Shown: positions 1 to 64,000 of the stretch, in pieces | How positions within the stretch are numbered: the first letter of the stretch is position 1 | How the letters are laid out: the number at the start of each line of letters is the position of its first letter | Origin: Sphaerimonospora thailandensis | GTDB taxonomy: Bacteria > Actinomycetota > Actinomycetes > Streptosporangiales > Streptosporangiaceae | Length of the DNA: 64,000 nt | Direction: 5' to 3' | NCBI RefSeq assembly: GCF_016863115.1 | Contig: NZ_BOOG01000019.1 | Coordinates: forward strand, 62,001-126,000 | Translations under genes and position numbers: made by a program | The notes under the pieces: generated by a model | The model's input: only the letters and a program-made list of their open reading frames with translations | Told to the model about the DNA's origin: nothing | Database searches by the model: none

Positions 1-89
1 GCGGCCGGATCGTCGAGGAGGGCGGCCCCGAGCTCGCCGAGAAGCTGGAGGCCGAGGGGTACGAGGCATACGCGAAGGCCTCCGCCTGA
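1..89 (+). CDS. sufC: Fe-S cluster assembly ATPase SufC, C-terminal end only
   Basis: The reading frame is open from the window edge and ends at the TGA at 87-89. The visible residues GRIVEEGGPELAEKLE and the ending YEAYAKASA are those of the C-terminus of SufC, the ABC-type ATPase of the SufBCD scaffold. The stop overlaps the ATG of sufS by one base (TGATG), so the two are translationally coupled. Only about 28 residues are inside the window, so the call rests mainly on this tail and on the suf genes that follow. Confidence 0.8.
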   Translation, partial: GRIVEEGGPELAEKLEAEGYEAYAKASA

Positions 90-1378
90 TGACGAGCAGC
101 GACGTCCGGCCGGCGGCGAGCGCGGGGAGCCTCGACGTGGAGAGGATCAGGAAGGACTTCCCGATCCTCTCCCGCGAGCTGCCCGGCGGCCGCGAGCTGG
201 TCTACCTCGACTCGGCGAACTCCTCGCAGAAGCCGATCCAGGTGATCGACACCATGCGCGAGCACCTGATGTCGCACTACGGCAACGTCGGCCGCGCCCT
301 GCACGTGCTGGGCAGCGAGTCCACCGAGGCGTACGAGTCGGCCCGCGACAAGATCGCCGCGTTCGTCGGCGCGCCGTCGCGGGAGGAGGTGATCTTCACC
401 AAGAACGCCTCCGAGGCGATCAACCTGGTGGCGTACGCCTTCGGCAACCCGGTGAACACCGACGAGCGGTTCCGTGTCGGCCCCGGTGACGAGATCGTCA
501 TCAGCGAGATGGAGCACCACTCCAACATCGTGCCGTGGCAGCTGCTCGCGCAGCGGACCGGTGCGACGCTGCGCTGGTTTCCGGTGACGGACGAGGGCCG
601 CCTCGACGTCTCCGGCCTGGAGGAACTGGTCACCGAACGCACCAAGATCGTGTCGATCGCGCACCAGTCGAACGTGCTCGGCACGGTCAACTCGGTCTCG
701 CCGATCCTGGCGCGGGCCCGCGAGGTGGGCGCGCTGATGATGCTCGACGCGTCGCAGTCGGTGCCCCACCAGGCCGTCGACGTGCGCGAGCTCGGCGTCG
801 ACTTCGTGGCCTTCACCGGGCACAAGATGACCGGCCCGTCCGGCATCGGCGTCCTGTGGGGCCGCCGCGAGCTGCTCGAGGCGATGCCGCCGTTCCTCGG
901 CGGCGGCGAGATGATCGAGGCGGTCTGGATGGACCGCTCGACCTACGCCCCGGTGCCGCACAAGTTCGAGGCGGGCACGCCGCCCATCGTCGAGGCGGTG
1001 GGTCTCGGCGCGGCCGTCGACTACCTCACCTCGGTCGGCATGGACCAGATCAAGGCGCACGAGCGGACGCTCACCCAGCACGCCCTGGACGCGCTGACGG
1101 AGATCCCCGGGCTGAGGATCATCGGTCCGCGCACCGTGGTCGCCCGCGGTGGCACGGTCTCCTTCACCCTGGAGGGCATCCACCCCCACGATGTCGGCCA
1201 GATCCTCGACGACGTGTACGGCATCGCGGTGCGGGTAGGCCACCACTGCGCCCGGCCGCTCCACCTGCGCTTCGGCATCCCGGCGACCACCCGGGCGTCT
1301 TTCTACCTGTACAACACGACGGCCGAGATCGACGCGCTCGTCCGCGGCCTCCACCACGTGCAGAAGGTGTTCGGCTGA
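89..1378 (+). CDS. sufS: Cysteine desulfurase SufS
   Basis: Group II PLP-dependent cysteine desulfurase of 429 aa. It takes sulfur from L-cysteine as a persulfide and passes it to SufU for Fe-S cluster assembly in the cytosol. The PLP lysine is Lys246 in the stretch AFTGHKMTGPSG. The catalytic cysteine is Cys387 in RVGHHCARPL, followed by the RASFYLYNT stretch typical of SufS. An N-terminal extension of about 20 residues precedes the conserved core, normal for actinobacteria. The start overlaps the sufC stop by one base and sufU follows after 3 bp, so this is the middle of a suf operon. Confidence 0.96.
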   Translation: MTSSDVRPAASAGSLDVERIRKDFPILSRELPGGRELVYLDSANSSQKPIQVIDTMREHLMSHYGNVGRALHVLGSESTEAYESARDKIAAFVGAPSREEVIFTKNASEAINLVAYAFGNPVNTDERFRVGPGDEIVISEMEHHSNIVPWQLLAQRTGATLRWFPVTDEGRLDVSGLEELVTERTKIVSIAHQSNVLGTVNSVSPILARAREVGALMMLDASQSVPHQAVDVRELGVDFVAFTGHKMTGPSGIGVLWGRRELLEAMPPFLGGGEMIEAVWMDRSTYAPVPHKFEAGTPPIVEAVGLGAAVDYLTSVGMDQIKAHERTLTQHALDALTEIPGLRIIGPRTVVARGGTVSFTLEGIHPHDVGQILDDVYGIAVRVGHHCARPLHLRFGIPATTRASFYLYNTTAEIDALVRGLHHVQKVFG

Positions 1379-1381
1379 GTC

Positions 1382-1825
1382 ATGATCGCTGAATCCATGT
1401 ACCAGGAGCTGATCCTGGAGCACTACAAGCGCCCCCAGGGCCGGGGGCTGCGCGAGCCGTACGACGCGGAAGTCCACCATGTGAACCCGACCTGCGGCGA
1501 CGAGGTCACGCTGCGGGTGAAGCTGGCCGACGGCGGCAAGGTGCAGGACGTCTCCTACGACGGCCAGGGATGCTCGATCAGCCAGGCCGCCGCCTCGGTG
1601 CTGCACGATCTCGCCACCGGGTCGACGGTGGAGGAGTCGCTCGCGGTCGTCGACGAGTTCACCCGGCTGATGCAGGGCAGGGGCCAGGTCGAGGCCGACG
1701 AGGACGTGCTGGGCGACGCGGTGGCCTTCGCCGGGGTGGCGAAGTTCCCCGCCCGCGTCAAGTGCGCCCTGCTGGCCTGGATGGCCTACAAGGACGCGGT
1801 GTTGAGAAGCCAGGAGGCGATGTGA
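1382..1825 (+). CDS. sufU: Fe-S assembly sulfur-transfer protein SufU
   Basis: IscU-like zinc protein of 147 aa that accepts the persulfide from SufS. The zinc/sulfur ligands are visible: Cys38 and Asp40 (PTCGDEV), Cys64 (GQGCSIS) and Cys128 (VKCALLAW). The insert between the second and third cysteines is the SufU type. It starts 3 bp after sufS. Its stop overlaps the GTG start of the next gene by 4 bp (GTGA), so sufS, sufU and sufT are probably one transcript. Confidence 0.95.
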   Translation: MIAESMYQELILEHYKRPQGRGLREPYDAEVHHVNPTCGDEVTLRVKLADGGKVQDVSYDGQGCSISQAAASVLHDLATGSTVEESLAVVDEFTRLMQGRGQVEADEDVLGDAVAFAGVAKFPARVKCALLAWMAYKDAVLRSQEAM

Positions 1826-2187
1826 GCAAGCCGACGGAGACCCCGACAACCACCTATGAAGGGGATGTCTCCACCGATGAGGTGCTGGAGGCGCTGAGGG
1901 ACGTCGTCGACCCCGAGTTGGGCATCAACGTCGTCGACCTCGGCCTGATCTACGGGGTCAACCTCGACCCCGCCGGCGAGGGGGAGCGCCCCATCGCGAC
2001 GGTCGACATGACGCTGACCAGCGCGGCCTGCCCGCTGACCGACGTGATCGAGGACCAGGCCAACTCCGCGCTGGCCGATCTGACGTCGAGCGTCGTGATC
2101 AACTGGGTGTGGCTGCCGCCGTGGGGGCCTGACAAGATCACCGAAGAGGGGCGCGAGCAGCTGCGCATGCTCGGCTTCAACGTCTGA
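1822..2187 (+). CDS. sufT: SufT-like metal-sulfur cluster assembly protein (MIP18/PaaD family)
   Basis: 121-aa protein of the DUF59/MIP18 family, which helps maturation or transfer of Fe-S clusters. The family motif DPELGINVVDLGLIY lies at residues 30-44 and the conserved cysteine is Cys70 in TSAACPLTD. I chose the GTG at 1822, which overlaps the sufU stop by 4 bp and has AGGAGG at 1812-1817. It is the last gene of the suf operon; a strong hairpin follows 12 bp after the stop. Confidence 0.92.
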   Translation: MSKPTETPTTTYEGDVSTDEVLEALRDVVDPELGINVVDLGLIYGVNLDPAGEGERPIATVDMTLTSAACPLTDVIEDQANSALADLTSSVVINWVWLPPWGPDKITEEGREQLRMLGFNV

Positions 2188-2199
2188 TCGAGAATCTTC

Positions 2200-2245
2200 G
2201 CCGGATGCCGGGCCGTCCCGGCGCGGGGTCGGCCCGGCATCCGGC
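2200..2245 (+). terminator. Hairpin terminator after the suf operon
   Basis: A perfect 15-bp inverted repeat: GCCGGATGCCGGGCC at 2200-2214 pairs with 2231-2245 around a 16-nt loop. It starts 12 bp after the sufT stop. There is no T-run, which is usual for actinobacterial terminators. Confidence 0.75.
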
Positions 2246-2261
2246 GGCGCCGTCACCCCTT

Positions 2262-2456
2262 CAGGCCGCCCACACCCCCGCCCAGTTCTCCGTCGGCCTG
2301 CACGACGGCGTCACCCCGCTCTCGACCGTCTTCGCCGCCTACAACCACTACGCCGGGCCCAAGGACATCTCGGCCTGGCCGTTCAACGGCCACGAGGGCG
2401 GCGGGTCCCAGCCGGCACAGGAGATGCTCGGCATCGCCCGGAAGGCCCTCAGCTGA
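2262..2456 (+). pseudogene. C-terminal fragment of an acetylxylan esterase / cephalosporin C deacetylase
   Basis: This stretch reads TPAQFSVGLHDGVTPLSTVF, then FAAYNHYAGPKDI and a NGHEGGG ending. These match the last strands of AXE1-family (CE7) esterases, including the region around the catalytic histidine (GHEGG). Nothing upstream encodes the first ~250 residues or the nucleophile serine; the terminator of the suf operon sits directly in front. It is therefore a decayed remnant, about 65 codons long, not a functional gene. The family call is from memory of the conserved C-terminus. Confidence 0.65.
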
Positions 2457-2510
2457 GCCGGCACCGGTCCGCTACCCTGAATGGGCCCGTACGACGACCC
2501 GAGAGAGATC

Positions 2511-2774
2511 ATGAAGACCTTCGAAGAGCTGTACGCCGAACTGGCTGAGAAGGCGCGCACCCGCCCGGAGGGGTCGGGCACGGTGGCCGCACTGGACGCC
2601 GGCGTCCATGCCATCGGCAAGAAGGTCGTGGAGGAGGCCGCCGAGAGCTGGATGGCGGCGGAGTACGAATCCACGGAGCGGACCGCCGAGGAGATCTCGC
2701 AGCTGCTCTACCACATCCAGGTCCTCATGCTGGCGCGCGGCATCGGACTGGACGAGGTCTACAAGCATCTCTAG
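2511..2774 (+). CDS. hisE: Phosphoribosyl-ATP pyrophosphatase HisE
   Basis: 87-aa protein that hydrolyses phosphoribosyl-ATP to phosphoribosyl-AMP in histidine synthesis. The family helices are clear: [14 protein letters not shown] at the N-terminus, then [17 protein letters not shown] and [16 protein letters not shown], carrying the acidic metal ligands. An earlier ATG at 2481 exists, but the ATG at 2511 gives the usual length and a GAGAGA Shine-Dalgarno lies at 2500-2505. hisG follows 73 bp downstream, the normal actinobacterial pairing. Confidence 0.95.
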
Positions 2775-2847
2775 GGGGTGTGTCACCCCCGGGAGATGCC
2801 GCCATCCTCACCTCGTTCAATCTGACTCCGGAAGGGTTATCCACCCC

Positions 2848-3693
2848 ATGCTGCGCATCGCCGTACCGAACAAGGGCGCGCTCGCCGAGGCCGCCCAGAC
2901 GATCCTGAAGGAAGCCGGATACCGGCAGCGCAAGGACAGCAAGGAGCTCGTGGTCGTCGACCCGGACAACTCCTGCGAGCTGTTCTTCCTGCGCCCCCGC
3001 GACATCGCCGTCTACGTCGGAGAGGGCACCCTCGACGCCGGCATCACCGGCCGCGACATGCTCTTCGACTCCGGCGCCCCCGCCGAGGAGGTCATGCCGC
3101 TCGGGTTCGGGCGGTCGACGTTCCGCTTCGCCGCCGCTCCCGGCGCCTACTCCGGGGTGACCGACCTGGCCGGGCGGCGCATCGCCACCTCCTACGCCGG
3201 GCTCCTCGGCAAGTACCTCGCCGACCAGGGCATTGACGCCCGGGTGATCAAGCTGGACGGCGCGGTCGAGACCGCGATAAGGCTCGGCGTCGCCGACGCG
3301 GTGGCCGACGTCGTCGAGACCGGCACCACGCTGCGCAACGTGGGCCTGGAGACGTTCGGCGAGCCGATCGCCTCCTCGGAGGCCTTGCTGATCAAGCGGG
3401 CCGGTGCGCCGGAGGAGAACGGGTTCCGGCAGCTCATCCGCCGCCTCCAGGGCGTTCTGGTGGCCCGTGACTATGTGATGATCGACTACGACATCCGGGC
3501 CGAGCGCATCGACGAGGCCATCGCGATCACTCCCGGAATGGAGGGGCCCACGGTCTCCCCGCTGCACCGCGAGGGCTGGGTCGCGGTGCGGGCGATGGTC
3601 CCCAGGAAGGGCCACCAGCAGGTGATGGACCACCTCTGGGAGATCGGCGCCAAGGCCATCCTCGTCACCGACATCTACGCCTGCCGGCTCTGA
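2848..3693 (+). CDS. hisG: ATP phosphoribosyltransferase HisG, long form
   Basis: 281-aa first enzyme of histidine synthesis; it joins ATP and PRPP and is feedback-inhibited by histidine. The start LRIAVPNKGAL is the family N-terminus. The PRPP-binding loop DVVETGTTLR lies near residue 155. The C-terminal ~75 residues (from about LIRRLQGVLVARDYV) are the ACT-like regulatory domain of the hexameric long form, so no HisZ partner is needed. The ATG at 2848 is chosen because upstream in-frame sequence is the shadow of hisE. Confidence 0.96.
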   Translation: MLRIAVPNKGALAEAAQTILKEAGYRQRKDSKELVVVDPDNSCELFFLRPRDIAVYVGEGTLDAGITGRDMLFDSGAPAEEVMPLGFGRSTFRFAAAPGAYSGVTDLAGRRIATSYAGLLGKYLADQGIDARVIKLDGAVETAIRLGVADAVADVVETGTTLRNVGLETFGEPIASSEALLIKRAGAPEENGFRQLIRRLQGVLVARDYVMIDYDIRAERIDEAIAITPGMEGPTVSPLHREGWVAVRAMVPRKGHQQVMDHLWEIGAKAILVTDIYACRL

Positions 3694-3720
3694 CCACCGA
3701 AGGCCGAGGACATTGACTGT

Positions 3721-3749
3721 TTGACGTTCATGCGTTGGCATTGTAGGGT
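3721..3749 (+). promoter_or_regulatory. Predicted housekeeping promoter of the DEAD-box helicase
   Basis: TTGACG at 3721-3726 and TAGGGT at 3744-3749 are separated by 17 bp, an almost ideal actinobacterial sigma-70 (HrdB-type) promoter. Transcription should begin near 3756, leaving a leader of about 245 nt before the helicase start at 4000. No gene fits between 3694 and 3999. The leader itself holds several short inverted repeats but no riboswitch class I recognise. Confidence 0.6.
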
Positions 3750-3999
3750 TGCCCTTCGTTATGCCCGAAGCGACTTGAACGACGGTGTTCGTGACAGGGG
3801 CGCTCGCGAATACGCGGGTGAATCGAGTGGCATTGCCGCCTGACGCAGGAGCCCTACCAGCCGGTTAAGTCGGACTTTCGGCCCACCCTTGTGTCCGATT
3901 CGGGTAGGGCAAGGCAGTACATGTCCCGGCTCGTCCTTTCGTAGAAGTGACGTGCCCCCCGTGTTCCGACACGTTGGCTTCGATGAAAGGCACGACCTC

Positions 4000-5469
4000 G
4001 TGACCATGCTTGACGCTGGCCATATTCTTCCCGCCTCCGACTCCGCGCCCGGCGCCACGTTCGTGACGCTCGGGCTGCCCAGGCCGCTCGTGTCCGCGCT
4101 GGCCCGGGAAGGCATCACCACGCCGTTCCCCATCCAGGAGGCGGCCATCCCCGACGTACTCGCCGGACGTGACGTGCTGGGCCGGGGCCAGACCGGCTCC
4201 GGCAAGACCCTCGCCTTCGGCCTGCCGACGATGGCCCGCGTCGCGGGGGAACGCGCCGCCTCCGGGCGGCCGCGCGCCGTCATCCTCGTGCCCACGCGCG
4301 AGCTGGCCCTGCAGGTCGCCGACGCTCTGGAGCCGCTCGGCCGTGGTCTGTCGCTGCGCACCAGGACCATCGTCGGCGGCATGCCGATGGGCAGGCAGAT
4401 CGACGCGCTCCGCCGCGGCGTCGAGATCGTCGTGGCCACGCCCGGGCGCCTGACCGACCTCATGAAACAGGGCGAGTGCTCGCTCGAGGACGTCGAGGTC
4501 ACCGTGCTCGACGAGGCCGACCATATGTGCGACCTCGGCTTCTTCCCCGTGGTGAGCGCCATTCTCAACGCGACCCCGGCGGGCGGCCAGCGGCTGCTCT
4601 TCTCCGCCACGCTCGACGGTGACGTGGACAAGCTGGTCCGGCGGTTCCTCACCGATCCGGTCACGCACTCGCTGGCTCCGGCGACCTCCCCGGTCGAGAC
4701 CATGGAGCACCACCTCTTCCAGGTGCACCGGGACGACAAGGTCGACGTCGCCGCTGAGATCGCCAACCGCGAGGGCCGTACGATCCTTTTCGTCCGCACC
4801 CAGCACGGTGTGGACCGGCTCGTCAAGCAGTTCGCCAGGGTGGGGGTCCGCGCCGGAGGGTTGCACGGCGGCAAGCGGCAGAACCAGCGAACCCGCATCC
4901 TCGATGCGTTCCGCGAGGGCAACGTGACCGTCCTGGTCTGCACGGACGTCGCCGCCCGCGGCATCCACGTCGACGACGTCAGCCTCGTGCTGCACGTGGA
5001 TCCGCCGATGGATCACAAGAGCTACCTCCACCGTGGCGGCCGTACGGCCCGCGCGGGGGAGAGCGGCAGCGTCGTGACGCTCGTCATGCCGGACGAGCGC
5101 CGCTCCATCAACGCGATGACCCGGCGAGCGGGCATCACCCCGACGTGGCACCGGGTCCGGCCCGGCGACGCGGTCCTCGGCGAGGTCGCCGGTGCGCGGC
5201 GGCCCAGCGGCGAGGCCATCTCCGTGTGGCAGCCCGAGGTCCGCAATGCGCCGCGCCCGCGCCGTGAGGGCCAGCCGTCGGACCGTCGCCGCTATCAGGG
5301 AGAGCGCCCCCACGGCGTCTCGAATGGCAACAGCGGCTCGTACGGAGGCTTCCAGGACGACCGGCCCCGACGCCGGGACGGGGAGAGCCGGCCGGAGCGG
5401 CGGCGGGGTGGCGGCTTCCGCCAGGGAGGTCGCGCAGGAGGCCGCTCCGGCAACCGACACGGCCGCTGA
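4000..5469 (+). CDS. DEAD-box ATP-dependent RNA helicase
   Basis: 489-aa RNA helicase from the GTG at 4000; an ATG two codons on (4006) is possible. The Q-motif stretch TPFPIQ precedes motif I GQTGSGKT (Lys69). Motif II is DEAD (171-174), motif III SAT (202-204), motif VI HRGGRTARAG (344-353). The last ~80 residues are a disordered Arg/Gly-rich tail (RRRGGG, GGRAGGRSG) expected to bind RNA. Such helicases remodel structured RNA, often in cold stress or ribosome assembly. It is a single-gene unit with its own promoter and a ~245-nt leader, which may allow post-transcriptional control. Confidence 0.95.
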   Translation: MTMLDAGHILPASDSAPGATFVTLGLPRPLVSALAREGITTPFPIQEAAIPDVLAGRDVLGRGQTGSGKTLAFGLPTMARVAGERAASGRPRAVILVPTRELALQVADALEPLGRGLSLRTRTIVGGMPMGRQIDALRRGVEIVVATPGRLTDLMKQGECSLEDVEVTVLDEADHMCDLGFFPVVSAILNATPAGGQRLLFSATLDGDVDKLVRRFLTDPVTHSLAPATSPVETMEHHLFQVHRDDKVDVAAEIANREGRTILFVRTQHGVDRLVKQFARVGVRAGGLHGGKRQNQRTRILDAFREGNVTVLVCTDVAARGIHVDDVSLVLHVDPPMDHKSYLHRGGRTARAGESGSVVTLVMPDERRSINAMTRRAGITPTWHRVRPGDAVLGEVAGARRPSGEAISVWQPEVRNAPRPRREGQPSDRRRYQGERPHGVSNGNSGSYGGFQDDRPRRRDGESRPERRRGGGFRQGGRAGGRSGNRHGR

Positions 5470-5498
5470 CCATCGGCCCGCCGGCGACGTCCTTCTCG

Positions 5499-6785
5499 TC
5501 AGACGAAATAGCGCAGCCAGATATACGCCCAGGCCATCAGAATGCTCAGCGCGGTCACGAAGATCCCATACTTGGTGAACTGCCAGAAGCTGATCTTGTG
5601 ACCGGTGCGGGCCGCGATGCCGAGCGCGACGATGTTGGCGCTGGCCGCCACCGCGGTGCCGTTGCCGCCGAAGTCGGCGCCCAGGGCGAAGGCCCACCAC
5701 AGCGCCTGCCCGGTCTGCGGATCGGTGGTCTGCGCGACCAGGCCCTCGACGACGGGTGCCATGACGGTGGCGTAGGGGATGTTGTCGAAGAAGGCCCCCA
5801 GCACGCCGGAGCCGAACAGCAACGTCGTCGCGGTGAGGAAGTGGTTGCCGCCGAGCACCCCCACAGCCCAGCCGCCGATCGCCGCGATGACGCCCGTGTG
5901 GACCAGCCCGGCGACCATCACGAACAGGCCCATGAAGAAGACCAGGGTGGGCCACTCGACCTCGTGCAGCACCTCCGAGACGTCCGTGCGGGCCACCAGC
6001 ATCATCACCCCGGCGCCTACCAGCGCGACGAGCGCCGGTTCCAGCGGCAGCACGGAGTGCAGGCAGAACGCGAGGATGACCGCACCGAGCACGAGCAGGC
6101 ACCGGACGAGCAGGCGCCGGTCGGTGATGGCCCGCCGCTCCTGCAGGGCCATCACCGATGCCACGTGCTCGGGGTTGTACTGGAACGCGTTGCGGAACAG
6201 CACCCGGGTGAACAGTACGAACGTCACGAAGATGATGACCACGATGGGTGCCATGTGGACGAGGAAGTCGTTGAACGTCAATCCGGCACGGCTGGCGATG
6301 ATGATGTTGGGCGGGTCGCCGATCAGCGTCGCGGCGCCGCCGATGTTGGACGCCAGCACCTCGGCGATGAGGTACGGCTGGGCCGGGATGCGCAGTCGGT
6401 CGCAGACCACCACCGTGACCGGCGCGACGAGCATGATCGTGGTGACGTTGTCCAGGAACGGCGAGGCGACCGCGGTGATGGTCATCAGCATGACCATCAA
6501 TCGGTACGGCTGCCCTTTCGACTTCTTGGCCGCCCAGATCGCGAGGTAGTCGAAGATCCCCGTCTGCTTGACGATGCCAACGATGATCATCATGCCGAAC
6601 AGCAGGAAAACAACGTTCCAATCGATCCCGGCGTGCTCGGAGAAGAACACCTCGGTGCCGGGGATCAGCGCCAGCACGGCCATCAGACCGGCGGCGATCA
6701 GCACCACCTTGACCTTGTTCGCCTTCTCGGTGGCGATGAAGAAGAATGCGACCAGGAAGATCGCGAGAGTGGCGACAGCGCTCAT
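5499..6785 (-). CDS. ArsB/NhaD-type ion transporter (SLC13/CitMHS superfamily)
   Basis: 428-aa polytopic membrane protein with about 11 hydrophobic segments. The paired motifs NIGGAATLIGDPPNIIIAS and GADFGGNGTAVAASANI mark the ArsB/NhaD branch, which exchanges Na+ or an oxyanion against protons. I start at the ATG at 6785 (SAVATLAIFLV), with a G-rich Shine-Dalgarno; longer forms would add an unlikely hydrophilic leader. It is the third gene of a minus-strand group after a KhtT-like protein and a CBS protein, 140 bp away. That context favours cation/proton antiport over arsenite export, but the ion is not determined. Confidence 0.82.
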   Translation of the reverse strand: MSAVATLAIFLVAFFFIATEKANKVKVVLIAAGLMAVLALIPGTEVFFSEHAGIDWNVVFLLFGMMIIVGIVKQTGIFDYLAIWAAKKSKGQPYRLMVMLMTITAVASPFLDNVTTIMLVAPVTVVVCDRLRIPAQPYLIAEVLASNIGGAATLIGDPPNIIIASRAGLTFNDFLVHMAPIVVIIFVTFVLFTRVLFRNAFQYNPEHVASVMALQERRAITDRRLLVRCLLVLGAVILAFCLHSVLPLEPALVALVGAGVMMLVARTDVSEVLHEVEWPTLVFFMGLFVMVAGLVHTGVIAAIGGWAVGVLGGNHFLTATTLLFGSGVLGAFFDNIPYATVMAPVVEGLVAQTTDPQTGQALWWAFALGADFGGNGTAVAASANIVALGIAARTGHKISFWQFTKYGIFVTALSILMAWAYIWLRYFV

Positions 6786-6925
6786 CGGCGACCCCCCGGC
6801 GGCGCGACCGGTACGGCCTCTTTCGGCGCGGAGATCACGGAAACGGCGAAGGAACTCATGACAGGCCTCCTGACGTCGGGGCACGTGGCGGCGAGGCAGA
6901 ACGGGGCGAAACGGCCCGGCGGGGG

Positions 6926-7453
6926 TCAGGCCCCGGGACTGAACAGCGCCAGGCTGGTGAGCAACCGCTCCAGCGTGATCGCCCCGGCCAGCGTGCCGTC
7001 GGGGGTGACCACGGCCACGAGCGGTGTGCGCAGCCGGGTCATCACGGCGGCCACCTCGAGCAGGGTCGCGCCGAGTGGGACGGTGACCGCACTGACCAGC
7101 GGGCGCGGCAGGCAGTCGCCCACCGACAGGTCGCCGACGTCCTGGGGGAAGGCGTCGGCGTAGGCCTCGTCGACGACCCGGGTGAGGGAGGGATCCTCGT
7201 GGTAGGCCCGGGGGATCGCGAGTCGTAGGACGTCGGTGCCCGACAGCACGGCCCCCGGCCGGCCCGCCTCGTCGACGACGATCAGGCCGGGCATGCGGTT
7301 CAGCGCCATGATCTGGATGGCCTTGGTGACCCGGTCGCGGGTGGTGACCGTAGGCGGTGTCACGGCGATGTCACGTGCTTGCACGGTGGTTATCCGTTCG
7401 GGGGTGACGATCCCGGTCGCCCGGGCGTTCTGGGCCGTTCCCGGCGCGGTCAT
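6926..7453 (-). CDS. CBS-domain protein
   Basis: 175-aa protein made of a tandem pair of CBS domains (a Bateman module). The first is around [18 protein letters not shown], the second around [18 protein letters not shown] with [14 protein letters not shown]. Such modules bind adenine nucleotides and gate enzymes or carriers. The ATG overlaps the stop of the KhtT-like gene by 4 bp. The NhaD-type carrier follows, so the protein is a likely nucleotide sensor for it (inference). No catalytic domain is attached. Confidence 0.85.
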
Positions 7454-7767
7454 GACGCCGTTCCGGCGGTCTCGGCGATCTCGGCGACCCGGCGTTCGAG
7501 GACGGCGACTCGATCGGCGATGGGCCGGCTGTGCAGGATCTCGGCGAGGTGGTCGGCCTCGTCCTGCTCGAGTACGACGCTCTGCAGTGGTTCGTCCGAC
7601 TCGGCTGTGTAGACGAGGAGCCGGTACCGGCCGGTTCTGTCCGAGAGGACGCCGAAACGCTGCCCTCCTCGGGTGACACAGTGATGTACAGTGCCGGTGC
7701 CGGGCACAGCCGTGCGGGAGACGCGCACGCAGAGATACCTCCGTTCCGAGTGGTCGCCGATTCTCAT
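7450..7767 (-). CDS. KhtT-like regulatory subunit of a cation:proton antiporter (N-terminal domain only)
   Basis: About 105 aa from the ATG at 7767. The stretch [20 protein letters not shown] followed by [15 protein letters not shown] and [13 protein letters not shown] resembles the N-terminal domain of KhtT/YhaT-type antiporter regulators. These normally carry a C-terminal TrkA-C (RCK_C) domain, which is missing here. Its stop overlaps the CBS gene by 4 bp. The reading frame is open further upstream (to 8013), so the start is uncertain, but the upstream residues look non-coding and overlap the divergent kinase gene. Confidence 0.6.
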
Positions 7768-8004
7768 CGCGGGTGACGCCGGATTCTTCCGCTTCCGGCC
7801 CCTGTATCCATTTTCGATGGTGGAGCGATCGTCCGCCATCAGGTCCGGCACCCATTTCGGCAGGGGTCGGACGTGCAGTCGCGGGTCCATGATGGGAGAT
7901 GACTCCCATGGACGCCCGGGTACCGCCGGGCTAGGAAGGACTGTGGAAGGGAGGGAGGGCGCCTGCTCGCCCGTCCGGAAGGCGGGCCGCACGCCAGAAC
8001 CTCG

Positions 8005-9099
8005 ATGAGTCACTCCGACGACCGGCGGCCTCTTCGGCCGCGGCAGGCTGCCAGGCGTTCACGGTCCCGGGCACGGATCGGGGCACGGATCGGGGCACGG
8101 ATCGGGGCACGGATCGGGGCACGGATCCAGGTGCGCACGCCGGCGCGGACGCTGTTCTGGCGGCTGTTCGCCATCAACGGGTTGGTGTTCACCGTCGGCA
8201 CGCTCGTGCTCGCGCTGTCGCCCGCCACGGTGTCCTCGATGGTCCGCCTGGCCGAGTTGCCGGTCCTGACGATCGGGCTGACGCTGATCATCACTGCGAA
8301 CGCGCTGCTGCTGCGGGCCGGCTTGGCCCCGCTGGACGCGCTGACCACGCTCATGCAGCGCGTCGACCTGCTGGAATCCGGAGACCGGCTCGCCGACAGC
8401 GGCAAGGGAGACCTCTCCCACCTGATCGGCACGTTCAACTCGATGCTCGACCGGCTCGAGTCGGAGCGCAGCGCGAGCAGCGCGCACGCGCTCGCGGCGC
8501 AGGAGGGGGAGCGGCGGCGCATCGCACGGGAACTGCACGACGAGATCGGCCAGAGCCTGACCGTGGCGCTGCTGAGCCTCAAACGCGTCGTCGACCGGGC
8601 GCCCGACGACCTGCGTGAGGAGCTGCGCGCCGCCCAGGAGACGGTCCGTTCCAGCCTCGACGAGGTGCGGCAGGTAGCGCGCAGGCTGCGTCCCGGCGTG
8701 CTCGAAGATCTCGGGCTGCAGAGCGCGCTGAACGCGCTGAGCAGCGAGTTCTTCCAGGTCAACCAGGTTCGGATCACGCGGGCGGTCGACCCCGGGCTGC
8801 CCGATCTCAGCGAGGACGAGGAACTGGTCATCTACCGGATCGCACAGGAGAGCCTGACCAACGTGGCCAGACACGCCCGCGCCGGCCATGTGGAGCTGTC
8901 CCTGACCGCGGGCGACGGCGACCTGACCCTGCGTGTCACCGACGACGGGCGCGGCGGTGCCCGGCAGGAGGGCGCCGGAATACGCGGCATGCGGGAACGC
9001 GCCCACCTCATCGGCGCGCGCCTGACCATAACGTCCCCGCCCGGCGGCGGCACCGACGTACGTCTGGTCATACCCGTCGAGGCCGAACGCAGCCGATGA
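8005..9099 (+). CDS. NarL-type sensor histidine kinase
   Basis: 364-aa membrane kinase. After a basic N-terminus come two hydrophobic segments (about residues 48-70 and 85-103) with a short loop, then a HAMP-like linker (LAPLDALTTLMQRVDL). The HisKA_3 dimerisation helix follows with RIARELHDEIGQ (His178), then a HATPase domain (VTDDGRGG, GIRGMRERA). There is almost no extracytoplasmic domain, so it probably senses in the membrane. The N-terminus carries a tandem ARIG repeat. It overlaps the response regulator by 4 bp. The ATG has only a distant purine-rich Shine-Dalgarno. Confidence 0.93.
   Translation: MSHSDDRRPLRPRQAARRSRSRARIGARIGARIGARIGARIQVRTPARTLFWRLFAINGLVFTVGTLVLALSPATVSSMVRLAELPVLTIGLTLIITANALLLRAGLAPLDALTTLMQRVDLLESGDRLADSGKGDLSHLIGTFNSMLDRLESERSASSAHALAAQEGERRRIARELHDEIGQSLTVALLSLKRVVDRAPDDLREELRAAQETVRSSLDEVRQVARRLRPGVLEDLGLQSALNALSSEFFQVNQVRITRAVDPGLPDLSEDEELVIYRIAQESLTNVARHARAGHVELSLTAGDGDLTLRVTDDGRGGARQEGAGIRGMRERAHLIGARLTITSPPGGGTDVRLVIPVEAERSR
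8071..8127 (+). repeat. 12-bp tandem repeat inside the histidine kinase gene
   Basis: Four perfect copies of GCACGGATCGGG (8071-8118) followed by a partial fifth copy. They encode repeated Ala-Arg-Ile-Gly in the cytoplasmic N-terminus just before the first membrane segment. The unit is a multiple of three, so copy-number change would lengthen or shorten a positively charged tail without breaking the frame. Confidence 0.95.
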
Positions 9100-9776
9100 A
9101 CATGTCAGCGGAGTTGAACATGGAGACTGCCAAGACCCGCATCCTGCTGGCGGACGACCACGCCCTGGTCCGGCACGGGCTGCGCCTGATCATCGACGCC
9201 GAGCCCGATCTCATGGTCGTCGCCGAGGCGGCGGACGGTGCCGAGGCCGTCGAGGCGGTCTCGGCCGGCGAGATCGACCTGGTCATCCTCGACATCGCGA
9301 TGCCGCGGATGACCGGGATCCAGGCGGCCCGGGAAATCAACCGGCGGGCGCCCGGCGTCCGCATCCTGATCCTGTCCATGTACGACAACGAACAGTACTT
9401 CTTCGAAGCGCTCAAAGCGGGCGCCTCGGGCTACGTGCTCAAGTCGGTGGCCGACCAGGACCTCCTGGAGGCGTGCCGGGCCGCGGTGCGCGGCGAGCCG
9501 TTCCTCTATCCGGGGGCGGTCACCGCGCTCATCCGCGACTACCTGCACCGCGCCCGCCAGGGCGAGCAGATGCCCGCCAGCATCCTGACCCCGCGCGAGG
9601 AGGAGATCGTCAAGCTGATAGCCGAGGGCAACTCCGCCAAGCAGATCGCGGAGACCCTCTTCATCAGCGTCAAGACCGTCGACCGGCACCGCGCGAACAT
9701 CCTGCAGAAGCTCGGCATGCGCGACCGGCTCGAACTGACCCGCTACGCCATCCGCGCCGGCCTCATCGAACCCTGA
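9096..9776 (+). CDS. LuxR/NarL-family response regulator
   Basis: 226-aa regulator with a receiver domain (acidic pair ADDH; phospho-acceptor Asp66 in VILDIAMP; Lys in VLKSVADQD) and a C-terminal LuxR helix-turn-helix (LTPREEEIVKLIAEG, KTVDRHRANILQKL). It overlaps the kinase stop by 4 bp and is certainly its cognate partner. Two more in-frame starts (MSAEL, METAK) lie within 8 codons, so the exact N-terminus is uncertain. Targets are unknown; the 246-bp repeat element begins 19 bp after its stop. Confidence 0.95.
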   Translation: MNMSAELNMETAKTRILLADDHALVRHGLRLIIDAEPDLMVVAEAADGAEAVEAVSAGEIDLVILDIAMPRMTGIQAAREINRRAPGVRILILSMYDNEQYFFEALKAGASGYVLKSVADQDLLEACRAAVRGEPFLYPGAVTALIRDYLHRARQGEQMPASILTPREEEIVKLIAEGNSAKQIAETLFISVKTVDRHRANILQKLGMRDRLELTRYAIRAGLIEP

Positions 9777-9794
9777 GCACCCCAACCCCCAGGG

Positions 9795-10040
9795 GTGATC
9801 TTGTAGTTTCTCGCAAACCGGTGCCGTGAGCAGGTACTACCACATCCGTGATCTTGCAGGTTCTCGCAGGTCTGCCGTCTGGCCAGGTGAACACCATGTG
9901 TGATCTTGCACTCCCGCGTCAACTGTAAGATCATCAAGCGGATTTACGCACGTCAGGCGGCATGCCTGCGAGAAAGTGCAAGATCGGCGAAAAGGTTTGG
10001 GCAGGTCACAAGCCTTGTGTGTGAGAAACTGCAAGATCAC
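9795..10040 (+). repeat. 246-bp symmetric five-turn repeat element, copy A
   Basis: Intergenic element built from a bipartite motif GATCTTGCAG + TTTCTCGCA. Forward copies begin at 9795 and 9848. A central dyad runs from 9900 to 9934 (GATCTTGCA facing TGTAAGATC). Reverse copies end at 9987 and 10040. The steps are 53, 52, (34), 53 and 53 bp, so every site is about five helical turns from the next. The sequence between motifs is mostly unlike copy B, yet the spacing is identical. It encodes no plausible protein. It fills the gap between the response regulator and the acVLRF1 gene. Confidence 0.9.
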
Positions 10041-10056
10041 GGCCAGGGGGGTGGGG

Positions 10057-10062
10057 TAGGCT
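10057..10062 (+). promoter_or_regulatory. -10 box of a leaderless promoter for the acVLRF1 gene
   Basis: TAGGCT at 10057-10062 is a strong actinobacterial -10 element. Transcription would start near 10069-10071, that is, at or just before the GTG at 10071, giving a leaderless mRNA. No good -35 is seen at the right distance; that position falls in the last motif of the 246-bp element. Confidence 0.5.
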
Positions 10063-10070
10063 GGTGTGCC

Positions 10071-10769
10071 GTGGTGGCGCGGCCGGCGGCGGGTGGGGGC
10101 AGATGGGTGTCTGTCGCGCCCGAACGGCTCTCCCGGTGGATCGAGGGCTTCGCCGTACGGCACGGGGCCGTCGAGGCGGCCGTCACCGACGAGGTGGTCC
10201 GGCTGGCGGCGGCCGACGGCTCCGTGGCCGAGTGTCACGTGCCGTTCCCGCCGCTGCGGGGGGACCGGGCCGAGGACCTGGTCGAGCACGCGTGCCGGGA
10301 GCGGACGGTGGGAGTCCTGCTGGTACGGCTCGGAGGCTACGCGGCCGGCGTGTTCACCGGGGACCGGCTGGTGGCCGCCAAGGTCGGGTCGCGGCCGGTG
10401 CACGGGCGCAGCGCGGCGGGCGGCTGGTCGCAGCAGCGGTTCGCCCGGCGTAGGGAGAAGCAGTCCGCCGAGGCGCTCGGCGCGGCGGCCGATGTCGCGT
10501 TCCGGGTGCTCGTGCCGTACGCCGCCGGGCTGGACGTCGCCGGGCCGGGCAGGGTCGAGCTGGACGCGGTCGTGCTCGGCGGGGACCGCCGCGCGGTCGC
10601 CGAGTTGCGCGGCGACCGGCGGCTGGCGCCGCTGTTCGCGCTGGAGGCAGAGCCCTTCCTGACCGTGCCCGATCCCCGGCGGAACGTGCTGGAGGGGACT
10701 CCCGCGATGTTCCGGAGCGTACGCATCCGCGTCGTCGAGACCGGTGAGGCCGGCGAGATCACGGACTGA
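10071..10769 (+). CDS. acVLRF1 family peptidyl-tRNA hydrolase (Vms1/Ankzf1-like)
   Basis: 232-aa protein with an actinobacterial VLRF1 domain. The key motif GGWSQQRFARRREKQ begins at residue 117; the glutamines of GGxSQQRF correspond to the active-site region of Vms1/ANKZF1. These enzymes are related to release factor eRF1 and cut stalled peptidyl-tRNA on ribosomal large subunits. The GTG start at 10071 fits a leaderless message; the long in-frame stretch upstream lies in the repeat element and is not coding. A ribosome-acting ABC-F protein follows, which suits a rescue role, but it has its own promoter region. Confidence 0.82.
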   Translation: MVARPAAGGGRWVSVAPERLSRWIEGFAVRHGAVEAAVTDEVVRLAAADGSVAECHVPFPPLRGDRAEDLVEHACRERTVGVLLVRLGGYAAGVFTGDRLVAAKVGSRPVHGRSAAGGWSQQRFARRREKQSAEALGAAADVAFRVLVPYAAGLDVAGPGRVELDAVVLGGDRRAVAELRGDRRLAPLFALEAEPFLTVPDPRRNVLEGTPAMFRSVRIRVVETGEAGEITD

Positions 10770-10814
10770 CCCGCCGGGCGGGCCGCAGACCGGCCGGGCG
10801 GGCCGATAACCACG

Positions 10815-10843
10815 TTCGGCTCTTGGCGCTCGGCGACTACAAT
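10815..10843 (+). promoter_or_regulatory. Candidate promoter of the ABC-F gene
   Basis: TACAAT at 10838-10843 lies 17 bp after TTCGGC (10815-10820). Transcription would start near 10850, leaving a ~72-nt leader before the ABC-F ATG at 10922. The -35 is weak, so this is tentative. Confidence 0.35.
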
Positions 10844-10921
10844 GGCGGGCATGTGCGCTCCCGACTGATCGACACGTGCGCCGATCCCCTTCGAAATTTC
10901 CTCACGGGAGTGTCCCTATTC

Positions 10922-12520
10922 ATGATCATTGCTACTGACGTCGAACTGCGCGCGGGATCCCGGCTGCTCATCGAGGGCGCGGCCTTCCGGGTGAACCCGG
11001 GCGACAAGATCGGACTGGTGGGCCGCAACGGGGCCGGTAAGACCACGCTCACCAGGGTCCTCGCCGGTGAGGGCCTTCCGGCCGGCGGCTCCGTGACCGC
11101 CACCGGCAGCATCGGCTACCTGCCGCAGGACCCGCGCACCGGCGACCTGTCGGTGCTCGCCCGCGACCGCATCCTGTCGGCCCGGGGCCTCGACGAGGTG
11201 CTGCGCGAGCTGCGCGACGCCGAGATCGGCATGGCCTCGGACGACACCCGGGTGCGTGACAGGGCGGTGCGCGCCTACGGCCGGCTGGAGGACCGGCTGC
11301 ACGTGCTCGGCGGTTACGCCGCGGAGGCGGAGGCCGCCTCGATCGCCTCCAGCCTCGGACTGCCCGACCGGGTCCTGCGACAGCCACTGGAGACCCTGTC
11401 CGGTGGACAGCGCAGGCGGGTGGAGCTGGCCCGGATCCTGTTCAGCGGAGCCGAGACTCTCCTGCTTGACGAGCCCACAAACCACCTCGATGCGGACTCA
11501 ATCGGGTGGCTTCGGGATTTTTTGCGCGCCCACCAGGGCGGCTTGGTCATCATCAGCCACGACGTAAACCTTCTTGAAGCGACGGTAAACCGGGTCCTGC
11601 ACCTCGACGCCAACCGCTGCGTGATCGACACCTATAACGTCGGCTGGAAGGCGTACCTGGCGCAGCGGGAGACCGACGAGAAGCGCCGCAAGCGCGAGCG
11701 GGTCAACGCCGAGCGGCAGGCGTCCGCGCTGCTGTCGCAGGCCGACCGCATGCGGGCGAAGGCCACCAAGGCCAAGGCGGCGCAGGACATGGAGCGCCGG
11801 GCCCGCCGCCTGCTGTCGGGCGTCGAGGGCGAGCGGCGTGCCGACCGGGTCGCCAAGCTGCGCTTCCCCGAGCCCGCGCCGTGCGGCAGGACGCCTCTGA
11901 CGGCGCACGGCCTGTCCAAGTCGTACGGCTCGCTGGAGGTCTTCACCGACGTCGACGCGGCCGTCGACCGCGGCTCCAGGATCGTGATCCTGGGCCTGAA
12001 CGGCGCGGGCAAGACGACGCTGCTGCGCCTGCTCGCCGGCATGGAGAAGCCCGACGCCGGAGAGGTGCGGCCCGGCCACGGCCTCAAGATCGGATACTAC
12101 GCGCAGGAGCACGAGACCCTCGACCCGGAGCGCACGGTCCTGGAGAACATGCGCTCGGCCGGGCCCGATCTCCTCGAGGTCGAGCTGCGCAAGGTGCTCG
12201 GCTCGTTCCTGTTCTCAGGAGACGACGTGGACAAGCCCGCCGGGGTGCTGTCCGGAGGAGAGAAGACGCGACTCGCCCTGGCCACGCTGGTGCTCTCGAG
12301 CGCCAACGTGCTGTTGCTCGACGAGCCTACCAACAACCTGGATCCGGCGTCGCGGGAGCAGGTTCTGGCGGCCCTCGGCTCGTACGCCGGAGCGATCGTG
12401 CTGGTCACCCATGATGAGGGTGCCGTGGAGGCGCTCCGTCCAGATAGGGTGATTTTGCTGCCGGACGGAGTCGAAGACGCGTGGAGTGACGAATTTTCCG
12501 ATCTTGTGGCACTCGCCTGA
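10922..12520 (+). CDS. ABC-F family ribosome-associated ATPase
   Basis: 532-aa protein with two ABC ATPase domains and no membrane part, the ABC-F layout. Domain 1 has Walker A GRNGAGKT (Lys40), signature LSGGQRRR and Walker B LLLDEPTNHLD. Domain 2 has GLNGAGKTT (Lys364), LSGGEKTR and LLLDEPTNNLD. Between them is the charged linker (ETDEKRRKRERVNAERQ) that reaches into the ribosome. ABC-F proteins relieve stalled ribosomes or protect them from antibiotics; which applies here cannot be told. The ATG at 10922 has GGGAG at 10906-10910; upstream in-frame codons are leader sequence. Confidence 0.93.
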   Translation: MIIATDVELRAGSRLLIEGAAFRVNPGDKIGLVGRNGAGKTTLTRVLAGEGLPAGGSVTATGSIGYLPQDPRTGDLSVLARDRILSARGLDEVLRELRDAEIGMASDDTRVRDRAVRAYGRLEDRLHVLGGYAAEAEAASIASSLGLPDRVLRQPLETLSGGQRRRVELARILFSGAETLLLDEPTNHLDADSIGWLRDFLRAHQGGLVIISHDVNLLEATVNRVLHLDANRCVIDTYNVGWKAYLAQRETDEKRRKRERVNAERQASALLSQADRMRAKATKAKAAQDMERRARRLLSGVEGERRADRVAKLRFPEPAPCGRTPLTAHGLSKSYGSLEVFTDVDAAVDRGSRIVILGLNGAGKTTLLRLLAGMEKPDAGEVRPGHGLKIGYYAQEHETLDPERTVLENMRSAGPDLLEVELRKVLGSFLFSGDDVDKPAGVLSGGEKTRLALATLVLSSANVLLLDEPTNNLDPASREQVLAALGSYAGAIVLVTHDEGAVEALRPDRVILLPDGVEDAWSDEFSDLVALA

Positions 12521-12634
12521 TCTTAATTTGAGCGGGTAGGGATCTTTTCCCGCGGAGTAGGTAGCCGATCTCGCCGAAATGACTGATCATGGCGTGAGTA
12601 ACGCTGCGGAAGTCTGGCACTACAGGAGGTACTC

Positions 12635-12850
12635 GTGGCCGAGACTCTCAAGAAGGGCACCCGGGTGACCGGGGCCGACCGTGAAAAGCTGGCCAACGAT
12701 CTGAAGAAGCGCTATGCCGCGGGTGAGAGCATCCGCGCTCTGGCGGCTTCCACCGGCCGGTCATACGGGTTCATCCACCGCATCCTCAGCGAGTCCGGAG
12801 TGACTCTGCGTGGGCGCGGCGGGGCGACCCGGGGCAAGTCCAAGCGCTAG
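12635..12850 (+). CDS. Small helix-turn-helix DNA-binding protein
   Basis: 71-aa basic protein with a single HTH at residues ~31-50 (SIRALAASTGRSYGFIHRIL) and a basic C-terminal tail (RGRGGATRGKSKR). It starts with GTG and has a perfect AGGAGG at 12624-12629. This short HTH protein is widely conserved in actinobacteria; I know of no settled function. It may act as a nucleoid-associated or global regulator (inference from the basic tail). The 114-bp gap after the ABC-F gene carries only a weak GCGGG/CCCGC hairpin. Confidence 0.85.
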   Translation: MAETLKKGTRVTGADREKLANDLKKRYAAGESIRALAASTGRSYGFIHRILSESGVTLRGRGGATRGKSKR

Positions 12851-12933
12851 CGATCCACCTCACGACGCGCGACCGCAGCCGCTCGTTCCAGCAGTCCGAG
12901 CGGTCGCGTCCGAGCCACCAGAACGAGATTCGG

Positions 12934-12939
12934 TAGGCT
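12934..12939 (+). promoter_or_regulatory. Candidate -10 box upstream of the enoyl-CoA hydratase
   Basis: TAGGCT at 12934-12939 in the 209-bp gap between the HTH gene and the hydratase. It would start transcription near 12946, with a leader of ~115 nt. No convincing -35 was found, so it is tentative. Confidence 0.35.
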
Positions 12940-13059
12940 CGGGCGCGACCGCGGGAGACAGGGGAGCGCGAGCAACCGGCACGTACGGACGGGACGCCGC
13001 ACCGGACCCGGCCGTGTGTGAGGCGAGCGACCTCTCATCGGAGGCAGGAGCGAGCAGCG

Positions 13060-13875
13060 ATGGCGGAAGCGGCAACTGGGGGGACCGGACTGCGCTTCGA
13101 GATGGACGGCGAGATCGCGACCATCACACTGGACCGGCCGGAGAAGCGGAACGCGCAGACGTTCGGCACCTGGTCGGCACTGGCCCGGATAGGCGACGAG
13201 CTTCCGGAGCACGTGCGGGTGGTCGTGGTCAGAGGCGAGGGGCCGTCCTTCTCGTCGGGCATCGACCTGGGCATGTTCACCCAAGCTTCCGAACCGGCCC
13301 AGGGCCCCGGGCCCGCTGAGGGACCCGGGACGGATTCGTTCGCCGCGGCGGCCGCCCACGGCGACGCCGATCTGCAGCGGCTGATCGCCGAGGCACAGCG
13401 CGGCTTCCTATGGCTGCGGCGGCCGGAGATCGTGTCCATCGCCGCCGTGCGGGGTCACGCGATCGGTGCGGGCTTCCAGCTCGCGCTCGCGTGCGACCTG
13501 CGGATCGTCGCGGACGACGTCATGTTCTGCATGAAGGAGCCCGCGCTCGGGCTGGTCCCCGACCTGACGGGGACCAAACCGCTGGTCGACATCGTCGGGG
13601 TGCCACGCGCCATCGAGATGTGCCTGACCGCACGCGTCGTCGGCGCGGCCGAGGCGCTGCGGCTCGGCCTGGCCGAGATGGCGGTGCCCGCCGACGAGCT
13701 GGGCCAGGCCGTACAGGACCTGACGGCGGCGCTGCTGGCCGTCGACCGCGCGGCGGCGACCGCCACCAAGAGGCTGCTCCAGGGTGCGCCGCACCGGACG
13801 CTGGAGGCGCAGGCCGCCGCCGAGCGGGCCGAGCAGGCGACCCGGATCAGGGCGCTGTTCGCTTCCAGCAAATGA
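13060..13875 (+). CDS. Enoyl-CoA hydratase/isomerase family protein
   Basis: 271-aa crotonase-fold protein. The stretch MDGEIATITLDRPEKRNAQ is the family start, SSGIDLGMF the first oxyanion-hole loop, and AVRGHAIGAGFQLALACDLR the second. A ~20-residue Pro/Gly-rich insert sits after the first loop. The usual glutamates are not obvious: the position after the second loop reads EPALGLVPDLTGTK, so hydratase activity is not certain and another crotonase reaction is possible. The ATG at 13060 has GGAGGCAGGAG at 13041-13051. An ABC exporter starts 52 bp downstream. Confidence 0.88.
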   Translation: MAEAATGGTGLRFEMDGEIATITLDRPEKRNAQTFGTWSALARIGDELPEHVRVVVVRGEGPSFSSGIDLGMFTQASEPAQGPGPAEGPGTDSFAAAAAHGDADLQRLIAEAQRGFLWLRRPEIVSIAAVRGHAIGAGFQLALACDLRIVADDVMFCMKEPALGLVPDLTGTKPLVDIVGVPRAIEMCLTARVVGAAEALRLGLAEMAVPADELGQAVQDLTAALLAVDRAAATATKRLLQGAPHRTLEAQAAAERAEQATRIRALFASSK

Positions 13876-13927
13876 TGGAATCACGCGCCTGTCCTGGGTG
13901 CTTCACCTCCCGGGAGGATGGCGACAT

Positions 13928-15796
13928 ATGGCGATGATGGGCGGCGGTTACGGCTTCGAGGCGATGCGGTCGCTGCGGCGCGACAGCTCGGTGACCAGCG
14001 AGCGGCTGGCGCCCGGGACGGTACGCCGCATCGCCGGGTACGCCCGGCCGTTCAGGTGGCAGATCACGGCGTTCCTGGCGCTCGTCGTGGTCGGTTCGGT
14101 CATCGCGGTGGCCAACCCGCTGCTGATGAAGGCGATCATCGACGACGGCATCATCCCGAAACGGACCGGGGTCGTGGTCTGGCTCGCCGTGGCCATCGCC
14201 GCCCTGGCCGTGGTGGACGCCGGGCTGACCCTGGCCCAGCGGTGGTACTCCGCGAGGATCGGCGAGGGGCTGATCTACAACCTGCGCACCGAGGTCTTCG
14301 ACCACGTGCAGCGCATGCCGGTGGCGTTCTTCATGCGCGCCCAGACCGGCGCGCTGGTCTCCCGGCTGAACAGCGACGTCATCGGGGCCCAGCGGGCACT
14401 CACCAGCACGCTGTCGTCGGTGGTCTCCAACGTGGTCAGCCTGGTCATGGTCCTCGGCGCGATGCTCGTCCTGTCGTGGCAGATCACGCTGGTCGCGCTG
14501 GTCCTGGTGCCGATCTTCATCATCCCGGCAAAGTGGGTCGGCCGCCGGATGTCGGCGCTCACCCGCGAGCAGTTACAGCTCGACGCGGAGATGAGCTCGG
14601 TGATGACCGAGCGGTTCAACGTGGCCGGCGCCATGGTCGCCAAGCTGTACGGCAGGCCGGCCGACGAGGCCGTCCACTTCGGGGAGCGGGCCGGGCGGGT
14701 CCGCGACGTCGGGGTCACGGTCGGAATGTACGGAACGGTGTTCCGGGTCGCGCTCGGCCTGGTCGCCGCGCTCGCGACCGCGCTCGTCTACGGCCTCGGC
14801 GGCATGTTCGCCGTGTCGGGGGCGTTCGAGCTCGGCACGCTGGTCGCCCTCGCCTCGCTGCTCATGCGCCTCTACGGCCCGCTGACCAGCCTGTCCAACG
14901 TCCACGTCGACGTGATGACCGCGCTGGTGAGCTTCGACCGGGTCTTCGAGGTGCTCGACCTCAAACCGATGGTGGCCGAGAGGCCCGACGCCCGGCCGGT
15001 CCCCGACGGGCCGGTGGAGATCGAGTTCGACGACGTGCGGTTCCACTACCCGGAGGCCTCGGAGGTGTCGCTGGCCTCCCTGGAGTCGGTGGCGCGGCCT
15101 GACACCGGGCCGTCGCAGGAGGTCCTGAAGGGCGTGTCGTTCACGGCCCGGCCGGGCGAGCTGGTGGCGCTGGTGGGGCATTCGGGGGCGGGCAAGACGA
15201 CGACGACGTCCCTGGTGTCGCGCCTGTACGACGTCAACGAGGGCGCCGTGCGGATCAACGGCCTGGACGTACGGGACGCCACCCTCGACAGCATCAGGGA
15301 CACGGTGGGCGTGGTCATGCAGGACGCCCACCTGTTCCACGACACGATCGGCGCCAACCTCCGCTACGCCCGCCCCGAGGCGACCGACGAGGAGATCTGG
15401 GACGCGCTGCGGGCGGCGCAGATCGCCGACCTGGTCAAGGGCCTGCCCGAGGAGCTGGAGACCGTCGTGGGCGACCGGGGCTACCGGCTGTCAGGCGGGG
15501 AGAAGCAGCGCGTCGCGCTGGCCCGCCTCCTGCTGAAGGCGCCGCGCGTCGTCGTGCTCGACGAGGCCACCGCCCACCTGGACTCCGAGTCCGAGGCGGC
15601 GGTGCAGCAGGCGCTGAAGACCGCACTGCGGGGGCGCACCTCCCTGGTGATCGCCCACCGCCTGTCCACCATCCGCGAGGCCGACACGATCCTGGTGATC
15701 GAGGACGGACGGGTGGTCGAGCACGGCCGCCACGAGGAGCTGCTCCGGCGCGACGGCGCCTACGCCGAGCTCTACCGCACCCAGTTCACAGGTTGA
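13928..15796 (+). CDS. ABC exporter, fused permease/ATPase
   Basis: 622-aa half-transporter. The first ~320 residues hold six membrane helices (ITAFLALVVVGSVIAV, VVWLAVAIAALAVVD and others). The ATPase domain has Walker A GHSGAGKTT (from residue 417), Q-loop VVMQDAHLFHD, signature LSGGEKQR and Walker B VVVLDEATAHLDSE. A complete exporter needs two copies, so it probably acts as a homodimer; no partner gene is nearby. The substrate is unknown. The ATG at 13928 is preceded by GGGAGGA; earlier in-frame codons overlap the hydratase gene. Confidence 0.93.
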   Translation: MAMMGGGYGFEAMRSLRRDSSVTSERLAPGTVRRIAGYARPFRWQITAFLALVVVGSVIAVANPLLMKAIIDDGIIPKRTGVVVWLAVAIAALAVVDAGLTLAQRWYSARIGEGLIYNLRTEVFDHVQRMPVAFFMRAQTGALVSRLNSDVIGAQRALTSTLSSVVSNVVSLVMVLGAMLVLSWQITLVALVLVPIFIIPAKWVGRRMSALTREQLQLDAEMSSVMTERFNVAGAMVAKLYGRPADEAVHFGERAGRVRDVGVTVGMYGTVFRVALGLVAALATALVYGLGGMFAVSGAFELGTLVALASLLMRLYGPLTSLSNVHVDVMTALVSFDRVFEVLDLKPMVAERPDARPVPDGPVEIEFDDVRFHYPEASEVSLASLESVARPDTGPSQEVLKGVSFTARPGELVALVGHSGAGKTTTTSLVSRLYDVNEGAVRINGLDVRDATLDSIRDTVGVVMQDAHLFHDTIGANLRYARPEATDEEIWDALRAAQIADLVKGLPEELETVVGDRGYRLSGGEKQRVALARLLLKAPRVVVLDEATAHLDSESEAAVQQALKTALRGRTSLVIAHRLSTIREADTILVIEDGRVVEHGRHEELLRRDGAYAELYRTQFTG

Positions 15797-15830
15797 ACGG
15801 TCACCGGTTGAGTGGTCACGGGTTAGTCGA

Positions 15831-16709
15831 TCATCGGTAGCCGAGGCGTTTGAGCTCCTCGCGGGCGACCTTCTCCACCAGGTCGGCGTCGGCCGCCGAC
15901 AGCCGCTTGCGCCAGGCGCCCGTCTTCGGCTTGGCCGAGCCGTACAGGGCGATGGTGGAGATCTCGGCGTGGAGGAAGTCCGACACCGCGTCGATCGCGC
16001 GGCCGGGGGAGGCCAGCATGTCCTCGTACCGCAGGGTCAGCAGTTGCTCGGCGGGCAGCTCGCGACGGAGCGTCGCGCTGAGCCGTACGGCGCTGCGCCA
16101 CCGCAGCGCGCATTTGCCCGCCGCCGGCATGTCGTTCCATCGGCCCCGGTGCTCGGCCGAGCGCACGCCGAGGAACGGATTGGGGAACTCGGCCTCCTCG
16201 CCCAGCATGTGCGGCCTGAACCAGGCAAGGCAGGCCGGGTCGGCCAGCATGTCGGCGACCACGTCGCGCCCGTCGCGGATGATCTGGATGAGCCGGGCGT
16301 CCGGGAACGCCTGCAGCAGCACCGGGGCGCTGTAGAGGAGATCGGGCCCGGCGTCGCCGAACCTGGTGAGCGAGCGCGACGCCACGCAGGGCCCCGACCC
16401 GATGATGCCGCCGGCCTCCTTGCAGGCCGCGCCGCATTCGGCGCAGGCGTCCGGCATGACCTGCCACGCCTCGGCCAGCACGTCGCGCAGCACCCGGTGC
16501 GCCCCCCGGCTGCGGGCGATCGACGGCCGCCGGGCGAACGCGTACACGACCCGGGCCACCGCGGCGCGGCCCATGGTGACGTGGAAGCCGGGAGATCGTT
16601 TGAGGGCACGGCCGACCAGGTCCGCGCCGGAGTGCGGAGCGGCGATCACGAACACCGGCTGACGGACCTTGACACCGTTGACCACGAGTATGTGCGTCGG
16701 AGGTCGCAT
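15831..16709 (-). CDS. PAPS-dependent sulfotransferase family protein
   Basis: 292-aa protein with the sulfotransferase fold. VFVIAAPHSGADLVGRAL near residue 19 corresponds to the 5'-phosphosulfate loop, and LIQIIRDGRDVVADML to the 3'-phosphate-binding segment. The C-terminal GAWRKRLS resembles the family's closing loop. Unusually, it has a cysteine cluster around CAECGAACK with a later GPC that could bind a metal. The acceptor substrate is unknown. It is divergent from the LD-carboxypeptidase; only 30 bp separate the two starts, so they share a promoter region. Confidence 0.75.
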   Translation of the reverse strand: MRPPTHILVVNGVKVRQPVFVIAAPHSGADLVGRALKRSPGFHVTMGRAAVARVVYAFARRPSIARSRGAHRVLRDVLAEAWQVMPDACAECGAACKEAGGIIGSGPCVASRSLTRFGDAGPDLLYSAPVLLQAFPDARLIQIIRDGRDVVADMLADPACLAWFRPHMLGEEAEFPNPFLGVRSAEHRGRWNDMPAAGKCALRWRSAVRLSATLRRELPAEQLLTLRYEDMLASPGRAIDAVSDFLHAEISTIALYGSAKPKTGAWRKRLSAADADLVEKVAREELKRLGYR

Positions 16710-16739
16710 AGATACGGTTAAGTCTGACACCCTTTGGGA

Positions 16740-17735
16740 GTGGAGGAGCGCAGCACACGCGGGGTGGACCACGGCGAGGCGCCGGCGGCGCGGCCGGCAT
16801 CGCGGATGGTACGCGGCCCGCGGCGGCTGCGGCCGGGGGACACGGTGGCCCTGGTGGCGCCGGCGGGGCCCGTCGATCCGGTGCGGCTCGCGCGCGGCCG
16901 GGAGCTGCTCGTCGAGCTCGGCCTGGAGGTGGTGATCGGCGCACACCTCCTGGACCGTGATGGGTTTCTGGCCGGTGCAGACACCGGCCGCGCGGCCGAC
17001 CTCCAGGAGGCGTGGTGCGACCCGGGGATCGCCGCGGTCGTCTGCGCCCGCGGCGGCTACGGCACGACCCGGCTGCTCGACCTGCTCGACTGGGAGGCCA
17101 TGGCGGCGGCCGAGCCCAAGATCCTTCTCGGCTCCAGCGACATCACCGCGCTGCACCGGGCGTTCGCCGACCGGCTGGGCGTCGCGACGCTGTTCGGGCC
17201 GATGCCCGCAACCGTCGTGATGGGCAGCCCCGGGGGCCCGGACCAGGACTCGTTCGCGAGCCTGAAGGCGGCACTGTTCGAGGGCGGGCACCTCGCACCG
17301 ATCATCGGCGACCGCCTGCTCGTGCCCGGCCGGGCCGGCGGCGCGGTCGTCACCGGTCCCGTCGTCGGGGGCAACCTGGCTCTGCTCGCCGCGCTGTGCG
17401 GGACGCCGTACGCGCTGCGCGCCGAGGGATGCGTCGTGCTGCTGGAGGACGTGACGGAGGAGCCGTACCGGATCGACCGCATGCTGACCCAGCTCCGGCA
17501 GGCCGGATGTCTCGACGGGGCGCTGGGCTTCGCGCTCGGGTCATGGGTGGAGTGCGGGGATCCGCTTCCGGTGCTCGCCGAGCGGCTCGCCCCGCTGGGG
17601 GTGCCGGTGATCGCCGGGCTTCCCGTGGGGCATGGGGCACCACAGCTCAGTGTGTGGATGGGGGCATATGGGGTTATCGATACAGAACTGTATTCTTTGA
17701 CGAACATGTTCCGCGACCCGGAGGCGGCACCCTGA
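16740..17735 (+). CDS. LD-carboxypeptidase (peptidase S66 family)
   Basis: 331-aa cytosolic serine peptidase that removes the terminal D-alanine from muropeptide tetrapeptides during wall recycling. The N-terminus RPGDTVALVAPAGPV, the ARGGYGTTRLLD loop and LLGSSDITALH (nucleophile Ser133) are typical of S66. The C-terminal histidine lies in VGHGAPQLSVWMGA. I use the GTG at 16740; TACGGT at 16713-16718 may be the -10 box, giving a nearly leaderless message. An ATG at 16806 would also keep the whole domain. Confidence 0.9.
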   Translation: MEERSTRGVDHGEAPAARPASRMVRGPRRLRPGDTVALVAPAGPVDPVRLARGRELLVELGLEVVIGAHLLDRDGFLAGADTGRAADLQEAWCDPGIAAVVCARGGYGTTRLLDLLDWEAMAAAEPKILLGSSDITALHRAFADRLGVATLFGPMPATVVMGSPGGPDQDSFASLKAALFEGGHLAPIIGDRLLVPGRAGGAVVTGPVVGGNLALLAALCGTPYALRAEGCVVLLEDVTEEPYRIDRMLTQLRQAGCLDGALGFALGSWVECGDPLPVLAERLAPLGVPVIAGLPVGHGAPQLSVWMGAYGVIDTELYSLTNMFRDPEAAP

Positions 17736-17777
17736 AACCCGCCCGGAAGGTCCGGGCAGCGGCGGAGGGATGGTGCG

Positions 17778-18689
17778 TTGGGACTCTTGCGGCGACTGCT
17801 CGGCCGGACCCGGACCGATTCCCCCGCTCCGCGGCCCGTCGAGGACGTCGACCTCGACTCCCTGCTCGCCCTGGTTGCCGAGACCATGGGGTTCACCTGC
17901 GCGTTCGCCCCTGACGGCACGTCCCTGACGCTGCGCTCCGCGGACCCGATCGTGGCGCGGGTGGTCAACCTCGTCGGCCTGCGCCGCGAGGCCGCCCGGC
18001 GCTCGCGCGAGGACTGGCCGATGCTGGTCTCCGAATACCTGGCCCACGCGGTGTCCGGCGAGCCGTTCGACGCCTGCAACCTCGCGCCGATCAAGCCGCT
18101 GCTGCGCGCCCGGGTGCACGCCGCCGACGATCCGGCGATCCCCGACCCGTCCCGCATCATCGGCCGCCACCTGAGCCCGGACCTGATCGAGGTGCTCACC
18201 ATCGGCACCCGCCCGGTCCGTCCCGAGGAGGCGTTCTGCTGGCCGGTCCCGCCCGCTGAGGCGCTGGACATCGCGATCGGCAACGCGCTCGCCGACGAGC
18301 GGCCCGCCGTTTCACGGCTCGACCTCGCCGGGACCGCGGTGTCCCTGCTGACCGCGCCGAGCGCGGCCGCGCACCTGCGGCGGCTGTCCGACCACGCGCC
18401 CATGCCGAAGGACGGCGTGCTGGTCGCCATGCCGCACCGGGGGATGATGGCCGTGCACCCGGTGGCGGGCATCGAGGTGGTGCGCGCCATCGAGCGGCTG
18501 CGCGTGTTCGCCCAGCGGGAGTACGCCACCAGGGAGGACGGGCTCACCCCGCATGTCTACTGGTGGCATCGGGAGCGGCTCACCCGCATCCAGGCCGACC
18601 TGGTCGCCCACAACGGGCAGACCCGCCTCGTCGTCACGCCCCCGCCGGCCTTCGCCCGCCTCCTCGCCCGCATCGCCCGCCAGCCCTGA
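17778..18689 (+). CDS. Conserved hypothetical protein
   Basis: 303-aa soluble protein I do not recognise. It has no signal peptide or membrane segment. A basic start (GLLRRLLGRTRTD) is followed by a DLDSLLALVAETMGF segment and a helical segment around VARVVNLVGLRREAARRSRE. The C-terminal half is mixed (HVYWWHRERLTRIQ). The TTG at 17778 has GGAGGG 9 bp upstream. It lies 42 bp after the LD-carboxypeptidase and may be co-transcribed. A short hairpin-forming CCCCC-GAAC-GGGGG sequence lies about 30 bp after its stop. Confidence 0.7.
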   Translation: MGLLRRLLGRTRTDSPAPRPVEDVDLDSLLALVAETMGFTCAFAPDGTSLTLRSADPIVARVVNLVGLRREAARRSREDWPMLVSEYLAHAVSGEPFDACNLAPIKPLLRARVHAADDPAIPDPSRIIGRHLSPDLIEVLTIGTRPVRPEEAFCWPVPPAEALDIAIGNALADERPAVSRLDLAGTAVSLLTAPSAAAHLRRLSDHAPMPKDGVLVAMPHRGMMAVHPVAGIEVVRAIERLRVFAQREYATREDGLTPHVYWWHRERLTRIQADLVAHNGQTRLVVTPPPAFARLLARIARQP

Positions 18690-18753
18690 CCGCTACGGCA
18701 CGGCAATGCAACCTGGCCCCCCGAACGGGGGAGAGCCTGGCTGACTGATCGGC

Positions 18754-19474
18754 CTACGGCTGTGGATCACCCCACACTCGGAAGCGATAGAGCGCGTGCC
18801 CTCGTTCCAACCATTCGAGTGACAGGCGGACTCCGGCGATCCGCTCCATCAGGACGAACGCGTGGACACGCCAGTCCTCCAACGTCCCCTTTCCTGGGAC
18901 GAGGCCGTTCTCAATGTCGGCGTATCGCTCGTGCAAGTTGAACAGGCCGTCGAGGTGCTTCTTGATGGCTGCGGTGTCGCCCCAGATGTCGCCTCCGTCC
19001 TTGAACCTGCACAGGAGGCGGCCACCGCGGGCGTAGGACAACGAGAACCGATAAAGGGTCTCGCTGCCTATCAGGCATAGGGCCTCACCCCCGGAGGAGA
19101 GCCGTTCAAGTGCCCCCGAAGGCTCGATCGCCGCTGTACTCCACCGCGAGGAACCATGGCGGTTCCTCGGCCAACAGCAGGAATCTTCCTACTATGCCCT
19201 CCTCAGGGTCGTCGTATGACTCATTGATCAGGCCTTGCAGATCGCCTACGGTGACATCGAGCACTTCGACTTCGAGAGCTTGGATCACCTGGTCGGCCGA
19301 GGGTGCCCGGCACCACGTCAGGCACATCTCGCCGATGTGAGGACTGCGCTCGATCAGGTCCCTGTAGTGCGCCTCAATGTCGGCCAACGAGGTCCCGCTC
19401 CTTCCATCGATTTCGTGTGTCCCAATACGGCCGGCCGCCGCCGGGAAGGCGACGACGTCGATGCGCTGGGGCAC
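18754..19474 (-). pseudogene. DUF6461-like protein gene split by a one-base frameshift
   Basis: Two minus-strand frames together make one protein. The first (from 19474) has the family-like GEMCLTWCRAPSADQVIQAL and ends ...WFLAVEYSGDRAFGGT at a stop at 19106. The second frame goes on without a gap: ALERLSSGGEALCLIGSETL, then YRFSLSYARGGRLLCRF, to 18754. Reading GGGGG (19113-19117, minus strand) as GGGG joins them in frame as AFGALERLSSGG. This layout resembles DUF6461 proteins, which are frequent near actinobacterial toxin-immunity genes; the family name is from memory. It may be a decayed gene, a sequencing error or a switchable homopolymer. Confidence 0.6.
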
Positions 19475-19691
19475 GGGCTACCGCTGCCGGGCGACTCTCA
19501 CGCTGTCGGAGTCGTCGTCCAAGCAGATTTCGCTGCGGCTCAGCGGCGTCAGCGGTTAGGGGTGCAACGGCGGCACGCTTGTTCTGTCCGGGCTGCGGAA
19601 CAACCAGGTGACCGTGCGGGTGCTCAGCTCCGAAGGCAGCGTCAGGATGTCGGGAACCGCAAGGGACACCGCTCGTTCATGACCATACTCT

Positions 19692-19800
19692 TCAGTTGAG
19701 GGCGAGGGCGAGGGCGGTGCCGATGAGGTGGATGTGGCTGAAGGCCTGGGGGAAGTTGCCGAGTTGACGGTCCTTCGCGGTCGAGCTCCTCCACGGAGCG
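19692..19800 (-). pseudogene. Fragment 1 of a GH15 glycoside hydrolase gene (3' end, internally deleted)
   Basis: On the minus strand this reads RQLGNFPQAFSHIHLIGTAL and stops at the same place as the intact GH15 gene at 25506. After ~75 bp the match jumps: 19766-19800 (TCCTTCGCGG, then CTCCTCCACGGAGCG) corresponds to about 26000-26030 of the intact gene. It is therefore a diverged copy with ~430 bp deleted. Differences from the intact copy show it is not a recent duplicate. Confidence 0.8.
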
Positions 19801-19890
19801 GTGGTTCTCGGGGAGATGCTGTCGCATGGAGTTGGATAGCTGGTGTGGCCAACTGGCGAAGCCGGCAGTCGATAATGAGAGGTGGTTGAG

Positions 19891-20148
19891 GTGAATGAGC
19901 TGGGTGATGGACTGGAAGAAGTCCGGGCAAGGGGCGACCTTGTGCAATTCATCCAGGGGCTTCGTTTGAATCTCCGGGAAGATTCGAGCTCCTGGGAAAA
20001 TGTGAGTCTTGACGGCTATCTGGAGGCGATGTCCGCCTGGCTGGAGGATCTCGAGGGGCTTATGAATAACAAGGGTCACCCTGTTCCCGAGAACCCGAGC
20101 TGGGCGCTGATCGCTGAAATGCTCCAGGCTGCTGCCGTTTATGAGTGA
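19891..20148 (+). CDS. DUF7660-like small protein, possible immunity protein
   Basis: 85-aa acidic protein: DLVQFIQGLRLNLRED, WENVSLDGYLEAMSAWLEDL and a PSWALIAEMLQAAAVYE ending. This D-L-V-x-F-I ... P-S-W ... A-A-x-x-Y-E pattern matches small orphan proteins (DUF7660) common beside polymorphic-toxin genes; family from memory. The GTG at 19891 fits GAGAGG at 19877-19882 better than the GTG at 19882. The stop overlaps the next gene's GTG by 4 bp. No toxin is present nearby. Confidence 0.65.
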   Translation: MNELGDGLEEVRARGDLVQFIQGLRLNLREDSSSWENVSLDGYLEAMSAWLEDLEGLMNNKGHPVPENPSWALIAEMLQAAAVYE

Positions 20149-20399
20149 TGAACGCCGGAGACAGTGCGTTGAGTAGGTCCGCCGACATCCAATTCACGTT
20201 TCACAGGCCCGTTCAGGTCCCTGTGACCCTCAGGGCGATGCTGGCCCAGAGAATCTCGTTCTCGTGGAATGGAGTCGTCTCGTATCTTATCGACGAGGAT
20301 GGCATGTATGTCTGGAAGGAGGTTCCTGATGTCCGGCTAACTGACGAGATAGATTATGAGGGTGAGGCGCGTTGTGGTCGGACTTCAAGAAGAAAATGA
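20145..20399 (+). CDS. Hypothetical protein, possibly truncated
   Basis: 84 aa from the GTG at 20145 (ATG at 20148 also possible), overlapping the stop of the previous gene. I do not recognise it. The middle reads IQFTFHRPVQVPVTLRAML, SFSWNGVVSYLIDED, MYVWKEVPDVRL, like a small mixed alpha/beta immunity protein. The ending GEARCGRTSRRK has different composition. In another frame the same DNA gives ALWSDFKKKMKEF, so a frameshift near 20365 is possible. Confidence 0.5.
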   Translation: MMNAGDSALSRSADIQFTFHRPVQVPVTLRAMLAQRISFSWNGVVSYLIDEDGMYVWKEVPDVRLTDEIDYEGEARCGRTSRRK

Positions 20400-20426
20400 A
20401 GGAATTTAGGAGGGTGCGCTGTTGAT

Positions 20427-20933
20427 ATGAAGTCACTAGCTGAAGGAATAAGGGCCCTCGCAGACCTCGTCGGAAAGGAGATCGTAGACTACCGAGACGA
20501 GCACGAGAGGTGGCCCATCTATCTCGATGCCCTAAATGGAGACGACCCCAGGGCAAAGCGAGCTCTTTTTGAAATCATGCCCTGGGAGACCGATGAACAC
20601 ATCCATCTATCCGTCGTCCTGCACATGCTGGAGCAGGTGTCGAGGAATGAGAGGCCGACATGGGTTGAACGCCTCTCCGATGAGTGCAGCATCCAATACG
20701 CCCGGGCCAGGGCCGACGACATCGTAGCTATGGAAACGATATTAACGGAGGGGCTTGCAGACGGTGTGGAGCAAGCACTTGAGACGGGGTCGAACTGGCT
20801 CCAACTCCACCTTGCGAAAAGGAGTGAATGCCTCCGAGCCTTGGAGGAGTTGTCTACTTCTGGCCGCACGAAGCGAATCAGGCGGACCGCCAAAGAACAG
20901 ATTGCAAAACTCCGCGATTCAATGAGTGAGTAA
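20427..20933 (+). CDS. Hypothetical helical protein
   Basis: 168 aa, no signal or membrane segment. It is almost entirely helical and charged (KEIVDYRDEHERWPIYLDAL, HLSVVLHMLEQVSR, AKRSECLRALEELSTSGRTK), as in HEAT-like immunity or adaptor proteins. The ATG at 20427 follows AGGAGGG at 20408-20414. GC is visibly lower than in the flanking core genes, in line with horizontal transfer. Function unknown. Confidence 0.6.
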   Translation: MKSLAEGIRALADLVGKEIVDYRDEHERWPIYLDALNGDDPRAKRALFEIMPWETDEHIHLSVVLHMLEQVSRNERPTWVERLSDECSIQYARARADDIVAMETILTEGLADGVEQALETGSNWLQLHLAKRSECLRALEELSTSGRTKRIRRTAKEQIAKLRDSMSE

Positions 20934-21049
20934 GTGAAGCTTGCGCCGCGCCGATCCGTCCTGCGACGAGGCGTGGCGCCGACATCCTGTAAGGACCCCA
21001 TAGCTAGCCTGACTTTTATGGCAAACGAAAAGAAATTCATCGAAGTCGA

Positions 21050-21481
21050 GTGAGGCTGATGATTAACTCTGTTGTGGATTTTCTCGCTCTTCGCTTCAGT
21101 GATAATCCGTCGGACTATAGGCGCGCGGCCCGCGAATCCGCACCCCTGGAAGTGTGGCGGGAGTTAGTTAGGCACCACCCGGAAGCACATTTCTGGGTTG
21201 CGCATAACAAAACGGTTCCTGTGGAAATCCTTCATGAACTGTCCTCAAGTTCTGACTGGAGGACTCGCTTGATGGTCGCGTCAAAGAACAAGGCAACCCG
21301 GGAAATATTGGATATTCTGGCGAGGGATAGTCACGAGGCTGTTCGCCAAGTTGTCGCTGGTCATCACAACACGTCCATAGAGGTGCTTGAGGTATTGTGT
21401 GGCGATGAATGGGATCAGATTAGGAATGCGGCCCAAGAGAATCTGGACAGCCGAAATGCAATTGAAAACATTAGAGATTGA
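21050..21481 (+). CDS. LRV/HEAT-like repeat protein
   Basis: 143 aa with about four ~24-residue helical repeats: HFWVAHNKTVPVEILHELSS, TRLMVASKNKATREILDILA, VRQVVAGHHNTSIEVLEVLC, IRNAAQENLDSRN. The pattern VAxNxxTPxEVLxxLA is that of leucine-rich repeat variant (LRV) proteins. The start may be the GTG at 21050 or the ATG at 21059. A short upstream frame (MANEKKFIEVE, ending at 21053) may be the tail of a lost gene. It could be an immunity protein, given the neighbours; this is inference. Confidence 0.6.
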   Translation: MRLMINSVVDFLALRFSDNPSDYRRAARESAPLEVWRELVRHHPEAHFWVAHNKTVPVEILHELSSSSDWRTRLMVASKNKATREILDILARDSHEAVRQVVAGHHNTSIEVLEVLCGDEWDQIRNAAQENLDSRNAIENIRD

Positions 21482-21617
21482 TATCTGTGAGTTCGGAACG
21501 TTGTGACGGTGCGTCGGCGACTTTGGCGCAGCGCGCACAGTTGCTGCCGTTGATCTTCAGCATGACGTGCCTGTGAGCTCTGGACCCACGTGCGCCATTG
21601 CATCTATGGAGGACCAT

Positions 21618-21686
21618 TCAGTTGAGAGCTATGGTGGTGCGGATGAGGTGGATGTGGCGGAAGGCCTGGGGGAAGTTGCTGAGTTG
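21618..21686 (-). pseudogene. Fragment 2 of a GH15 gene (3' end)
   Basis: Minus-strand reading QLSNFPQAFRHIHLIRTTIA ending at a stop (21618-21620) in the same position as the intact GH15 gene. Similarity covers about 69 bp and ends abruptly on both sides. It differs from both fragment 1 and the intact gene, so it came from another GH15 allele or an older event. Confidence 0.75.
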
Positions 21687-21973
21687 ACGTCAGAGGCCGG
21701 GGCGGTGGTCGTGCCGGGTTCCCCGGCCTGCGACCTTTACCGTTGCCGATCGACGCCGGCCGATTACTGTCAGGGAAAGGGAGAGCGAACGAGATTCTGT
21801 GATATGGGCTGGTATCTCCGTAGGCTGGTTCCGATTCTTGAGACGCTCGGACTGAGTGAGATCGAGACCAGAGACCTGTTCTGACCGGCTAAGTGCTACG
21901 GGAAAGCCGATCCACCGCAGTGCATCTGACGCGAGGGCGTGAATCTCGTGCTCGGGAGAGGTAGGGTCCCATT

Positions 21974-22306
21974 ATGGAATCGATCGGTGACGGAAGGATG
22001 CGTCCGGCAGGAAAGAGGGGCGAGGGGACACCATGGGCCCGCCTGCTGCTGTTTGTATCCCTTTATTCCCTGTCGGTACTATTGACTATGGTCAGCTTCG
22101 CCGGAATCATTCATCCGTACGCCTGGATGCCCGGGAACGAAGAGTACGTCGATCCGGATGTCGCTCTGGGCGCGTTGGTCTTCGCGGCCTCGGGATTTCT
22201 GCTCACCGTTTGTTCTGTGCTTGTCTTCCGTAAGTCATGGCTCGCTTGGATCTTGTGCGGGCCTGTGCTCGTGCTTTCCGCAAGCCGGATTATCGAGGCT
22301 TGGTGA
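21974..22306 (+). CDS. Small membrane protein, paralogue of the gene at 22554-22862
   Basis: 110 aa with three hydrophobic segments (LLLFVSLYSLSVLLTMVSF, VALGALVFAASGFLLTVC, WLAWILCGPVLVLSA). The loop IHPYAWMPGNEEYVDPDVAL has a near match (IHPYWWQPGGEDEVDPDIAL) in the minus-strand gene 250 bp away. The two are clear paralogues in opposite orientation. Function unknown; such small membrane proteins in toxin-immunity or defence islands can be immunity or effector proteins. Confidence 0.6.
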   Translation: MESIGDGRMRPAGKRGEGTPWARLLLFVSLYSLSVLLTMVSFAGIIHPYAWMPGNEEYVDPDVALGALVFAASGFLLTVCSVLVFRKSWLAWILCGPVLVLSASRIIEAW

Positions 22307-22524
22307 GGTCTTGGCCTCCGCTCTTTTGAGTTCGGCGGAGGGCGGCGTGATCTTCGGCGAATTACGTGGATGAAGGGATACGACAGCAGGTAGCGGGCCA
22401 TCGTAATACACCGACTGAGGTTGTCGTCAGACTTCTCGACGCCCCTGGAACGAGGTTGGCCGCGTCGAATAAATCAGGTGTGCGAGAATCAGCTGAGGAC
22501 ACGTGCTAAGGTAGCCACGGGCGC

Positions 22525-22556
22525 TGAGCCTGAATCCACCATTTGATTTAGGCTCA
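22525..22556 (-). terminator. Hairpin at the end of the minus-strand membrane protein gene
   Basis: TGAGCCTGAAT (22525-22535) pairs with ATTTAGGCTCA (22546-22556) with one G-T wobble and a 10-nt loop. It includes the stop codon of the gene at 22554. It could end transcription from both sides of this convergent junction. Confidence 0.6.
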
Positions 22557-22862
22557 GTGGGCAGACTGGAAATCGTGGATTGCGTCTATCGCGGCAATCA
22601 TCCGGCCTGCCGAGAACAGAATGACGAAGCAGCAGAATATCCATGCGATCCAGGAACGGCGTAACATCAACCCGGCGGCAAGTGCAAAACCAGTGCCTAC
22701 GACAGAAAAGACGAGTGCACCGAGGGCGATATCCGGATCGACCTCATCTTCTCCACCCGGCTGCCACCAGTAAGGGTGGATGTCTCCGAGGTAGCTGTAA
22801 ACCGTAGCCATAAAGGAGAGGATGAACAGCCCGAGATATGTCAGAACATGAGCTACACGCAC
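22554..22862 (-). CDS. Small membrane protein, paralogue of the gene at 21974-22306
   Basis: 102 aa with three hydrophobic segments (VLTYLGLFILSFMATVY, DIALGALVFSVVGTGFALAA, WIAWIFCCFVILFSAG). It shares the IHPYxWxPG-E-VDPDxALGALVF core and the RxSWxAWI motif with its neighbour. The ATG at 22862 begins where a GH15 fragment region starts upstream. Function unknown. Confidence 0.6.
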   Translation of the reverse strand: MRVAHVLTYLGLFILSFMATVYSYLGDIHPYWWQPGGEDEVDPDIALGALVFSVVGTGFALAAGLMLRRSWIAWIFCCFVILFSAGRMIAAIDAIHDFQSAH

Positions 22863-22899
22863 TCGCCCTCTATAGCATAGCCGTTCCCTGCAGAGCAGG

Positions 22900-23177
22900 G
22901 CCGTCGGTCGGGCTGTAGGTGAGTGCCTTGAGTGTGATCAGCGAGCGGACCACCGCCTCCCGCCAGCGGCCCTGATGTTCGCATCGGGAGACCCATTCCT
23001 CCCACAGCCGCCGGGTCTCGACGAACTCCTCGATCGGGTCGATCACCTCGGGTTGCGGCTGATGGGAGGGGTGCCAGGTGAAGACGAACGGCAGCCGCTG
23101 CAGGTCGCGTTCAGGTGGCCGTCGATGCGGCGGAACCACGGCACGATCCGGCCGTAGCCGAACCGGATGCGGAGCGG
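22900..23177 (-). pseudogene. Fragment 3 of a GH15 gene (middle part)
   Basis: The minus strand encodes LPFVFTWHPSHQPQPEVIDP, IEEFVETRRLWEEWVSRCEH and VVRSLITLKALTYSP, nearly identical to the intact GH15 gene at 26560-26755. The match then jumps over ~100 bp to the region matching 26855-26914 (IVPWFRRIDGHL in another frame). The gene is dead: both ends are missing, and it has an internal deletion and frameshift. Confidence 0.85.
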
Positions 23178-23413
23178 CCGCAAGCTCTGGCAGTTCGACC
23201 ATTTGATGCGGCCGAGGGTACGAAGAGGAGCCGTGATCGCAAGAAGGATGCGTTGGACTGATCAGCGGAGATATGATGCGATCGGAGTCTTTACGGCTGC
23301 CCGTGCGAAGCTGAGTCAAGCACAAGCGCTGTCCGCAGAGCGCTGAAGCGCGCTGGTCACAGCGGTGGTAACTGGGTAGTTGTCCTCCGCAACCTGGTGG
23401 AGGTGGAGGGTCG

Positions 23414-23604
23414 GTGAGTGTTATTCATGTTCGTCACGTTCGGAACGCGCTTGCTGGGGAATTCGACGGGCTGATCGATCTGTCCGATGTGGCAGCGAAC
23501 ACTCAGGAGTCTCCGAGGGGTGCGCATGCGCAATTGCGCAGTTTCTCAGGGAAAAGGGATCGCTGGTCGAACTGGCCAAAGCTGAGCGTGAGGGCGAGCA
23601 GTGA
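23414..23604 (+). pseudogene. Small gene with AIPR-like N-terminus, frameshifted
   Basis: The GTG at 23414 has a strong Shine-Dalgarno (GGAGGTGGAGGG). The protein begins VIHVRHVRNALAGEFDGLID, LSDVA, which resembles the start of AIPR (abortive infection) proteins. The frame then degenerates at nested palindromes near 23521-23540 (TGCGCAATTGCGCA). The other frame continues plausibly (AIAQFLREKGSLVELAKAER) and its stop overlaps the ATPase start by 4 bp (GTGA). I read it as one short gene broken by one base. The AIPR link is tentative. Confidence 0.4.
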
Positions 23605-24893
23605 TGAAGCATGACATCGAGGCCGACCCGGCACCGAGCCCTCCGTTCGTTTCCCGAGTTCAGGTCCGGGGGTTCCGGTCCCTCGCCGAGTGCGATGTGC
23701 GGTTGGGGCCGCTCACGGTGCTGGCCGGGGCCAACGCTTCAGGGAAGTCGAATTTCGTCGACGCGCTGCGCTTCGTACGTGATGCCGTCGCACGCTCCCC
23801 AGGGCAGGCGTTGGCGGATCGCGGTGGTCTGGACTCCGTCCTGACGCGTGCCCGCTCGGCAGGGCCTGAGCCCGCTCAGGCCGCGGCCACGTTCGTCATC
23901 GCTTTGGAGCTGTCGCTGGGCTCCGCCGATGGCACTGCCGTCTACGAGGTGGAGATCGGACGTGATCCGGCGGGAGAGCGCTCCCATCTCGTGCTCAGGG
24001 AGACTTGCGTTCTCCAGCTTCCTGAGGAGGAGGTCTCCTTCACCGCGGACTTGGGCGCCGATGGGCGACGGGTGGTCCGAGGCGGGATTCCGGGTGCGCG
24101 GCTTGGAGTGGAGGAGTTGCTACTGCCGATCGTGGGCCGCCTGGCTCCTTACGACATCCTGCTTCGGTCGCTGCTGAGGCCACGCTTCTATGAGCTGGAT
24201 TCGGAGATTTTGAGGTCTCTGGACGAAACGGCGGCCGGGCATTCCCAGCTCGGCGAGCACGGCGAGCACCTTGGTCAGGTGCTCGGCCACTTGGCACGTG
24301 ATCACCCTGCTTTCAAGGAGTCCCTGGATGAGTACCTGCGTGCGCTGATCCCCCTGTCACTTGGCGTGGATCAGCGGCTTCAGGGCGACTACGCCACGAT
24401 CCAGGCCAGATTCTGGACCGGTGAGCCGGCGCTTCCCTACTGGACGGCCGTCGCGGAAGGCAAGGTCCGTGCCGGGGATCCGTACGTTGAGGTGTTCCAG
24501 CGGAAGCAACTCTCCGAAGGCACGGTCAGGGCTGCGGGCGTTCTCGCGGCACTGCACCAGCCGGACGTGCTGACCGGCCTCATCCCCCTCGTCGCCATCG
24601 AAGAACCGGAGACCGCCATTCACCCCTCGAAGGTCGGTGTGCTCCTCGCGGTGCTCAAGGATGCCTCGGCGCGAACTCAGGTGATCGTGACCACACAGAG
24701 TTCGGATCTCCTGGATCCTGAGGAAGCGCACCCTTCGATGCTGCGGATCGTGGAGATGACGGACGGTGCGACCCGTGTCGGAGAGCTCAGTGAGTACACC
24801 CAACGTCACCTGATCGAGCACCCGTCGCAGCTGCCCGAGATGCACCGGCAAGGCCACCTGCGCCCAGTAGACCCTGCCGGTCAGGGGGCGTGA
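23601..24893 (+). CDS. OLD-like AAA ATPase (AAA_21), probable phage-defence ATPase
   Basis: 430-aa SMC/ABC-like ATPase. The start VQVRGFRSLAECDVRLGPLT and Walker A LAGANASGKSNFVDALRFV are typical of AAA_21/OLD proteins. The signature is LSEGTVRAAGVLAAL, Walker B LVAIEEPETAIHP, followed by the switch TTQSSDLLD. There is no TOPRIM domain in this chain; it is supplied by the next gene, which overlaps by 4 bp. This ATPase + separate TOPRIM layout resembles PARIS and other two-gene OLD-type systems. The start is the GTG at 23601, coupled to the gene before it. Confidence 0.85.
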   Translation: MMKHDIEADPAPSPPFVSRVQVRGFRSLAECDVRLGPLTVLAGANASGKSNFVDALRFVRDAVARSPGQALADRGGLDSVLTRARSAGPEPAQAAATFVIALELSLGSADGTAVYEVEIGRDPAGERSHLVLRETCVLQLPEEEVSFTADLGADGRRVVRGGIPGARLGVEELLLPIVGRLAPYDILLRSLLRPRFYELDSEILRSLDETAAGHSQLGEHGEHLGQVLGHLARDHPAFKESLDEYLRALIPLSLGVDQRLQGDYATIQARFWTGEPALPYWTAVAEGKVRAGDPYVEVFQRKQLSEGTVRAAGVLAALHQPDVLTGLIPLVAIEEPETAIHPSKVGVLLAVLKDASARTQVIVTTQSSDLLDPEEAHPSMLRIVEMTDGATRVGELSEYTQRHLIEHPSQLPEMHRQGHLRPVDPAGQGA

Positions 24894-25501
24894 GCGCGAT
24901 GGTGTCTCACGTTCGCATCGCCACTCTCGTAGAGGGACATGGCGAGGTCGAAGCCCTACCCGTGTTGCTGCGCAGGCTCGCCTTGGAGATCGCGCCTGAA
25001 CTGTGGGTGGACGTGCCTGAGCCGCGCCGAGTCGGGCGGGACTCGTTGCTGACCGCTCGCGGCATCGAGTCGGCGGTCGACCAGGTCGTTTCCAACATCG
25101 AAGGCGTGACAGGCGTCCTCGTGCTGCTGGACGCTGACGATGACTGTCCGGCGAACCTCGGACCCGCTCTCCAAGCCCGTACCAGGGCCGCCAGGCCGGA
25201 TGTGCCGTCTGCTGTTGTGCTGGCGAACAGGGAGTTCGAGGCATGGTTTCTGGCCGCCGCCTCCTCATTGGGCGGGCGGCGGGGGCTCGCTCGCGATCTA
25301 CAGGTGCCGCCGGACCCGGAAAGACCACGGGGGTGTAAGGAGTGGCTGACAAAGCGCCGGGTGGATGGCCGTCCCTACGATCCGACCAAACACCAAGCCG
25401 GCTTGGCGGCGGTGTTCGACCTTGGTCTGGCGCGTGCCAACTCGCCTTCGTTCGACAAGTTCTGGCGTGAGGTGGAGTACCTGATCACCGGAAACAGGTG
25501 A
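24890..25501 (+). CDS. DUF4276 TOPRIM-like protein, predicted effector partner
   Basis: 203 aa. The N-terminal RIATLVEGHGEVEALPVLLRR and the LVLLDADDDCPAN motif supply the glutamate and the aspartates of a TOPRIM metal site. VLANREFEAWFLA is the third DUF4276 hallmark, and the C-terminal KxWLxKR and PTKHQAGL stretches also fit the family. It overlaps the ATPase gene by 4 bp (GTGA). TOPRIM nucleases paired with OLD-like ATPases cut nucleic acids when a phage triggers the ATPase; activity here is inference. Its stop is only 4 bp from the stop of the convergent GH15 gene. Confidence 0.82.
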   Translation: MSAMVSHVRIATLVEGHGEVEALPVLLRRLALEIAPELWVDVPEPRRVGRDSLLTARGIESAVDQVVSNIEGVTGVLVLLDADDDCPANLGPALQARTRAARPDVPSAVVLANREFEAWFLAAASSLGGRRGLARDLQVPPDPERPRGCKEWLTKRRVDGRPYDPTKHQAGLAAVFDLGLARANSPSFDKFWREVEYLITGNR

Positions 25502-25505
25502 GACC

Positions 25506-27260
25506 TCAGCTGAGGGCCAGGGCGGTGCGGATGAGGTGGATGTGGCTGAAGGCCTGGGGGAAGTTGCCGAGTTGGCGTTCGGCGCCGGGGTCGTATTCCT
25601 CGGCGAGCAGGCCGACGTCGTTGCGCAGCTCCAGCAGGCGTTCGAACAGCTCGATGGCCTCGTCCTTGCGGCCGATCATGGCTCGGGCCTGGGCGAGCCA
25701 GAAGCTGCAGGCCAGGAAGGCGCCCTCGCCGCCGGGCAGGCCGTCCACGGCGTTGTCCTCGGCGACGGGGTAGCGCAGCACGAACCCGTCGACCAGCAGT
25801 TCCCGTTCGATGGCCTCGATGGTGCCGACGACGCGGGGGTCGTCGGGCGGCAGGAACCCGACGATCGGGATCAGCAGCAGTGACGCGTCCAGCTCGTGTG
25901 AGCCGTACGACTGGGTGAAGGTGTTGCGGGCCGGGTCGTAGCCCTTGTCGCAGACCTCGGCGTGGATGCGGTCGCGGATGGCCCGCCAGCGCTCGACCGG
26001 TCCTTCGCGGCCGAGTTCCTCCACGGAGCGCACCATCCGGTCGAAGGCCACCCAGACCAGGACTTTGGAGTGGACGAAGTGCCGCCGGGGTCCGCGTACC
26101 TCCCACAGGCCCTCGTCGGGCTGGTCCCAGTTGTGTTCCAGGTAGCGCATCAGCTTGCCGATCAACGCCCAGGTGTGGCTGTCGGCCGCGAGGCCCTCTC
26201 GGCGCGCCTCGTACAACGCGTTGACGACCTCGCCGTAGATGTCGAGCTGGAGTTGGCCGGCCGCGCCGTTGCCGAGCCGCACCGGGCGGGAGCCCTCATA
26301 GCCGGGCAGCCAGTCGAGTGTCAGTTCCGGCAGCCGCCGTTCGCCGGCCACGCCGTACAGCACCTGGATGTCCTCGGGCCGGCCGGCGATGGCGCGCAGC
26401 AGCCAGGTGCGCCAGGCGCCGGCCTCCTCGACATAGCCCGAGCCGGTCAGCGCGTCGAGTGTCATCGCGGCGTCGCGCAGCCAGCAGTAGCGGTAGTCCC
26501 AGTTGCGCACGCCGCCGAGGTGCTCGGGCAGCGAGGTCGTCGGCGCGGCGACGATGCCGCCGGTCGGGCTGTAGGTGAGCGCCTTGAGTGTGATCAGCGA
26601 GCGGACCACCGCCTCCCGCCAGCGCCCCTGGTGCTCGCACCGGGAGACCCATTCCTCCCACAGCCGCCGGGTCTCGACGAACTCCTCGATCGGGTCGATC
26701 ACCTCGGGTTGCGGCTGGTGGGAGGGGTGCCAGGTGAAGACGAACGGCAGCCGCTGCCCGGCCGACACGGTGAACGCGGCGGTGTGCCGGAAGCCGCCGC
26801 CCTTCAGCGGCACGGGGGAGTGGATCCACACCGAGTCGGGGCCGCCGATCGCGTGCAGGTGGCCGTCGATGCGGCGGACCCACGGCACGATGCGGCCGTA
26901 GTCGAACCGGATGCGGATCTCCGTGGTCATGTCCACGGTCCCGGACAGGCCCTCGACGATGCGCACCATGTCCGGGTTGGCGTGCCGGGGCGGCATGAAG
27001 TCGATCACCCGGGCGGCCCCGGTCTCGGTCTCCCACACCGTCTCCAGGATCAGCGTGTCCTCCAGGTAGGCACGCCGTACGGCCCGATCCCGGCCGGCCG
27101 CGGCGAGGCGCCAGAAGCCGTTGGACTCGTCGCCGAGCAGCCGGGTGAAGCACGACGGGGAGTCGAACCTGGGCAGGCACAGCCAGTCGACCGAGCCGTC
27201 GATGCCGACGAGCGCCGCCGACTGCATGTCACCGATCAGGGCGTAGTCCTCGATCCGCAT
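25506..27260 (-). CDS. Glycoside hydrolase family 15 protein (trehalase/glucoamylase-like)
   Basis: 584-aa cytosolic enzyme. The N-terminal ALIGDMQSAALVGIDGSVDW and LCLPRFDSPSCF are typical of actinobacterial GH15 trehalase-like proteins. The (alpha/alpha)6 barrel has NWDYRYCWLRDAAMTLDAL, EGLWEVRGPRRHFVHSK with a candidate catalytic glutamate, and LLAEEYDP with the second. It ends NFPQAFSHIHLIRTALAL. The substrate is probably an alpha-glucoside such as trehalose. Three diverged fragments of this gene lie in the island on its 3' side, so its end has been a recombination point. Confidence 0.9.
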   Translation of the reverse strand: MRIEDYALIGDMQSAALVGIDGSVDWLCLPRFDSPSCFTRLLGDESNGFWRLAAAGRDRAVRRAYLEDTLILETVWETETGAARVIDFMPPRHANPDMVRIVEGLSGTVDMTTEIRIRFDYGRIVPWVRRIDGHLHAIGGPDSVWIHSPVPLKGGGFRHTAAFTVSAGQRLPFVFTWHPSHQPQPEVIDPIEEFVETRRLWEEWVSRCEHQGRWREAVVRSLITLKALTYSPTGGIVAAPTTSLPEHLGGVRNWDYRYCWLRDAAMTLDALTGSGYVEEAGAWRTWLLRAIAGRPEDIQVLYGVAGERRLPELTLDWLPGYEGSRPVRLGNGAAGQLQLDIYGEVVNALYEARREGLAADSHTWALIGKLMRYLEHNWDQPDEGLWEVRGPRRHFVHSKVLVWVAFDRMVRSVEELGREGPVERWRAIRDRIHAEVCDKGYDPARNTFTQSYGSHELDASLLLIPIVGFLPPDDPRVVGTIEAIERELLVDGFVLRYPVAEDNAVDGLPGGEGAFLACSFWLAQARAMIGRKDEAIELFERLLELRNDVGLLAEEYDPGAERQLGNFPQAFSHIHLIRTALALS

Positions 27261-27272
27261 GCCGCCACGCTA

Positions 27273-27890
27273 CTACCCGGCCTCCCGCCGGCGCGCCGGC
27301 CACAGTTTCATGAAGACCTGGGTGAGCGGGCCGATGGCGGCGGCGAAGACGAGCGTGCCCACGCCCACCGTGCCGCCGAGCAGCCATCCGGCGGCGAGCA
27401 CGGTGATCTCCACGATCGTACGGCTCAGCCGGATCGAAAGACCGAGCCGGTTGAGGCCGGTCATCAGGCCGTCGCGCGGCCCCGGCCCGAATCCGGCGTT
27501 GATGTACAGCGCGGTGGCGGAGGCGATGGCCACGACGCCGCCGAGCAGGAAGACCCACTGGATCGGCCAGGTCGACGGCGCGGGCACCAGCCACATGAAG
27601 AGGTCGGCGCAGGTGCCGACCAGCAGCACGTTGCTGATCGTGCCGAGGCCGGGCCGCTCCCGCAGCGGGATCCACAGCAGCAGCACCAGCGCGCCGACCA
27701 GGGTGATGCACAGCCCGATCGACCATCCCGTGCGCACGGACAGGCCCTGGTGGAAGGCGTCCCACGGGGCGAGACCGAGATCGGCCCGCACGAGCAGCCC
27801 GATGCCGGAGCCGTACAGGGCGAGCCCCGCGTAGAGACGGACGAGCCTGACCGGAAGCGATCCAAGGCGGGGGAGGGAGAGTTCACTCAT
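27273..27890 (-). CDS. YczE/YyaS/YitT-type membrane protein
   Basis: 205 aa, five predicted membrane helices. The N-terminal LVRLYAGLALYGSGIGLLVR, ADLGLAPWDAFHQGLS and the later NAGFGPGPRDGLMTGL repeat-like loop are YczE hallmarks. YczE-type genes are very often next to, and controlled by, a MocR regulator, exactly as here: the MocR gene starts 64 bp away on the other strand. The start could also be an ATG 12 bp earlier. Its transport substrate is not known. Confidence 0.85.
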   Translation of the reverse strand: MSELSLPRLGSLPVRLVRLYAGLALYGSGIGLLVRADLGLAPWDAFHQGLSVRTGWSIGLCITLVGALVLLLWIPLRERPGLGTISNVLLVGTCADLFMWLVPAPSTWPIQWVFLLGGVVAIASATALYINAGFGPGPRDGLMTGLNRLGLSIRLSRTIVEITVLAAGWLLGGTVGVGTLVFAAAIGPLTQVFMKLWPARRREAG

Positions 27891-27953
27891 AGCGGGCTTC
27901 ATTTTCCAGGCCAGTGGCTTGAGATTAAAGAGCCAATTCGACAAAATGGCCTG

Positions 27954-29393
27954 ATGGATCGGTACGTCGCCAACCGATATGTCACCGAGACCCAGCTCGC
28001 GCGGCTGGTCAGGGTGCCCGCGGACGCCCGGCCGTACTACCGGGCGCTGGCGGAAGCCGTACGGAACCTGATCCTGGACGGGCGGCTGCCCGTGCGTGTA
28101 CGCGTCCCGCCGGAGCGGCGGCTCGCCGACGCGCTGGGGGTGAGCCGCACCACGGTCACCACCGCCTACGACCGGCTCCGCGAGCAGGGCTACCTGGAGA
28201 GCCGCCAGGGGGCGGGCAGCTGGACGGCCCTGCCCGACGCCGGCTCGCTCGGCACGGACAATCTGTGGATCGCCCCCGACGACGACGGCCTGCTGCCGCT
28301 GCACGTCGCCGCGCCGCCGGCGACGGCCCTGCTGGGCGACGCGGTCGCCGAGGCGGGCCGCACCTACCACCGGTACGCGCTGGGGATGGGCTACGACCCG
28401 CTCGGTGTGGCCGCGCTGCGCGAGGCCGTCGCGCGGCGGTACCGGGAGCGGGGCCTGCCCACCCGGCCCGACCAGATCATGATCACCGCGGGGGCCCAGC
28501 ACGCCACGCACCTGCTGCTGACCATGCTGGCCGGGCCCGGTGACCCGGTGTTGCTGGAGTCGCCGACCTACCCCCACGCCATCGAGGCGGTACGGCTGCG
28601 CGGCGCCCGCCTGGTGCCGGTGGGGATCCCGGAGGACGGCCGGCACGTCGACCTGATGATCTCCGCGATGCGGCAGTCGGCCGCTCGGCTCGGCTACCTC
28701 ATCCCGGATTTCCAGAACCCCACCGGCCACCTGATGTCCGGCGAGGACCGCGCCGCGCTGGTGGCGGCCGCGCGGCGGCAGGGCGCCACGCTGCTCACGG
28801 ACGAGAGCTGGGTGGAGCTGGCTCTGGAAGAAGGGGAGGGGGCGCCGCCCCTGGCGGCCTTCGACACCGACGACCGGGTGATCAGCATCGGATCCGGTTC
28901 CAAACTGTGGTGGGGCGGCCTGCGCGTCGGCTGGATCCGCGCCGCTCCGGGGCTGTTGCGCCGCCTGGCCGTGCTGCGCTCGGTGGTCGACATCGCGGGC
29001 CCGGTCTTCGAGCAGCTCGTGGCCGCGCAGCTGTTCGACCGGATCGAGGATGCCCGCGGCGAGCGCCGCCGCACGCTCGGCGCTTCGCTGTCGGCCCTGG
29101 TCGCGGCGCTGAACGCGGAGCTGCCCGCCTGGACGTTCACGGTCCCGCGTGGCGGCGGTTCGCTGTGGATCAGGCTCGGCGCTCCGGTCGCCGGCGCGGT
29201 GGCCGACGCCGCGGCCTCCCGTGGCGTACGGCTCGCGCCCGGCCCGTGGTTCGGCGTGGACGGGACGCTCGAACGGTACCTGCGCCTGCCGTTCACCCAG
29301 CCGCCCGACGTCCTGCGGGAGGCGGTGCGGCGCATCGCCACCGGGCAGCCCGGCGCCTTCCACCCCCGCGAGCCGCTCATCCACGCCCTGTAA
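27954..29393 (+). CDS. MocR-family regulator (GntR DNA-binding domain fused to aminotransferase)
   Basis: 479 aa. A winged-helix GntR domain (about 28-100; PPERRLADALGVSRTTVTTA) is joined to a class I aminotransferase-like domain. PLP lysine is Lys317 in ISIGSGSKLWWGGLRVGWI; other PLP contacts include PDFQNPTGH. MocR proteins sense PLP or amino compounds and usually control the divergent gene, here the YczE membrane protein. The 63-bp gap holds TGGCT and AGCCA arms that could form the operator. The long open frame upstream is antisense of the GH15 gene. Confidence 0.93.
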   Translation: MDRYVANRYVTETQLARLVRVPADARPYYRALAEAVRNLILDGRLPVRVRVPPERRLADALGVSRTTVTTAYDRLREQGYLESRQGAGSWTALPDAGSLGTDNLWIAPDDDGLLPLHVAAPPATALLGDAVAEAGRTYHRYALGMGYDPLGVAALREAVARRYRERGLPTRPDQIMITAGAQHATHLLLTMLAGPGDPVLLESPTYPHAIEAVRLRGARLVPVGIPEDGRHVDLMISAMRQSAARLGYLIPDFQNPTGHLMSGEDRAALVAAARRQGATLLTDESWVELALEEGEGAPPLAAFDTDDRVISIGSGSKLWWGGLRVGWIRAAPGLLRRLAVLRSVVDIAGPVFEQLVAAQLFDRIEDARGERRRTLGASLSALVAALNAELPAWTFTVPRGGGSLWIRLGAPVAGAVADAAASRGVRLAPGPWFGVDGTLERYLRLPFTQPPDVLREAVRRIATGQPGAFHPREPLIHAL

Positions 29394-29405
29394 GGGGTGT
29401 ACGGC

Positions 29406-30872
29406 TCAGCGCATGAGCGTCCGGAGCCGCCGCGAGAACGCGCCGAGGACCAGACCGGCGGCGATCGCGGCGAGGGCGAGGGTGAGGTAGTACACCGGCA
29501 TCGGCACCACGGACGTCATCCGGTAGACCTGGCCGCCGACCGCGTCGCCGAGCGCGACGGCGAGGAACCACACGCCCATCATCTGGTTCTCGAAGGCCCG
29601 GGGGGCGAGCTTCTGGGTGATGGACAGCCCGACCGGGCTGAGGAACAGCTCGCCGATGGTCTGGATGAGATACACCGACAGCAGCCACATGACCGACACC
29701 CGGACGCCGCCGGTGGCCAGGCTCGACGCGACGGACATCACGACGAAGCTCAGCCCGACCAGGACCAGCGCCACGGCGAACTTGAACGGCTCGCTGATCC
29801 GGTCGCCGGCCTTCAGGAAGACGTCGGCGAAGATCGGGGCCAGGACCACGATCGCGATCGAGTTGATGTTCGACACCCAGCCCGGGGGGATGTCGACGCC
29901 GAGGATGTTCAGATCGGTGTGGTTCTTGGCGAACAGCAGCAGCGCGCTGCCCGCCTGGTCGTAGATCAACCAGAAGATCGCGGCGGCGAGGAAGAGCCAC
30001 ACGTAGGCGCGCAGCCGGACCCGCTCCTCCGGGGTGATCTCGTGGGTGCCGGTGAACAGGAACGCGAAGTACGCCACCGGCACGGCGGCCGTCACGATCG
30101 CCAGGACGAGCGCGAACCGCGCGACCGTGAATCCGCCCAGCCACACCCACAGCGCCAGGCCCATCGCCACGCTGGCCAGCCCGAGGCCGAACAGCGTCCT
30201 GAAGTGACGCTTCTCCTCCGGGGTGAGCCGGTGGTCGGGCTCCTCGCCGACGCCGCCGAGATGGCGGCGGCCCAGCACGTACTGCGCCAGACCGACGGCC
30301 ATGCCGACGGCCGCCGCGCCGAAGGCCAGGTGCCAGCGGTCGCCCCGCTGCAGCCAGGGCACGATCAGAATGCCGACGAAGGCCCCGATGTTGATGCCCA
30401 TGTAGAACAGGGTGTAGCCCGAGTCGCGCCGGGCGTCGGCCCCGTCCCGGTAGAGCTCGCCGACCAGGGTCGCGATGTTCGGTTTCAGCAGGCCGCTGCC
30501 GAGTGCGATGAGCAGCAGGCCGAGCCAGACGAATCCGCCTCCGATGGGAACGGCCAGGCTCATGTGCCCGCACATGATGGTGACCGCGGCCCACAGGACG
30601 GCCCGGCGCGGGCCGAGGAGCCGGTCGGACACCCAGCCGCCGACCAGTGCCAGGAGGTAGACCGAGGCGATGTAGATGCTGTAGATGCTGACCGCGGTCG
30701 TCTCCGGGAGCCCCATGCCGCCGCGCACCTCGGGCGCCGAGAGGAAGAGCACCAGGATCGCCCGCATGCCGTAGTAGCTGAAACGCTCCCACATCTCGGT
30801 GCCGAACAGCGTCGCCAGGCCCCGTGGATGGCCGAAGAACGTTTTCTCCCGAACGCGCTGCTGGGCCGTCAT
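29406..30872 (-). CDS. POT/PTR-family proton-dependent peptide transporter
   Basis: 488-aa, 14-helix major facilitator of the di/tripeptide-proton symporter type. The signature GTEMWERFSYYGMRAILVLF at the N-terminus includes the ExxER-like helix 1 region. DSGYTLFYMGINIGAF is the PTR2 signature. The C-terminal SPVGLSITQKLAP is also conserved. It is convergent with the MocR gene (12 bp between stops) and starts divergently from a secreted-protein gene. Confidence 0.93.
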   Translation of the reverse strand: MTAQQRVREKTFFGHPRGLATLFGTEMWERFSYYGMRAILVLFLSAPEVRGGMGLPETTAVSIYSIYIASVYLLALVGGWVSDRLLGPRRAVLWAAVTIMCGHMSLAVPIGGGFVWLGLLLIALGSGLLKPNIATLVGELYRDGADARRDSGYTLFYMGINIGAFVGILIVPWLQRGDRWHLAFGAAAVGMAVGLAQYVLGRRHLGGVGEEPDHRLTPEEKRHFRTLFGLGLASVAMGLALWVWLGGFTVARFALVLAIVTAAVPVAYFAFLFTGTHEITPEERVRLRAYVWLFLAAAIFWLIYDQAGSALLLFAKNHTDLNILGVDIPPGWVSNINSIAIVVLAPIFADVFLKAGDRISEPFKFAVALVLVGLSFVVMSVASSLATGGVRVSVMWLLSVYLIQTIGELFLSPVGLSITQKLAPRAFENQMMGVWFLAVALGDAVGGQVYRMTSVVPMPVYYLTLALAAIAAGLVLGAFSRRLRTLMR

Positions 30873-31026
30873 GCGCTCTCCCCCCGATTGCGCGGTGCCC
30901 TGTTCCTACCCGCTCGATCGGGGGCAGGTCCTTGCCCAGCGTACGACTGGCCGGGTTGAGGTTTTGCCTGGTGGGGAGTGTGTCGGGTCCGGGGTGATTG
31001 CCGGGGATTGCGTACCGTCCTGGGAC

Positions 31027-31959
31027 ATGATGAGACATACGCTGGCGACGTTGGCCCTCGCCGCGGCGACCCTGCCGGGCTCGGCCGGCGCCGCCGCCGC
31101 CTCCTCCGACGCGGATCTGGCCATCCGGTCCATCACGGTACGGCCGTCCGACCCCGTGGTCGGGCCGAACGATTCCGTCAAGCTCGTGATCGACGTGGTG
31201 GCGCGGGGCGCCGACAAGGTCGACGTCGTGCTCAACCCCACTCCCAAGAAGCCGGGAGAGCCCAATAAGCCCAAGGAGCCGGAGGAGCCGGAGGAGCCGG
31301 AACCCGCAGGAGACGAGGCCGGCCCGGCTCCCGATCCGGCCCAGGAGCCGGCCCAGGAACCGGCGCAGGAGCAGACGGCCCCGGCGCTGGTCTCCGCCCT
31401 TCCGCCGGCCATCCGGCTGGTGCCCGGCGGGCAGGACCCCGTGCCGGAGCCGGAGCCATCCGACGCTGACGATGCGGATGACGCTGACGACGCGGACGAC
31501 GCCGTGACGGGGCACGGGGACGGGTGGGAGGTCTGGCGCTTCCTGCCGCAGAAGGAACTGTCGCGGTGGTATCCCAGCGGCCCGTGGACGGTCACCGCCA
31601 CCGCCGGGAACGGAGACGGCGACACCGTCGCCGCCCAGACCACCTTCTCCCTCAGGCGCGCCACCGAGCTGGAAGGAGTGAAGGTGGCCCGCGACGGAGA
31701 CGATGTGCGGATCACCGGCACCCTGCTGCGGGTGGACCCGCGGGGCCGGGTCGACTACCGGCCGTACGCCAAGCAGCGGGTGGTGTTCTGCTTCCGCCCC
31801 GCCGGATCGGATGACTGGCAGGACCTGGGCGGCGCCGTCACCAGGAAGGACGGCTGGTTCAGCGGCCGGGTGCGCGACGCGGGTGACGGAGCATGGCGCG
31901 CGAAATATGCCGGAAATCGACGTTATGCCCAAAATGTCAGTTCCAGTAAAAGCGCCTAA
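31027..31959 (+). CDS. Secreted protein with acidic repeat linker
   Basis: 310 aa. A signal peptide (HTLATLALAAATLPGSAGAAAA) precedes a beta-rich domain (LAIRSITVRPSDPVVGPNDS). A ~90-residue low-complexity linker follows, with EPEEPEEPE, QEPAQEPAQE and DADDADDADD repeats. The C-terminal domain has YAKQRVVFCFRPAGSDDWQD and GAWRAKYAGNRRYAQNVSSS. The same two-domain plan occurs in the next gene, so they are tandem paralogues. No enzyme motif is visible. The ATG at 31027 is followed by a second ATG. Confidence 0.75.
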   Translation: MMRHTLATLALAAATLPGSAGAAAASSDADLAIRSITVRPSDPVVGPNDSVKLVIDVVARGADKVDVVLNPTPKKPGEPNKPKEPEEPEEPEPAGDEAGPAPDPAQEPAQEPAQEQTAPALVSALPPAIRLVPGGQDPVPEPEPSDADDADDADDADDAVTGHGDGWEVWRFLPQKELSRWYPSGPWTVTATAGNGDGDTVAAQTTFSLRRATELEGVKVARDGDDVRITGTLLRVDPRGRVDYRPYAKQRVVFCFRPAGSDDWQDLGGAVTRKDGWFSGRVRDAGDGAWRAKYAGNRRYAQNVSSSKSA

Positions 31960-32057
31960 CTCCCAATAAAACCACGCAAATGGTTGCCGTTGGATATCGT
32001 GTTACGGATTCGTTACTTCCTGTCCCGGATTGACCCGGCAACTTTTCTCTTCCTTTG

Positions 32058-32078
32058 CGCGTCTCTTACATAGACGCG
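32058..32078 (+). other. Short hairpin in the leader of the second secreted-protein gene
   Basis: CGCGTCT (32058-32064) pairs perfectly with AGACGCG (32072-32078) around a 7-nt loop, 43 nt before the ATG at 32122. The 162-bp gap is AT-richer than its surroundings. No riboswitch class was recognised. Confidence 0.45.
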
Positions 32079-32121
32079 ACCCACTCGGGGGTGCGTTCCT
32101 AACGGGGAAGGAAGTGCCGAA

Positions 32122-33036
32122 ATGGTAAAGCGTGTGGCTACCGCGCTGGTGGCGGCCGCTCTGGGTACGGCGACGCTCGCGACGTCTCCCGCGTACGCGG
32201 CCCACCCAACGCCCACTCCGTCGAGTCATCACCCGGACTCCGGCAACAAGTCCCACGTGCCGGATCCGAGGATCCTGTCCGTCGACGTCAGCCCCAGCAC
32301 GGTCGTCGTCGGACGGCACGGCTCGGTCCGGGTCACCGCCACGGTGCGGACCAAGGACGTCCAGAGCGTCTCCATCGAGCTGCGCGGGCCCTCGGGCCGT
32401 CACGGAGGAGACCACGGACGCGACTGGCTCGGCAAGAAGGGCGGTCAGCACGGGAAGCACGACAGGGCCCGCTACGACGTCGCCTCGCGGTCCTGGACGC
32501 TCACCTCGCGTGACAGGAGCGGGCAGTGGAAGGTCCACGTCGAGGCCGTCGGCGTGGACGGCAGGCGGGTGACCGCCGACCGCGGCTTCGAGGTGAAGCG
32601 GGACCGGTGGCGGCCGCGGCCGCCGAAGGGCCCGAAGGCGACCCGCATCGTCGACTTCACCGCCAAGCCTGATCAGGTGCGACGCGGTCGCGAGATCACC
32701 CTCCAGGGCAAGCTGCAGGTCGCCCAGTGCTACAGCGACTGGTACTACCGGGACTGGAACAGCCACTCCGGCGTCCACAACGGCAACCGGTGCGAGATCG
32801 GCCGTGCCTCCTGGCACGACTGGAACTGGCTGGGCTACCAGGACATCGGCGTCTACTTCCGGCCCAGCGGTTCGCACCGCTGGAAGTACGTCGACACGCT
32901 CAAGACCAACCGCGACGGCGGCTTCTCCACCAGGGTCCGGGCCTACCGGTCCGGCACCTGGGCGGTGAAGTTCGACGGCAACGGGCGGCTCAAGGGCTCC
33001 GAGGCGTCCGACTCCGTCCGGGTCGGCCGCTGGTAG
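32122..33036 (+). CDS. Secreted protein, paralogue of the preceding gene
   Basis: 304 aa with signal peptide ending in TSPAYAAHP. The first domain (ILSVDVSPSTVVVGRHGSVR, then VEAVGVDGRRVTADR) is Ig-like. The second (IVDFTAKPDQVRRGREITLQ) has two cysteines, CYSDWYYRDW and NRCEIG, and ends with VYFRPSGSHRWKYVDT and GTWAVKFDGNGRLKGS. The ending matches the C-terminal domain of the gene before it. A histidine/glycine-rich loop (RHGGDHGRDW) is present. Function unknown; probably a cell-surface or extracellular protein. Confidence 0.78.
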   Translation: MVKRVATALVAAALGTATLATSPAYAAHPTPTPSSHHPDSGNKSHVPDPRILSVDVSPSTVVVGRHGSVRVTATVRTKDVQSVSIELRGPSGRHGGDHGRDWLGKKGGQHGKHDRARYDVASRSWTLTSRDRSGQWKVHVEAVGVDGRRVTADRGFEVKRDRWRPRPPKGPKATRIVDFTAKPDQVRRGREITLQGKLQVAQCYSDWYYRDWNSHSGVHNGNRCEIGRASWHDWNWLGYQDIGVYFRPSGSHRWKYVDTLKTNRDGGFSTRVRAYRSGTWAVKFDGNGRLKGSEASDSVRVGRW

Positions 33037-33066
33037 TAGCTGGCGCGGACCCCTCAGGCATCCGCT

Positions 33067-33103
33067 CCGAACGCCCGGTTACCCCGTGGAGCCGGGCGTT
33101 CGG
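33067..33103 (+). terminator. Strong hairpin terminator
   Basis: CCGAACGCCCGG (33067-33078) pairs perfectly with CCGGGCGTTCGG (33092-33103) around a 13-nt loop. It begins 30 bp after the stop of the secreted-protein gene and isolates it from the response regulator downstream. Confidence 0.8.
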
Positions 33104-33277
33104 CATGCCAGCGTTGATCGGGAGTGACTCGTGGATCTTCGCCGTGGCATCGCACGGCTATCTGGGCGACCGCGGTAGGCCAAGAAGACCTACGGGACAC
33201 GACTTATAGCCGGAAATATGGGTAGCCGGGGTCGGGTTTCCGTGTGGGCGACACCAAGTGCTTGGGGGACAGAAGAG

Positions 33278-33928
33278 TTGATCCGGTTGCTGCTCGCCGA
33301 GGACATGCACCTGATCCGCAAGGCCCTGATCACCCTGCTGGACTGCGAGGACGACCTCGAGGTGGTGGCCGAGACCGACACGGGCGAGGACATCGTACGG
33401 CTGGCCTGTCTGCGGCGGCCCGACGTCGCGATCCTCGACATCGGGATGCCGGGGACGGACGGGCTGACCGCGGCCGCCGAACTCCACCGGCGCCTGCCGA
33501 GCTGTCAGACGATCGTCCTGACCGGCCTGGGCACGCCGGTCGCCCTGCGTAAGGCCCTGGACGCGGGCGTGCGCGGCTTCGTGGTGAAGGACGCCCAGCC
33601 CGGTCACCTGGTCGACTGCATCCGGCGGGTGGCGGCGGGGGAGCGGGTCATCGACCCAGAGCTCGCCGTCGCCGCACTCGACGCCGACGCCAACCCGCTC
33701 ACCAGCCGGGAGCTGGCCGTCCTGGAGACCGCCGCGGTGGGGGCGACCGTCGATGAGATCGCCGAACGGCTCTGCCTGTCCCGCGGAACGGTCCGCAACT
33801 ATCTGTCCCGCATCATCGGCAAGGTCGGAGCCCGCTCACGCGTCGAGGCGATCCAGATCGCCGCGGAATGCGGCTGGCTGTGGCCCACGAGGGACGTCGG
33901 CATCGTCCGGTACCGCGCCCGCCGCTGA
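33278..33928 (+). CDS. LuxR-family response regulator, RamR/DesR-like
   Basis: About 216 aa from the TTG at 33278 (LIRLLLAEDMHLIRKALITL), with GGGGG nine bases upstream; an ATG at 33218 would add 20 unlikely residues. The receiver has acidic pair AED, phospho-acceptor Asp54 (AILDIGMPG) and VVKDAQPG. The HTH is LTSRELAVLETAAVGATVDE with LSRGTVRNYLSRIIGK. It is convergent with the lanthipeptide operon and overlaps its last gene by 93 bp. By position it is the RamR-like activator; the short kinase at 41298 may be its partner. Confidence 0.88.
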   Translation: MIRLLLAEDMHLIRKALITLLDCEDDLEVVAETDTGEDIVRLACLRRPDVAILDIGMPGTDGLTAAAELHRRLPSCQTIVLTGLGTPVALRKALDAGVRGFVVKDAQPGHLVDCIRRVAAGERVIDPELAVAALDADANPLTSRELAVLETAAVGATVDEIAERLCLSRGTVRNYLSRIIGKVGARSRVEAIQIAAECGWLWPTRDVGIVRYRARR

Positions 33929-35743
33929 ATGGCCCGCCGCTGAGCGGCCCGTCCCCGATTGACCCGTCCAGTGGCCGACCAGGTCGGCGTAGAGCGGCGA
34001 GGCGGCCGTCATCTCGTCGTGCGTGCCGGACATCACCCGGGTCCCGTCCATGACGAGCACGCGGTGCGCCCGCAGCGCCGAGGAGATCCGGTGAGCGATC
34101 ACGATCAGCGTGCCGCCGCGCGCCGCGAACGCCGCCTCCGCCCGGGCCTCGGCGGCGGGATCCAGGTGGCAGGTCGCCTCGTCGAGAACAATCAGGCGCG
34201 CCGGGGACAGGTAGGTCCTGGCCAGCGCGACGAGCTGGCGCTCGCCTGCCGACAGCGCCGCCGGGTCGAGGTCCGCGTGCATCCCGCCGCACCGCCGCGC
34301 CAGATCCTCCAGCCCGAACAGCGCGACAGCCTCCGTCACCGCATCCGCTGAGCCGCCGGCACCGGAGTCGGCACCGGAGTCGGCAGCGGAGTCGGCAGCG
34401 GAGTCGGCAGCGGAGTGGGCAGCGGAGTCGAGGCCGGGTGCGAGATAGGTCAGGTTCTCGGCGAGGCTGCCGTGGAAAACGTAGGCCTCCTGCGGGATCA
34501 GCGCCCGCGCGGCGGGCACGACATCCCCGGCCCGGACCCCGCCGATCACGACGTCGCCGTGCCGCGGCCGCAGCAGGCCGGCGATCAGCGCGGCCAGCGT
34601 CGACTTGCCGATGCCGCTCGGGCCGACCACGGCCAGATGCTCGCCTTCCGGCACCGTCAGGTCGAGCCCGTCGATGACGGGCTCCGCGGCCGGGCCGTAC
34701 GAGAACCCGGCGCCGCGCAGTTCCACGCGCACACCGGCCGGCTCGCGATCTCCCACGGTGACCGGCGTTCCGCCGCCGCCGAGGATCCGCTCCAGCGTCA
34801 CGGCCAGCCGTACGCCGCTGACGCCGAGGCCCTGCACCAGGCCGGACAGCGCCGGCGTCAGCGACTGCGTGAGGTAGGTGATCGTCCCGAGGATGATCCC
34901 ACCGGTGACGCCGCGCTCCAGCAGCCAGGGCGCGCCCGCGAGCAGGAGGAGGATCGGCAGCCACCCGCCGACGGCGAGCGACAGCGTCCTGGCCGCGGTG
35001 ATCCGTGCCAGCCCCTCCGCGGCCCGTGCCTGCCGGTCGACCCTCCCGCCGACGGCCTCGGCCACCCGTGCCTCCCCACCGCAGGCCGTGATGTCGCGCA
35101 GCCCGCCCGCCAGCGCCGCGACGGCCGCCGTGGTCCGTTCGTCGGCCAGGAAGAACTTCCGCTGCCGCCGGGCCATGGCGGGCAGCGAAGCCAGGAAGAG
35201 CCCCAGCCCCGCGAACACCGGGGGCAGCACGAGCGGGAGCACCTCCGGGGCCAGCGTGGCCATCCCCAGAGCCACGCTCACCAGCGTGAACGCGAATGAC
35301 CGGATCACGGTGATGATCGCGCCGAAGGCGTCCCTGGCCAACTCGACCTGGTGGTTCATCCGGGCCACCACCTCGGTGCCGGGCCCCGCGCGGTCAGTGG
35401 TGAGGGCGGCGGTCACGACCCGGGTCAGCAGCTCGTCCCGGAACGGCTCGACGATGGCGGCGATCTCCAGCAGGATCCGCCGCGCCGCCACCGCCGCCAC
35501 CAGCCACGCGACGGCCAGCACCGCGAGCCAGGCGAGGCCGGTGCCCGGGTGGCCGGCCGCGAAGCCGTCGTCCACGGCCCGCGCGACCGCGTGCCCGCCC
35601 AGGAACGAGGGCACCGCCTCGGCCAGCGACCACCCCGCCAGGCGGACGATTCCGTACGGCTCGCGCAGCAGTGCGCGGCGCAGCAGGTCCTTCGCGACGT
35701 ACCTCACACGGCTCTTCGCGGCGTCTCTCACGCGGCTCTTCAC
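33836..35743 (-). CDS. ABC exporter of the lanthipeptide cluster (RamB-like)
   Basis: 635-aa permease/ATPase fusion from the GTG at 35743, which overlaps the previous gene's stop by 4 bp. Six membrane helices are followed by an ATPase with Walker A GPSGIGKST (Lys380), Q-loop LIPQEAYVFHG, signature LSAGERQLV and Walker B LIVLDEATCHLD. A repeat tract (SAADSAADSAADSG) of ~25 residues is inserted between Q-loop and signature. It probably works as a heterodimer with the gene before it to export the peptide. The last ~30 residues extend antisense into the response regulator gene. Confidence 0.9.
   Translation of the reverse strand: MKSRVRDAAKSRVRYVAKDLLRRALLREPYGIVRLAGWSLAEAVPSFLGGHAVARAVDDGFAAGHPGTGLAWLAVLAVAWLVAAVAARRILLEIAAIVEPFRDELLTRVVTAALTTDRAGPGTEVVARMNHQVELARDAFGAIITVIRSFAFTLVSVALGMATLAPEVLPLVLPPVFAGLGLFLASLPAMARRQRKFFLADERTTAAVAALAGGLRDITACGGEARVAEAVGGRVDRQARAAEGLARITAARTLSLAVGGWLPILLLLAGAPWLLERGVTGGIILGTITYLTQSLTPALSGLVQGLGVSGVRLAVTLERILGGGGTPVTVGDREPAGVRVELRGAGFSYGPAAEPVIDGLDLTVPEGEHLAVVGPSGIGKSTLAALIAGLLRPRHGDVVIGGVRAGDVVPAARALIPQEAYVFHGSLAENLTYLAPGLDSAAHSAADSAADSAADSGADSGAGGSADAVTEAVALFGLEDLARRCGGMHADLDPAALSAGERQLVALARTYLSPARLIVLDEATCHLDPAAEARAEAAFAARGGTLIVIAHRISSALRAHRVLVMDGTRVMSGTHDEMTAASPLYADLVGHWTGQSGTGRSAAGHSAAGAVPDDADVPRGPQPAAFRGDLDRLDA
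34358..34429 (-). repeat. 12-bp tandem repeat in the RamB-like ATPase
   Basis: Six copies of a 12-bp unit, GGCACCGGAGTC or GGCAGCGGAGTC on the plus strand. On the minus strand they encode Asp-Ser-Ala-Ala or Asp-Ser-Gly-Ala repeats. They lie in the helical subdomain between the Q-loop and the ABC signature. Copy-number change keeps the frame. Confidence 0.95.
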
Positions 35744-37620
35744 GGCGCCGCCTGGAAGACGGCGCGGTAGTCCGGGTCGTCCCACAGCGTCTCGTGCCGC
35801 CCGCCGGCCCTGATCCGGCCCTCGTCCAGCCAGACCACCTGGTCGGCGAGGGCCGCCGTAGCGGCGCGGTGGGCCACGATGAGCCGGGTGCGGTCGGCCA
35901 GCCTCCCGGCCGTGAGAGCCAGGGTGACCTGGCGCTCGGTCACCGTGTCGAGGCTCGACAGGGCGTCGTCGAGGATGAGCAGCCGCCCGGCCTGCGCGAA
36001 GGCCCGGGCCAGGCCGATCCGCTGAAGCTCGCCGCCCGACATCGGGGCCCGCGCCACCGGTGTCGCGTACCCGAGCGGCAGGCGGCGGACGAACGTGTCG
36101 GCGCAGGCGGCGGCCGACGCGGCGCGCACCCGGTCGCGGCCGGCCGCTGTGTCGTCCGGTCCGGCGCCGTCCGGTCCGGCGCCGTCCGGCCCGCCCAGTC
36201 CGAAACCGATCGCCGCGCCGATCGTGCCGCCCATCGAGTCGCCCATCGAGCCGCCGCTCATTCCGTGCGCAGAGCCGTACGCAGAGCCGTTCGCCGCGCC
36301 GTTCAACTGGTCCCGCTCATCCGGCGGCTCGCCGAACAGGACCGGCCGCTCGAACGCGTAACCGACCGCCCGGCGGAGCGTCTCGTGCGCGACCTCCGGC
36401 AGCGGGACCCCGTCCAGCAGGACCACGCCGTCATCTGGATCCACCAGCCTCCCCGCGACGGCGGCCAGCGACGACTTGCCCGATCCCGAGCGCCCCACGA
36501 CCGCCACGCACGATCCCCCAGGGATCACCAGGTCGATGTCGCTCAGCAGCGGCGTGCCGTCTGCCCGCATCGTGACCCCGCGCAGCTCCAGCCTGCCGGG
36601 ACCGTCGGGCAGCGGGCGGGAGCCGTACGGCATGGCAGGCTCGGCGAGCAACTGTTCGACGCGTCCGGCCGCCGAGCGCGCTCGGGCGATCCGCCCCACC
36701 TGGCCGATCGCGGAGCCCAGGCCCGCGCCGAGCGCGACGTAGCGCGCCGCGGCGAGCAACTCGCCCACGGTGAGGTCGCCACCGGCGAGCCGCAGCCCGC
36801 CGACCGCGAGCACGGTCGTCTCGAGGAGGGGGATCACCACGGCGGCCTGGACCCCGGCCCGCGCGTGCAGCCGCCACAGTGCCAGGCCGTGGGCACGCAG
36901 GCGGGGAAGCGGGGCGAGCACGCGCCGGGCCTCCCGTTCGCCCGTCCCGGCCGCCCCGATGGTACGGGCGCCGGCGAGGGCGGTGACCAGCCGGGCCGCG
37001 ATCTCCCCCTGGGCCTGCTGGTAACCGCCGGAGGCGGCGGCGGTCCGCCGCATGAACGCCCGGAGCACTGCCGTGATCGCGACGAGCCCGGCGACCAGGG
37101 CGACCGCGAGCCAGGGATCGATCAGCGTCAGCGCCACGACGCTGCCCGCCGAGGGGATGACGAGCACGGCGGCGGTGACGGCCGCCTCCGGGGCGCGGGC
37201 GGCCTCCTCCACGTTGACGCCGGCCCGGGTGACCACGTCGCCCGGAGTGTGCCGTCCGGTCAGGGCCGGGCCGGCGGCCGGCACGTGGGCGACGACGCGG
37301 CGGCGCAGCCGGCGCGCGGCCCGTGCCCCGGTCAGGCCGGACATGAGCACGACGACCGCGTCACAGGAGATCGCGAGGACGACGAGCACGACGACGACGA
37401 GCGTGGGGGCCACCGCCCACGTCCAGGCCTGCCGGGCCGTGTCCCCGACTGTGCCTCCGACTGTGCCTCCGATCAGGGCGTCCACCGCGCGGCCGAGTGC
37501 CAGGGGGAGCAGCAGGTCGACGACCGCGCCGAGCAGCGCCGCCGCCGCGAGGACCGCCGGCCGGCCGCCGCTGTGCCGTACGGCGTCGATGATCAGCCGG
37601 TCCGCCGCCCGCGACGTCAT
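35740..37620 (-). CDS. ABC exporter of the lanthipeptide cluster (RamA-like)
   Basis: 626-aa permease/ATPase fusion. Membrane part: VLAAAALLGAVVDLLLPLAL, TLVVVVLVVLAISCDAVVVL and further helices. The ATPase has Walker A GRSGSGKSS (Lys382), a degenerate Q-loop (YAFERPVLFGE, no glutamine), signature MSGGELQRI and Walker B LLILDDALSSLD, with Asp where the catalytic Glu is expected. That suggests a degenerate, non-hydrolysing site in a heterodimer. A ~60-residue Gly/Asp/Ser repeat insert (GSMGDSMGGT, GPDGAGPDGAGPDD) follows the Q-loop. It overlaps the next gene by 4 bp. Confidence 0.9.
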   Translation of the reverse strand: MTSRAADRLIIDAVRHSGGRPAVLAAAALLGAVVDLLLPLALGRAVDALIGGTVGGTVGDTARQAWTWAVAPTLVVVVLVVLAISCDAVVVLMSGLTGARAARRLRRRVVAHVPAAGPALTGRHTPGDVVTRAGVNVEEAARAPEAAVTAAVLVIPSAGSVVALTLIDPWLAVALVAGLVAITAVLRAFMRRTAAASGGYQQAQGEIAARLVTALAGARTIGAAGTGEREARRVLAPLPRLRAHGLALWRLHARAGVQAAVVIPLLETTVLAVGGLRLAGGDLTVGELLAAARYVALGAGLGSAIGQVGRIARARSAAGRVEQLLAEPAMPYGSRPLPDGPGRLELRGVTMRADGTPLLSDIDLVIPGGSCVAVVGRSGSGKSSLAAVAGRLVDPDDGVVLLDGVPLPEVAHETLRRAVGYAFERPVLFGEPPDERDQLNGAANGSAYGSAHGMSGGSMGDSMGGTIGAAIGFGLGGPDGAGPDGAGPDDTAAGRDRVRAASAAACADTFVRRLPLGYATPVARAPMSGGELQRIGLARAFAQAGRLLILDDALSSLDTVTERQVTLALTAGRLADRTRLIVAHRAATAALADQVVWLDEGRIRAGGRHETLWDDPDYRAVFQAAP

Positions 37621-37657
37621 CCAGTCTCCCCGTGGATCGCACGAAAAAGTCCGTCAA

Positions 37658-37694
37658 GCGAGAAACCTGGGCGGCCGGGCCGCCCAGGTCTCGC
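37658..37694 (-). terminator. Hairpin between precursor gene and transporters (attenuator)
   Basis: ACCTGGGCGGC (37665-37675) pairs perfectly with 37679-37689 around a 3-nt loop; a second 5-bp stem (GCGAG/CTCGC) extends it across a 2-nt bulge. On the minus strand a CTTTTTC tract follows about 15 nt later. It lies 9 bp after the stop of the first precursor, so most transcripts should stop here, giving more precursor than transporter. Confidence 0.75.
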
Positions 37695-37702
37695 AGTCAC
37701 CG

Positions 37703-37837
37703 TCAGCCGCAGAGCAGGCTGAGGCTGCTGTTCTCGTGCGGGGTGCAGGCGAGCAGGCTCAGGTTGCTGCCGCCGCCGCCGTGGCCGCCGCCGTGGCCGC
37801 CGGGGGTCTCCAGGGTCTGCAGGTCGAGAAGCGCCAT
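37703..37837 (-). CDS. Class III lanthipeptide precursor 1 (RamS/SapB-like)
   Basis: 44-aa peptide. The leader begins MALLDLQTLE, with the L-x-x-L helix read by class III kinases, then a Gly/His-rich linker (GGHGGGHGGGG). The core SNLSLLACTPHENSSLSLLC has two Ser-x-x-Ser-(x)n-Cys units (SNLSLLAC and SSLSLLC), the labionin/lanthionine pattern of SapB. AAGGAG lies 9 bp before the ATG at 37837. The peptide is expected to be a surface-active morphogen for aerial hyphae. It differs from precursor 2 by two residues (Thr/Ala after LQTLE, Leu/Ile near the end). Confidence 0.9.
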   Translation of the reverse strand: MALLDLQTLETPGGHGGGHGGGGSNLSLLACTPHENSSLSLLCG

Positions 37838-37880
37838 GTCGATCATCTCCTTCGTATGAGTGGTTTCAGCCGCGGATGAG

Positions 37881-37914
37881 GCCGTGACCTCATGGCCGTG
37901 ACCTCATGGCCGTG
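37881..37914 (-). repeat. 14-bp tandem repeat between the two precursor genes
   Basis: GCCGTGACCTCATG occurs at 37881-37894 and 37895-37908, with a third partial copy to 37914. It is in the 99-bp spacer between the two precursor genes. Confidence 0.85.
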
Positions 37915-37936
37915 GTCTGTCGGGCTCACGTCGCCG

Positions 37937-38071
37937 TCAGCCGCAGAGGATGCTGAGGCTGCTGTTCTCGTGCGGGGTGCAGGCGAGCAGACTGAGGTTG
38001 CTGCCGCCGCCGCCGTGGCCGCCGCCGTGGCCGCCGGGGGCCTCGAGGGTCTGCAGGTCGAGGAGCGCCAT
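37937..38071 (-). CDS. Class III lanthipeptide precursor 2 (RamS/SapB-like)
   Basis: 44-aa peptide nearly identical to precursor 1: leader MALLDLQTLEAPGG, then a Gly/His linker and core SNLSLLACTPHENSSLSILC followed by Gly. Both labionin-type units are intact. The ATG at 38071 overlaps the kinase-cyclase stop by one base (TGATG), and AGGAGG lies inside the end of that gene, so translation is coupled. The two genes clearly arose by tandem duplication that took the Shine-Dalgarno region with it. Confidence 0.9.
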   Translation of the reverse strand: MALLDLQTLEAPGGHGGGHGGGGSNLSLLACTPHENSSLSILCG

Positions 38072-40848
38072 CACGTACACCTCCTTTCCATGCTGGTCGG
38101 GACCGTGGACCCGGCGGTGGTACGCGGGGAAACCCGCGCCTGGCACCGCCGGGAAGCTTGCGGAACGGGGGGCTCGAAGAACGGGAGGTGCACCGGTTCG
38201 TCGTGCAGCGCGGCGCCGAGAGCGAACAGCACGCCGGCGCTCCCGGTGGCGAAGTCCATGGAAAGGCGCAGCAGCTGCGCCCCGGGGAAGGCCAGGCCGT
38301 CCCGGTACGGAAGCTCATGCCAGGCCAGGCGGGCGATCTGCGCGGTGATGTGCCCGGCGATGTGCTCGTCGGGCTGTCCGGGCTGTCCGGACTGTCCCGC
38401 TCTGTCGCGGCTCCGCCAGTCGGCCAGGCAGGCGATCATCCCGGCCCGGCCGGCGAACAGCCCCGGCTGGATGTAGTACGGGAGCGTGGCCACCGGGCTG
38501 ATGGCCGCCAGCGCCTCGGCGAACGCCTCGTCGTCCCGATGGGCCAGATAGCGGGCCAGGACGAGCCCGATGCCCGCCGATCCCTCGTCGAGGTACGGAT
38601 TGGTCCGCCACCCCTGCTCCACCTGGAGTTGGCCGTCGTCCCGGGTGACGCAGCGGCGCAGGTCCTGTCGCAGCGCGGTGGCCGCCAGGTCGAGGAGCGC
38701 GGGGTCGCCCGTGCGCTCGTAGGCGTGCAGGAACATCAGCGCCGGGCCGGCCGAGCCGTACATGAGACCGGCGTGCGGGTGCTTGCCGCCGCTGATCTCG
38801 GGGACGTCGTCCGGCCCGCCGAGCCGGTCGGCCACCGCGGCCACGAGCCGGTCGGCCTCCTGCCGGAAGTACGGCTCGCCGGTGACGTCGTGCAGGTGGA
38901 GGAGGTTCAGCGCCATTCCGGCCAGACCCCGGTAGAGACTCAGGTCGAGGCCAACGCTCTCCGGGGGTGCGGTGCTCTCCGGGGGTGCGGTGCTCGCCGG
39001 GAACGCGGTGCTCGCCGGGAACGCGGCGTGTCGGCAGGCCAACTCGGCCACGTCGAGGGCGTCCTGGCGGCGGCCGAGCGCCAGCAGGGCGTAGGCCACG
39101 CCGTGCAGCCCGTTGTAGAAGCCCGCCTCCCGCCGGTCGGCGGACGCTTTGGCCCGCCTGACCAGCCACTCCTCGTGCTCGGGGAACCGCCCGGCCCCGG
39201 TCGCCGCCAGCGCGTGGAGCACGCCAGCCGCCCCGTTGGCGAGGCCGAGCCCGCCGTCCGGCTCGAACTGCACGATGTCGCCGGGGAACAGCCGGTCGTC
39301 GCGCTCGGGGGACGCGCTCGCGATGATCGCCCTCGCGATGGCGTCCCGTACGGCCGGCCAGTCTCCCGCCGTACCGTCCCCGGCCTTCTTCGGAGACCGG
39401 GAGGGCTTGGGGGACTTGGAGAGCTCGGAGCGCTGGGGCTCGGGCCCGAGGATGGTCCGTACGGCGGCCTCGACCGTCTCCGGCGGCACCGGGAAGGTCT
39501 CGATGACGAGCCGCCCGATCTCCACGGCCTTCGGCCGGTGCAGCTGCAGCAGCATCGTCGCCATCGGCGCGAACACGGCGAGCCGCAGGCAGGCCAGCGC
39601 GTACTCGTCTGCCGCCACGCCGGCCCGGTCGGGCGGCGGGACGAAGCCCGGGTTGGCCAGCGTCGGCCGCCTGCGCTCGGCGGCGAGCGAGGACACCTCG
39701 AAGTCGATGAGCACCACGCGGTCGCCGTCGACCAGGATGTTGAAGGGATGCAGGTCGCCGAAGACCACGCCGCGCCCGTGCAGGGCCGACACCGCCCGCC
39801 GGACCCGGTCGAGCATCCCGGTGGCCCAGTCCGCGTAGTCCTTGATCATCCCGGGCGTCCGGTCGGCCCGGGTCAGCGGGTGCCGCTGGGCGATGAGCTG
39901 GCTGAGCGTGATCCCGTCGATGTGCTCCTGTGCCAGGAAGTGATGGCCGCCCAGGACGAAGTGGTCGCGAAGGGCCGGCACGGCGTCCAGACCGGCGAGC
40001 CGCTCCATGATGTCGGCCTCGTGCCGCAGGCGGGTGACCGCGTCACGTCCGGCCGCGTCGAGACCGGCGTGCGGCCGCGCCTCCTTCAGCACCACACGCT
40101 CACCTGTCCGGGTGTCGTGTCCCACGTACACGCCACCGCCGTTGGAGAAGTGCAGCACGCCGTCCACCTGGTACGGCAGGCCCTCCAGCGTTACCGAGCT
40201 CCGGGCGGCCAGGTGTGGTTCGAGGAAGGCGGGCAGCCTGACCCAGGACGGCAGGGCGAAGGCGGGTCCTCTCACGTCGGGTACGAGCCGGCCGTCCGGG
40301 TCCTCGATCGCGAGCACCCGCTCCCCGGAGTCCGACACGCAGTGGCGTTCGGCGAATCCGCCGTACCGGACGAACAGCGGGCCCTCGCCGTACCGCAGGT
40401 CGCTCAGGATGTACGGACCCTCGACGCCGTCGAGGATCTCGGCGAGCTCCTTCAGGACGAGCTCGAGTCTGGCCTCGTCCTCCGGATAGATGGTGACCAG
40501 CTTGCCGCTCGAGCCGCGGAAGGCGTACTTGGAGTTCTGCATGGTCATGACCCGCCGGCCGCGGAGAAACTTGAAGGGCAGCCCGCCCGCCGTGCAGTAG
40601 TCCCACGCGGTGTCGAGCACCCGCTCCGCCTGCTCCCGGCAGGAGGAAATGTGGATCTTCCAGCCCTGTGCCGGCAGGGTGGTGCCGACCGGCGCGTAGT
40701 GCATCCAGGTGTCCGTCGCCTGATGCGCCCACCCTTCGGGTACGGGTCGCTCGGTTATCGCGAAATCGGGATGCTCTGTGCGCTTGCGGTCGAGAGTGTC
40801 ATAAAACACGGGATCTGCGAGGCAGTAAATTTCATACTTACTAATCAC
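38071..40848 (-). CDS. Class III lanthionine synthetase, kinase-cyclase (RamC/LanKC-like)
   Basis: 925 aa from the GTG at 40848, which has GAGGGG upstream. Domain order: N-terminal region (YEIYCLADPVFYD, GRRVMTMQNSKYAFRGSSGK) to ~210; protein kinase-like domain with VVLKEARPHAG (Lys), VVFGDLHPFNILVDGDRVVL and LIDFEVSS; then a LanC-like barrel with NGLHGVAYALLALG and HAGLMYGSAGPALMFLHA. The barrel lacks the Cys-His zinc ligands, as in class III. It phosphorylates and dehydrates Ser in the precursors and forms the rings. A repeat insert (FPASTAFPASTAPPES) lies in the barrel. Its stop overlaps precursor 2. Confidence 0.93.
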   Translation of the reverse strand: MISKYEIYCLADPVFYDTLDRKRTEHPDFAITERPVPEGWAHQATDTWMHYAPVGTTLPAQGWKIHISSCREQAERVLDTAWDYCTAGGLPFKFLRGRRVMTMQNSKYAFRGSSGKLVTIYPEDEARLELVLKELAEILDGVEGPYILSDLRYGEGPLFVRYGGFAERHCVSDSGERVLAIEDPDGRLVPDVRGPAFALPSWVRLPAFLEPHLAARSSVTLEGLPYQVDGVLHFSNGGGVYVGHDTRTGERVVLKEARPHAGLDAAGRDAVTRLRHEADIMERLAGLDAVPALRDHFVLGGHHFLAQEHIDGITLSQLIAQRHPLTRADRTPGMIKDYADWATGMLDRVRRAVSALHGRGVVFGDLHPFNILVDGDRVVLIDFEVSSLAAERRRPTLANPGFVPPPDRAGVAADEYALACLRLAVFAPMATMLLQLHRPKAVEIGRLVIETFPVPPETVEAAVRTILGPEPQRSELSKSPKPSRSPKKAGDGTAGDWPAVRDAIARAIIASASPERDDRLFPGDIVQFEPDGGLGLANGAAGVLHALAATGAGRFPEHEEWLVRRAKASADRREAGFYNGLHGVAYALLALGRRQDALDVAELACRHAAFPASTAFPASTAPPESTAPPESVGLDLSLYRGLAGMALNLLHLHDVTGEPYFRQEADRLVAAVADRLGGPDDVPEISGGKHPHAGLMYGSAGPALMFLHAYERTGDPALLDLAATALRQDLRRCVTRDDGQLQVEQGWRTNPYLDEGSAGIGLVLARYLAHRDDEAFAEALAAISPVATLPYYIQPGLFAGRAGMIACLADWRSRDRAGQSGQPGQPDEHIAGHITAQIARLAWHELPYRDGLAFPGAQLLRLSMDFATGSAGVLFALGAALHDEPVHLPFFEPPVPQASRRCQARVSPRTTAGSTVPTSMERRCT

Positions 40849-40889
40849 CAGATGTCCCCTCAGGCCGGTCGCAATAAAGAATTCCGGAA

Positions 40890-40920
40890 ATATCTGGACT
40901 GGCCAAGTTACTCCAGTCAA
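40890..40920 (-). promoter_or_regulatory. Promoter/operator region of the lanthipeptide operon
   Basis: Upstream of the kinase-cyclase start, an inverted repeat GACTGG-N10-CCAGTC (40897-40918) overlaps a TTGACTGG -35-like sequence. An AGATAT -10-like box lies at 40895-40890 on the minus strand. The region is AT-rich for this genome. It is a natural target for the RamR-like regulator, but the binding is inference. Confidence 0.45.
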
Positions 40921-41009
40921 CATTCATGTGTGAGAACATCACAGGACTAACCATGATTAGCGTCACGGGTTCCACATGAGTGACGCCTCCCGCACCCTCC
41001 CTCTCCGCC

Positions 41010-41255
41010 GTGATCTTGCAAATGCTCGCAAGCCATGGCGCCGAGCAGGCGGTTTGGTGTTCGTGATCTTGAGTTTCTCGCATGTCTGCCGTGTGACCGG
41101 GCGAAATCTTCTTGGCGATCTTGTACTTCGATGCCGACTGCAAGATCACCGAGTGAACAGGCGCAGGTCGGATGGCCTGCTTGCGAGTTTCTGCAAGATC
41201 ACGAAATGGATCTGGGCAGCTCAGGAGCCCAATTTGCGAGAAACTGCAAGATCAC
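41010..41255 (+). repeat. 246-bp symmetric five-turn repeat element, copy B
   Basis: Same length and same internal geometry as copy A: forward motifs begin at 41010 and 41063, a central dyad spans 41115-41149, and reverse motifs end at 41202 and 41255 (steps 53, 52, 34, 53, 53). Motifs are GATCTTGCA + CTCGCA, and TGCGAGAAACTGCAAGATC in reverse. Sequence between motifs is largely different from copy A, except short words such as GTCTGCCGT and GAGCAGG. It lies between the kinase-cyclase promoter and the 3' end of the short histidine kinase gene. Confidence 0.9.
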
Positions 41256-41297
41256 GGCAAGGTGGGGGTGCCGAGGTGGGGGGGTGTCAAGGTTGGG

Positions 41298-42053
41298 TTA
41301 TCGGGGGGACGGGGTCGGGATCTCGGCGGTCAGCCGGAACCAGCCGTCCGAATCGATGACCGTGGTGACGGTGCCGCCCAACTCGGCGGCCCGGCTGCGG
41401 AGGTTGTGGATGCCGCTGCCGGCGCCCGGCGCCGTGAGGGGGCCGACGCCGTCGTTCGCGACGCTCAGGCAGACCTGGGAGTTCGTCCCCTTCGCCTCGC
41501 CGGCCCCGCTCATCTCGACCAGCGTCATCTTGATCACACAGAGGCTCGCACGGCTGTGCCGCAGCACATTCGTCACGGCCTCGCGCACGGTGACCGCGAG
41601 CATCGCGTTCAGCTCCGGCGCCAGCTCGACCTCGGACGCCTCGACCTCGCAGCCCGTGCCGTACGCGGTGAGCACCGCCCTGGCGTTGACGAGCTCCGAC
41701 CACAGCGAGATCTCCTGGTACGACCGGGTCACGTTGCGGATGTCGGTCGCCGCCTGCCGGATCGACTCGATCGCCTCGGCCAGCGCCGCCCGCGTGGGGG
41801 AGTCCTCGTCGGCGCGGCGATAGGCCAGTTCGCTCTTCAGGGAGGCCAGCCACAGGCGGCTGCCGAGCAGGTCGTGGACATCCCTGGCGAGCCGCTGCCT
41901 GGCCTCGGCGGCGGCCTGCCGTACGGCCTCGGCCTGCAGTGCGCTCAGCCGCCGTAATCGCCGCGCCAGCAGCATCGGCAGCACGAAGAGCGGCACACCG
42001 ATGATGACGAGCGCGATGAGCACAATCGGACTGGACATATCTGCGCTGGGCAA
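41298..42053 (-). CDS. Short NarL-type histidine kinase
   Basis: 251 aa from the TTG at 42053, which has GGAGGA seven bases upstream. One N-terminal membrane helix (SPIVLIALVIIGVPLFVLP) is followed directly by a HisKA_3 segment (RLARDVHDLLGSRL, phospho-accepting His) and a HATPase domain (REAVTNVLRHS, VANDGVGPL, GIHNLRSRAAELGG). It has no sensory domain. No response regulator is adjacent; the nearest orphan regulator is at 33278, across the lanthipeptide operon, so they may be partners. Confidence 0.88.
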   Translation of the reverse strand: MPSADMSSPIVLIALVIIGVPLFVLPMLLARRLRRLSALQAEAVRQAAAEARQRLARDVHDLLGSRLWLASLKSELAYRRADEDSPTRAALAEAIESIRQAATDIRNVTRSYQEISLWSELVNARAVLTAYGTGCEVEASEVELAPELNAMLAVTVREAVTNVLRHSRASLCVIKMTLVEMSGAGEAKGTNSQVCLSVANDGVGPLTAPGAGSGIHNLRSRAAELGGTVTTVIDSDGWFRLTAEIPTPSPR

Positions 42054-42277
42054 GTGGTGATCCTCCAGTCGGCCGCGCCGGAAGATCGGCCTTGCCTTTC
42101 GGTTTACATGCCAGATCTTGTCATACTAATCGCGAAATAGGATGGCTTGGCGAACGCCGGATTCCGGTCCACCGCGTCTTCCCAGGAGAATCCGTGAATT
42201 CGTGGAAATCGCCCGGCAATTCGGATGCCCGGAAATATGTCGGGAAAATCCGGGGACGCACGGTCTCCCGCTCGCCG

Positions 42278-43357
42278 TCACGAGACCGATCGAGAGGCCG
42301 TGTCCCCGGCGGGCAGCGACCTGGCGCCGATCACGGCGAGCGTGAGACCGCACAGCAGGAGCGCGATGACTTGCGCGACGGTCACGGCGTTCATCGTCTC
42401 GGTGATCTGGTCGCCCGAGCCAGGGTTGAGGTAGGAGAGCCGGGTCAGCGCCACGGGCACGGTCAGGATCGCCAGCGCCAGCGCCACAGCGGGGGAGCGC
42501 CGCCGGGGCGCGGACAGGTGCGCCACGAAATATCCGGCACTCGCCACCAGCAGCGCCAGGCAGGACAGACCGGAGGGCAGCAGCCATGGCCATACCCACG
42601 CCCACATGTCGGGCCACTGCGGCGAGCGGCTCGCCGCAGTGGCCCATTCTGACAGCACCATGAGGATCAGGAAGAGCGCCGCCCCGGCGATCAGGGGGAG
42701 CACCGCCACCCGTCCGAGGTGGCGGTGCGCCGGGGCGTCCCGATGGAATCCGACCAGCAGGGCGAGCGCGGGGACGACGAGCATGAGGGACTGGATCACC
42801 CAATGGGTGAGAAACGGCGGCTGGTGCGCACCCGCCCATACCACGGCGAAGTCGGCGCAATGTGCGATGAGGCCGAGCACCGCGGCGACCTTCGCGACGC
42901 GTGGACGGCCGCGGACCAGGGCGACATAGCCGACGATCCACAGGGCGGGCGCGAGGTCTCTGGACAGGTGCCACGCCCGCTCCGCCGACCCGGGCTCCCC
43001 GAACGGCATCTCGCCGTGCGCGTACGGCATGGGGAACACGCCATAGGCGCCCAGGGCCTGCGCCAGGTAGACGCAGCTCATCGTTGCCTGGAAGGCCAGG
43101 CCGAGCAGGGCGGTCAGCCGTACGGCCCGGCCCCAGGCGATGCTCCTCGGCGCCGCGCCCGCGCCACCCAGACGGACCCGCACCGCGAGCGCGGCGATGC
43201 TGGCGATCTCCGGCCAGCGCGGCCGGGCGTCGTCGTCGTCCGCGGCCGGTCCCGCGCCGTCCAGGAACGCCGAGACCATCTCCTCCTCGCGCTCGGCGCG
43301 GTAGCTCGCCGGCAGCAGCCGCAGCACCCGGCGGTAGCGATCCTCCAGAAGGCTCAT
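42278..43357 (-). CDS. Membrane protein associated with PadR regulator
   Basis: 359 aa. A cytosolic start (YRRVLRLLPASYRAEREEEM) typical of proteins encoded beside PadR regulators is followed by about eight membrane helices. The ATG overlaps the PadR stop by 4 bp. Function unknown; the N-terminal motif is also found in DUF1700-like membrane proteins. The 224 bp between its stop and the kinase start hold only a near-palindrome TGCCAGATCTTGTCA at 42109-42123. Confidence 0.75.
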   Translation of the reverse strand: MSLLEDRYRRVLRLLPASYRAEREEEMVSAFLDGAGPAADDDDARPRWPEIASIAALAVRVRLGGAGAAPRSIAWGRAVRLTALLGLAFQATMSCVYLAQALGAYGVFPMPYAHGEMPFGEPGSAERAWHLSRDLAPALWIVGYVALVRGRPRVAKVAAVLGLIAHCADFAVVWAGAHQPPFLTHWVIQSLMLVVPALALLVGFHRDAPAHRHLGRVAVLPLIAGAALFLILMVLSEWATAASRSPQWPDMWAWVWPWLLPSGLSCLALLVASAGYFVAHLSAPRRRSPAVALALAILTVPVALTRLSYLNPGSGDQITETMNAVTVAQVIALLLCGLTLAVIGARSLPAGDTASRSVS

Positions 43358-43692
43358 GCCGTTCCTCCCGCGTGCCGGGCGCGCAACCGTTCCGTCGCGT
43401 AGCGGGCGTGCTCGGCGAGCCGTACGGCCTCCGCCTCCAGCGCGCGGGCGCCACGGTCGGTGAGCCGGTAGTAACGCCGCAGCCGCCCCTGATGGGCCTC
43501 CTCGCGGTCGAGTGTCACCAGTTCGTCGGCGGACAGCCGGTCGAGCACTCCGTACAGAGTGCCGATCCTGAGTTGCACGCGCCCCTCGGAGAGCCGCTCG
43601 ACCTCCTGAACGACCCCATAGCCGTGCCGAGACTCGTCCGCCAGCGCGGTGAGGACGAGGAACGCCTGCTCCGTCATGCCCCGTGGCTTCAT
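43354..43692 (-). CDS. PadR-family transcriptional regulator
   Basis: 112 aa, a winged-helix repressor: MTEQAFLVLTALADESRHGY, then GRVQLRIGTLYGVLDRLSAD and EEAHQGRLRRYYRLTDRGAR. These are the PadR HTH and wing. A longer start (MLRDMKPRG at 43704) would run into its own operator, so I prefer 43692. It overlaps the membrane protein gene by 4 bp, and a perfect inverted repeat lies directly upstream, so it probably represses its own two-gene operon. Confidence 0.92.
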   Translation of the reverse strand: MKPRGMTEQAFLVLTALADESRHGYGVVQEVERLSEGRVQLRIGTLYGVLDRLSADELVTLDREEAHQGRLRRYYRLTDRGARALEAEAVRLAEHARYATERLRARHAGGTA

Positions 43693-43700
43693 GTCTCTCA

Positions 43701-43725
43701 GCATATCTTGGCAGACAAGATATGC
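43701..43725 (-). promoter_or_regulatory. PadR operator (perfect inverted repeat)
   Basis: GCATATCTTG (43701-43710) and CAAGATATGC (43716-43725) form a perfect 10-bp inverted repeat with a 5-bp spacer. It lies 9 bp before the PadR start codon, the usual place for PadR autoregulation. Confidence 0.75.
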
Positions 43726-43736
43726 AAGTGAACGCC

Positions 43737-44903
43737 TCAGTTTGTGATGGGGAGGGTCGCTTCGGCGGCGGCGCGTTCCCGCACCCGAGCGACGACCGCC
43801 GACTTGGTGAACTCCCGGTTCACCCGAACCAGCCAGGCGCTCTCCGAGGTGAGCGAAGGATCCACGTCGTGGAAGGGGTGCTCGGCGTCGTAGCTGTGCC
43901 CGGTGGCATAGCCGATCAGGGACGCCGCGATCACGGCGGCCTCCAGGGTGGCCGGATCCACCGCCGGTCCCACCCACTGTGGCACGGCCGGGTGCGCATA
44001 TGGCCGGAGCGTGAGCTGCGCGTCCCGGATTTCGATGATCCGTCGATAGAGGGCGAACTCGGCGTTGCGCAGCACGTTCGCGGTTGTGATCAACGCGACC
44101 TGCGGTTGGGCTGTCCGCAGAGCCGTCCACAGAGGACCTATCTGTCGATGCCGGATGAAGGTCCGCACCCAGCGCAGCGGCGCGGCCAGCCACGTGCCCC
44201 AGGCGGTGAGAGTCGCCCCGATGAGCCAGAGCGGTACGCACATGGAGCCGATGATCGAACCGACCGGAACCATCGTGGCCAGTGACTGCCCGGTGAGCAG
44301 CGTGATCACCGGCCGGACTCCTGACCAGGCGGCCCAGATGATTCCGATACCGGCTCCAGCGACGACGAACCGCAATCCGACCCGAAGGGTGGTGGTTTCA
44401 GCGTGCGGCACATAACGGCCGATGGTACGCATGAACGCCATCGCACAAACCGTGACATAGAGGAAAAACACCACCAGGTAACCCACCACCAGCGGGTTGG
44501 TGGAGTAGACGTTGACGAAGTTGAGCGTGTAGGTGGTGCCGGCGGCGATCAGCAGTCCGGCCATCAGGGTCACCGCCGCGGCGAGGATGATTCCGTACCG
44601 GCGCAACCACCGTTTCGTGCGCTCCGGGGTGGCGACGCTGTAACCGAGAGCGCCGAGAAAGTAGGCCGCCGCCATCTCCAGGGCATTGCCGACGAACCGG
44701 GCCGTGTTGGGCACCGGTTCGAAGCGGCTGACCAGGTTCAGCGTCGGGTGCGCCATGATCGCCATGGCCAGCCCCATGCAGAGGAAGAAGGCCGACAGAT
44801 AGTGCAGGCCCAGCGCCCGCTGGTCACGGCGTACGCGGAACAGCTTGTAACCCGCGACGACGACGGCGAGTGCGCAGGCGCTGTAGTTCGGCCAGTGAGG
44901 CAT
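43737..44903 (-). CDS. DUF6545 / MAB_1171c-type membrane protein
   Basis: 388 aa. Seven to nine membrane helices occupy the first ~245 residues (YSACALAVVVAGYKLFRVRR, LHYLSAFFLCMGLAMAIM, GIILAAAVTLMAGLLIAAG). A cytosolic C-terminal part (RTFIRHRQIGPLWTALRTAQ, LYRRIIEIRDAQLTLRPY) is typical of MAB_1171c-like putative transporters. It lies 3 bp after the ImmA-like gene, the third member of a common actinobacterial XRE-ImmA-DUF6545 module. Family name from memory; function unproven. Confidence 0.8.
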   Translation of the reverse strand: MPHWPNYSACALAVVVAGYKLFRVRRDQRALGLHYLSAFFLCMGLAMAIMAHPTLNLVSRFEPVPNTARFVGNALEMAAAYFLGALGYSVATPERTKRWLRRYGIILAAAVTLMAGLLIAAGTTYTLNFVNVYSTNPLVVGYLVVFFLYVTVCAMAFMRTIGRYVPHAETTTLRVGLRFVVAGAGIGIIWAAWSGVRPVITLLTGQSLATMVPVGSIIGSMCVPLWLIGATLTAWGTWLAAPLRWVRTFIRHRQIGPLWTALRTAQPQVALITTANVLRNAEFALYRRIIEIRDAQLTLRPYAHPAVPQWVGPAVDPATLEAAVIAASLIGYATGHSYDAEHPFHDVDPSLTSESAWLVRVNREFTKSAVVARVRERAAAEATLPITN

Positions 44904-44906
44904 CTT

Positions 44907-45410
44907 TCACCGCGTATCGAAGATCGAGCCCACGCGGGCCAGGCCGTCCGCGATCTCGGGGGCGACCGATCCGGCCTGCCGCCGACGGGCCCGTTGCGCG
45001 ATCATCGAGGCGACCAGTTCGGCCTCCTGCTCCTCCGCCGCGGAGTAGTCGGTCCGGCCGAGCACCCGCCGGACCAGGTCGCCGCTGAGGTGGGGAACAA
45101 GGAGTTTGGGCAGGAAGTCGAGCTTGGCGTCGCCGATGTGTCCGCAGAGCAGATGTCCCGCCTCGTGTAGCAGGATGTGCTCCCGGTGTAATCGGGTGGT
45201 GCTGGTAGCATAGAAAATGTAGTCGATTTCGTCGGTGGCGACGAGCACACCGCATTGCATGGCGGTGCCCGGCATCGGCACGAGTTCGACGACCCGGCCA
45301 CGCTGCTCGGCGAGCGCGGAGATGAACCGGTCGGGATCGAAAGGCGCCGGGATCGATAACTGATCGACGATCAACTGGCACTTGCGCCAGACGGTTCGGT
45401 CAATCACCAT
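44907..45410 (-). CDS. ImmA/IrrE-family metallopeptidase-like protein
   Basis: 167 aa with the zinc motif HEAGH in REHILLHEAGHLLCGHIGD. The start is an ATG that overlaps the XRE gene by 11 bp. ImmA/IrrE peptidases usually cleave a partner repressor, here most likely the XRE protein made from the gene just before it. The C-terminal SAAEEQEAELVASMIAQRAR contains the third ligand glutamate of this family. Confidence 0.88.
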   Translation of the reverse strand: MVIDRTVWRKCQLIVDQLSIPAPFDPDRFISALAEQRGRVVELVPMPGTAMQCGVLVATDEIDYIFYATSTTRLHREHILLHEAGHLLCGHIGDAKLDFLPKLLVPHLSGDLVRRVLGRTDYSAAEEQEAELVASMIAQRARRRQAGSVAPEIADGLARVGSIFDTR

Positions 45411-45840
45411 CGTGCTCCGCCGGCCCCTTGCGGAGTTCTTCCCGCCGCCTGATCGCCTCGATCACGTCGCTGATCGTGTCGAGCCCTTCGGGTGACAGCG
45501 TGACCGCGCGCAGCGCGATCTGGCGTACCGCGTTGTCGCGTAGTGCCCCGAGGAGTTCCAGCTCTTCAGCGATCCGCTCGCTTTGCTCGTCATCGAAGAA
45601 GTAGGCCGGTGGAACCTGAAAGAACTGGGCGAGCGCTTCCAGGTGACGCTTTGTCGGATTGGTCCGGCGGCCATTGCGCAACTGCCACAGATAGGTGGCG
45701 GAGAAGCTTTCCCCGGTCGCCTCCCGGCAGGCGCTGGCCACTTCCTCGTTGCGGTACTGCTCCCGGTCTGGGCGCAGGACAACCTCGAAAAGCCGGTCGA
45801 TCTTTTCGGCGAGGGACGATCGGACGGGTGGCTCGACCAT
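45400..45840 (-). CDS. XRE-family HTH regulator
   Basis: 146 aa. An XRE helix-turn-helix occupies residues ~25-75 (EEVASACREATGESFSATYL, WQLRNGRRTNPTKRHLEALA), followed by FFQVPPAYFFDDEQ and a helical C-terminus. This is the standard partner of the ImmA-like peptidase and DUF6545 gene downstream. It is probably the repressor of its own operon. The start is an ATG (MVEPPVRSSLAEKID). Confidence 0.9.
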   Translation of the reverse strand: MVEPPVRSSLAEKIDRLFEVVLRPDREQYRNEEVASACREATGESFSATYLWQLRNGRRTNPTKRHLEALAQFFQVPPAYFFDDEQSERIAEELELLGALRDNAVRQIALRAVTLSPEGLDTISDVIEAIRRREELRKGPAEHDGD

Positions 45841-45949
45841 TCGGTCACTCTTCCCTTCCGTGACGCACGAATGCCGCCGTGCCGGTTGGCGGGCCGCCGG
45901 TTCCGGTCATTGTAGTGCCGCGGCCACCGGCCCTTGCCCGGCCGCAGTG

Positions 45950-47485
45950 TCAGGCCGCGTTCGCTCCGTGCCCCGACACGGCGGACGCGACGAGATCAAG
46001 CGGATCGGTGTGAACGCCGAACCGGTGGCGCAGAGCTCGACCGGCCGCGTGCACCCCCGACATCCCGTGCACCGCCTGACCCGGCGGAGTGGAGGAGGAG
46101 CAGAGGTAGACCCCGGGCAACGGCGTGCGGTACGGGTCCCAGCGGGGAGCCGGACGCATCATCAACTGCCACAGGGTGGTGGCGCCGCCGGAGATGTCCC
46201 CGCCGACATAGTTGGGGTTGTGCCGCTGCGCCTGCGCGGCGGTGACGACGTGCTTGGCGAGGATCAGGTCACGAAATCCGGGTGCGAACCGTTCCACCTG
46301 GGCGATGACCTGTTCGCTGACATCCCGCGGGGACCCGTTCGGCACATGCGCATACGTCCACAGCACGTGGCGACCGACGGGCGCGCGACCGGCGTCCACG
46401 ACGCCGGGCTGCACCGCCAGAACGTACGGCCGCCGGGCGTGCCGACCGGCGGCGACCACCCGTTCCGCGGCCAGTGCCTCATCCCGTGAACCGACCAGAT
46501 GCAGTGTGCCGGCCCGGGCGCAGTCAGCGGCCGCCCACGGCACCGGGCCGGCGAGCGCGAAGTCGACCTTGCAGGCGGCGCCACCGGGCCGGAACGCGCG
46601 CAACTGGCGACGGTACAGGCCTGGCAGCAGATCGCCGGCGATGCGCAGCAACCCGGCCGGCGCCACGTCCAGCAGCACCGCACGGGCCGGAGGCAACTGC
46701 GCCAGGGTGTCGACCCGCTCGCCCGTGATGATCCGCCCGCCGAGGCGGGTCAGTTCCGCGGCCATCGCCCGGGTGATGGTGTGGCTGCCGCCCTGCGGCA
46801 CCGGCCAGCCGACCGCGTGGGCGAGGGCGGCCAGCACGAGACCCACTCCGGCGGGGGCCATGGCCCGGGGTGGGGCGATGGCGTGCGCGCCGACACCCGT
46901 GAGCAGAGCCGGCGCCACGTCGCCTCGGAACCGGGCCCCCCACAGAGCCGAGCCCTGTTCCAGCACCCGCAGCGCCATCCGCAGCGCCGTGCCGGGATGA
47001 CGGGGGAGACTGCGGAAGTCGGACATGGCCGTGTCGACGAGGGGCCGCCACCGCTCCACCAGGGGGCCGAGCAGCGACCGCCACGCCGGGCCGTCAACCC
47101 CCAGGCCCTGTGCCGTACGGTCCAGGTCGCGCCAGGCCAGCCCGGCGCGACCGCCGTCGAGCGGATGAGCGTACGGGATCTCCGGCTGCAGGAGCCGCAC
47201 GCTGTGCCGGGACAGGTCGAACGCTCGGAAGAACGGGGACGCCAGCGCCATCGGATGGACCGCGGAGCAGACGTCATGCCAGAAACCGGGCAGGGTCAGC
47301 TGTTCGGTACGGGTGCCGCCGCCGATGGTGTCGGCGGCCTCGTAGACCCGCACTTCGAGACCGGCCGCGGCGAGGACGAGCGCCCCGGCCAGGCCGTTGG
47401 GGCCCGAGCCGACCACCACGGCGTCGATGCCGCCCCGGCCGGAGCCGGCGGGCCCCGGTTCCCGGATCACGGGTTCCCGGCTCAT
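45950..47485 (-). CDS. Linaridin-cluster FAD oxidoreductase (phytoene-desaturase-like)
   Basis: 511 aa with an N-terminal FAD-binding GxGxxG (VVVGSGPNGLAGALVLAAAG), EAADTIGGGTRT and a C-terminal LYLCSSSTPPGQAVHGMSG-type closure (as in VYLCSSSTPPGQ). It belongs to the CrtI/FAD amine oxidase group. Similar enzymes accompany type-B linaridin clusters (legonaridin type), where they are thought to modify the peptide. It overlaps the ABC exporter gene by 4 bp and is the last gene of the linaridin operon. The exact reaction is unknown. Confidence 0.85.
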   Translation of the reverse strand: MSREPVIREPGPAGSGRGGIDAVVVGSGPNGLAGALVLAAAGLEVRVYEAADTIGGGTRTEQLTLPGFWHDVCSAVHPMALASPFFRAFDLSRHSVRLLQPEIPYAHPLDGGRAGLAWRDLDRTAQGLGVDGPAWRSLLGPLVERWRPLVDTAMSDFRSLPRHPGTALRMALRVLEQGSALWGARFRGDVAPALLTGVGAHAIAPPRAMAPAGVGLVLAALAHAVGWPVPQGGSHTITRAMAAELTRLGGRIITGERVDTLAQLPPARAVLLDVAPAGLLRIAGDLLPGLYRRQLRAFRPGGAACKVDFALAGPVPWAAADCARAGTLHLVGSRDEALAAERVVAAGRHARRPYVLAVQPGVVDAGRAPVGRHVLWTYAHVPNGSPRDVSEQVIAQVERFAPGFRDLILAKHVVTAAQAQRHNPNYVGGDISGGATTLWQLMMRPAPRWDPYRTPLPGVYLCSSSTPPGQAVHGMSGVHAAGRALRHRFGVHTDPLDLVASAVSGHGANAA

Positions 47486-49389
47486 GCCAGCGCCTGCTCC
47501 GCCGCGAGTTCGGCGTAGAGCGGGGATTTCCGCAGCAGTTCGGCGTGTGTTCCGGACGACTGTGCCGTACCGTCCTCCATCACCACGATCTGCACCGCGT
47601 TGAGCACGGTGGACAGCCGGTGGGCGACCATGATGACGGTGGTGTCGCCGGAGATCTCCCGGATCACGTCGCGCAGTGCGGCCTCGTTGGCCGCGTCGAG
47701 CTGTGAGGTCGCCTCATCGAGCAGGAGCAGGCGGGGCCGGCGCAGCAGGGCCCGGGCGATGGCCACGCGCTGTCGTTCGCCGCCCGACAACGACACGCCC
47801 CGGTGCTGGATCTCCGCGTCGAGGTCGCCGCCGAGACGTTGTAGGAGCGGGTCGAGCCGGGTCGTGCGCAGCACAGCCCGGATGTCGGCTTCGTCGGCGT
47901 CCGGCGCCGCGTACGCGATGTTCTCGCGGAGGGTTCCGGCCAGCACGGTGGCATCCTGCTCGACGTAGCCGATGTTCGCCCGAAGGCTGTTGAGGGGCCA
48001 GCCGGGCAGGCTTCGCTCATCGAAGACCACCCGGCCCTGCTGCGGGTCGTAGAACCGTTCCAGCAGCTTGAGCACGGTGGTCTTGCCCGAGCCGGACGGC
48101 CCGACGAGTGCGGTCAGCCCACCGGCGGGCACGGTCAGGGTGAAGTCACGCAGGGCCGGTTCGGCCCGGCCGGGATAGGTGAAGACGACCCGGTCGAAGA
48201 TCACGGAGGCCGGTGTGGCCGGGACGGTGCTGCCCGGCTGCGTACGAGGTTCCGCCGGCGGCGTCGGCTCGGCAGGGGTGGCCTGGGAGGGGATCGGCAG
48301 GTCGAGAGGTTCGGCCGGCAGCGCGTTCACCTCGGCGATCCGGCTCAGCGCCGCCCTGCCCGTCTGCAGATAGGTGGTCGCGCCGATCAGTTGGATCACC
48401 GGGTGGGTCAGGTAGGCCACGTAGAGCAGGAAGGCCACCAACCCCGACACCGTCATGGCGCCGCTGGCCACCCGGGCGCCGCCGAACCCGAGGACGACCA
48501 GGAAGGCGACCTGGATCGCCAGCCCGGCGGTGGTGCCCGCCACCGATCCCCAGCGGGCCAGGGAAACGCCCTGTTTGAAGGCGGTACGGGCCGAGACGTC
48601 GACACGGGCCAGTTCGGCGGATTCCATGCCGGAGGCCTTGACCGTGGTGAAGGCTCCGAGGATCCGCTCCAGGGCGGCGCCCATCTGCCCGACCGCCTGC
48701 TGCGCGCGCAGGGCTGCGGTGCGGATCCGCGGCATGATCACCGCCATGACGACCACGAGCAGCAGCACGACGACGACGGTGACGCCGAGCAGTACGACGT
48801 CGACCACCGCCATCAGGGCCACCGCCCCGAGAAGCATCAGGCCGCCGGTCATCAGGTCGATCAACGCCTGGCTGGCGATCTGGCGCAGCAGCATGGTGTC
48901 GGTGGTGACCCGGGCGAGCAGGTCGCCGGGCTCCTGGCTGTGCAGGCTCGGCACAGAGAGGCGGAGCAGGTGGCGAATCAGCCCGCGACGGCCGTCGAGG
49001 ACGACCGCTTCGGCGGTCCGCAGGGTGAGATAGTTGCCGACTCCGAGCAGGACGGCGGCCACCGCGACGAGCGCCGTCAGCACGACCAGGGCTCGGCCGG
49101 CCTCGGTCCCGGTGGTCAGCCCGTCGATGAGGGCCCGTACGGCGAGCGGCTGCAGCAGGCCCAGCACACTGGAGGCGAGGAGCAGGACGGCGGCCGTGAC
49201 GAAGGTTTTCCGGTGCGGCCGGACATAGCCGGCCAGCATCGTCGTCCAATGAGATGCCCGGTCTTTCGCCGCCGGGGCAGGCCCGGCGGATGCGGCTGTC
49301 TCCGCTGTCCCGTCCGGTCGTGTCCCGTCCGGCTGTGCCCCACCGGGCCGTGTCCCGGCCGGCTGCGCTTCGGTCGTCTGCGCCATCAC
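47482..49389 (-). CDS. Linaridin-cluster ABC exporter
   Basis: 635 aa (GTG at 49389 or ATG at 49386). A Thr/Gly/Pro-rich N-terminus (TRPGGAQPDGTRPDG) precedes six membrane helices. The ATPase has Walker A GPSGSGKTT, Q-loop GYVEQDATVLAG, signature LSGGERQRV and Walker B LLLLDEATSQLD. It corresponds to CypT and should export the mature peptide, probably as a homodimer. It overlaps both neighbours by 4 bp. Confidence 0.9.
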   Translation of the reverse strand: MMAQTTEAQPAGTRPGGAQPDGTRPDGTAETAASAGPAPAAKDRASHWTTMLAGYVRPHRKTFVTAAVLLLASSVLGLLQPLAVRALIDGLTTGTEAGRALVVLTALVAVAAVLLGVGNYLTLRTAEAVVLDGRRGLIRHLLRLSVPSLHSQEPGDLLARVTTDTMLLRQIASQALIDLMTGGLMLLGAVALMAVVDVVLLGVTVVVVLLLVVVMAVIMPRIRTAALRAQQAVGQMGAALERILGAFTTVKASGMESAELARVDVSARTAFKQGVSLARWGSVAGTTAGLAIQVAFLVVLGFGGARVASGAMTVSGLVAFLLYVAYLTHPVIQLIGATTYLQTGRAALSRIAEVNALPAEPLDLPIPSQATPAEPTPPAEPRTQPGSTVPATPASVIFDRVVFTYPGRAEPALRDFTLTVPAGGLTALVGPSGSGKTTVLKLLERFYDPQQGRVVFDERSLPGWPLNSLRANIGYVEQDATVLAGTLRENIAYAAPDADEADIRAVLRTTRLDPLLQRLGGDLDAEIQHRGVSLSGGERQRVAIARALLRRPRLLLLDEATSQLDAANEAALRDVIREISGDTTVIMVAHRLSTVLNAVQIVVMEDGTAQSSGTHAELLRKSPLYAELAAEQALA

Positions 49390-50150
49390 GCGGAACCCTT
49401 GCGGTAGACGGAGAGGTACATCGGCTCCTGGCCGCTGAATTCGGTGCCGAGCCAGTCGCTGTAGCGGCCCGCCGGCTTCAGCCCGGCCCGCTGGGCATAC
49501 CCGTCGACGTCTTCGGGTGTGGTCAGGCGGCTCAGTTCCGAGGCGATCCGGGAACGACCGTTGTCGATCCAGATGTGCGCGAGATGCCAGATGCGGTTGT
49601 CGATGTCGATGGTGGAGTAGGAGAGGAGCCCGGTGTCCGGCGCCGGGTACGGGACGAAATACGAGTCACGTACCCTGCCCTGGTTGAGTGCCTGGGCGAA
49701 GCTCGGGTTGTGGGTTTCGACGACCAGGCGGCCGCCGGGGGCGAGGTGGGCTGCCGCGACATCGAGCACCTGCTGCTGCTCGGCGGGGTCCAGCAACATG
49801 GACAGGGTGCCGCAGACGCAGTAGATGAGCCCGTAGCGGCCGTCGTCGGCGTAGCCGCGGATGTCGCCGTGCACGGGAGTGACCGGGCGGGGCCGTTCGG
49901 CGAGGGCGCCGCGCAGGACGTCCAGCATCTCAGGCGAGGAGTCGACACCCACGATCGGGCCGATCAGGTCGGCCAGGGGGAGCGCGATCCGCCCGGTGCC
50001 CACCCCTAGTTCCAGCGTCGGCAGGTCCCCACCGGGGTGCAGATCGGCGAGGAAGGCCGCGGTCGTGGCCACGGCCGGGCCGCCGGGGAAGAGGCGGTCG
50101 TAGAAGTCGGCGAACTGGGCGCCGTAGCCGATGTCGGGGATCTCACTCAT
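49386..50150 (-). CDS. Linaridin-cluster SAM methyltransferase (CypM-like)
   Basis: 254-aa class I methyltransferase with motif I LELGVGTGRIALPLADL, VDSSPEMLDVL, HGDIRGY and YCVCGTLSMLL. In linaridins the CypM enzyme adds two methyl groups to the N-terminal amine of the cleaved core. Its position between the membrane genes and the exporter fits that role. It overlaps the CypL-like gene by 8 bp and the exporter by 4 bp. Confidence 0.87.
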   Translation of the reverse strand: MSEIPDIGYGAQFADFYDRLFPGGPAVATTAAFLADLHPGGDLPTLELGVGTGRIALPLADLIGPIVGVDSSPEMLDVLRGALAERPRPVTPVHGDIRGYADDGRYGLIYCVCGTLSMLLDPAEQQQVLDVAAAHLAPGGRLVVETHNPSFAQALNQGRVRDSYFVPYPAPDTGLLSYSTIDIDNRIWHLAHIWIDNGRSRIASELSRLTTPEDVDGYAQRAGLKPAGRYSDWLGTEFSGQEPMYLSVYRKGSA

Positions 50151-50718
50151 GGTGGCGGTCTTCCTGCAGTGGAATGAATTGGGAGATCAGCAGGTAGTCG
50201 GGATTGTCCGACTCGTCGTAGCCGGCGCTGCGGGCGATCACGAACTGGAAGCCCTTGGGTGTTGGCCTCGCCCGGTGTTCCTCCCGTACGACGAGCTCGA
50301 CGTGGTCGCAGAGCACCTGGTAGGCGGAGACCCTGGTGATGTCGAGTCCGGGCTGACCCAGGGAGATGATCAGTTCGGCGCAGATGTCGAAGACCGCCTT
50401 GTCCTGCCGCCGTTCCGGAAACCAGACCATCTGCCGCCAGACGCGCCTGGGGATGTGGGTGGTCTCGACCCAGGGGGTCTGGACGTCGTCCGCCAGGAGC
50501 ACCCGGTGCAGAACGTGGAAGTCGTGCTGCGCCGGCTCGGGGGCGAAGAAGCGCCAGTTGCCGATGAGGAGGCCGGTGTAGTCGTAGCGCCGGAACCGGT
50601 CGAAGATCTGCTGGGGGTGCTGGCTGAGGACGGTCACACCGAACCAGGCGGCCAGGCCGCCGATCACCAGTGCGGTGACCTGGCCACGGTCGGCCTGACG
50701 TGACGGCGGGAGTTTCAT
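50143..50718 (-). CDS. Linaridin-cluster CypL-like protein
   Basis: 191 aa with one N-terminal membrane helix (VTALVIGGLAAWFGVTVLSQ) and a soluble domain (RYDYTGLLIGNWRFFAPEPA, YQVLCDHVELVVREE). This matches small proteins always paired with CypH-type genes in linaridin clusters and with HTTM-domain proteins elsewhere. CypL and CypH together are implicated in dehydration of Thr and in epimerisation; assignment is by context. It overlaps the CypH-like gene by 4 bp. Confidence 0.7.
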   Translation of the reverse strand: MKLPPSRQADRGQVTALVIGGLAAWFGVTVLSQHPQQIFDRFRRYDYTGLLIGNWRFFAPEPAQHDFHVLHRVLLADDVQTPWVETTHIPRRVWRQMVWFPERRQDKAVFDICAELIISLGQPGLDITRVSAYQVLCDHVELVVREEHRARPTPKGFQFVIARSAGYDESDNPDYLLISQFIPLQEDRHHE

Positions 50719-52664
50719 CGCCGCTCGCCTCCATTCTGGCTGTCGTCGCCGAGGGAGGCGTCTCGCAGGTCGTCGAGGAACGCGGTGAGGATCGTGCTCA
50801 CCTCGGCGGCACGTCCGGCGTCGGTGAGGATCTCGTCGTGGTCGGCGCCCTGGATGAGGTGCTGCCGCGCCTGCGGGGCGGCGGCGGCGAACTCGTCGTG
50901 CAGATCCACCTGCACGGTGTCGGTGACCGCGGTCTGCCCCGCCGTGATGACCACGAGGGGGGCGGTGATCCGGGGCAGGACGCCGTCGAACCGCTCGAAT
51001 TTCTCCTTGACGACTTTCCATTCCCGCCGGGCGGCGGCCCACAGTTTGGCGTCGCGGTACTGGGCCAGGGCGGTGGTCCGCGCCTCAGGCGGGAGCCGAT
51101 TCACCCATGCGGGGCATTCCAGCAGCGAGCCGAGCCCGAGATCCAGCGATGCGGGCATGAGTGCCAGCGAGTTGGTCAGCGCGCGGCCGCCTTCGGCCTG
51201 CCGGATGGAGCGCTGCAGTTCGGCCGGGTGGCTGGAGTCGATGAGTGCGACGCCCCGCACCTGCGCGCTGAGTCGTTCGGCGGCCAGCAGGGCGAGATAG
51301 CCGCCGAGAGAGTGGCCGACCAGCACGATGGGCCGGTCACCGGCGACATGCCGGGCCACCTCGGTCAGGTCGTCCACTATGGCGTCGAAATGGTATTCGC
51401 CGCCGGCCTGGTATCGGCTGCCGCCGTAACCGGCCCGCTGATAGGTGACGGTGGTGAAACGTCGCGCCAGTTGGGTGGCGATCCGTTCCCAGTGTTCGGT
51501 GGTGGCGGCCATGCCGCTTTCCAGGATGACCACCGGGCCGCTCGCGCCCTCGCTGAGAACGTCCTCGCCGAGAACGCGGTAGGCCAGTGTGTTGCCCGCG
51601 CTGGTGGTCACCGTACGCTCGTCGCCCCGTCCACGGGTGACGATCCGTCGCCGGTGGGCACGCGCCGCCTGACCGGCGGCGAGCAGGGCGAGCCCGGCGG
51701 CGGCCACGGTGCCCGGCAGGGCGTCGTCGCGACGGCTGACCGTGCCGTCCGGGGCGGTGCGTACTCGTGGCCCGGTCGTGTAGAGCACCGCCGGATAGGT
51801 CGCGGCGAATGCCCAGAAGAACCGGCCGAGTCCCATCATTCGTGCGTTGACGAGGTGGAACGCCCCGGCGGCGCCGAGCATGTACGGCGCGAGCCTGCCC
51901 CGGCCGGCGAAGACGAGGGGGAACGCGCACTCGAAGGCGAGGACGCCGTGTGCGGCGAGCCGGGTCAGCCGGGGGTAGCGCCGCATCAGCTCCCAGGCGT
52001 CCGGGTCGCCGTAGGTGTGGGTGCGGATGATGTTGGGCAGGGCGCGCCCGCTGCGCCAGGTGTCGCTGGGAAGTTTGGCCCACCCGGAGACCGTGTACGA
52101 CAGCACCGACTGCAGTGAGACGAACCACAGGGCGGCGTCGGCGATGGCGGGCCGGCGGTGGCTTACCCGGGCGACGGTCGTCAGTGCCTGCACCAGGAAG
52201 GAGATCTGGTCGGCCCCGTCGCTTCCGTAGAGGTGCTGGGCGTGCAGGGCCGCCTGGCTGCCGGCGAGCACCGTATTGGCGGCGACGCGTTGCCGCGGGG
52301 ACAACGGAAGCCAGAGCGCGGCGGCGGCGGCGGCACGGCTGAGGTGCAGGGCGGTGCTGACCCGTGGATGGGCGACCAGATCCATGGCTCGGGCGAATCG
52401 GGGGGCCTGTTCGTGGAACATGCGGCGGTTGACGTCCCAGTTGTTGGCGCCGCCCCATTCCCGGTCCTTACGGCGGGTGAGGTACTCCAGGCTGGCGAGG
52501 AGGTGGGTCACCGAGTTCAACCGCTCGGTCCAGGTCAGTGCCTTCGATCTGGACAGTGTGGACAACGATCCGATGGAGGCTCGGATGCCGCGGCTGGACT
52601 GGGCGCCGCGGCTGGACAGTGCGGGCAGCAGCCCGGGGCGGCGGCGCTTGTCCGGTCTCTTCAT
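50715..52664 (-). CDS. Linaridin-cluster CypH-like membrane protein fused to alpha/beta hydrolase
   Basis: 649 aa. The first ~345 residues are an HTTM-like membrane domain (AALWLPLSPRQRVAANTVLA, LHAQHLYGSDGADQISFLVQ, VLAFECAFPLVFAGRG). The rest is an alpha/beta hydrolase with VILESGMAATTEHWERIA, nucleophile in IVLVGHSLGGYLALLAAE, and a C-terminal histidine in QGADHDEIL. This two-part layout is the hallmark of CypH/LinH proteins needed for linaridin dehydration. It follows the precursors after a hairpin. Confidence 0.85.
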   Translation of the reverse strand: MKRPDKRRRPGLLPALSSRGAQSSRGIRASIGSLSTLSRSKALTWTERLNSVTHLLASLEYLTRRKDREWGGANNWDVNRRMFHEQAPRFARAMDLVAHPRVSTALHLSRAAAAAALWLPLSPRQRVAANTVLAGSQAALHAQHLYGSDGADQISFLVQALTTVARVSHRRPAIADAALWFVSLQSVLSYTVSGWAKLPSDTWRSGRALPNIIRTHTYGDPDAWELMRRYPRLTRLAAHGVLAFECAFPLVFAGRGRLAPYMLGAAGAFHLVNARMMGLGRFFWAFAATYPAVLYTTGPRVRTAPDGTVSRRDDALPGTVAAAGLALLAAGQAARAHRRRIVTRGRGDERTVTTSAGNTLAYRVLGEDVLSEGASGPVVILESGMAATTEHWERIATQLARRFTTVTYQRAGYGGSRYQAGGEYHFDAIVDDLTEVARHVAGDRPIVLVGHSLGGYLALLAAERLSAQVRGVALIDSSHPAELQRSIRQAEGGRALTNSLALMPASLDLGLGSLLECPAWVNRLPPEARTTALAQYRDAKLWAAARREWKVVKEKFERFDGVLPRITAPLVVITAGQTAVTDTVQVDLHDEFAAAAPQARQHLIQGADHDEILTDAGRAAEVSTILTAFLDDLRDASLGDDSQNGGERR

Positions 52665-52704
52665 GGGAGTTGCGTTTCCTGACTTGTTTCTGGACCGACC
52701 CGTC

Positions 52705-52735
52705 GCCGGGGCGCCGCGGTCGGCGGCGCCCCGGC
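52705..52735 (-). terminator. Hairpin after the linaridin precursors (attenuator)
   Basis: GCCGGGGCGCCGC (52705-52717) pairs perfectly with 52723-52735 around a 5-nt loop, in the 82-bp gap between the second precursor and the CypH-like gene. It should limit read-through so precursors are made in excess of the enzymes. The lanthipeptide cluster has a hairpin in the same place. Confidence 0.75.
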
Positions 52736-52746
52736 AACGCGCTTGG

Positions 52747-52992
52747 TTAGGATGGGAGCTGTTGATCGCTCCGAGGCGGCTTGGTGCCGCCCAGGGCGCG
52801 GCCCATCGCGTAGCCCGCGGCGAACAGGCCGGCCACCGAACCGACCAGGCCCACGCCGGCCGCCACTGTCACGATCGTCGCGGGCGTGGCCAGCACCGGC
52901 GCCCCGCCGATTTCGTGGCAGGGCTCAGCACTGTGGATCGAGATCGCGGCGAGCGCCGGGTCGGCGTTCACCTTCTCGGCCAGTAATGGCAT
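52747..52992 (-). CDS. Linaridin precursor peptide 2
   Basis: 81-aa peptide. The linaridin motif PxxxTP is PVLATP at residues 32-37. By analogy with cypemycin, cleavage after Leu34 gives a ~47-residue core starting ATPATIVTV. The core is strongly hydrophobic and glycine-spaced (AAGVGLVGSVAGLFAAGYAM) and ends PPRSDQQLPS. It has no cysteine, so no aminovinyl-cysteine can form; the one Cys (25) is in the leader. Few Thr are available for dehydration (36, 39, 42, 70). GGGAG precedes the ATG at 52992. Confidence 0.82.
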   Translation of the reverse strand: MPLLAEKVNADPALAAISIHSAEPCHEIGGAPVLATPATIVTVAAGVGLVGSVAGLFAAGYAMGRALGGTKPPRSDQQLPS

Positions 52993-53018
52993 GGTTCATC
53001 TCCCTTGTGGTGAGGGCG

Positions 53019-53255
53019 TCACTGCGGCAGCTCCTGCGGAACCTTCGGGTACTTGCCTTCGGCCATGTTGCGGGCGATGCCCACCATGTAACCGGCGTGC
53101 AAGGCGACCGCGCCGATGGCGACGCCGAGGGCCACGGCCGTCGGGGTCGCCAGCACGGGGCTGACCGCCGTCAGGCCGTGACCATCGGCGGCGTCCGTCA
53201 GATCACCGAACATCTCGGGGGAGACGTTGTTGGTGTAGTCGACGAGGATGCTCAT
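53019..53255 (-). CDS. Linaridin precursor peptide 1
   Basis: 78-aa peptide with PVLATP at residues 33-38. The predicted core starts ATPTAVALGVAIGAVALHAG and ends KVPQELPQ, about 43 residues, with only two Thr and no Ser or Cys. The leader (LVDYTNNVSPEMFGDLTDA) differs from that of precursor 2, but the cleavage region and the P-x(n)-Q-x-L-P ending are shared. AGGAGG lies 7 bp before the ATG at 53255. It is the first gene of the operon; precursor 2 follows after 26 bp. Confidence 0.82.
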   Translation of the reverse strand: MSILVDYTNNVSPEMFGDLTDAADGHGLTAVSPVLATPTAVALGVAIGAVALHAGYMVGIARNMAEGKYPKVPQELPQ

Positions 53256-53545
53256 GATTCACCTCCTTGGAAGTCCAGTAGCTGAAATGAAGAGGGAAGG
53301 CAGAGTTCTTAATATCAGCTAATAGGTGGAATCGCTAGTGCCGCATCCGTAGGGATTTGCCCCGTCTTGCGACAGCGTTGATCAAGGTTTCCCGGCGATC
53401 TGTGTGGTTCACGCAGGGTGGATCTCCGGAGGCGTGGGAGGGCAGTTGACTCCCGCACCGGTTGACCGGATGATCGCTGCGGGGGGTCGACCCGGCCCAG
53501 ATCCGGAGCCGGGGTCCGATCGAGCGATCGAGGTGAGCCTCTCTC
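53256..53545. other. Intergenic region between linaridin operon and FN3-CBM2 gene
   Basis: 290 bp without a gene. The first ~85 bp beside precursor 1 are AT-rich (TTAATATCAG, CTAATAGG) and should hold the linaridin promoter on the minus strand, with -10-like TATTAAG or TATTAG; no -35 is convincing. The rest has nothing I recognise. Confidence 0.4.
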
Positions 53546-54715
53546 ATGAGACCGCGCAGGAAGCACAGGCCGATGCTGTGGACGGGGGTGGCGAGTGCGG
53601 CCCTCGCCGTCGTACTGATCGGTTCCATCGGGAATCCCGCCCTCGCCCGACAGGACGCGACGCTGAACGCCGTATCGCACATGGCGACGCCGACGATTCC
53701 GAGCCCGAGTCCGACCGGGCCGCCCAGCGAAGTTCCCACCAGGCCCGGGTCGGTGTTCGCCTGCCCGCCGCCCGCACCTCCGGGAGGCGACTTCCCGGCC
53801 ATGGTCGGGCTGTGCTGGGCGGCGTCGAGCGACGACGTCGGGGTGACCGGATACGAGGTCTACCGGCTGACCGCGGACGGTTTCGTCAAGGCGGCGAGTC
53901 CGTCCGGGACCAACGCCATGATGTCGGGCGGCCTCGTCATGGGCCGCTTCTACACCTTCTACGTGGTGGCCAAGGACGCGGCGGGCAACACCAGCGAGCC
54001 GTCCGAGCTGATCACCACCACCGCGACGACCGGACCGCGGCCGACCACCACTCCCAGCCCGAGGCCCGGCGACGTCACACCACCGACCATGCCGACCGGG
54101 CTGCGCGACTACTGTGTCGCCGACGGTGCCGGGGTGAACTTCTGCTGGAACGCCTCGACCGATGACGTGGGCGTCACCGGTTACGACGTCTACCGGCGGA
54201 CCGCGACCGGTTATGTCAGGGCCGGCAGCCCCACGACCGCGTGGTTCCATGAGACGGACGTCGTCACCGGCCGCCACTACACCTATTTCGTGGTGGCGAA
54301 GGACGCGGCGGACAATCTCAGCTGGCCGTCCGACCCGCTCTCCGCGCTCGCCCACGAGGGCTATCCGACGCCGAGCCCGTCCCCGACCCCGCCCCCGAAC
54401 TGCAAGGTGGCGTACGACACCTGGACCTGGAGCGGCGGATTCGGCACGCAGGTGCGGATCATCAACATCAGCCCCGACCCGATCCGCGACTGGACCCTGA
54501 AGTTCAGGTTCCCCGACACCGGGCAGAAGATCACCGGCGGCTGGTCGGCCTCCTGGTCCCAGGAGGAGACCTACGTCTCCGCGGCCGCGATGCCGTGGAA
54601 CTCCGTCATCCAGCCAGGGACGTCCGTCGAGATCGGCTTCAACGCCGCTCACACGGGTGCCAACCCCGTCCCGCCCGCCTTCACGCTCAGCGGCGTCTCC
54701 TGCCTCCGTTCCTGA
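53546..54715 (+). CDS. Secreted protein: two FN3 domains and a CBM2
   Basis: 389 aa. A signal peptide (VASAALAVVLIGSIGNPALA) is followed by a Pro/Thr-rich linker. Two fibronectin type III domains follow (GLCWAASSDDVGVTGYEVYR and NFCWNASTDDVGVTGYDVYR, each with FYVVAKDAA-type strands). After another PTPSPSPTPPP linker comes a C-terminal cellulose-binding module family 2 (KVAYDTWTWSGGFGTQVRII, GWSASWSQEE, AAHTGANPVPPAFTLSGVSC). No catalytic domain is present, so it is probably a polysaccharide-binding accessory protein. Confidence 0.9.
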   Translation: MRPRRKHRPMLWTGVASAALAVVLIGSIGNPALARQDATLNAVSHMATPTIPSPSPTGPPSEVPTRPGSVFACPPPAPPGGDFPAMVGLCWAASSDDVGVTGYEVYRLTADGFVKAASPSGTNAMMSGGLVMGRFYTFYVVAKDAAGNTSEPSELITTTATTGPRPTTTPSPRPGDVTPPTMPTGLRDYCVADGAGVNFCWNASTDDVGVTGYDVYRRTATGYVRAGSPTTAWFHETDVVTGRHYTYFVVAKDAADNLSWPSDPLSALAHEGYPTPSPSPTPPPNCKVAYDTWTWSGGFGTQVRIINISPDPIRDWTLKFRFPDTGQKITGGWSASWSQEETYVSAAAMPWNSVIQPGTSVEIGFNAAHTGANPVPPAFTLSGVSCLRS

Positions 54716-54808
54716 CCGCGTCGCTCGCGGCCGTACGGCGCGCCGGAGTCCGGCGACCATCCGTACGGCCGCGCCGATCGGCGGCACATACGCTGATCTC
54801 ACGCAAGA

Positions 54809-54814
54809 TAGGCT
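54809..54814 (+). promoter_or_regulatory. -10 box of a leaderless promoter for the RpiR gene
   Basis: TAGGCT at 54809-54814 ends 7 bp before the ATG at 54822, so the mRNA should begin at or next to the start codon. No Shine-Dalgarno is present, which agrees with a leaderless message. Confidence 0.5.
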
Positions 54815-54821
54815 GCACGCG

Positions 54822-55787
54822 ATGACTGAGAACGACGGCACCGCCCAAACCGCCCCGATCGCCCTCCCGGTCGTCCCTCCGAGCAGCCCTTCGCACGCCC
54901 CTTTGAACGCACAGGTGAACCCGATCGCGGGGGTACGTGCCGTGCTGCCCTCGCTCACCCCTGCTGCCCAGACCGTCGCACGCCTCATCCTCGACGACCC
55001 CGCCCTGGTGGCGAACAGCACCATCACCGAGATCAGCACGCTGTCGGGGATCAGCGAGGCGACGATCGTGCGCACCGCCCGGTCCCTCGGTTTCGCCGGC
55101 TACTCCCAGCTCAGGTTCGCCCTCGCGGCGGCCGTGGCGAGGCAGGCGCCCGAGCGGCTCGTTCCCGGCGATCTCGCCCCTGACGACCCGCTCACCGACG
55201 TGATCGCCAAGGTCGCGAGCGCCGAGTCCCAGGCGCTCGCCGACACCGCGGCCCAGCTCGACCCGGATCGCCTCGGCGCGGTGGTCGACGCGGTGGCCGG
55301 CGCACGCAGGGTGGACGTGTACGGCGTCGGCGCCTCCGGTCTCGTCGCCGCAGACATGGCGCAGAAGCTGCTGCGCATCGGTCTGCCGGCCCACTACTTC
55401 ACCGACGCGCATCTCGCCCTGACCAGCGCGGCGCTGGTGCGGGAGGGCGACGTCGCCGTCGGCGTGAGCTGCACCGGCGAGACCCCCGACGTGCTCGGCC
55501 CGATGCGGGTCGCGCGCAAGGGCGGCGCGGCGACCGTGGCGATCACCAACAACCCGCGCTCCTCGCTGGCCGAACTGGCCGACCACGTGCTGGTCTCGGC
55601 CGGGCGCGAGACGGCGTTCCGCCCGGGCGCGCTGGCCAGCAGGATCAGCCAGCTCCTCATCGTCGACTGCGTCTTCGTCGGCGTCGCGCAGCGCACGTTC
55701 GACGCCTCGGACACGGCACTGCGTGCGACCCGCGACGCGCTCGACGACTACCTCGACGGCGTCCGCCGCAGAACCAGGTCCAGCTGA
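54822..55787 (+). CDS. RpiR/MurR-family regulator with SIS domain
   Basis: 321 aa. A variable ~35-residue Pro/Ala-rich N-terminus is followed by an RpiR HTH (LTPAAQTVARLILDDPALVA, ISTLSGISEATIVRTARSLG) and a SIS sugar-phosphate domain (VDVYGVGASGLVAADMAQKL, GVSCTGETPDVLGPM). Such regulators respond to phosphosugars or amino sugars, often in muropeptide recycling. It lies 70 bp before an aldehyde dehydrogenase gene that it may control. Confidence 0.9.
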   Translation: MTENDGTAQTAPIALPVVPPSSPSHAPLNAQVNPIAGVRAVLPSLTPAAQTVARLILDDPALVANSTITEISTLSGISEATIVRTARSLGFAGYSQLRFALAAAVARQAPERLVPGDLAPDDPLTDVIAKVASAESQALADTAAQLDPDRLGAVVDAVAGARRVDVYGVGASGLVAADMAQKLLRIGLPAHYFTDAHLALTSAALVREGDVAVGVSCTGETPDVLGPMRVARKGGAATVAITNNPRSSLAELADHVLVSAGRETAFRPGALASRISQLLIVDCVFVGVAQRTFDASDTALRATRDALDDYLDGVRRRTRSS

Positions 55788-55856
55788 ACGATGGATTGAC
55801 GCCGGACGACGGGGGAACCCGTTCCTCGCTGGACTCGGATACCAGGGAGGGCCGCC

Positions 55857-57287
55857 GTGCGGGAGTGGGATCAATGGGTGCTGACCGAGGCAGGGTGGAC
55901 GGCGAGCGCGAGCCCGGAGCGGCTGACCGTCGACGACCCGGCGACGGGCGAGCCGGTCGGCGAGGCGCCGGCCGGGTGCGCCGAGGACGTCGAACGGGCC
56001 GTGGCGGCGGCTCGCCGCGCCCGGCAGGGCTGGGCCCGTACGGCTCCGGCCGACCGGGCCGCGCGCCTGCACCGCGCGGCCGACCGGATCGAGGCCCGCG
56101 CCGGCGAGCTGGCCGAACTCGTCACCCGGGAGATGGGCAAGCCGATCGGCGACTCGCGGGGCGGGGTGGCGGCCGGCATCGGGACGCTCAGACAGTACGC
56201 CGAGCTGGGCCCGCTGCACCGGGGCCGCAGCCTGCAGGGCGGCTGGGCGGCGACCGACCTCATGGTGCGCGAGCCCCGCGGCGTGATCGCGGTGATCACG
56301 CCGTGGAACGACCCGGTCGCCATCGCCTGCGGGCTCGTCGGCGCCGCCGTGGTCACCGGCAACTGCGTCGTGCACAAGCCGTCCGAGCGCACCCCGCACG
56401 CCGGGGCGCTGCTCGCCGAGTTGATCGCCGCCGAGCTGCCCCCGGGCGTGCTCACCGTGGTCAGCGGCGACCGCAGGGCGGGGGAGCCGCTGGCCGCCCA
56501 CCCCGCCGTCGATCTCGTGGCCCACGTCGGCTCGACCGCGACCGGCCGTTCGATCGCCGCCGCGGCGGCACGCACCGGCGCGGCCATGCTGCTGGAGAAC
56601 GGCGGCAAGGACCCGCTGATCGTGGACGCGGGAGCCGACGCGAAATGGGCCGCCGCGCAGGCCGCGACCGGCTGCTTCGCCAATGCCGGGCAGATCTGCA
56701 CCTCGGTGGAGCGGGTGTACGTTCACCGGGACGTCGCGGACTCCTTCCTCGCCGCGCTCGTGCAACGGGCCGAGGAGCTGCGGATGGGCCCCGGCCGCGA
56801 CGAGGAGACCACCCTCGGCCCGCTCGTCGACCGGGCGCAGCGTGAGATCGTGGACCGGCAGGTGCGCGCCGCCGTGGCGTCGGGGGCCCGGGTGTTGACG
56901 GGCGGCGGGGCGCCGGACGGGCCCGGCGCGTTCTACCCGGCGACCGTGCTCAGCGACTGCACCGACGACATGGAGATCATGTGGTCGGAGACCTTCGGCC
57001 CGGTCGCGGCCGTCCGCGTCGTGGACTCCTTCGACCAGGCGCTCGACCTCGCCTGCGCCTCGCCGTACGGCCTGGCCGCCACCGTGCTGACCCCGTCGAC
57101 GGCCAACGCGCAGCGGGCCTGGCGTGAGCTGCCGGTCGGCACCGTGAAGATCAACGCGGTCTTCGGCGGCGCCCCCGGCGGCTCGGCGCAGCCGCTGCGG
57201 GCGAGCGGCCACGGCTTCGGGTACGGCCCCGAGCTGCTCGACGAGATGACCCACGTCAAGGTCGTCCACTGGACGCCGCACCCGTGA
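55857..57287 (+). CDS. Aldehyde dehydrogenase
   Basis: 476-aa NAD(P)-dependent aldehyde dehydrogenase. The general base is Glu247 (LLENGGKDPLI) and the catalytic cysteine Cys281 (FANAGQICTSVERV). The conserved ITPWNDP and ETFGPVAAVRV segments are also present. The GTG at 55857 has GGGAGGG upstream. The substrate cannot be told from sequence. A methyltransferase gene follows after 32 bp. Confidence 0.93.
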   Translation: MREWDQWVLTEAGWTASASPERLTVDDPATGEPVGEAPAGCAEDVERAVAAARRARQGWARTAPADRAARLHRAADRIEARAGELAELVTREMGKPIGDSRGGVAAGIGTLRQYAELGPLHRGRSLQGGWAATDLMVREPRGVIAVITPWNDPVAIACGLVGAAVVTGNCVVHKPSERTPHAGALLAELIAAELPPGVLTVVSGDRRAGEPLAAHPAVDLVAHVGSTATGRSIAAAAARTGAAMLLENGGKDPLIVDAGADAKWAAAQAATGCFANAGQICTSVERVYVHRDVADSFLAALVQRAEELRMGPGRDEETTLGPLVDRAQREIVDRQVRAAVASGARVLTGGGAPDGPGAFYPATVLSDCTDDMEIMWSETFGPVAAVRVVDSFDQALDLACASPYGLAATVLTPSTANAQRAWRELPVGTVKINAVFGGAPGGSAQPLRASGHGFGYGPELLDEMTHVKVVHWTPHP

Positions 57288-57319
57288 CCGTCATGGCGTG
57301 ACCGTTATCGTGGACAACC

Positions 57320-57937
57320 GTGGAGAGCACTGACTGGGACAGCCGTTACGAGTCAAAGGACCTGCTGTGGTCCGAGGGGCCGAACCGGTGGGTCGAGGAG
57401 GTCGCCGCCGAGCTGCCGCCCGGCCGCGCGCTGGACCTCGCGGCGGGGGAGGGGCGCAACGCCCTGTGGCTGGTGGAACGGGGCTGGACGGCCACGGCCG
57501 TCGACTTCTCCCCGGTGGCGCTGCGGCGGGCGCGCACGCTGGCCGGCGACCGGCTCGGCGAGCGCGGCGACCGGCTCGAGCTCGTCGAGGCCGACCTGCG
57601 CGCGTACGTCCCGGAACCGGGCGGGTACGACCTGGTGATCTCCGCCTATCTCCAGGTGGGCGCCGAACCGCGGCGCCAGGTCATGCGCGCGGCGGCCGCC
57701 GCGTTGGCCGGGGGCGGCCTGCTGCTGGTCGTCGCGCACGACAGCGACAACCTGGCCCACGGCGTGGGCGGCCCGCAGGATCCGGCGGTCCTCTATACGG
57801 CCCGTGATGTGGCGGCCGACCTCGACGGCTGCGGGCTGGAGGTCGTACGGGCCGAGACCCGGGGCCGCGAGGTGGAGACCGGCGACGGGCGCCGTACGGC
57901 CCTCGACGCCTTCCTGCTCGCCCGCCGCCCCCGGTAG
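57320..57937 (+). CDS. Class I SAM-dependent methyltransferase, TehB-like
   Basis: 205 aa with motif I LDLAAGEGRNALWLVERGW, VDFSPVALRRAR, VEADLRAY and YDLVISAYLQV. The start WDSRYESKDLLWSEGPNRWV is typical of small actinobacterial TehB/thiopurine-type methyltransferases. The GTG at 57320 has no Shine-Dalgarno, so it may be coupled or leaderless. Its substrate is unknown. It is convergent with the enoyl-CoA hydratase, 7 bp between stops. Confidence 0.88.
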   Translation: MESTDWDSRYESKDLLWSEGPNRWVEEVAAELPPGRALDLAAGEGRNALWLVERGWTATAVDFSPVALRRARTLAGDRLGERGDRLELVEADLRAYVPEPGGYDLVISAYLQVGAEPRRQVMRAAAAALAGGGLLLVVAHDSDNLAHGVGGPQDPAVLYTARDVAADLDGCGLEVVRAETRGREVETGDGRRTALDAFLLARRPR

Positions 57938-57944
57938 GCCGGCG

Positions 57945-58706
57945 CTAGCGTTCAAGGAATCGGCGCAGTCCGTTCCGTACGCCCTCGGTGGGCACGGTGG
58001 CCGCGAAGCAGGCCGCCTCGACGGCCAGCCCCTCGTCGATCGGCAGGTTGATCCCCCGGGTGACCGACCGCAGGCAGGCCGCCACGGCCGTCGGCGCCTG
58101 CCGTACGATCCGGGCGGCCAGGTCCCGCGCGGCGTCGAGGAGCTCACCGGCCGGTACGACGGCGTTGACCAGGCCGATCTCGGCGGCCCGTGCGGCCGGG
58201 ATCGGGTCGCCGGTCAAAATCATCTCCAGAGCGCGCTTTCGGCCGATGTGGCGGGGCAGCCGCTGGGAGCCGCCGAACGGCGGCGGGAAACCGAGGGTGA
58301 TCTCGGGCTTGGCGAACGTCGCATGCTCGACGGCGATCGCCAGCGGCGCGGCCTCGGTGATCTCGCAACCGGCGCCGTAGGCGAGCCCGTTGACCGCGAC
58401 GATCACCGGCTTGGGGAACTCCTCGATCCGCCGGGTCAGCCCGTGACCACGCCGGACGATCTCCCGTAGGGCACGCTCGGCTCCGCCCGCGATGCTGCCG
58501 GCGAGAGAGGGGATGTCGGCGCCCGCGCTGAACGCCCTGCGCCCGGCGCCGGTCACGATGACCGCGCGGACCGAGTCGTCGGCGTCGACGTGATCGAGCG
58601 CGGCGAGCAGCGCGTCGATCGTCGGGTAGTCGAGCGCGTTGAGCTTGTGTTCCCGTTCGATGGTGATCGTCACGAGCTGCTCTTTTTGGTCAATGCGGAC
58701 GGTCAT
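57945..58706 (-). CDS. Enoyl-CoA hydratase/isomerase family protein
   Basis: 253-aa crotonase. The start VTITIEREHKLNALDYPTID, oxyanion-hole loops AFSAGADIPSLAG and VNGLAYGAGCEITEAAPLAI, and FAKPEITLGFPPPFGGSQRL with a glutamate are all in place. The C-terminal helix differs from that of the hydratase at 13060. It is divergent from the MocR gene; the 93-bp gap holds both promoters, so the MocR protein may control it. Confidence 0.92.
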   Translation of the reverse strand: MTVRIDQKEQLVTITIEREHKLNALDYPTIDALLAALDHVDADDSVRAVIVTGAGRRAFSAGADIPSLAGSIAGGAERALREIVRRGHGLTRRIEEFPKPVIVAVNGLAYGAGCEITEAAPLAIAVEHATFAKPEITLGFPPPFGGSQRLPRHIGRKRALEMILTGDPIPAARAAEIGLVNAVVPAGELLDAARDLAARIVRQAPTAVAACLRSVTRGINLPIDEGLAVEAACFAATVPTEGVRNGLRRFLER

Positions 58707-58760
58707 GCCCGGGGCTCCCTTCGCTGGGGCGTGGACGCACCGAGCCTAGAAGGCCTAATC

Positions 58761-58788
58761 TGTGACGATCCAATAATTGTCCTAGATA
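58761..58788 (+). promoter_or_regulatory. Candidate promoter of the second MocR gene
   Basis: TGTGAC (58761-58766) and TAGATA (58783-58788) lie 16 bp apart; transcription would start near 58795, five bases before the ATG at 58800. The AT-rich stretch between contains CAATAATTG. MocR binding sites normally lie in such divergent gaps. Confidence 0.4.
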
Positions 58789-58799
58789 CAGGGCTGGGC

Positions 58800-60134
58800 A
58801 TGCGGCCACCGTCCTACAAGCGCATCGTCGACGAGTTCGCCGCGGCGATCCGCGCCGGCACGCTCCCGGCGGGCGCCCGGCTGCCGGCGCACCGTGATCT
58901 CGCACGCGAGCGGCACATCGCGCTGGCCACGGCGAGTCGGGTCTACGCCGAGCTGGCCGCCATGGGTCTGGTCGTGGGCGAACCCGGACGCGGAACGTTC
59001 GTACGGCACCAGGCCGGCTATGACGGGCCGGAACCGTCGCGCGCCCTGCCGGTGCCGCGCGTGGCCGACCTGTCGTTCAACCAGCCACTGGCGAACGGCC
59101 AGGCCGACCAGCTGCGCCTGGCCCTGCGGGCCCTGTCCACCTCGGGGGAGATCGAGTCGCTGCTGCGCCAGCATCCGCCGGGCGGGCGGGGCGGCGACCG
59201 CGCGGTCGTGGCCACCTACCTGCTCGACCGGGGGATCGACACCGCGCCGGCGAACGTCCTGCTGACCGGCGGGACCCAGCAGGCGCTCGATGTGGTGCTG
59301 CGCGCGCTCACCCGGCCCGGCGACGTCCTGGCCGTCGACGCGCTCAGCTACCCCGGCATCAAGCTGCTCGCCTCCGCGCACGGTCTCGACCTCGCCCCGA
59401 TCCCGGTGACGGCGACGGGCCCGGACCACGACGCGCTCGACCGGCTGTGCCGTACGCGGCCGGTCCGCGCGATCTACGCGATGCCCACCGTGCACAACCC
59501 GCTCGGCTGGGTGCTCGACCGCGACCAGCGTGCTCGCTTGGTCGCCATGGCCCGTGCCGCCGACTCCATGATCGTCGAGGACGGCACATACGCCTTCCTG
59601 GAGGCCGCACCGCCTCCGCCGCTGCAGGCGCTGGCGCCCGAGCGCACCTGCTACGTCGCAGGCCTGTCCAAGAACGTGGCGACCGGACTGCGGTTCGGCT
59701 TCGCCGTCGTGCCCGACCGGTACGGCGAGGCCGTCACCAGGAGCCTGCGCGCTGCGAGCTGGGGCGTGGCGGGTCTCATCACCGCGCTCGCCATCGCCTG
59801 GATCGCCGACGGCACGGTCGCCACGTTGGAGAAGGCCCGCCGTGAGGACGCCGCCGTCCGGCAGGACATCGCCCGTGCCGCGCTCGCCGGCATGGACGTC
59901 ACAGCACACCCGACGTCGTACATCGTGTGGCTCGGCCTGGAGCCACACCAGCGTCCCGACCACGTCGCGACCGCGCTCGCGCGAGAAGGGATCCTCGTGT
60001 CGACCGGCGACGCGTTCGCCACCGGCGCCTACCGTCCCCCCGGGCTCCGGCTGGCGCTGGGCACGCCCCCACTGGGCCGGCTCGGGCCCGTACTGCACCG
60101 CCTGCGGCACGCGATCGAGGCGATCCCGCCATGA
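58800..60134 (+). CDS. MocR-family regulator / PLP-dependent aminotransferase-like protein
   Basis: 444 aa. GntR winged helix at ~1-75 (RLPAHRDLARERHIALATAS, RVYAELAAMGLVVGEPGRG) fused to an aminotransferase-like domain with VLLTGGTQQALDVVLRAL, MPTVHNPLGW and PLP lysine Lys291 in YVAGLSKNVATGLRFGF. It is not a close paralogue of the MocR at 27954. It is likely to control the divergent enoyl-CoA hydratase gene or itself. Its 3' end overlaps the tail of the convergent secreted-protein gene. Confidence 0.92.
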   Translation: MRPPSYKRIVDEFAAAIRAGTLPAGARLPAHRDLARERHIALATASRVYAELAAMGLVVGEPGRGTFVRHQAGYDGPEPSRALPVPRVADLSFNQPLANGQADQLRLALRALSTSGEIESLLRQHPPGGRGGDRAVVATYLLDRGIDTAPANVLLTGGTQQALDVVLRALTRPGDVLAVDALSYPGIKLLASAHGLDLAPIPVTATGPDHDALDRLCRTRPVRAIYAMPTVHNPLGWVLDRDQRARLVAMARAADSMIVEDGTYAFLEAAPPPPLQALAPERTCYVAGLSKNVATGLRFGFAVVPDRYGEAVTRSLRAASWGVAGLITALAIAWIADGTVATLEKARREDAAVRQDIARAALAGMDVTAHPTSYIVWLGLEPHQRPDHVATALAREGILVSTGDAFATGAYRPPGLRLALGTPPLGRLGPVLHRLRHAIEAIPP

Positions 60135-60646
60135 CATGCCGACGAGGACATGCCGACGAGGACATGCCGACGAGCCGCCTGCGTTCGGCCTGCCCCCGGC
60201 CGCCCGTCGTCGGCCGCTCGTGAGGGGCGGGCCTTGAGGGAGGCGACCCTCCACGTGGCGTCGGTGATGCGTGTCACGTAGTTGGGGTTCTCGAACTGCG
60301 CGAAGGCGGGGCGGCTCAGGTCCAGCTGGTCGGCCGCACAGCCGGAGCAGAGGTCCCTGATCGGTATTTTGATGGTCTTGCCGCGGTAGCTGATCTGCAC
60401 TCCCTGCTCGCAGAGCGGGTCGTCGGCGTGCTTGGGAGTGGTCCAGTATGTGGCCGGCACGGCGGCGAACAGTCCGGTTCTGGCGTCGATCTGTGTTCCG
60501 CAGGCGCCGTAGCCCGCCGCGACGTACCAGGTGAGGACGCTGTTTTCCGAGAATCCGTACGGGCTGGGGGCGGCCTTGGCGGTGTCGGGCAGCACGCAGG
60601 CCACGAGGCATGCCGTGATGGCGGCGGGCGCGAGGATGCGTTTCAA
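60029..60646 (-). CDS. Secreted DPBB-fold protein with aberrant C-terminal extension
   Basis: 205 aa with a signal peptide (LAPAAITACLVACVLPDTAK). The double-psi beta-barrel core is clear: VLTWYVAAGYGACGTQID, ISYRGKTIKIPIRDLCSGCA and LDLSRPAFAQF, as in expansin/RlpA-like proteins. The domain should end around WRVASLKA (residue ~137). The remaining ~65 residues are basic, low-complexity sequence that runs antisense into the MocR gene and crosses a 14-bp tandem repeat. The original stop was probably lost by a frameshift. AGGAAGG lies before the ATG. Confidence 0.75.
   Translation of the reverse strand: MKRILAPAAITACLVACVLPDTAKAAPSPYGFSENSVLTWYVAAGYGACGTQIDARTGLFAAVPATYWTTPKHADDPLCEQGVQISYRGKTIKIPIRDLCSGCAADQLDLSRPAFAQFENPNYVTRITDATWRVASLKARPSRAADDGRPGAGRTQAARRHVLVGMSSSACHGGIASIACRRRCSTGPSRPSGGVPSASRSPGGR
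60133..60174. repeat. 14-bp tandem repeat, three copies
   Basis: GACATGCCGACGAG at 60133-60146, 60147-60160 and 60161-60174. It begins within the MocR stop codon and lies inside the extended C-terminus of the minus-strand secreted protein. The unit is not a multiple of three, so gain or loss of one copy shifts that frame. Confidence 0.95.
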
Positions 60647-61115
60647 CGAGATCGCCTTCCTGTGGAGATTCTTTGCACGTACGGTGCCCGTTCAATCACT
60701 TTACGTTATCGATTCGTGACGTCATCGTCTTTCGTCTTCACTGGGTGGCGAGCGGCGGCGGTGGCCGGCAGGCATGTCCGGGTGGCGTGGAAGATCGCGC
60801 GGTGGGCGAGGGGCTCGGGAGTGTCGGAGCCCCTCCTGCTGGGGGAAGCCGAGTCGGAGATCGCCCCACGGGATGGGCGACTGTAACTCCAGGTAATTGA
60901 CCGTTCGCACAGCGACATGGTTTCGGTGTGGATAAGTTCCCATCCGGGTAGGAACTTTCCACCTCCGATGTTAAAAATACGCCGGCCGTTCCTCCGGTGC
61001 CCCGCAGCCATAATGTCGCGATATTCCGGGGTTGCCGCCGCGGATGGCAGATGTCTACCTTTGACATCGACTGTGACTCGGGGGCGGGCGCGAGGGGACG
61101 GGAACGGGGGATGGC
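60647..61115. other. Gene-poor region upstream of the WXG-like gene
   Basis: 469 bp with no gene I can support; short frames lack coding character. A perfect inverted repeat AAGTTCC-N10-GGAACTT lies at 60934-60957 and could be an operator. The AT-rich part near 60685-60725 (CGTTATCGATTCGTGACG) should hold the promoter of the minus-strand secreted protein. Confidence 0.45.
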
Positions 61116-61424
61116 GTGGCGGAAGAGATGGTGCCCAACCCTCGCCACGCGCAACTGGTGGAACTTCTCAAAGAAGTGCACAGCAGATCTCAAGAGGTTG
61201 GGAAGGCATACCAGCGTGTCTATGCCTCAATGCAGTCCGAAAAGGTCTGGACGGGACCAACCGCCAAAAAATGGACGAACGAGGTAGGTGACAACGACCA
61301 CCGCCTGGCCCAGCTCGTACGGCAGATCGTCCACGCGATCGAGGAGGAGCTGCACAGGCATCCCGCTTCGGTGACCCGCTCCCAGGCCGAGCTGATCCGG
61401 CGGCAGCTGGCTGGACGCCCCTGA
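61116..61424 (+). CDS. WXG100-like small protein
   Basis: 102 aa, wholly helical. Helix 1 (HAQLVELLKEVHSRSQEVGK) and helix 2 (DNDHRLAQLVRQIVHAIEEE) flank a W-x-G turn, VWTGPTAKKW, as in ESX/type VII-secreted WXG proteins. The GTG at 61116 follows GGGGGA. The larger DUF6571-like protein begins 31 bp downstream, so they are probably an interacting pair. No secretion machinery is in the window. Confidence 0.75.
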   Translation: MAEEMVPNPRHAQLVELLKEVHSRSQEVGKAYQRVYASMQSEKVWTGPTAKKWTNEVGDNDHRLAQLVRQIVHAIEEELHRHPASVTRSQAELIRRQLAGRP

Positions 61425-61455
61425 TCCGGCCAGGAGCCCGAGAAGAGGACCCGCG

Positions 61456-63435
61456 ATGGCATCTCCCACCGGCGATTTCTGCGGCATCGACCCCGCCGCG
61501 ATGCACGCCATGGCGGCCGACCTGCGCTGGGCGGCCGACCGGCTCACCGAGTTCACCGCCGAGTTCGAAGGGCGGCTGCGGGCGAACGGGATCGGCACCG
61601 CGCCGCTGGCGCAGATCGCCGCCATCGCCGACTGGGGCAGAGGCCAGGCCCCGATGCTCGCTGAGCGGGCCGAGCTGATCAAAGCGCTGAACGGTACCGA
61701 CGATCACACCTTCGCCCGCCTGCCCGACGCGCTGGACAGTCTCGCGGCCGGCCGGAACCTGGCCCTGATGTACGGCGGAGACGTGAACCTTGGGGGCGGG
61801 GGCATCCTGGCCAACAACGACATCAGCGCGGAGTCCAAGGGCGAGCTGGTCCACCAGCACATCAAGGAGCTCGCCGGGCTGGCCCAGGATCCCGCGGCCG
61901 CCGCGGCGTTCTTCGCCATGCTGCCCGCGTCGGTGCGCGACGCGCTGCCCAACCTCCTCATGAACACCGGCAGCCCGACAGCCAAGGAGGACCTGGCCGC
62001 CTTTAGCGCGGTGCTGGGCGCGGCGCTGCGGGCACCCGGCCGCATCCCGGCCTGGGAGAAGGTGAAGGCCGACCTGCTGAACAAACCCGCCAGTCCGGCC
62101 GGGGCGTGGGACCGGCTCGCGCTGCTGGCGGGGGCGAAAGCGCCCACGGCCTACCGCGTGGCCGCGGCCCGCGCACTCGCGCTGGACGAGTTCGCCAAGA
62201 ACCCCAAGCAGGACTGGCGCGGCGCGGGTCCGCACGAGACGAAGACGTACGGCTACTCCTCCGACGTGGTCGCCCTCGCCCTTGAGGTGCTGGCCGGGGA
62301 CGGCGCGGCCGCGCGGGCGGCGTTCGCGCAGCTGGGCGGCGAGGAGGTCAATCTCAACCAGGTCGACAAGATGAAGCTGTTCCTGGACTACGCCAAACGG
62401 GCGGGCACGGGCGACGACGTCGCCGACGCCTTCGGCCGCGTGATGGAGGCCGGCAGCGAGGCCACGACGGAGAAGCCGGGCAAGCACTCGCCGCAGGCCG
62501 CGGCGTTCACCATGGACGCGATGCTGGCGGCCGGCTCCTTCGGCAAGGACCTGCCCAGCCGGGCCAGGGAGTCGATGTCCGTGATCGCCAAGTCCTACAT
62601 CCACGAACTCGCCTCCGGCGCCCGGTTCGACAAGGTGATCTATCGGACATCGGGCATGGCGGTGCCCGATGAGTGGGTGCCGATCCCGGGCGTCACTCCC
62701 GGCTTCTACCTGAGCCCCGGCGACACCTACCGCTTCCTGCAGACCTTCACCGGAGAAGAACGCCTCACCGACGACTTCGACAAGACCGCCGCCCACTTCC
62801 GCTACGACACCCTGACCACCGCAGCCCGCCTCGACGCCCAAAAAGACGACGGCCACTTCCGTGATGCAACGAGAATGTTCGGCGACCTCGGCGGGCTGGA
62901 GTTCAAGGCGGCGTTGGAGGTGCGCGGCGCGAAGGACGCCACGGACAAGCTGATCCGGGACCTCACGAAGAACACCGTAGCCCTGGGCCTCGGCGAGATC
63001 CCCATAGCGAACACCGCTGTGAGCATGGGCTGGACGCTCGCGAACGCCTACGGCGGGAGCGCGCTCCTCGACATGGGGGCTGACAGCATCGAAACCCGTG
63101 TCCAGGCACTCACCGAGGCCCGGGCGAATTTCACCCTGCGTCAGAAGTACGACATGGCAGAACTGCTGCACAACGCCGGTTACCCGGCGAGCAAGCCACC
63201 GGCCGAACTGCTCAGCCCCAAAACCGGCAGCCTCCCTACCTTCGACGAACTGATGGCCGAGGCCAAGCAGGAGACGGCCCGCACCGGAAAGAGCTGGGAA
63301 GAGATCCTCCGGGCGAAGCTGACCCCCTACGAGCGATGGATGGACGGAAACAAGGCCTTCGACGACAAAGTCGAGGATGCCTCACGCTTCATAACCAACG
63401 ATCAGGCCAAGGAGCTCATCCGCGTTTGGGACTGA
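61456..63435 (+). CDS. Large DUF6571-like protein, WXG-associated
   Basis: 659 aa. The N-terminal ~90 residues (MHAMAADLRWAADRLTEFTA, LAQIAAIADWGRGQAPMLAE) form a helical WXG-like hairpin. The long middle (MLPASVRDALPNLLMN, FSAVLGAALRAPG) matches actinobacterial DUF6571-type proteins; family from memory. A late hydrophobic stretch around TVALGLGEIPIANTAVSMG may be membrane-interacting. No toxin domain is recognised at the C-terminus, which ends FITNDQAKELIRVWD. It is probably a type VII secretion substrate (inference). Confidence 0.7.
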   Translation: MASPTGDFCGIDPAAMHAMAADLRWAADRLTEFTAEFEGRLRANGIGTAPLAQIAAIADWGRGQAPMLAERAELIKALNGTDDHTFARLPDALDSLAAGRNLALMYGGDVNLGGGGILANNDISAESKGELVHQHIKELAGLAQDPAAAAAFFAMLPASVRDALPNLLMNTGSPTAKEDLAAFSAVLGAALRAPGRIPAWEKVKADLLNKPASPAGAWDRLALLAGAKAPTAYRVAAARALALDEFAKNPKQDWRGAGPHETKTYGYSSDVVALALEVLAGDGAAARAAFAQLGGEEVNLNQVDKMKLFLDYAKRAGTGDDVADAFGRVMEAGSEATTEKPGKHSPQAAAFTMDAMLAAGSFGKDLPSRARESMSVIAKSYIHELASGARFDKVIYRTSGMAVPDEWVPIPGVTPGFYLSPGDTYRFLQTFTGEERLTDDFDKTAAHFRYDTLTTAARLDAQKDDGHFRDATRMFGDLGGLEFKAALEVRGAKDATDKLIRDLTKNTVALGLGEIPIANTAVSMGWTLANAYGGSALLDMGADSIETRVQALTEARANFTLRQKYDMAELLHNAGYPASKPPAELLSPKTGSLPTFDELMAEAKQETARTGKSWEEILRAKLTPYERWMDGNKAFDDKVEDASRFITNDQAKELIRVWD

Positions 63436-63440
63436 GAGGT

Positions 63441-63920
63441 CTACGACCGAGGCAGACAGTCGGTCTTCGCGACCAGCCGCCAGGTGGGCGACTCCGGCAC
63501 CACGATCACCTTGACCGTGATGCCGGGAGTGTCCTTCCTCCCATCGATCAACCGGGCGTCCTTCCAGTCCATCTGGGTCAGGTCGTAGGTCATCTTGTAA
63601 TGGAGGACCTCAGATAACGTGATCTCCATCAACCGCTGCGCGTGATCAAGATGATTGTCTAAGCTCGGGCCCTTGCGTTCAAGGTCGGCCGTAGCGCGCA
63701 GCACCCGCTCGAACTTGCCCTTGTCGCAAGGCAGATCCTTGTCCGGGCGCTCCACGATCTTCAGCTTCTTGAGCGGGTTCTTGAAGACGTCATCGGTCTC
63801 CAGGCGTTGCATGTCTTTCTGCAGTTCCGCGGTGGCAGCCTGCAGGGTCGGGCCGGGTCCGCACCCGGAAATCATCCCGCCGACCGCCAGAACCGCCATC
63901 GCCATCCGCGCACCGCGCAC
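63441..63920 (-). CDS. Predicted lipoprotein
   Basis: 159 aa from the GTG at 63920, with GGAGG just upstream. The signal MAMAVLAVGGMISGCGPG has a lipobox-like ISGC, so the cysteine should be lipidated. The mature part is charged and helical (LQKDMQRLETDDVFKNPLKK, FERVLRATADLERKGPSL) and ends in KTDCLPRS. I do not recognise the family. It is convergent with the DUF6571-like gene, 5 bp between stops. Confidence 0.7.
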   Translation of the reverse strand: MRGARMAMAVLAVGGMISGCGPGPTLQAATAELQKDMQRLETDDVFKNPLKKLKIVERPDKDLPCDKGKFERVLRATADLERKGPSLDNHLDHAQRLMEITLSEVLHYKMTYDLTQMDWKDARLIDGRKDTPGITVKVIVVPESPTWRLVAKTDCLPRS

Positions 63921-64000
63921 GCCCCTACCTCCACCACCTGACAGACAGACATAGCAATCTTGACCCAAAGCCTCGTCCTCCGTCATCCCTTCCATAAGTC

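Follow-up and report, generated by a model that had tools for sequence, protein, structure and literature searches.

The REP/BIME elements of E. coli, Stenotrophomonas and others occur in many extragenic copies with inverted repeats, carry binding sites for proteins, have REPs in alternating orientation, and have suggested roles in termination and chromosome organisation (PMC2817692). In E. coli, BIME-2 is cut by gyrase (PMC6379681). DNA-bound proteins can also stop RNA polymerase, as described for CcpA, CodY, Fis, Tus, H-NS and others in bacteria and for Reb1 in yeast (PMC10310618), although we found no genome-wide array of fixed pitch after genes described there. In eukaryotes, Sal-box arrays bound by TTF-I likewise lie after transcription units and stop the polymerase. 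Plasmid centromere arrays such as sopC, with 43-bp repeats, hold a protein-binding site at a constant pitch near whole helical turns. Here we examined a family of arrays in soil actinobacteria that have inverted arms, a fixed 53-bp pitch and a position just after genes. Unlike BIMEs, they are direct arrays that face inward. Unlike sopC, they are dispersed over many chromosomal loci. The comparison with Sal-box and Reb1 termination concerns function only, as homology was neither tested nor claimed.

We first asked whether the element noted by a first-pass annotation in Sphaerimonospora thailandensis (genome G000) is real. The window analysed was a 64,000-nucleotide stretch of contig NZ_BOOG01000019.1 (positions 62,001 to 126,000). 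The annotation had described a symmetric 246-bp element at 9795-10040 with a bipartite motif present twice forward, once as a central dyad and twice in reverse, at steps of 53, 52, 34, 53 and 53 bp. This observation was confirmed. Copy A (9795-10040) comprises + strand sites at 9795-9815 (outer) and 9848-9868 (middle, step 53), a left inner half-site at 9900-9910 (+, step 52) and a right inner half-site at 9924-9934 (-), which together form the central dyad 9900-9934, and - strand sites at 9967-9987 (middle) and 10020-10040 (outer). A second conserved block lies within each unit, at 9827-9834 (+, TGAGCAGG; family consensus TGACCTGC), 9880-9887 (+, TGGCCAGG), 9948-9955 (TGACGTGC on the - strand) and 10001-10008 (TGACCTGC on the - strand). 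Copy B (41010-41255) has the same 246-bp length, with steps of 53, 53, dyad, 53 and 53. Its sites are at 41010-41030 (+, outer), 41063-41082 (+, middle, with a 1-bp deletion), 41116-41125 (+, inner half-site GCGATCTTGT, read by eye), 41140-41149 (-, inner half-site), 41182-41202 (-, middle) and 41235-41255 (-, outer, exact consensus). Seven matches to the 21-mer with up to 3 mismatches were found in the window, against a mean of 0.00 in 100 shuffles.

Both copies lie at the 3' ends of genes. Copy A begins 18 bp after the stop codon of a LuxR-type response regulator gene (9096-9776, +; Response_reg, GerE), and copy B lies 42 bp after the stop of a sensor-kinase-type gene (41298-42023, -; HisKA_3), with a RamC/LanC-like lanthipeptide synthetase gene (38071-40704) on its far side. 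Elsewhere in the window, a gene-poor island of low G+C was seen at 18700-25500 (0.53-0.66 against about 0.70-0.73 beside it). One of two long ORFs there (23601-24893, +) looks by eye like an AAA/RecF-type ATPase.

To determine how widespread the family is, the host genome and its relatives were searched, as the first-pass annotation had proposed. In the own genome, GTGATCTTGC-N5-CTCGCA occurs 132 times with up to 2 mismatches, against 4 for the reversed control. The loci fetched from the first 100 of these give 60 clusters, a lower bound, and dyads also occur on contigs that were not fetched. With up to 1 mismatch, 105 matches were found in the own genome and 342 in its sister S. mesophila NBRC 14179 (G034), with 0 for controls. 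With a one-unit pattern over 341 genomes of the family, counts were 40 (G000), 114 (S. mesophila), 141 (Planotetraspora sp. A-T 1434, G059), 98-393 in five g23 genomes, 18-54 in four genomes of genus g65, probably Microbispora although this was not verified, and 0-8 in the others, where most of the places listed look like coding sequence. G077 matches P. thailandica. The family is abundant in S. mesophila and Planotetraspora, present in some g65 genomes, and near background in the rest of the family. Across 396 genomes of the phylum, a two-site pattern was found in G000 and one other genome, G211, from another family of the class. Its two matches look different, with GTGATCATGCAATCCCGCC and a second GTGATCATGC 52 bp on, and may belong to an unrelated repeat family.

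We next examined the anatomy of the repeat. The 53-bp unit consists of GTGATC(T/A)TGC at 1-10, a variable part to 21, TGACCTG at 33-39, an A/T-rich pair at 44-45 and C at 53. TGACCTG and C53 are conserved across genera. In Sphaerimonospora, positions 13-15 are AAA in 29, TTT in 26 and ATT in 17 of 100 units. Base 7 and the bases after the core change in concert by genus, from GTGATCTTGC...CTCGCA in Sphaerimonospora to GTGATCATGCACAGGTTC in Planotetraspora, as expected of a trans-acting binder. Counted from two sites up, arms hold 2-3 sites in Sphaerimonospora and 2-6 in Planotetraspora, and single-arm arrays keep the 53-bp step. Several details of the first-pass annotation were corrected by this analysis. 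The inner pair carries only the GTGATCTTGC half and not CTCGCA, the sequence between the motifs is not free to change, and the 34-bp central distance is not conserved but ranges from 13 to 215 bp in 94 two-arm elements searched with a 250-bp limit. In 12 fetched intervals, one or more called genes lie between facing arms.

The step, in contrast, varies little. Variable spacing had been named in advance as an outcome that would speak against an ordered array, and among loci picked by single sites, with up to 1 mismatch, 68 of 83 same-strand distances below 100 bp in G000 were exactly 53 bp, 7 were 52 and eight others occurred once each. In 30 S. mesophila loci, 42 of 46 were 53 bp. These step counts rest on G000 and S. 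mesophila, because the G059 loci and a further set of loci from relatives (below, the step-selected set) were fetched by a 52/53-step pattern and are biased in this respect. The first-pass annotation had read the step as five turns of B-DNA, placing all sites on one face of the helix. This fits 53 bp but was only weakly tested: step deviants cluster at whole turns with exact sites (n=24, V-test z=2.6) and not with 9/10 sites (n=63, z=0.6), several deviants are one subfamily, and many of the loci were picked by step. AT periodicity at 10.6 bp was not significant, which leaves AT phasing undecided. In the Planotetraspora loci L288-L290 and L187, spacers are lengthened by about 10 and 31 bp, in L289 by runs of a 10-11 bp repeat, i.e. 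by about one and three helical turns.

Given the locked step, it was of interest to determine whether the sites are under selection. Where two exact sites lie 103-108 bp apart, the best middle match had at least 8 of 10 bases, at 51-53 bp, in 47 of 47 intervals, against at most 6 in a control window; 20 of the S. mesophila loci were picked by us from a hit list. In orthologous copies of G000 and S. mesophila (11 segments, 34 units), the core is 96.5% identical, the tail 88%, block 2 78% and the remaining spacer parts 74% and 70%. Units were found by their cores and the alignments are local, which biases both figures upward. One aligned pair (L067/L128) shows many spacer substitutions with no length change in either arm and a 14-bp difference in the centre. 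Of 29 pairs of a G000 locus and a fetched locus with matching flanks, restricted to those not ending at a contig edge, 19 have an array within 350 bp of the expected place, against 12.8% for random positions, and 13 of 22 do so without S. mesophila. Copy B is among the pairs that do not (one locus compared, L231), and copy A had no pair.

We then tested whether the arrays act as RNA, in that a transcribed inverted array could form a giant 3'-UTR hairpin that ends transcription or protects mRNA. Copies A and B indeed fold stably as RNA (z -10.7 and -7.7), as we would expect of an inverted repeat. Compensatory base changes had been named beforehand as evidence against a DNA-level array, and none were seen. 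Mutual information within 402 units (457 cut at 80% identity) shows mainly neighbouring positions and pairs with base 7, which we read as genus effects, and no stem. The strongest pairing excess within units, 7-16 (0.70 against 0.53), was also read as a genus effect but was not tested apart. Spacers of the same level in the two arms are 0.494 identical (171 pairs), two spacers of one arm 0.499 and spacers of different elements 0.449. By level the values are 0.479, 0.469, 0.603 (24 pairs) and 0.525 (5), so that the third level stands out and is unexplained. AAA and TTT interchange at 13-15 in Sphaerimonospora also shows no stem. No Rfam family matched the window at gathering score, with only a sub-threshold Twister-P5 match (E=0.87). 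Taken together with the unconstrained centre and the single-arm arrays, these results led us to reject an RNA device as the main reading, and we consider it very unlikely.

Mobility was examined next, because terminal repeated sites facing inward resemble Tn7/Mu-type ends, a resemblance that was not tested, copy number differs several-fold between relatives, and a subfamily with similar spacers occurs at seven or more loci of Planotetraspora sp. A-T 1434, which shows that arrays can spread or convert within a genome. In a MITE-like reading, the sites would be transposase-binding sites, and copies would survive only where harmless, after genes. Transposase-linked copies with target-site duplications had been put forward at the outset as grounds for abandoning the protein-array view. 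Of 15 intervals of 350-5000 bp between facing arrays, 12 hold called genes that we read by eye as metabolic or housekeeping types (guanine-deaminase-like, BipA/TypA-like, cobalamin genes, FdhD-like and others) and one of unclear type (L233), none as a transposase. Three intervals had no called gene, no family search was made on these genes, and most copies in the genomes were not examined. No target duplication was seen by eye in the seven related copies, without a statistical test, so neither feature settles the matter. The arrays at orthologous places and the cores conserved at fixed loci speak against mobility, and we regard a non-autonomous mobile element as unlikely, though it is not excluded. 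A REP system dependent on a REP-associated tyrosine (Y1) transposase (RAYT) was rejected. PF01797, which does not separate RAYTs from other Y1 transposases, is absent from 6 of 10 array-rich genomes (G059, G124, G143, G103, G563, G558), present in G000, G034, G118 and G560, and present in 6 of 8 array-poor g65 genomes. Moreover, sites run in one direction within an arm, not in the alternating orientation of REPs. Viral or plasmid carriage was not supported either: the two-site pattern had 0 matches in viral contigs, and blastn found no match of copy A in plasmids or of copy B in phages. A relaxed pattern gave at least 120 stretches in viral contigs, which were taken for chance and not inspected.

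To determine where the arrays lie, genes were called with our own codon-usage script trained on the window, not taken from annotation. Of 195 arrays with called genes on both sides, from four sets of loci, 1 overlapped a gene, whereas 80 lay between convergent, 100 between tandem and 14 between divergent genes, against 144, 369 and 163 gaps in the same loci, array gaps included (Fisher p 3e-8 for divergent). In tandem gaps, 79 of 100 were nearer the upstream stop, and in nine G000 loci a called gene ends on the TGA of GTGATC. Half arrays in tandem gaps followed the direction of transcription in only 29 of 44 (p=0.049). This 3'-end position and the high copy number are also those of BIMEs, and raise the possibility of a chromosome-organising or topology element, in which the array would hold an architectural protein or gyrase at 3' ends where positive supercoils build up, without itself ending transcription. 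The exchange of AA and TT at 44-45 and of AAA and TTT at 13-15 suits minor-groove reading. However, this explanation does not by itself predict weaker terminator hairpins where arrays are (see below), and copy number differs several-fold between relatives. We consider it possible but doubtful.

The position after stop codons prompted us to investigate whether arrays take the place of intrinsic terminators. At the convergent gap after rel (RelA/SpoT), 11 of 26 genomes have arrays, one more (G124) is cut by a contig end, G564 keeps five weakened sites, G051 a short form, G559 and G556 only a compact dyad, and 10 have none. In the two g65 genomes with only a dyad (G556:C46 and G559:C18), which have few arrays, a lone 34-bp dyad hairpin GTGAYCTTG...CAAGATCAC stands at the place of the array, the only copy of this pattern in each, which is compatible with an RNA role. 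In G000, the outer left site of the rel array (L062:2930-3000) has been overwritten by a CCCCCATGGGT...ACCCATGGGGG hairpin, as if an array were turning back into a hairpin terminator. The best 45-nt hairpins averaged -32.5 kcal/mol in nine array-less gaps and -26.5 in ten array gaps (one-sided p 0.003), although S. mesophila, with its array, has the strongest single hairpin (-37.9), in its dyad. This comparison used 19 of 26 genomes; G564, G051, G559 and G556 were folded but, as intermediates, not tested, and G143, G124 and G007 were not folded. Hairpins of this kind, compact and G+C-rich, occupy the two gaps followed here in most array-less orthologues, whereas gaps with arrays at the rel locus measure 283-700 bp.

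The same exchange, with exceptions, was observed at a second orthologous gap, after a gene ending GGGDFGGGDW, in 25 of 26 genomes (G007 left out). Seven genomes have only an array (mean -16.1), 15 have none (mean -30.1, 13 at -26 or better), and 3 (S. mesophila, G563, G564) have the hairpin followed by an array (p 3e-4). Two of the 15 array-less genomes lack a strong hairpin. Over convergent gaps in the fetched loci, a hairpin of -25 kcal/mol or better within 110 nt of a stop was found in 7 of 36 array gaps against 24 of 29 others in Planotetraspora/Microbispora-type loci, that is, the step-selected set other than known S. mesophila, and in 6 of 13 against 9 of 11 in G000. Gaps with one site were left out, S. 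mesophila had too few gaps of one class, and 35 loci (L219-L253) of the step-selected set were not assigned to a species and may hold some S. mesophila. Relative to mononucleotide shuffles, the 36 array gaps of the first set showed no near-stop hairpin excess (median 0.1), against -7.1 without an array. In G000 (12 and 10 gaps), the values were -4.6 and -12.0, weaker with an array but not absent. The whole-gap contrast was smaller (median -27.5 against -31.2, p 1.5e-4, and -26.6 against -32.9, p 0.02). Genomes share ancestry, so these p values overstate independence. Overall, arrays seem to substitute for intrinsic terminators at these gene ends.

The interpretation offered by the first-pass annotation, an ordered protein array such as a nucleoid, segregation or silencing complex rather than an RNA or a coding gene, was partly supported. 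A DNA-level array with a locked step is supported; free spacers, a fixed 34-bp centre, and roles in segregation or silencing are not. Position and the exchange with intrinsic terminators instead point to 3'-end punctuation of transcription. The fixed step, conserved cores, free centre, little sign of covariation and concerted change by genus call for a trans-acting DNA-binding protein that sits in rows, and place and exchange call for a 3'-end function that makes a hairpin dispensable. Our best explanation, held with moderate confidence, is a bidirectional transcription terminator/insulator made of DNA-bound protein. In this view, an unidentified sequence-specific protein would bind each 53-bp unit (GTGATCwTGC plus TGACCTG), one copy per about five helical turns on one face, and contact its neighbours, which would fix the step. 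Each arm would be one such row, and because the two arms point inward, RNA polymerase arriving from either side would meet the sites in the same orientation and be blocked; the array may perhaps also insulate supercoils. Our data show the array anatomy, the fixed step, the conservation of site cores, the 3'-end position and the exchange with hairpins, whereas the protein, its contacts and the block to polymerase are inferred. No candidate for the partner protein reached a test, and neither protein binding nor RNA 3' ends were measured here. More tentatively, a clade of actinobacteria may have replaced part of its intrinsic terminators by a protein-dependent, genome-wide, bidirectional termination system, with cooperative rows of one dedicated DNA-binding protein whose sites co-evolve with the protein from genus to genus.

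The first-pass annotation knew of no described element with this layout. This agrees with our literature searches, limited as they were, in which no fixed-pitch array after bacterial genes turned up; the RepRanger paper (PMC12306157) yielded one Actinomycetota table row. REP/BIME elements, structured RNAs and intrinsic terminators each fail a defining feature tested here, and a mobile element is unproven. Roadblocks by single proteins are known in bacteria and Reb1-type termination in yeast. The arrays could also give a modular, orientation-independent terminator part. Because some relatives in one genus (g65) have arrays and others hairpins at the same gene, the exchange can be followed and tested directly. 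Bacterial transcription is generally held to end at RNA hairpins or by Rho, and an array family that stands where hairpins stand in relatives would be a further, DNA-protein way to end genes, used dozens to hundreds of times per genome.
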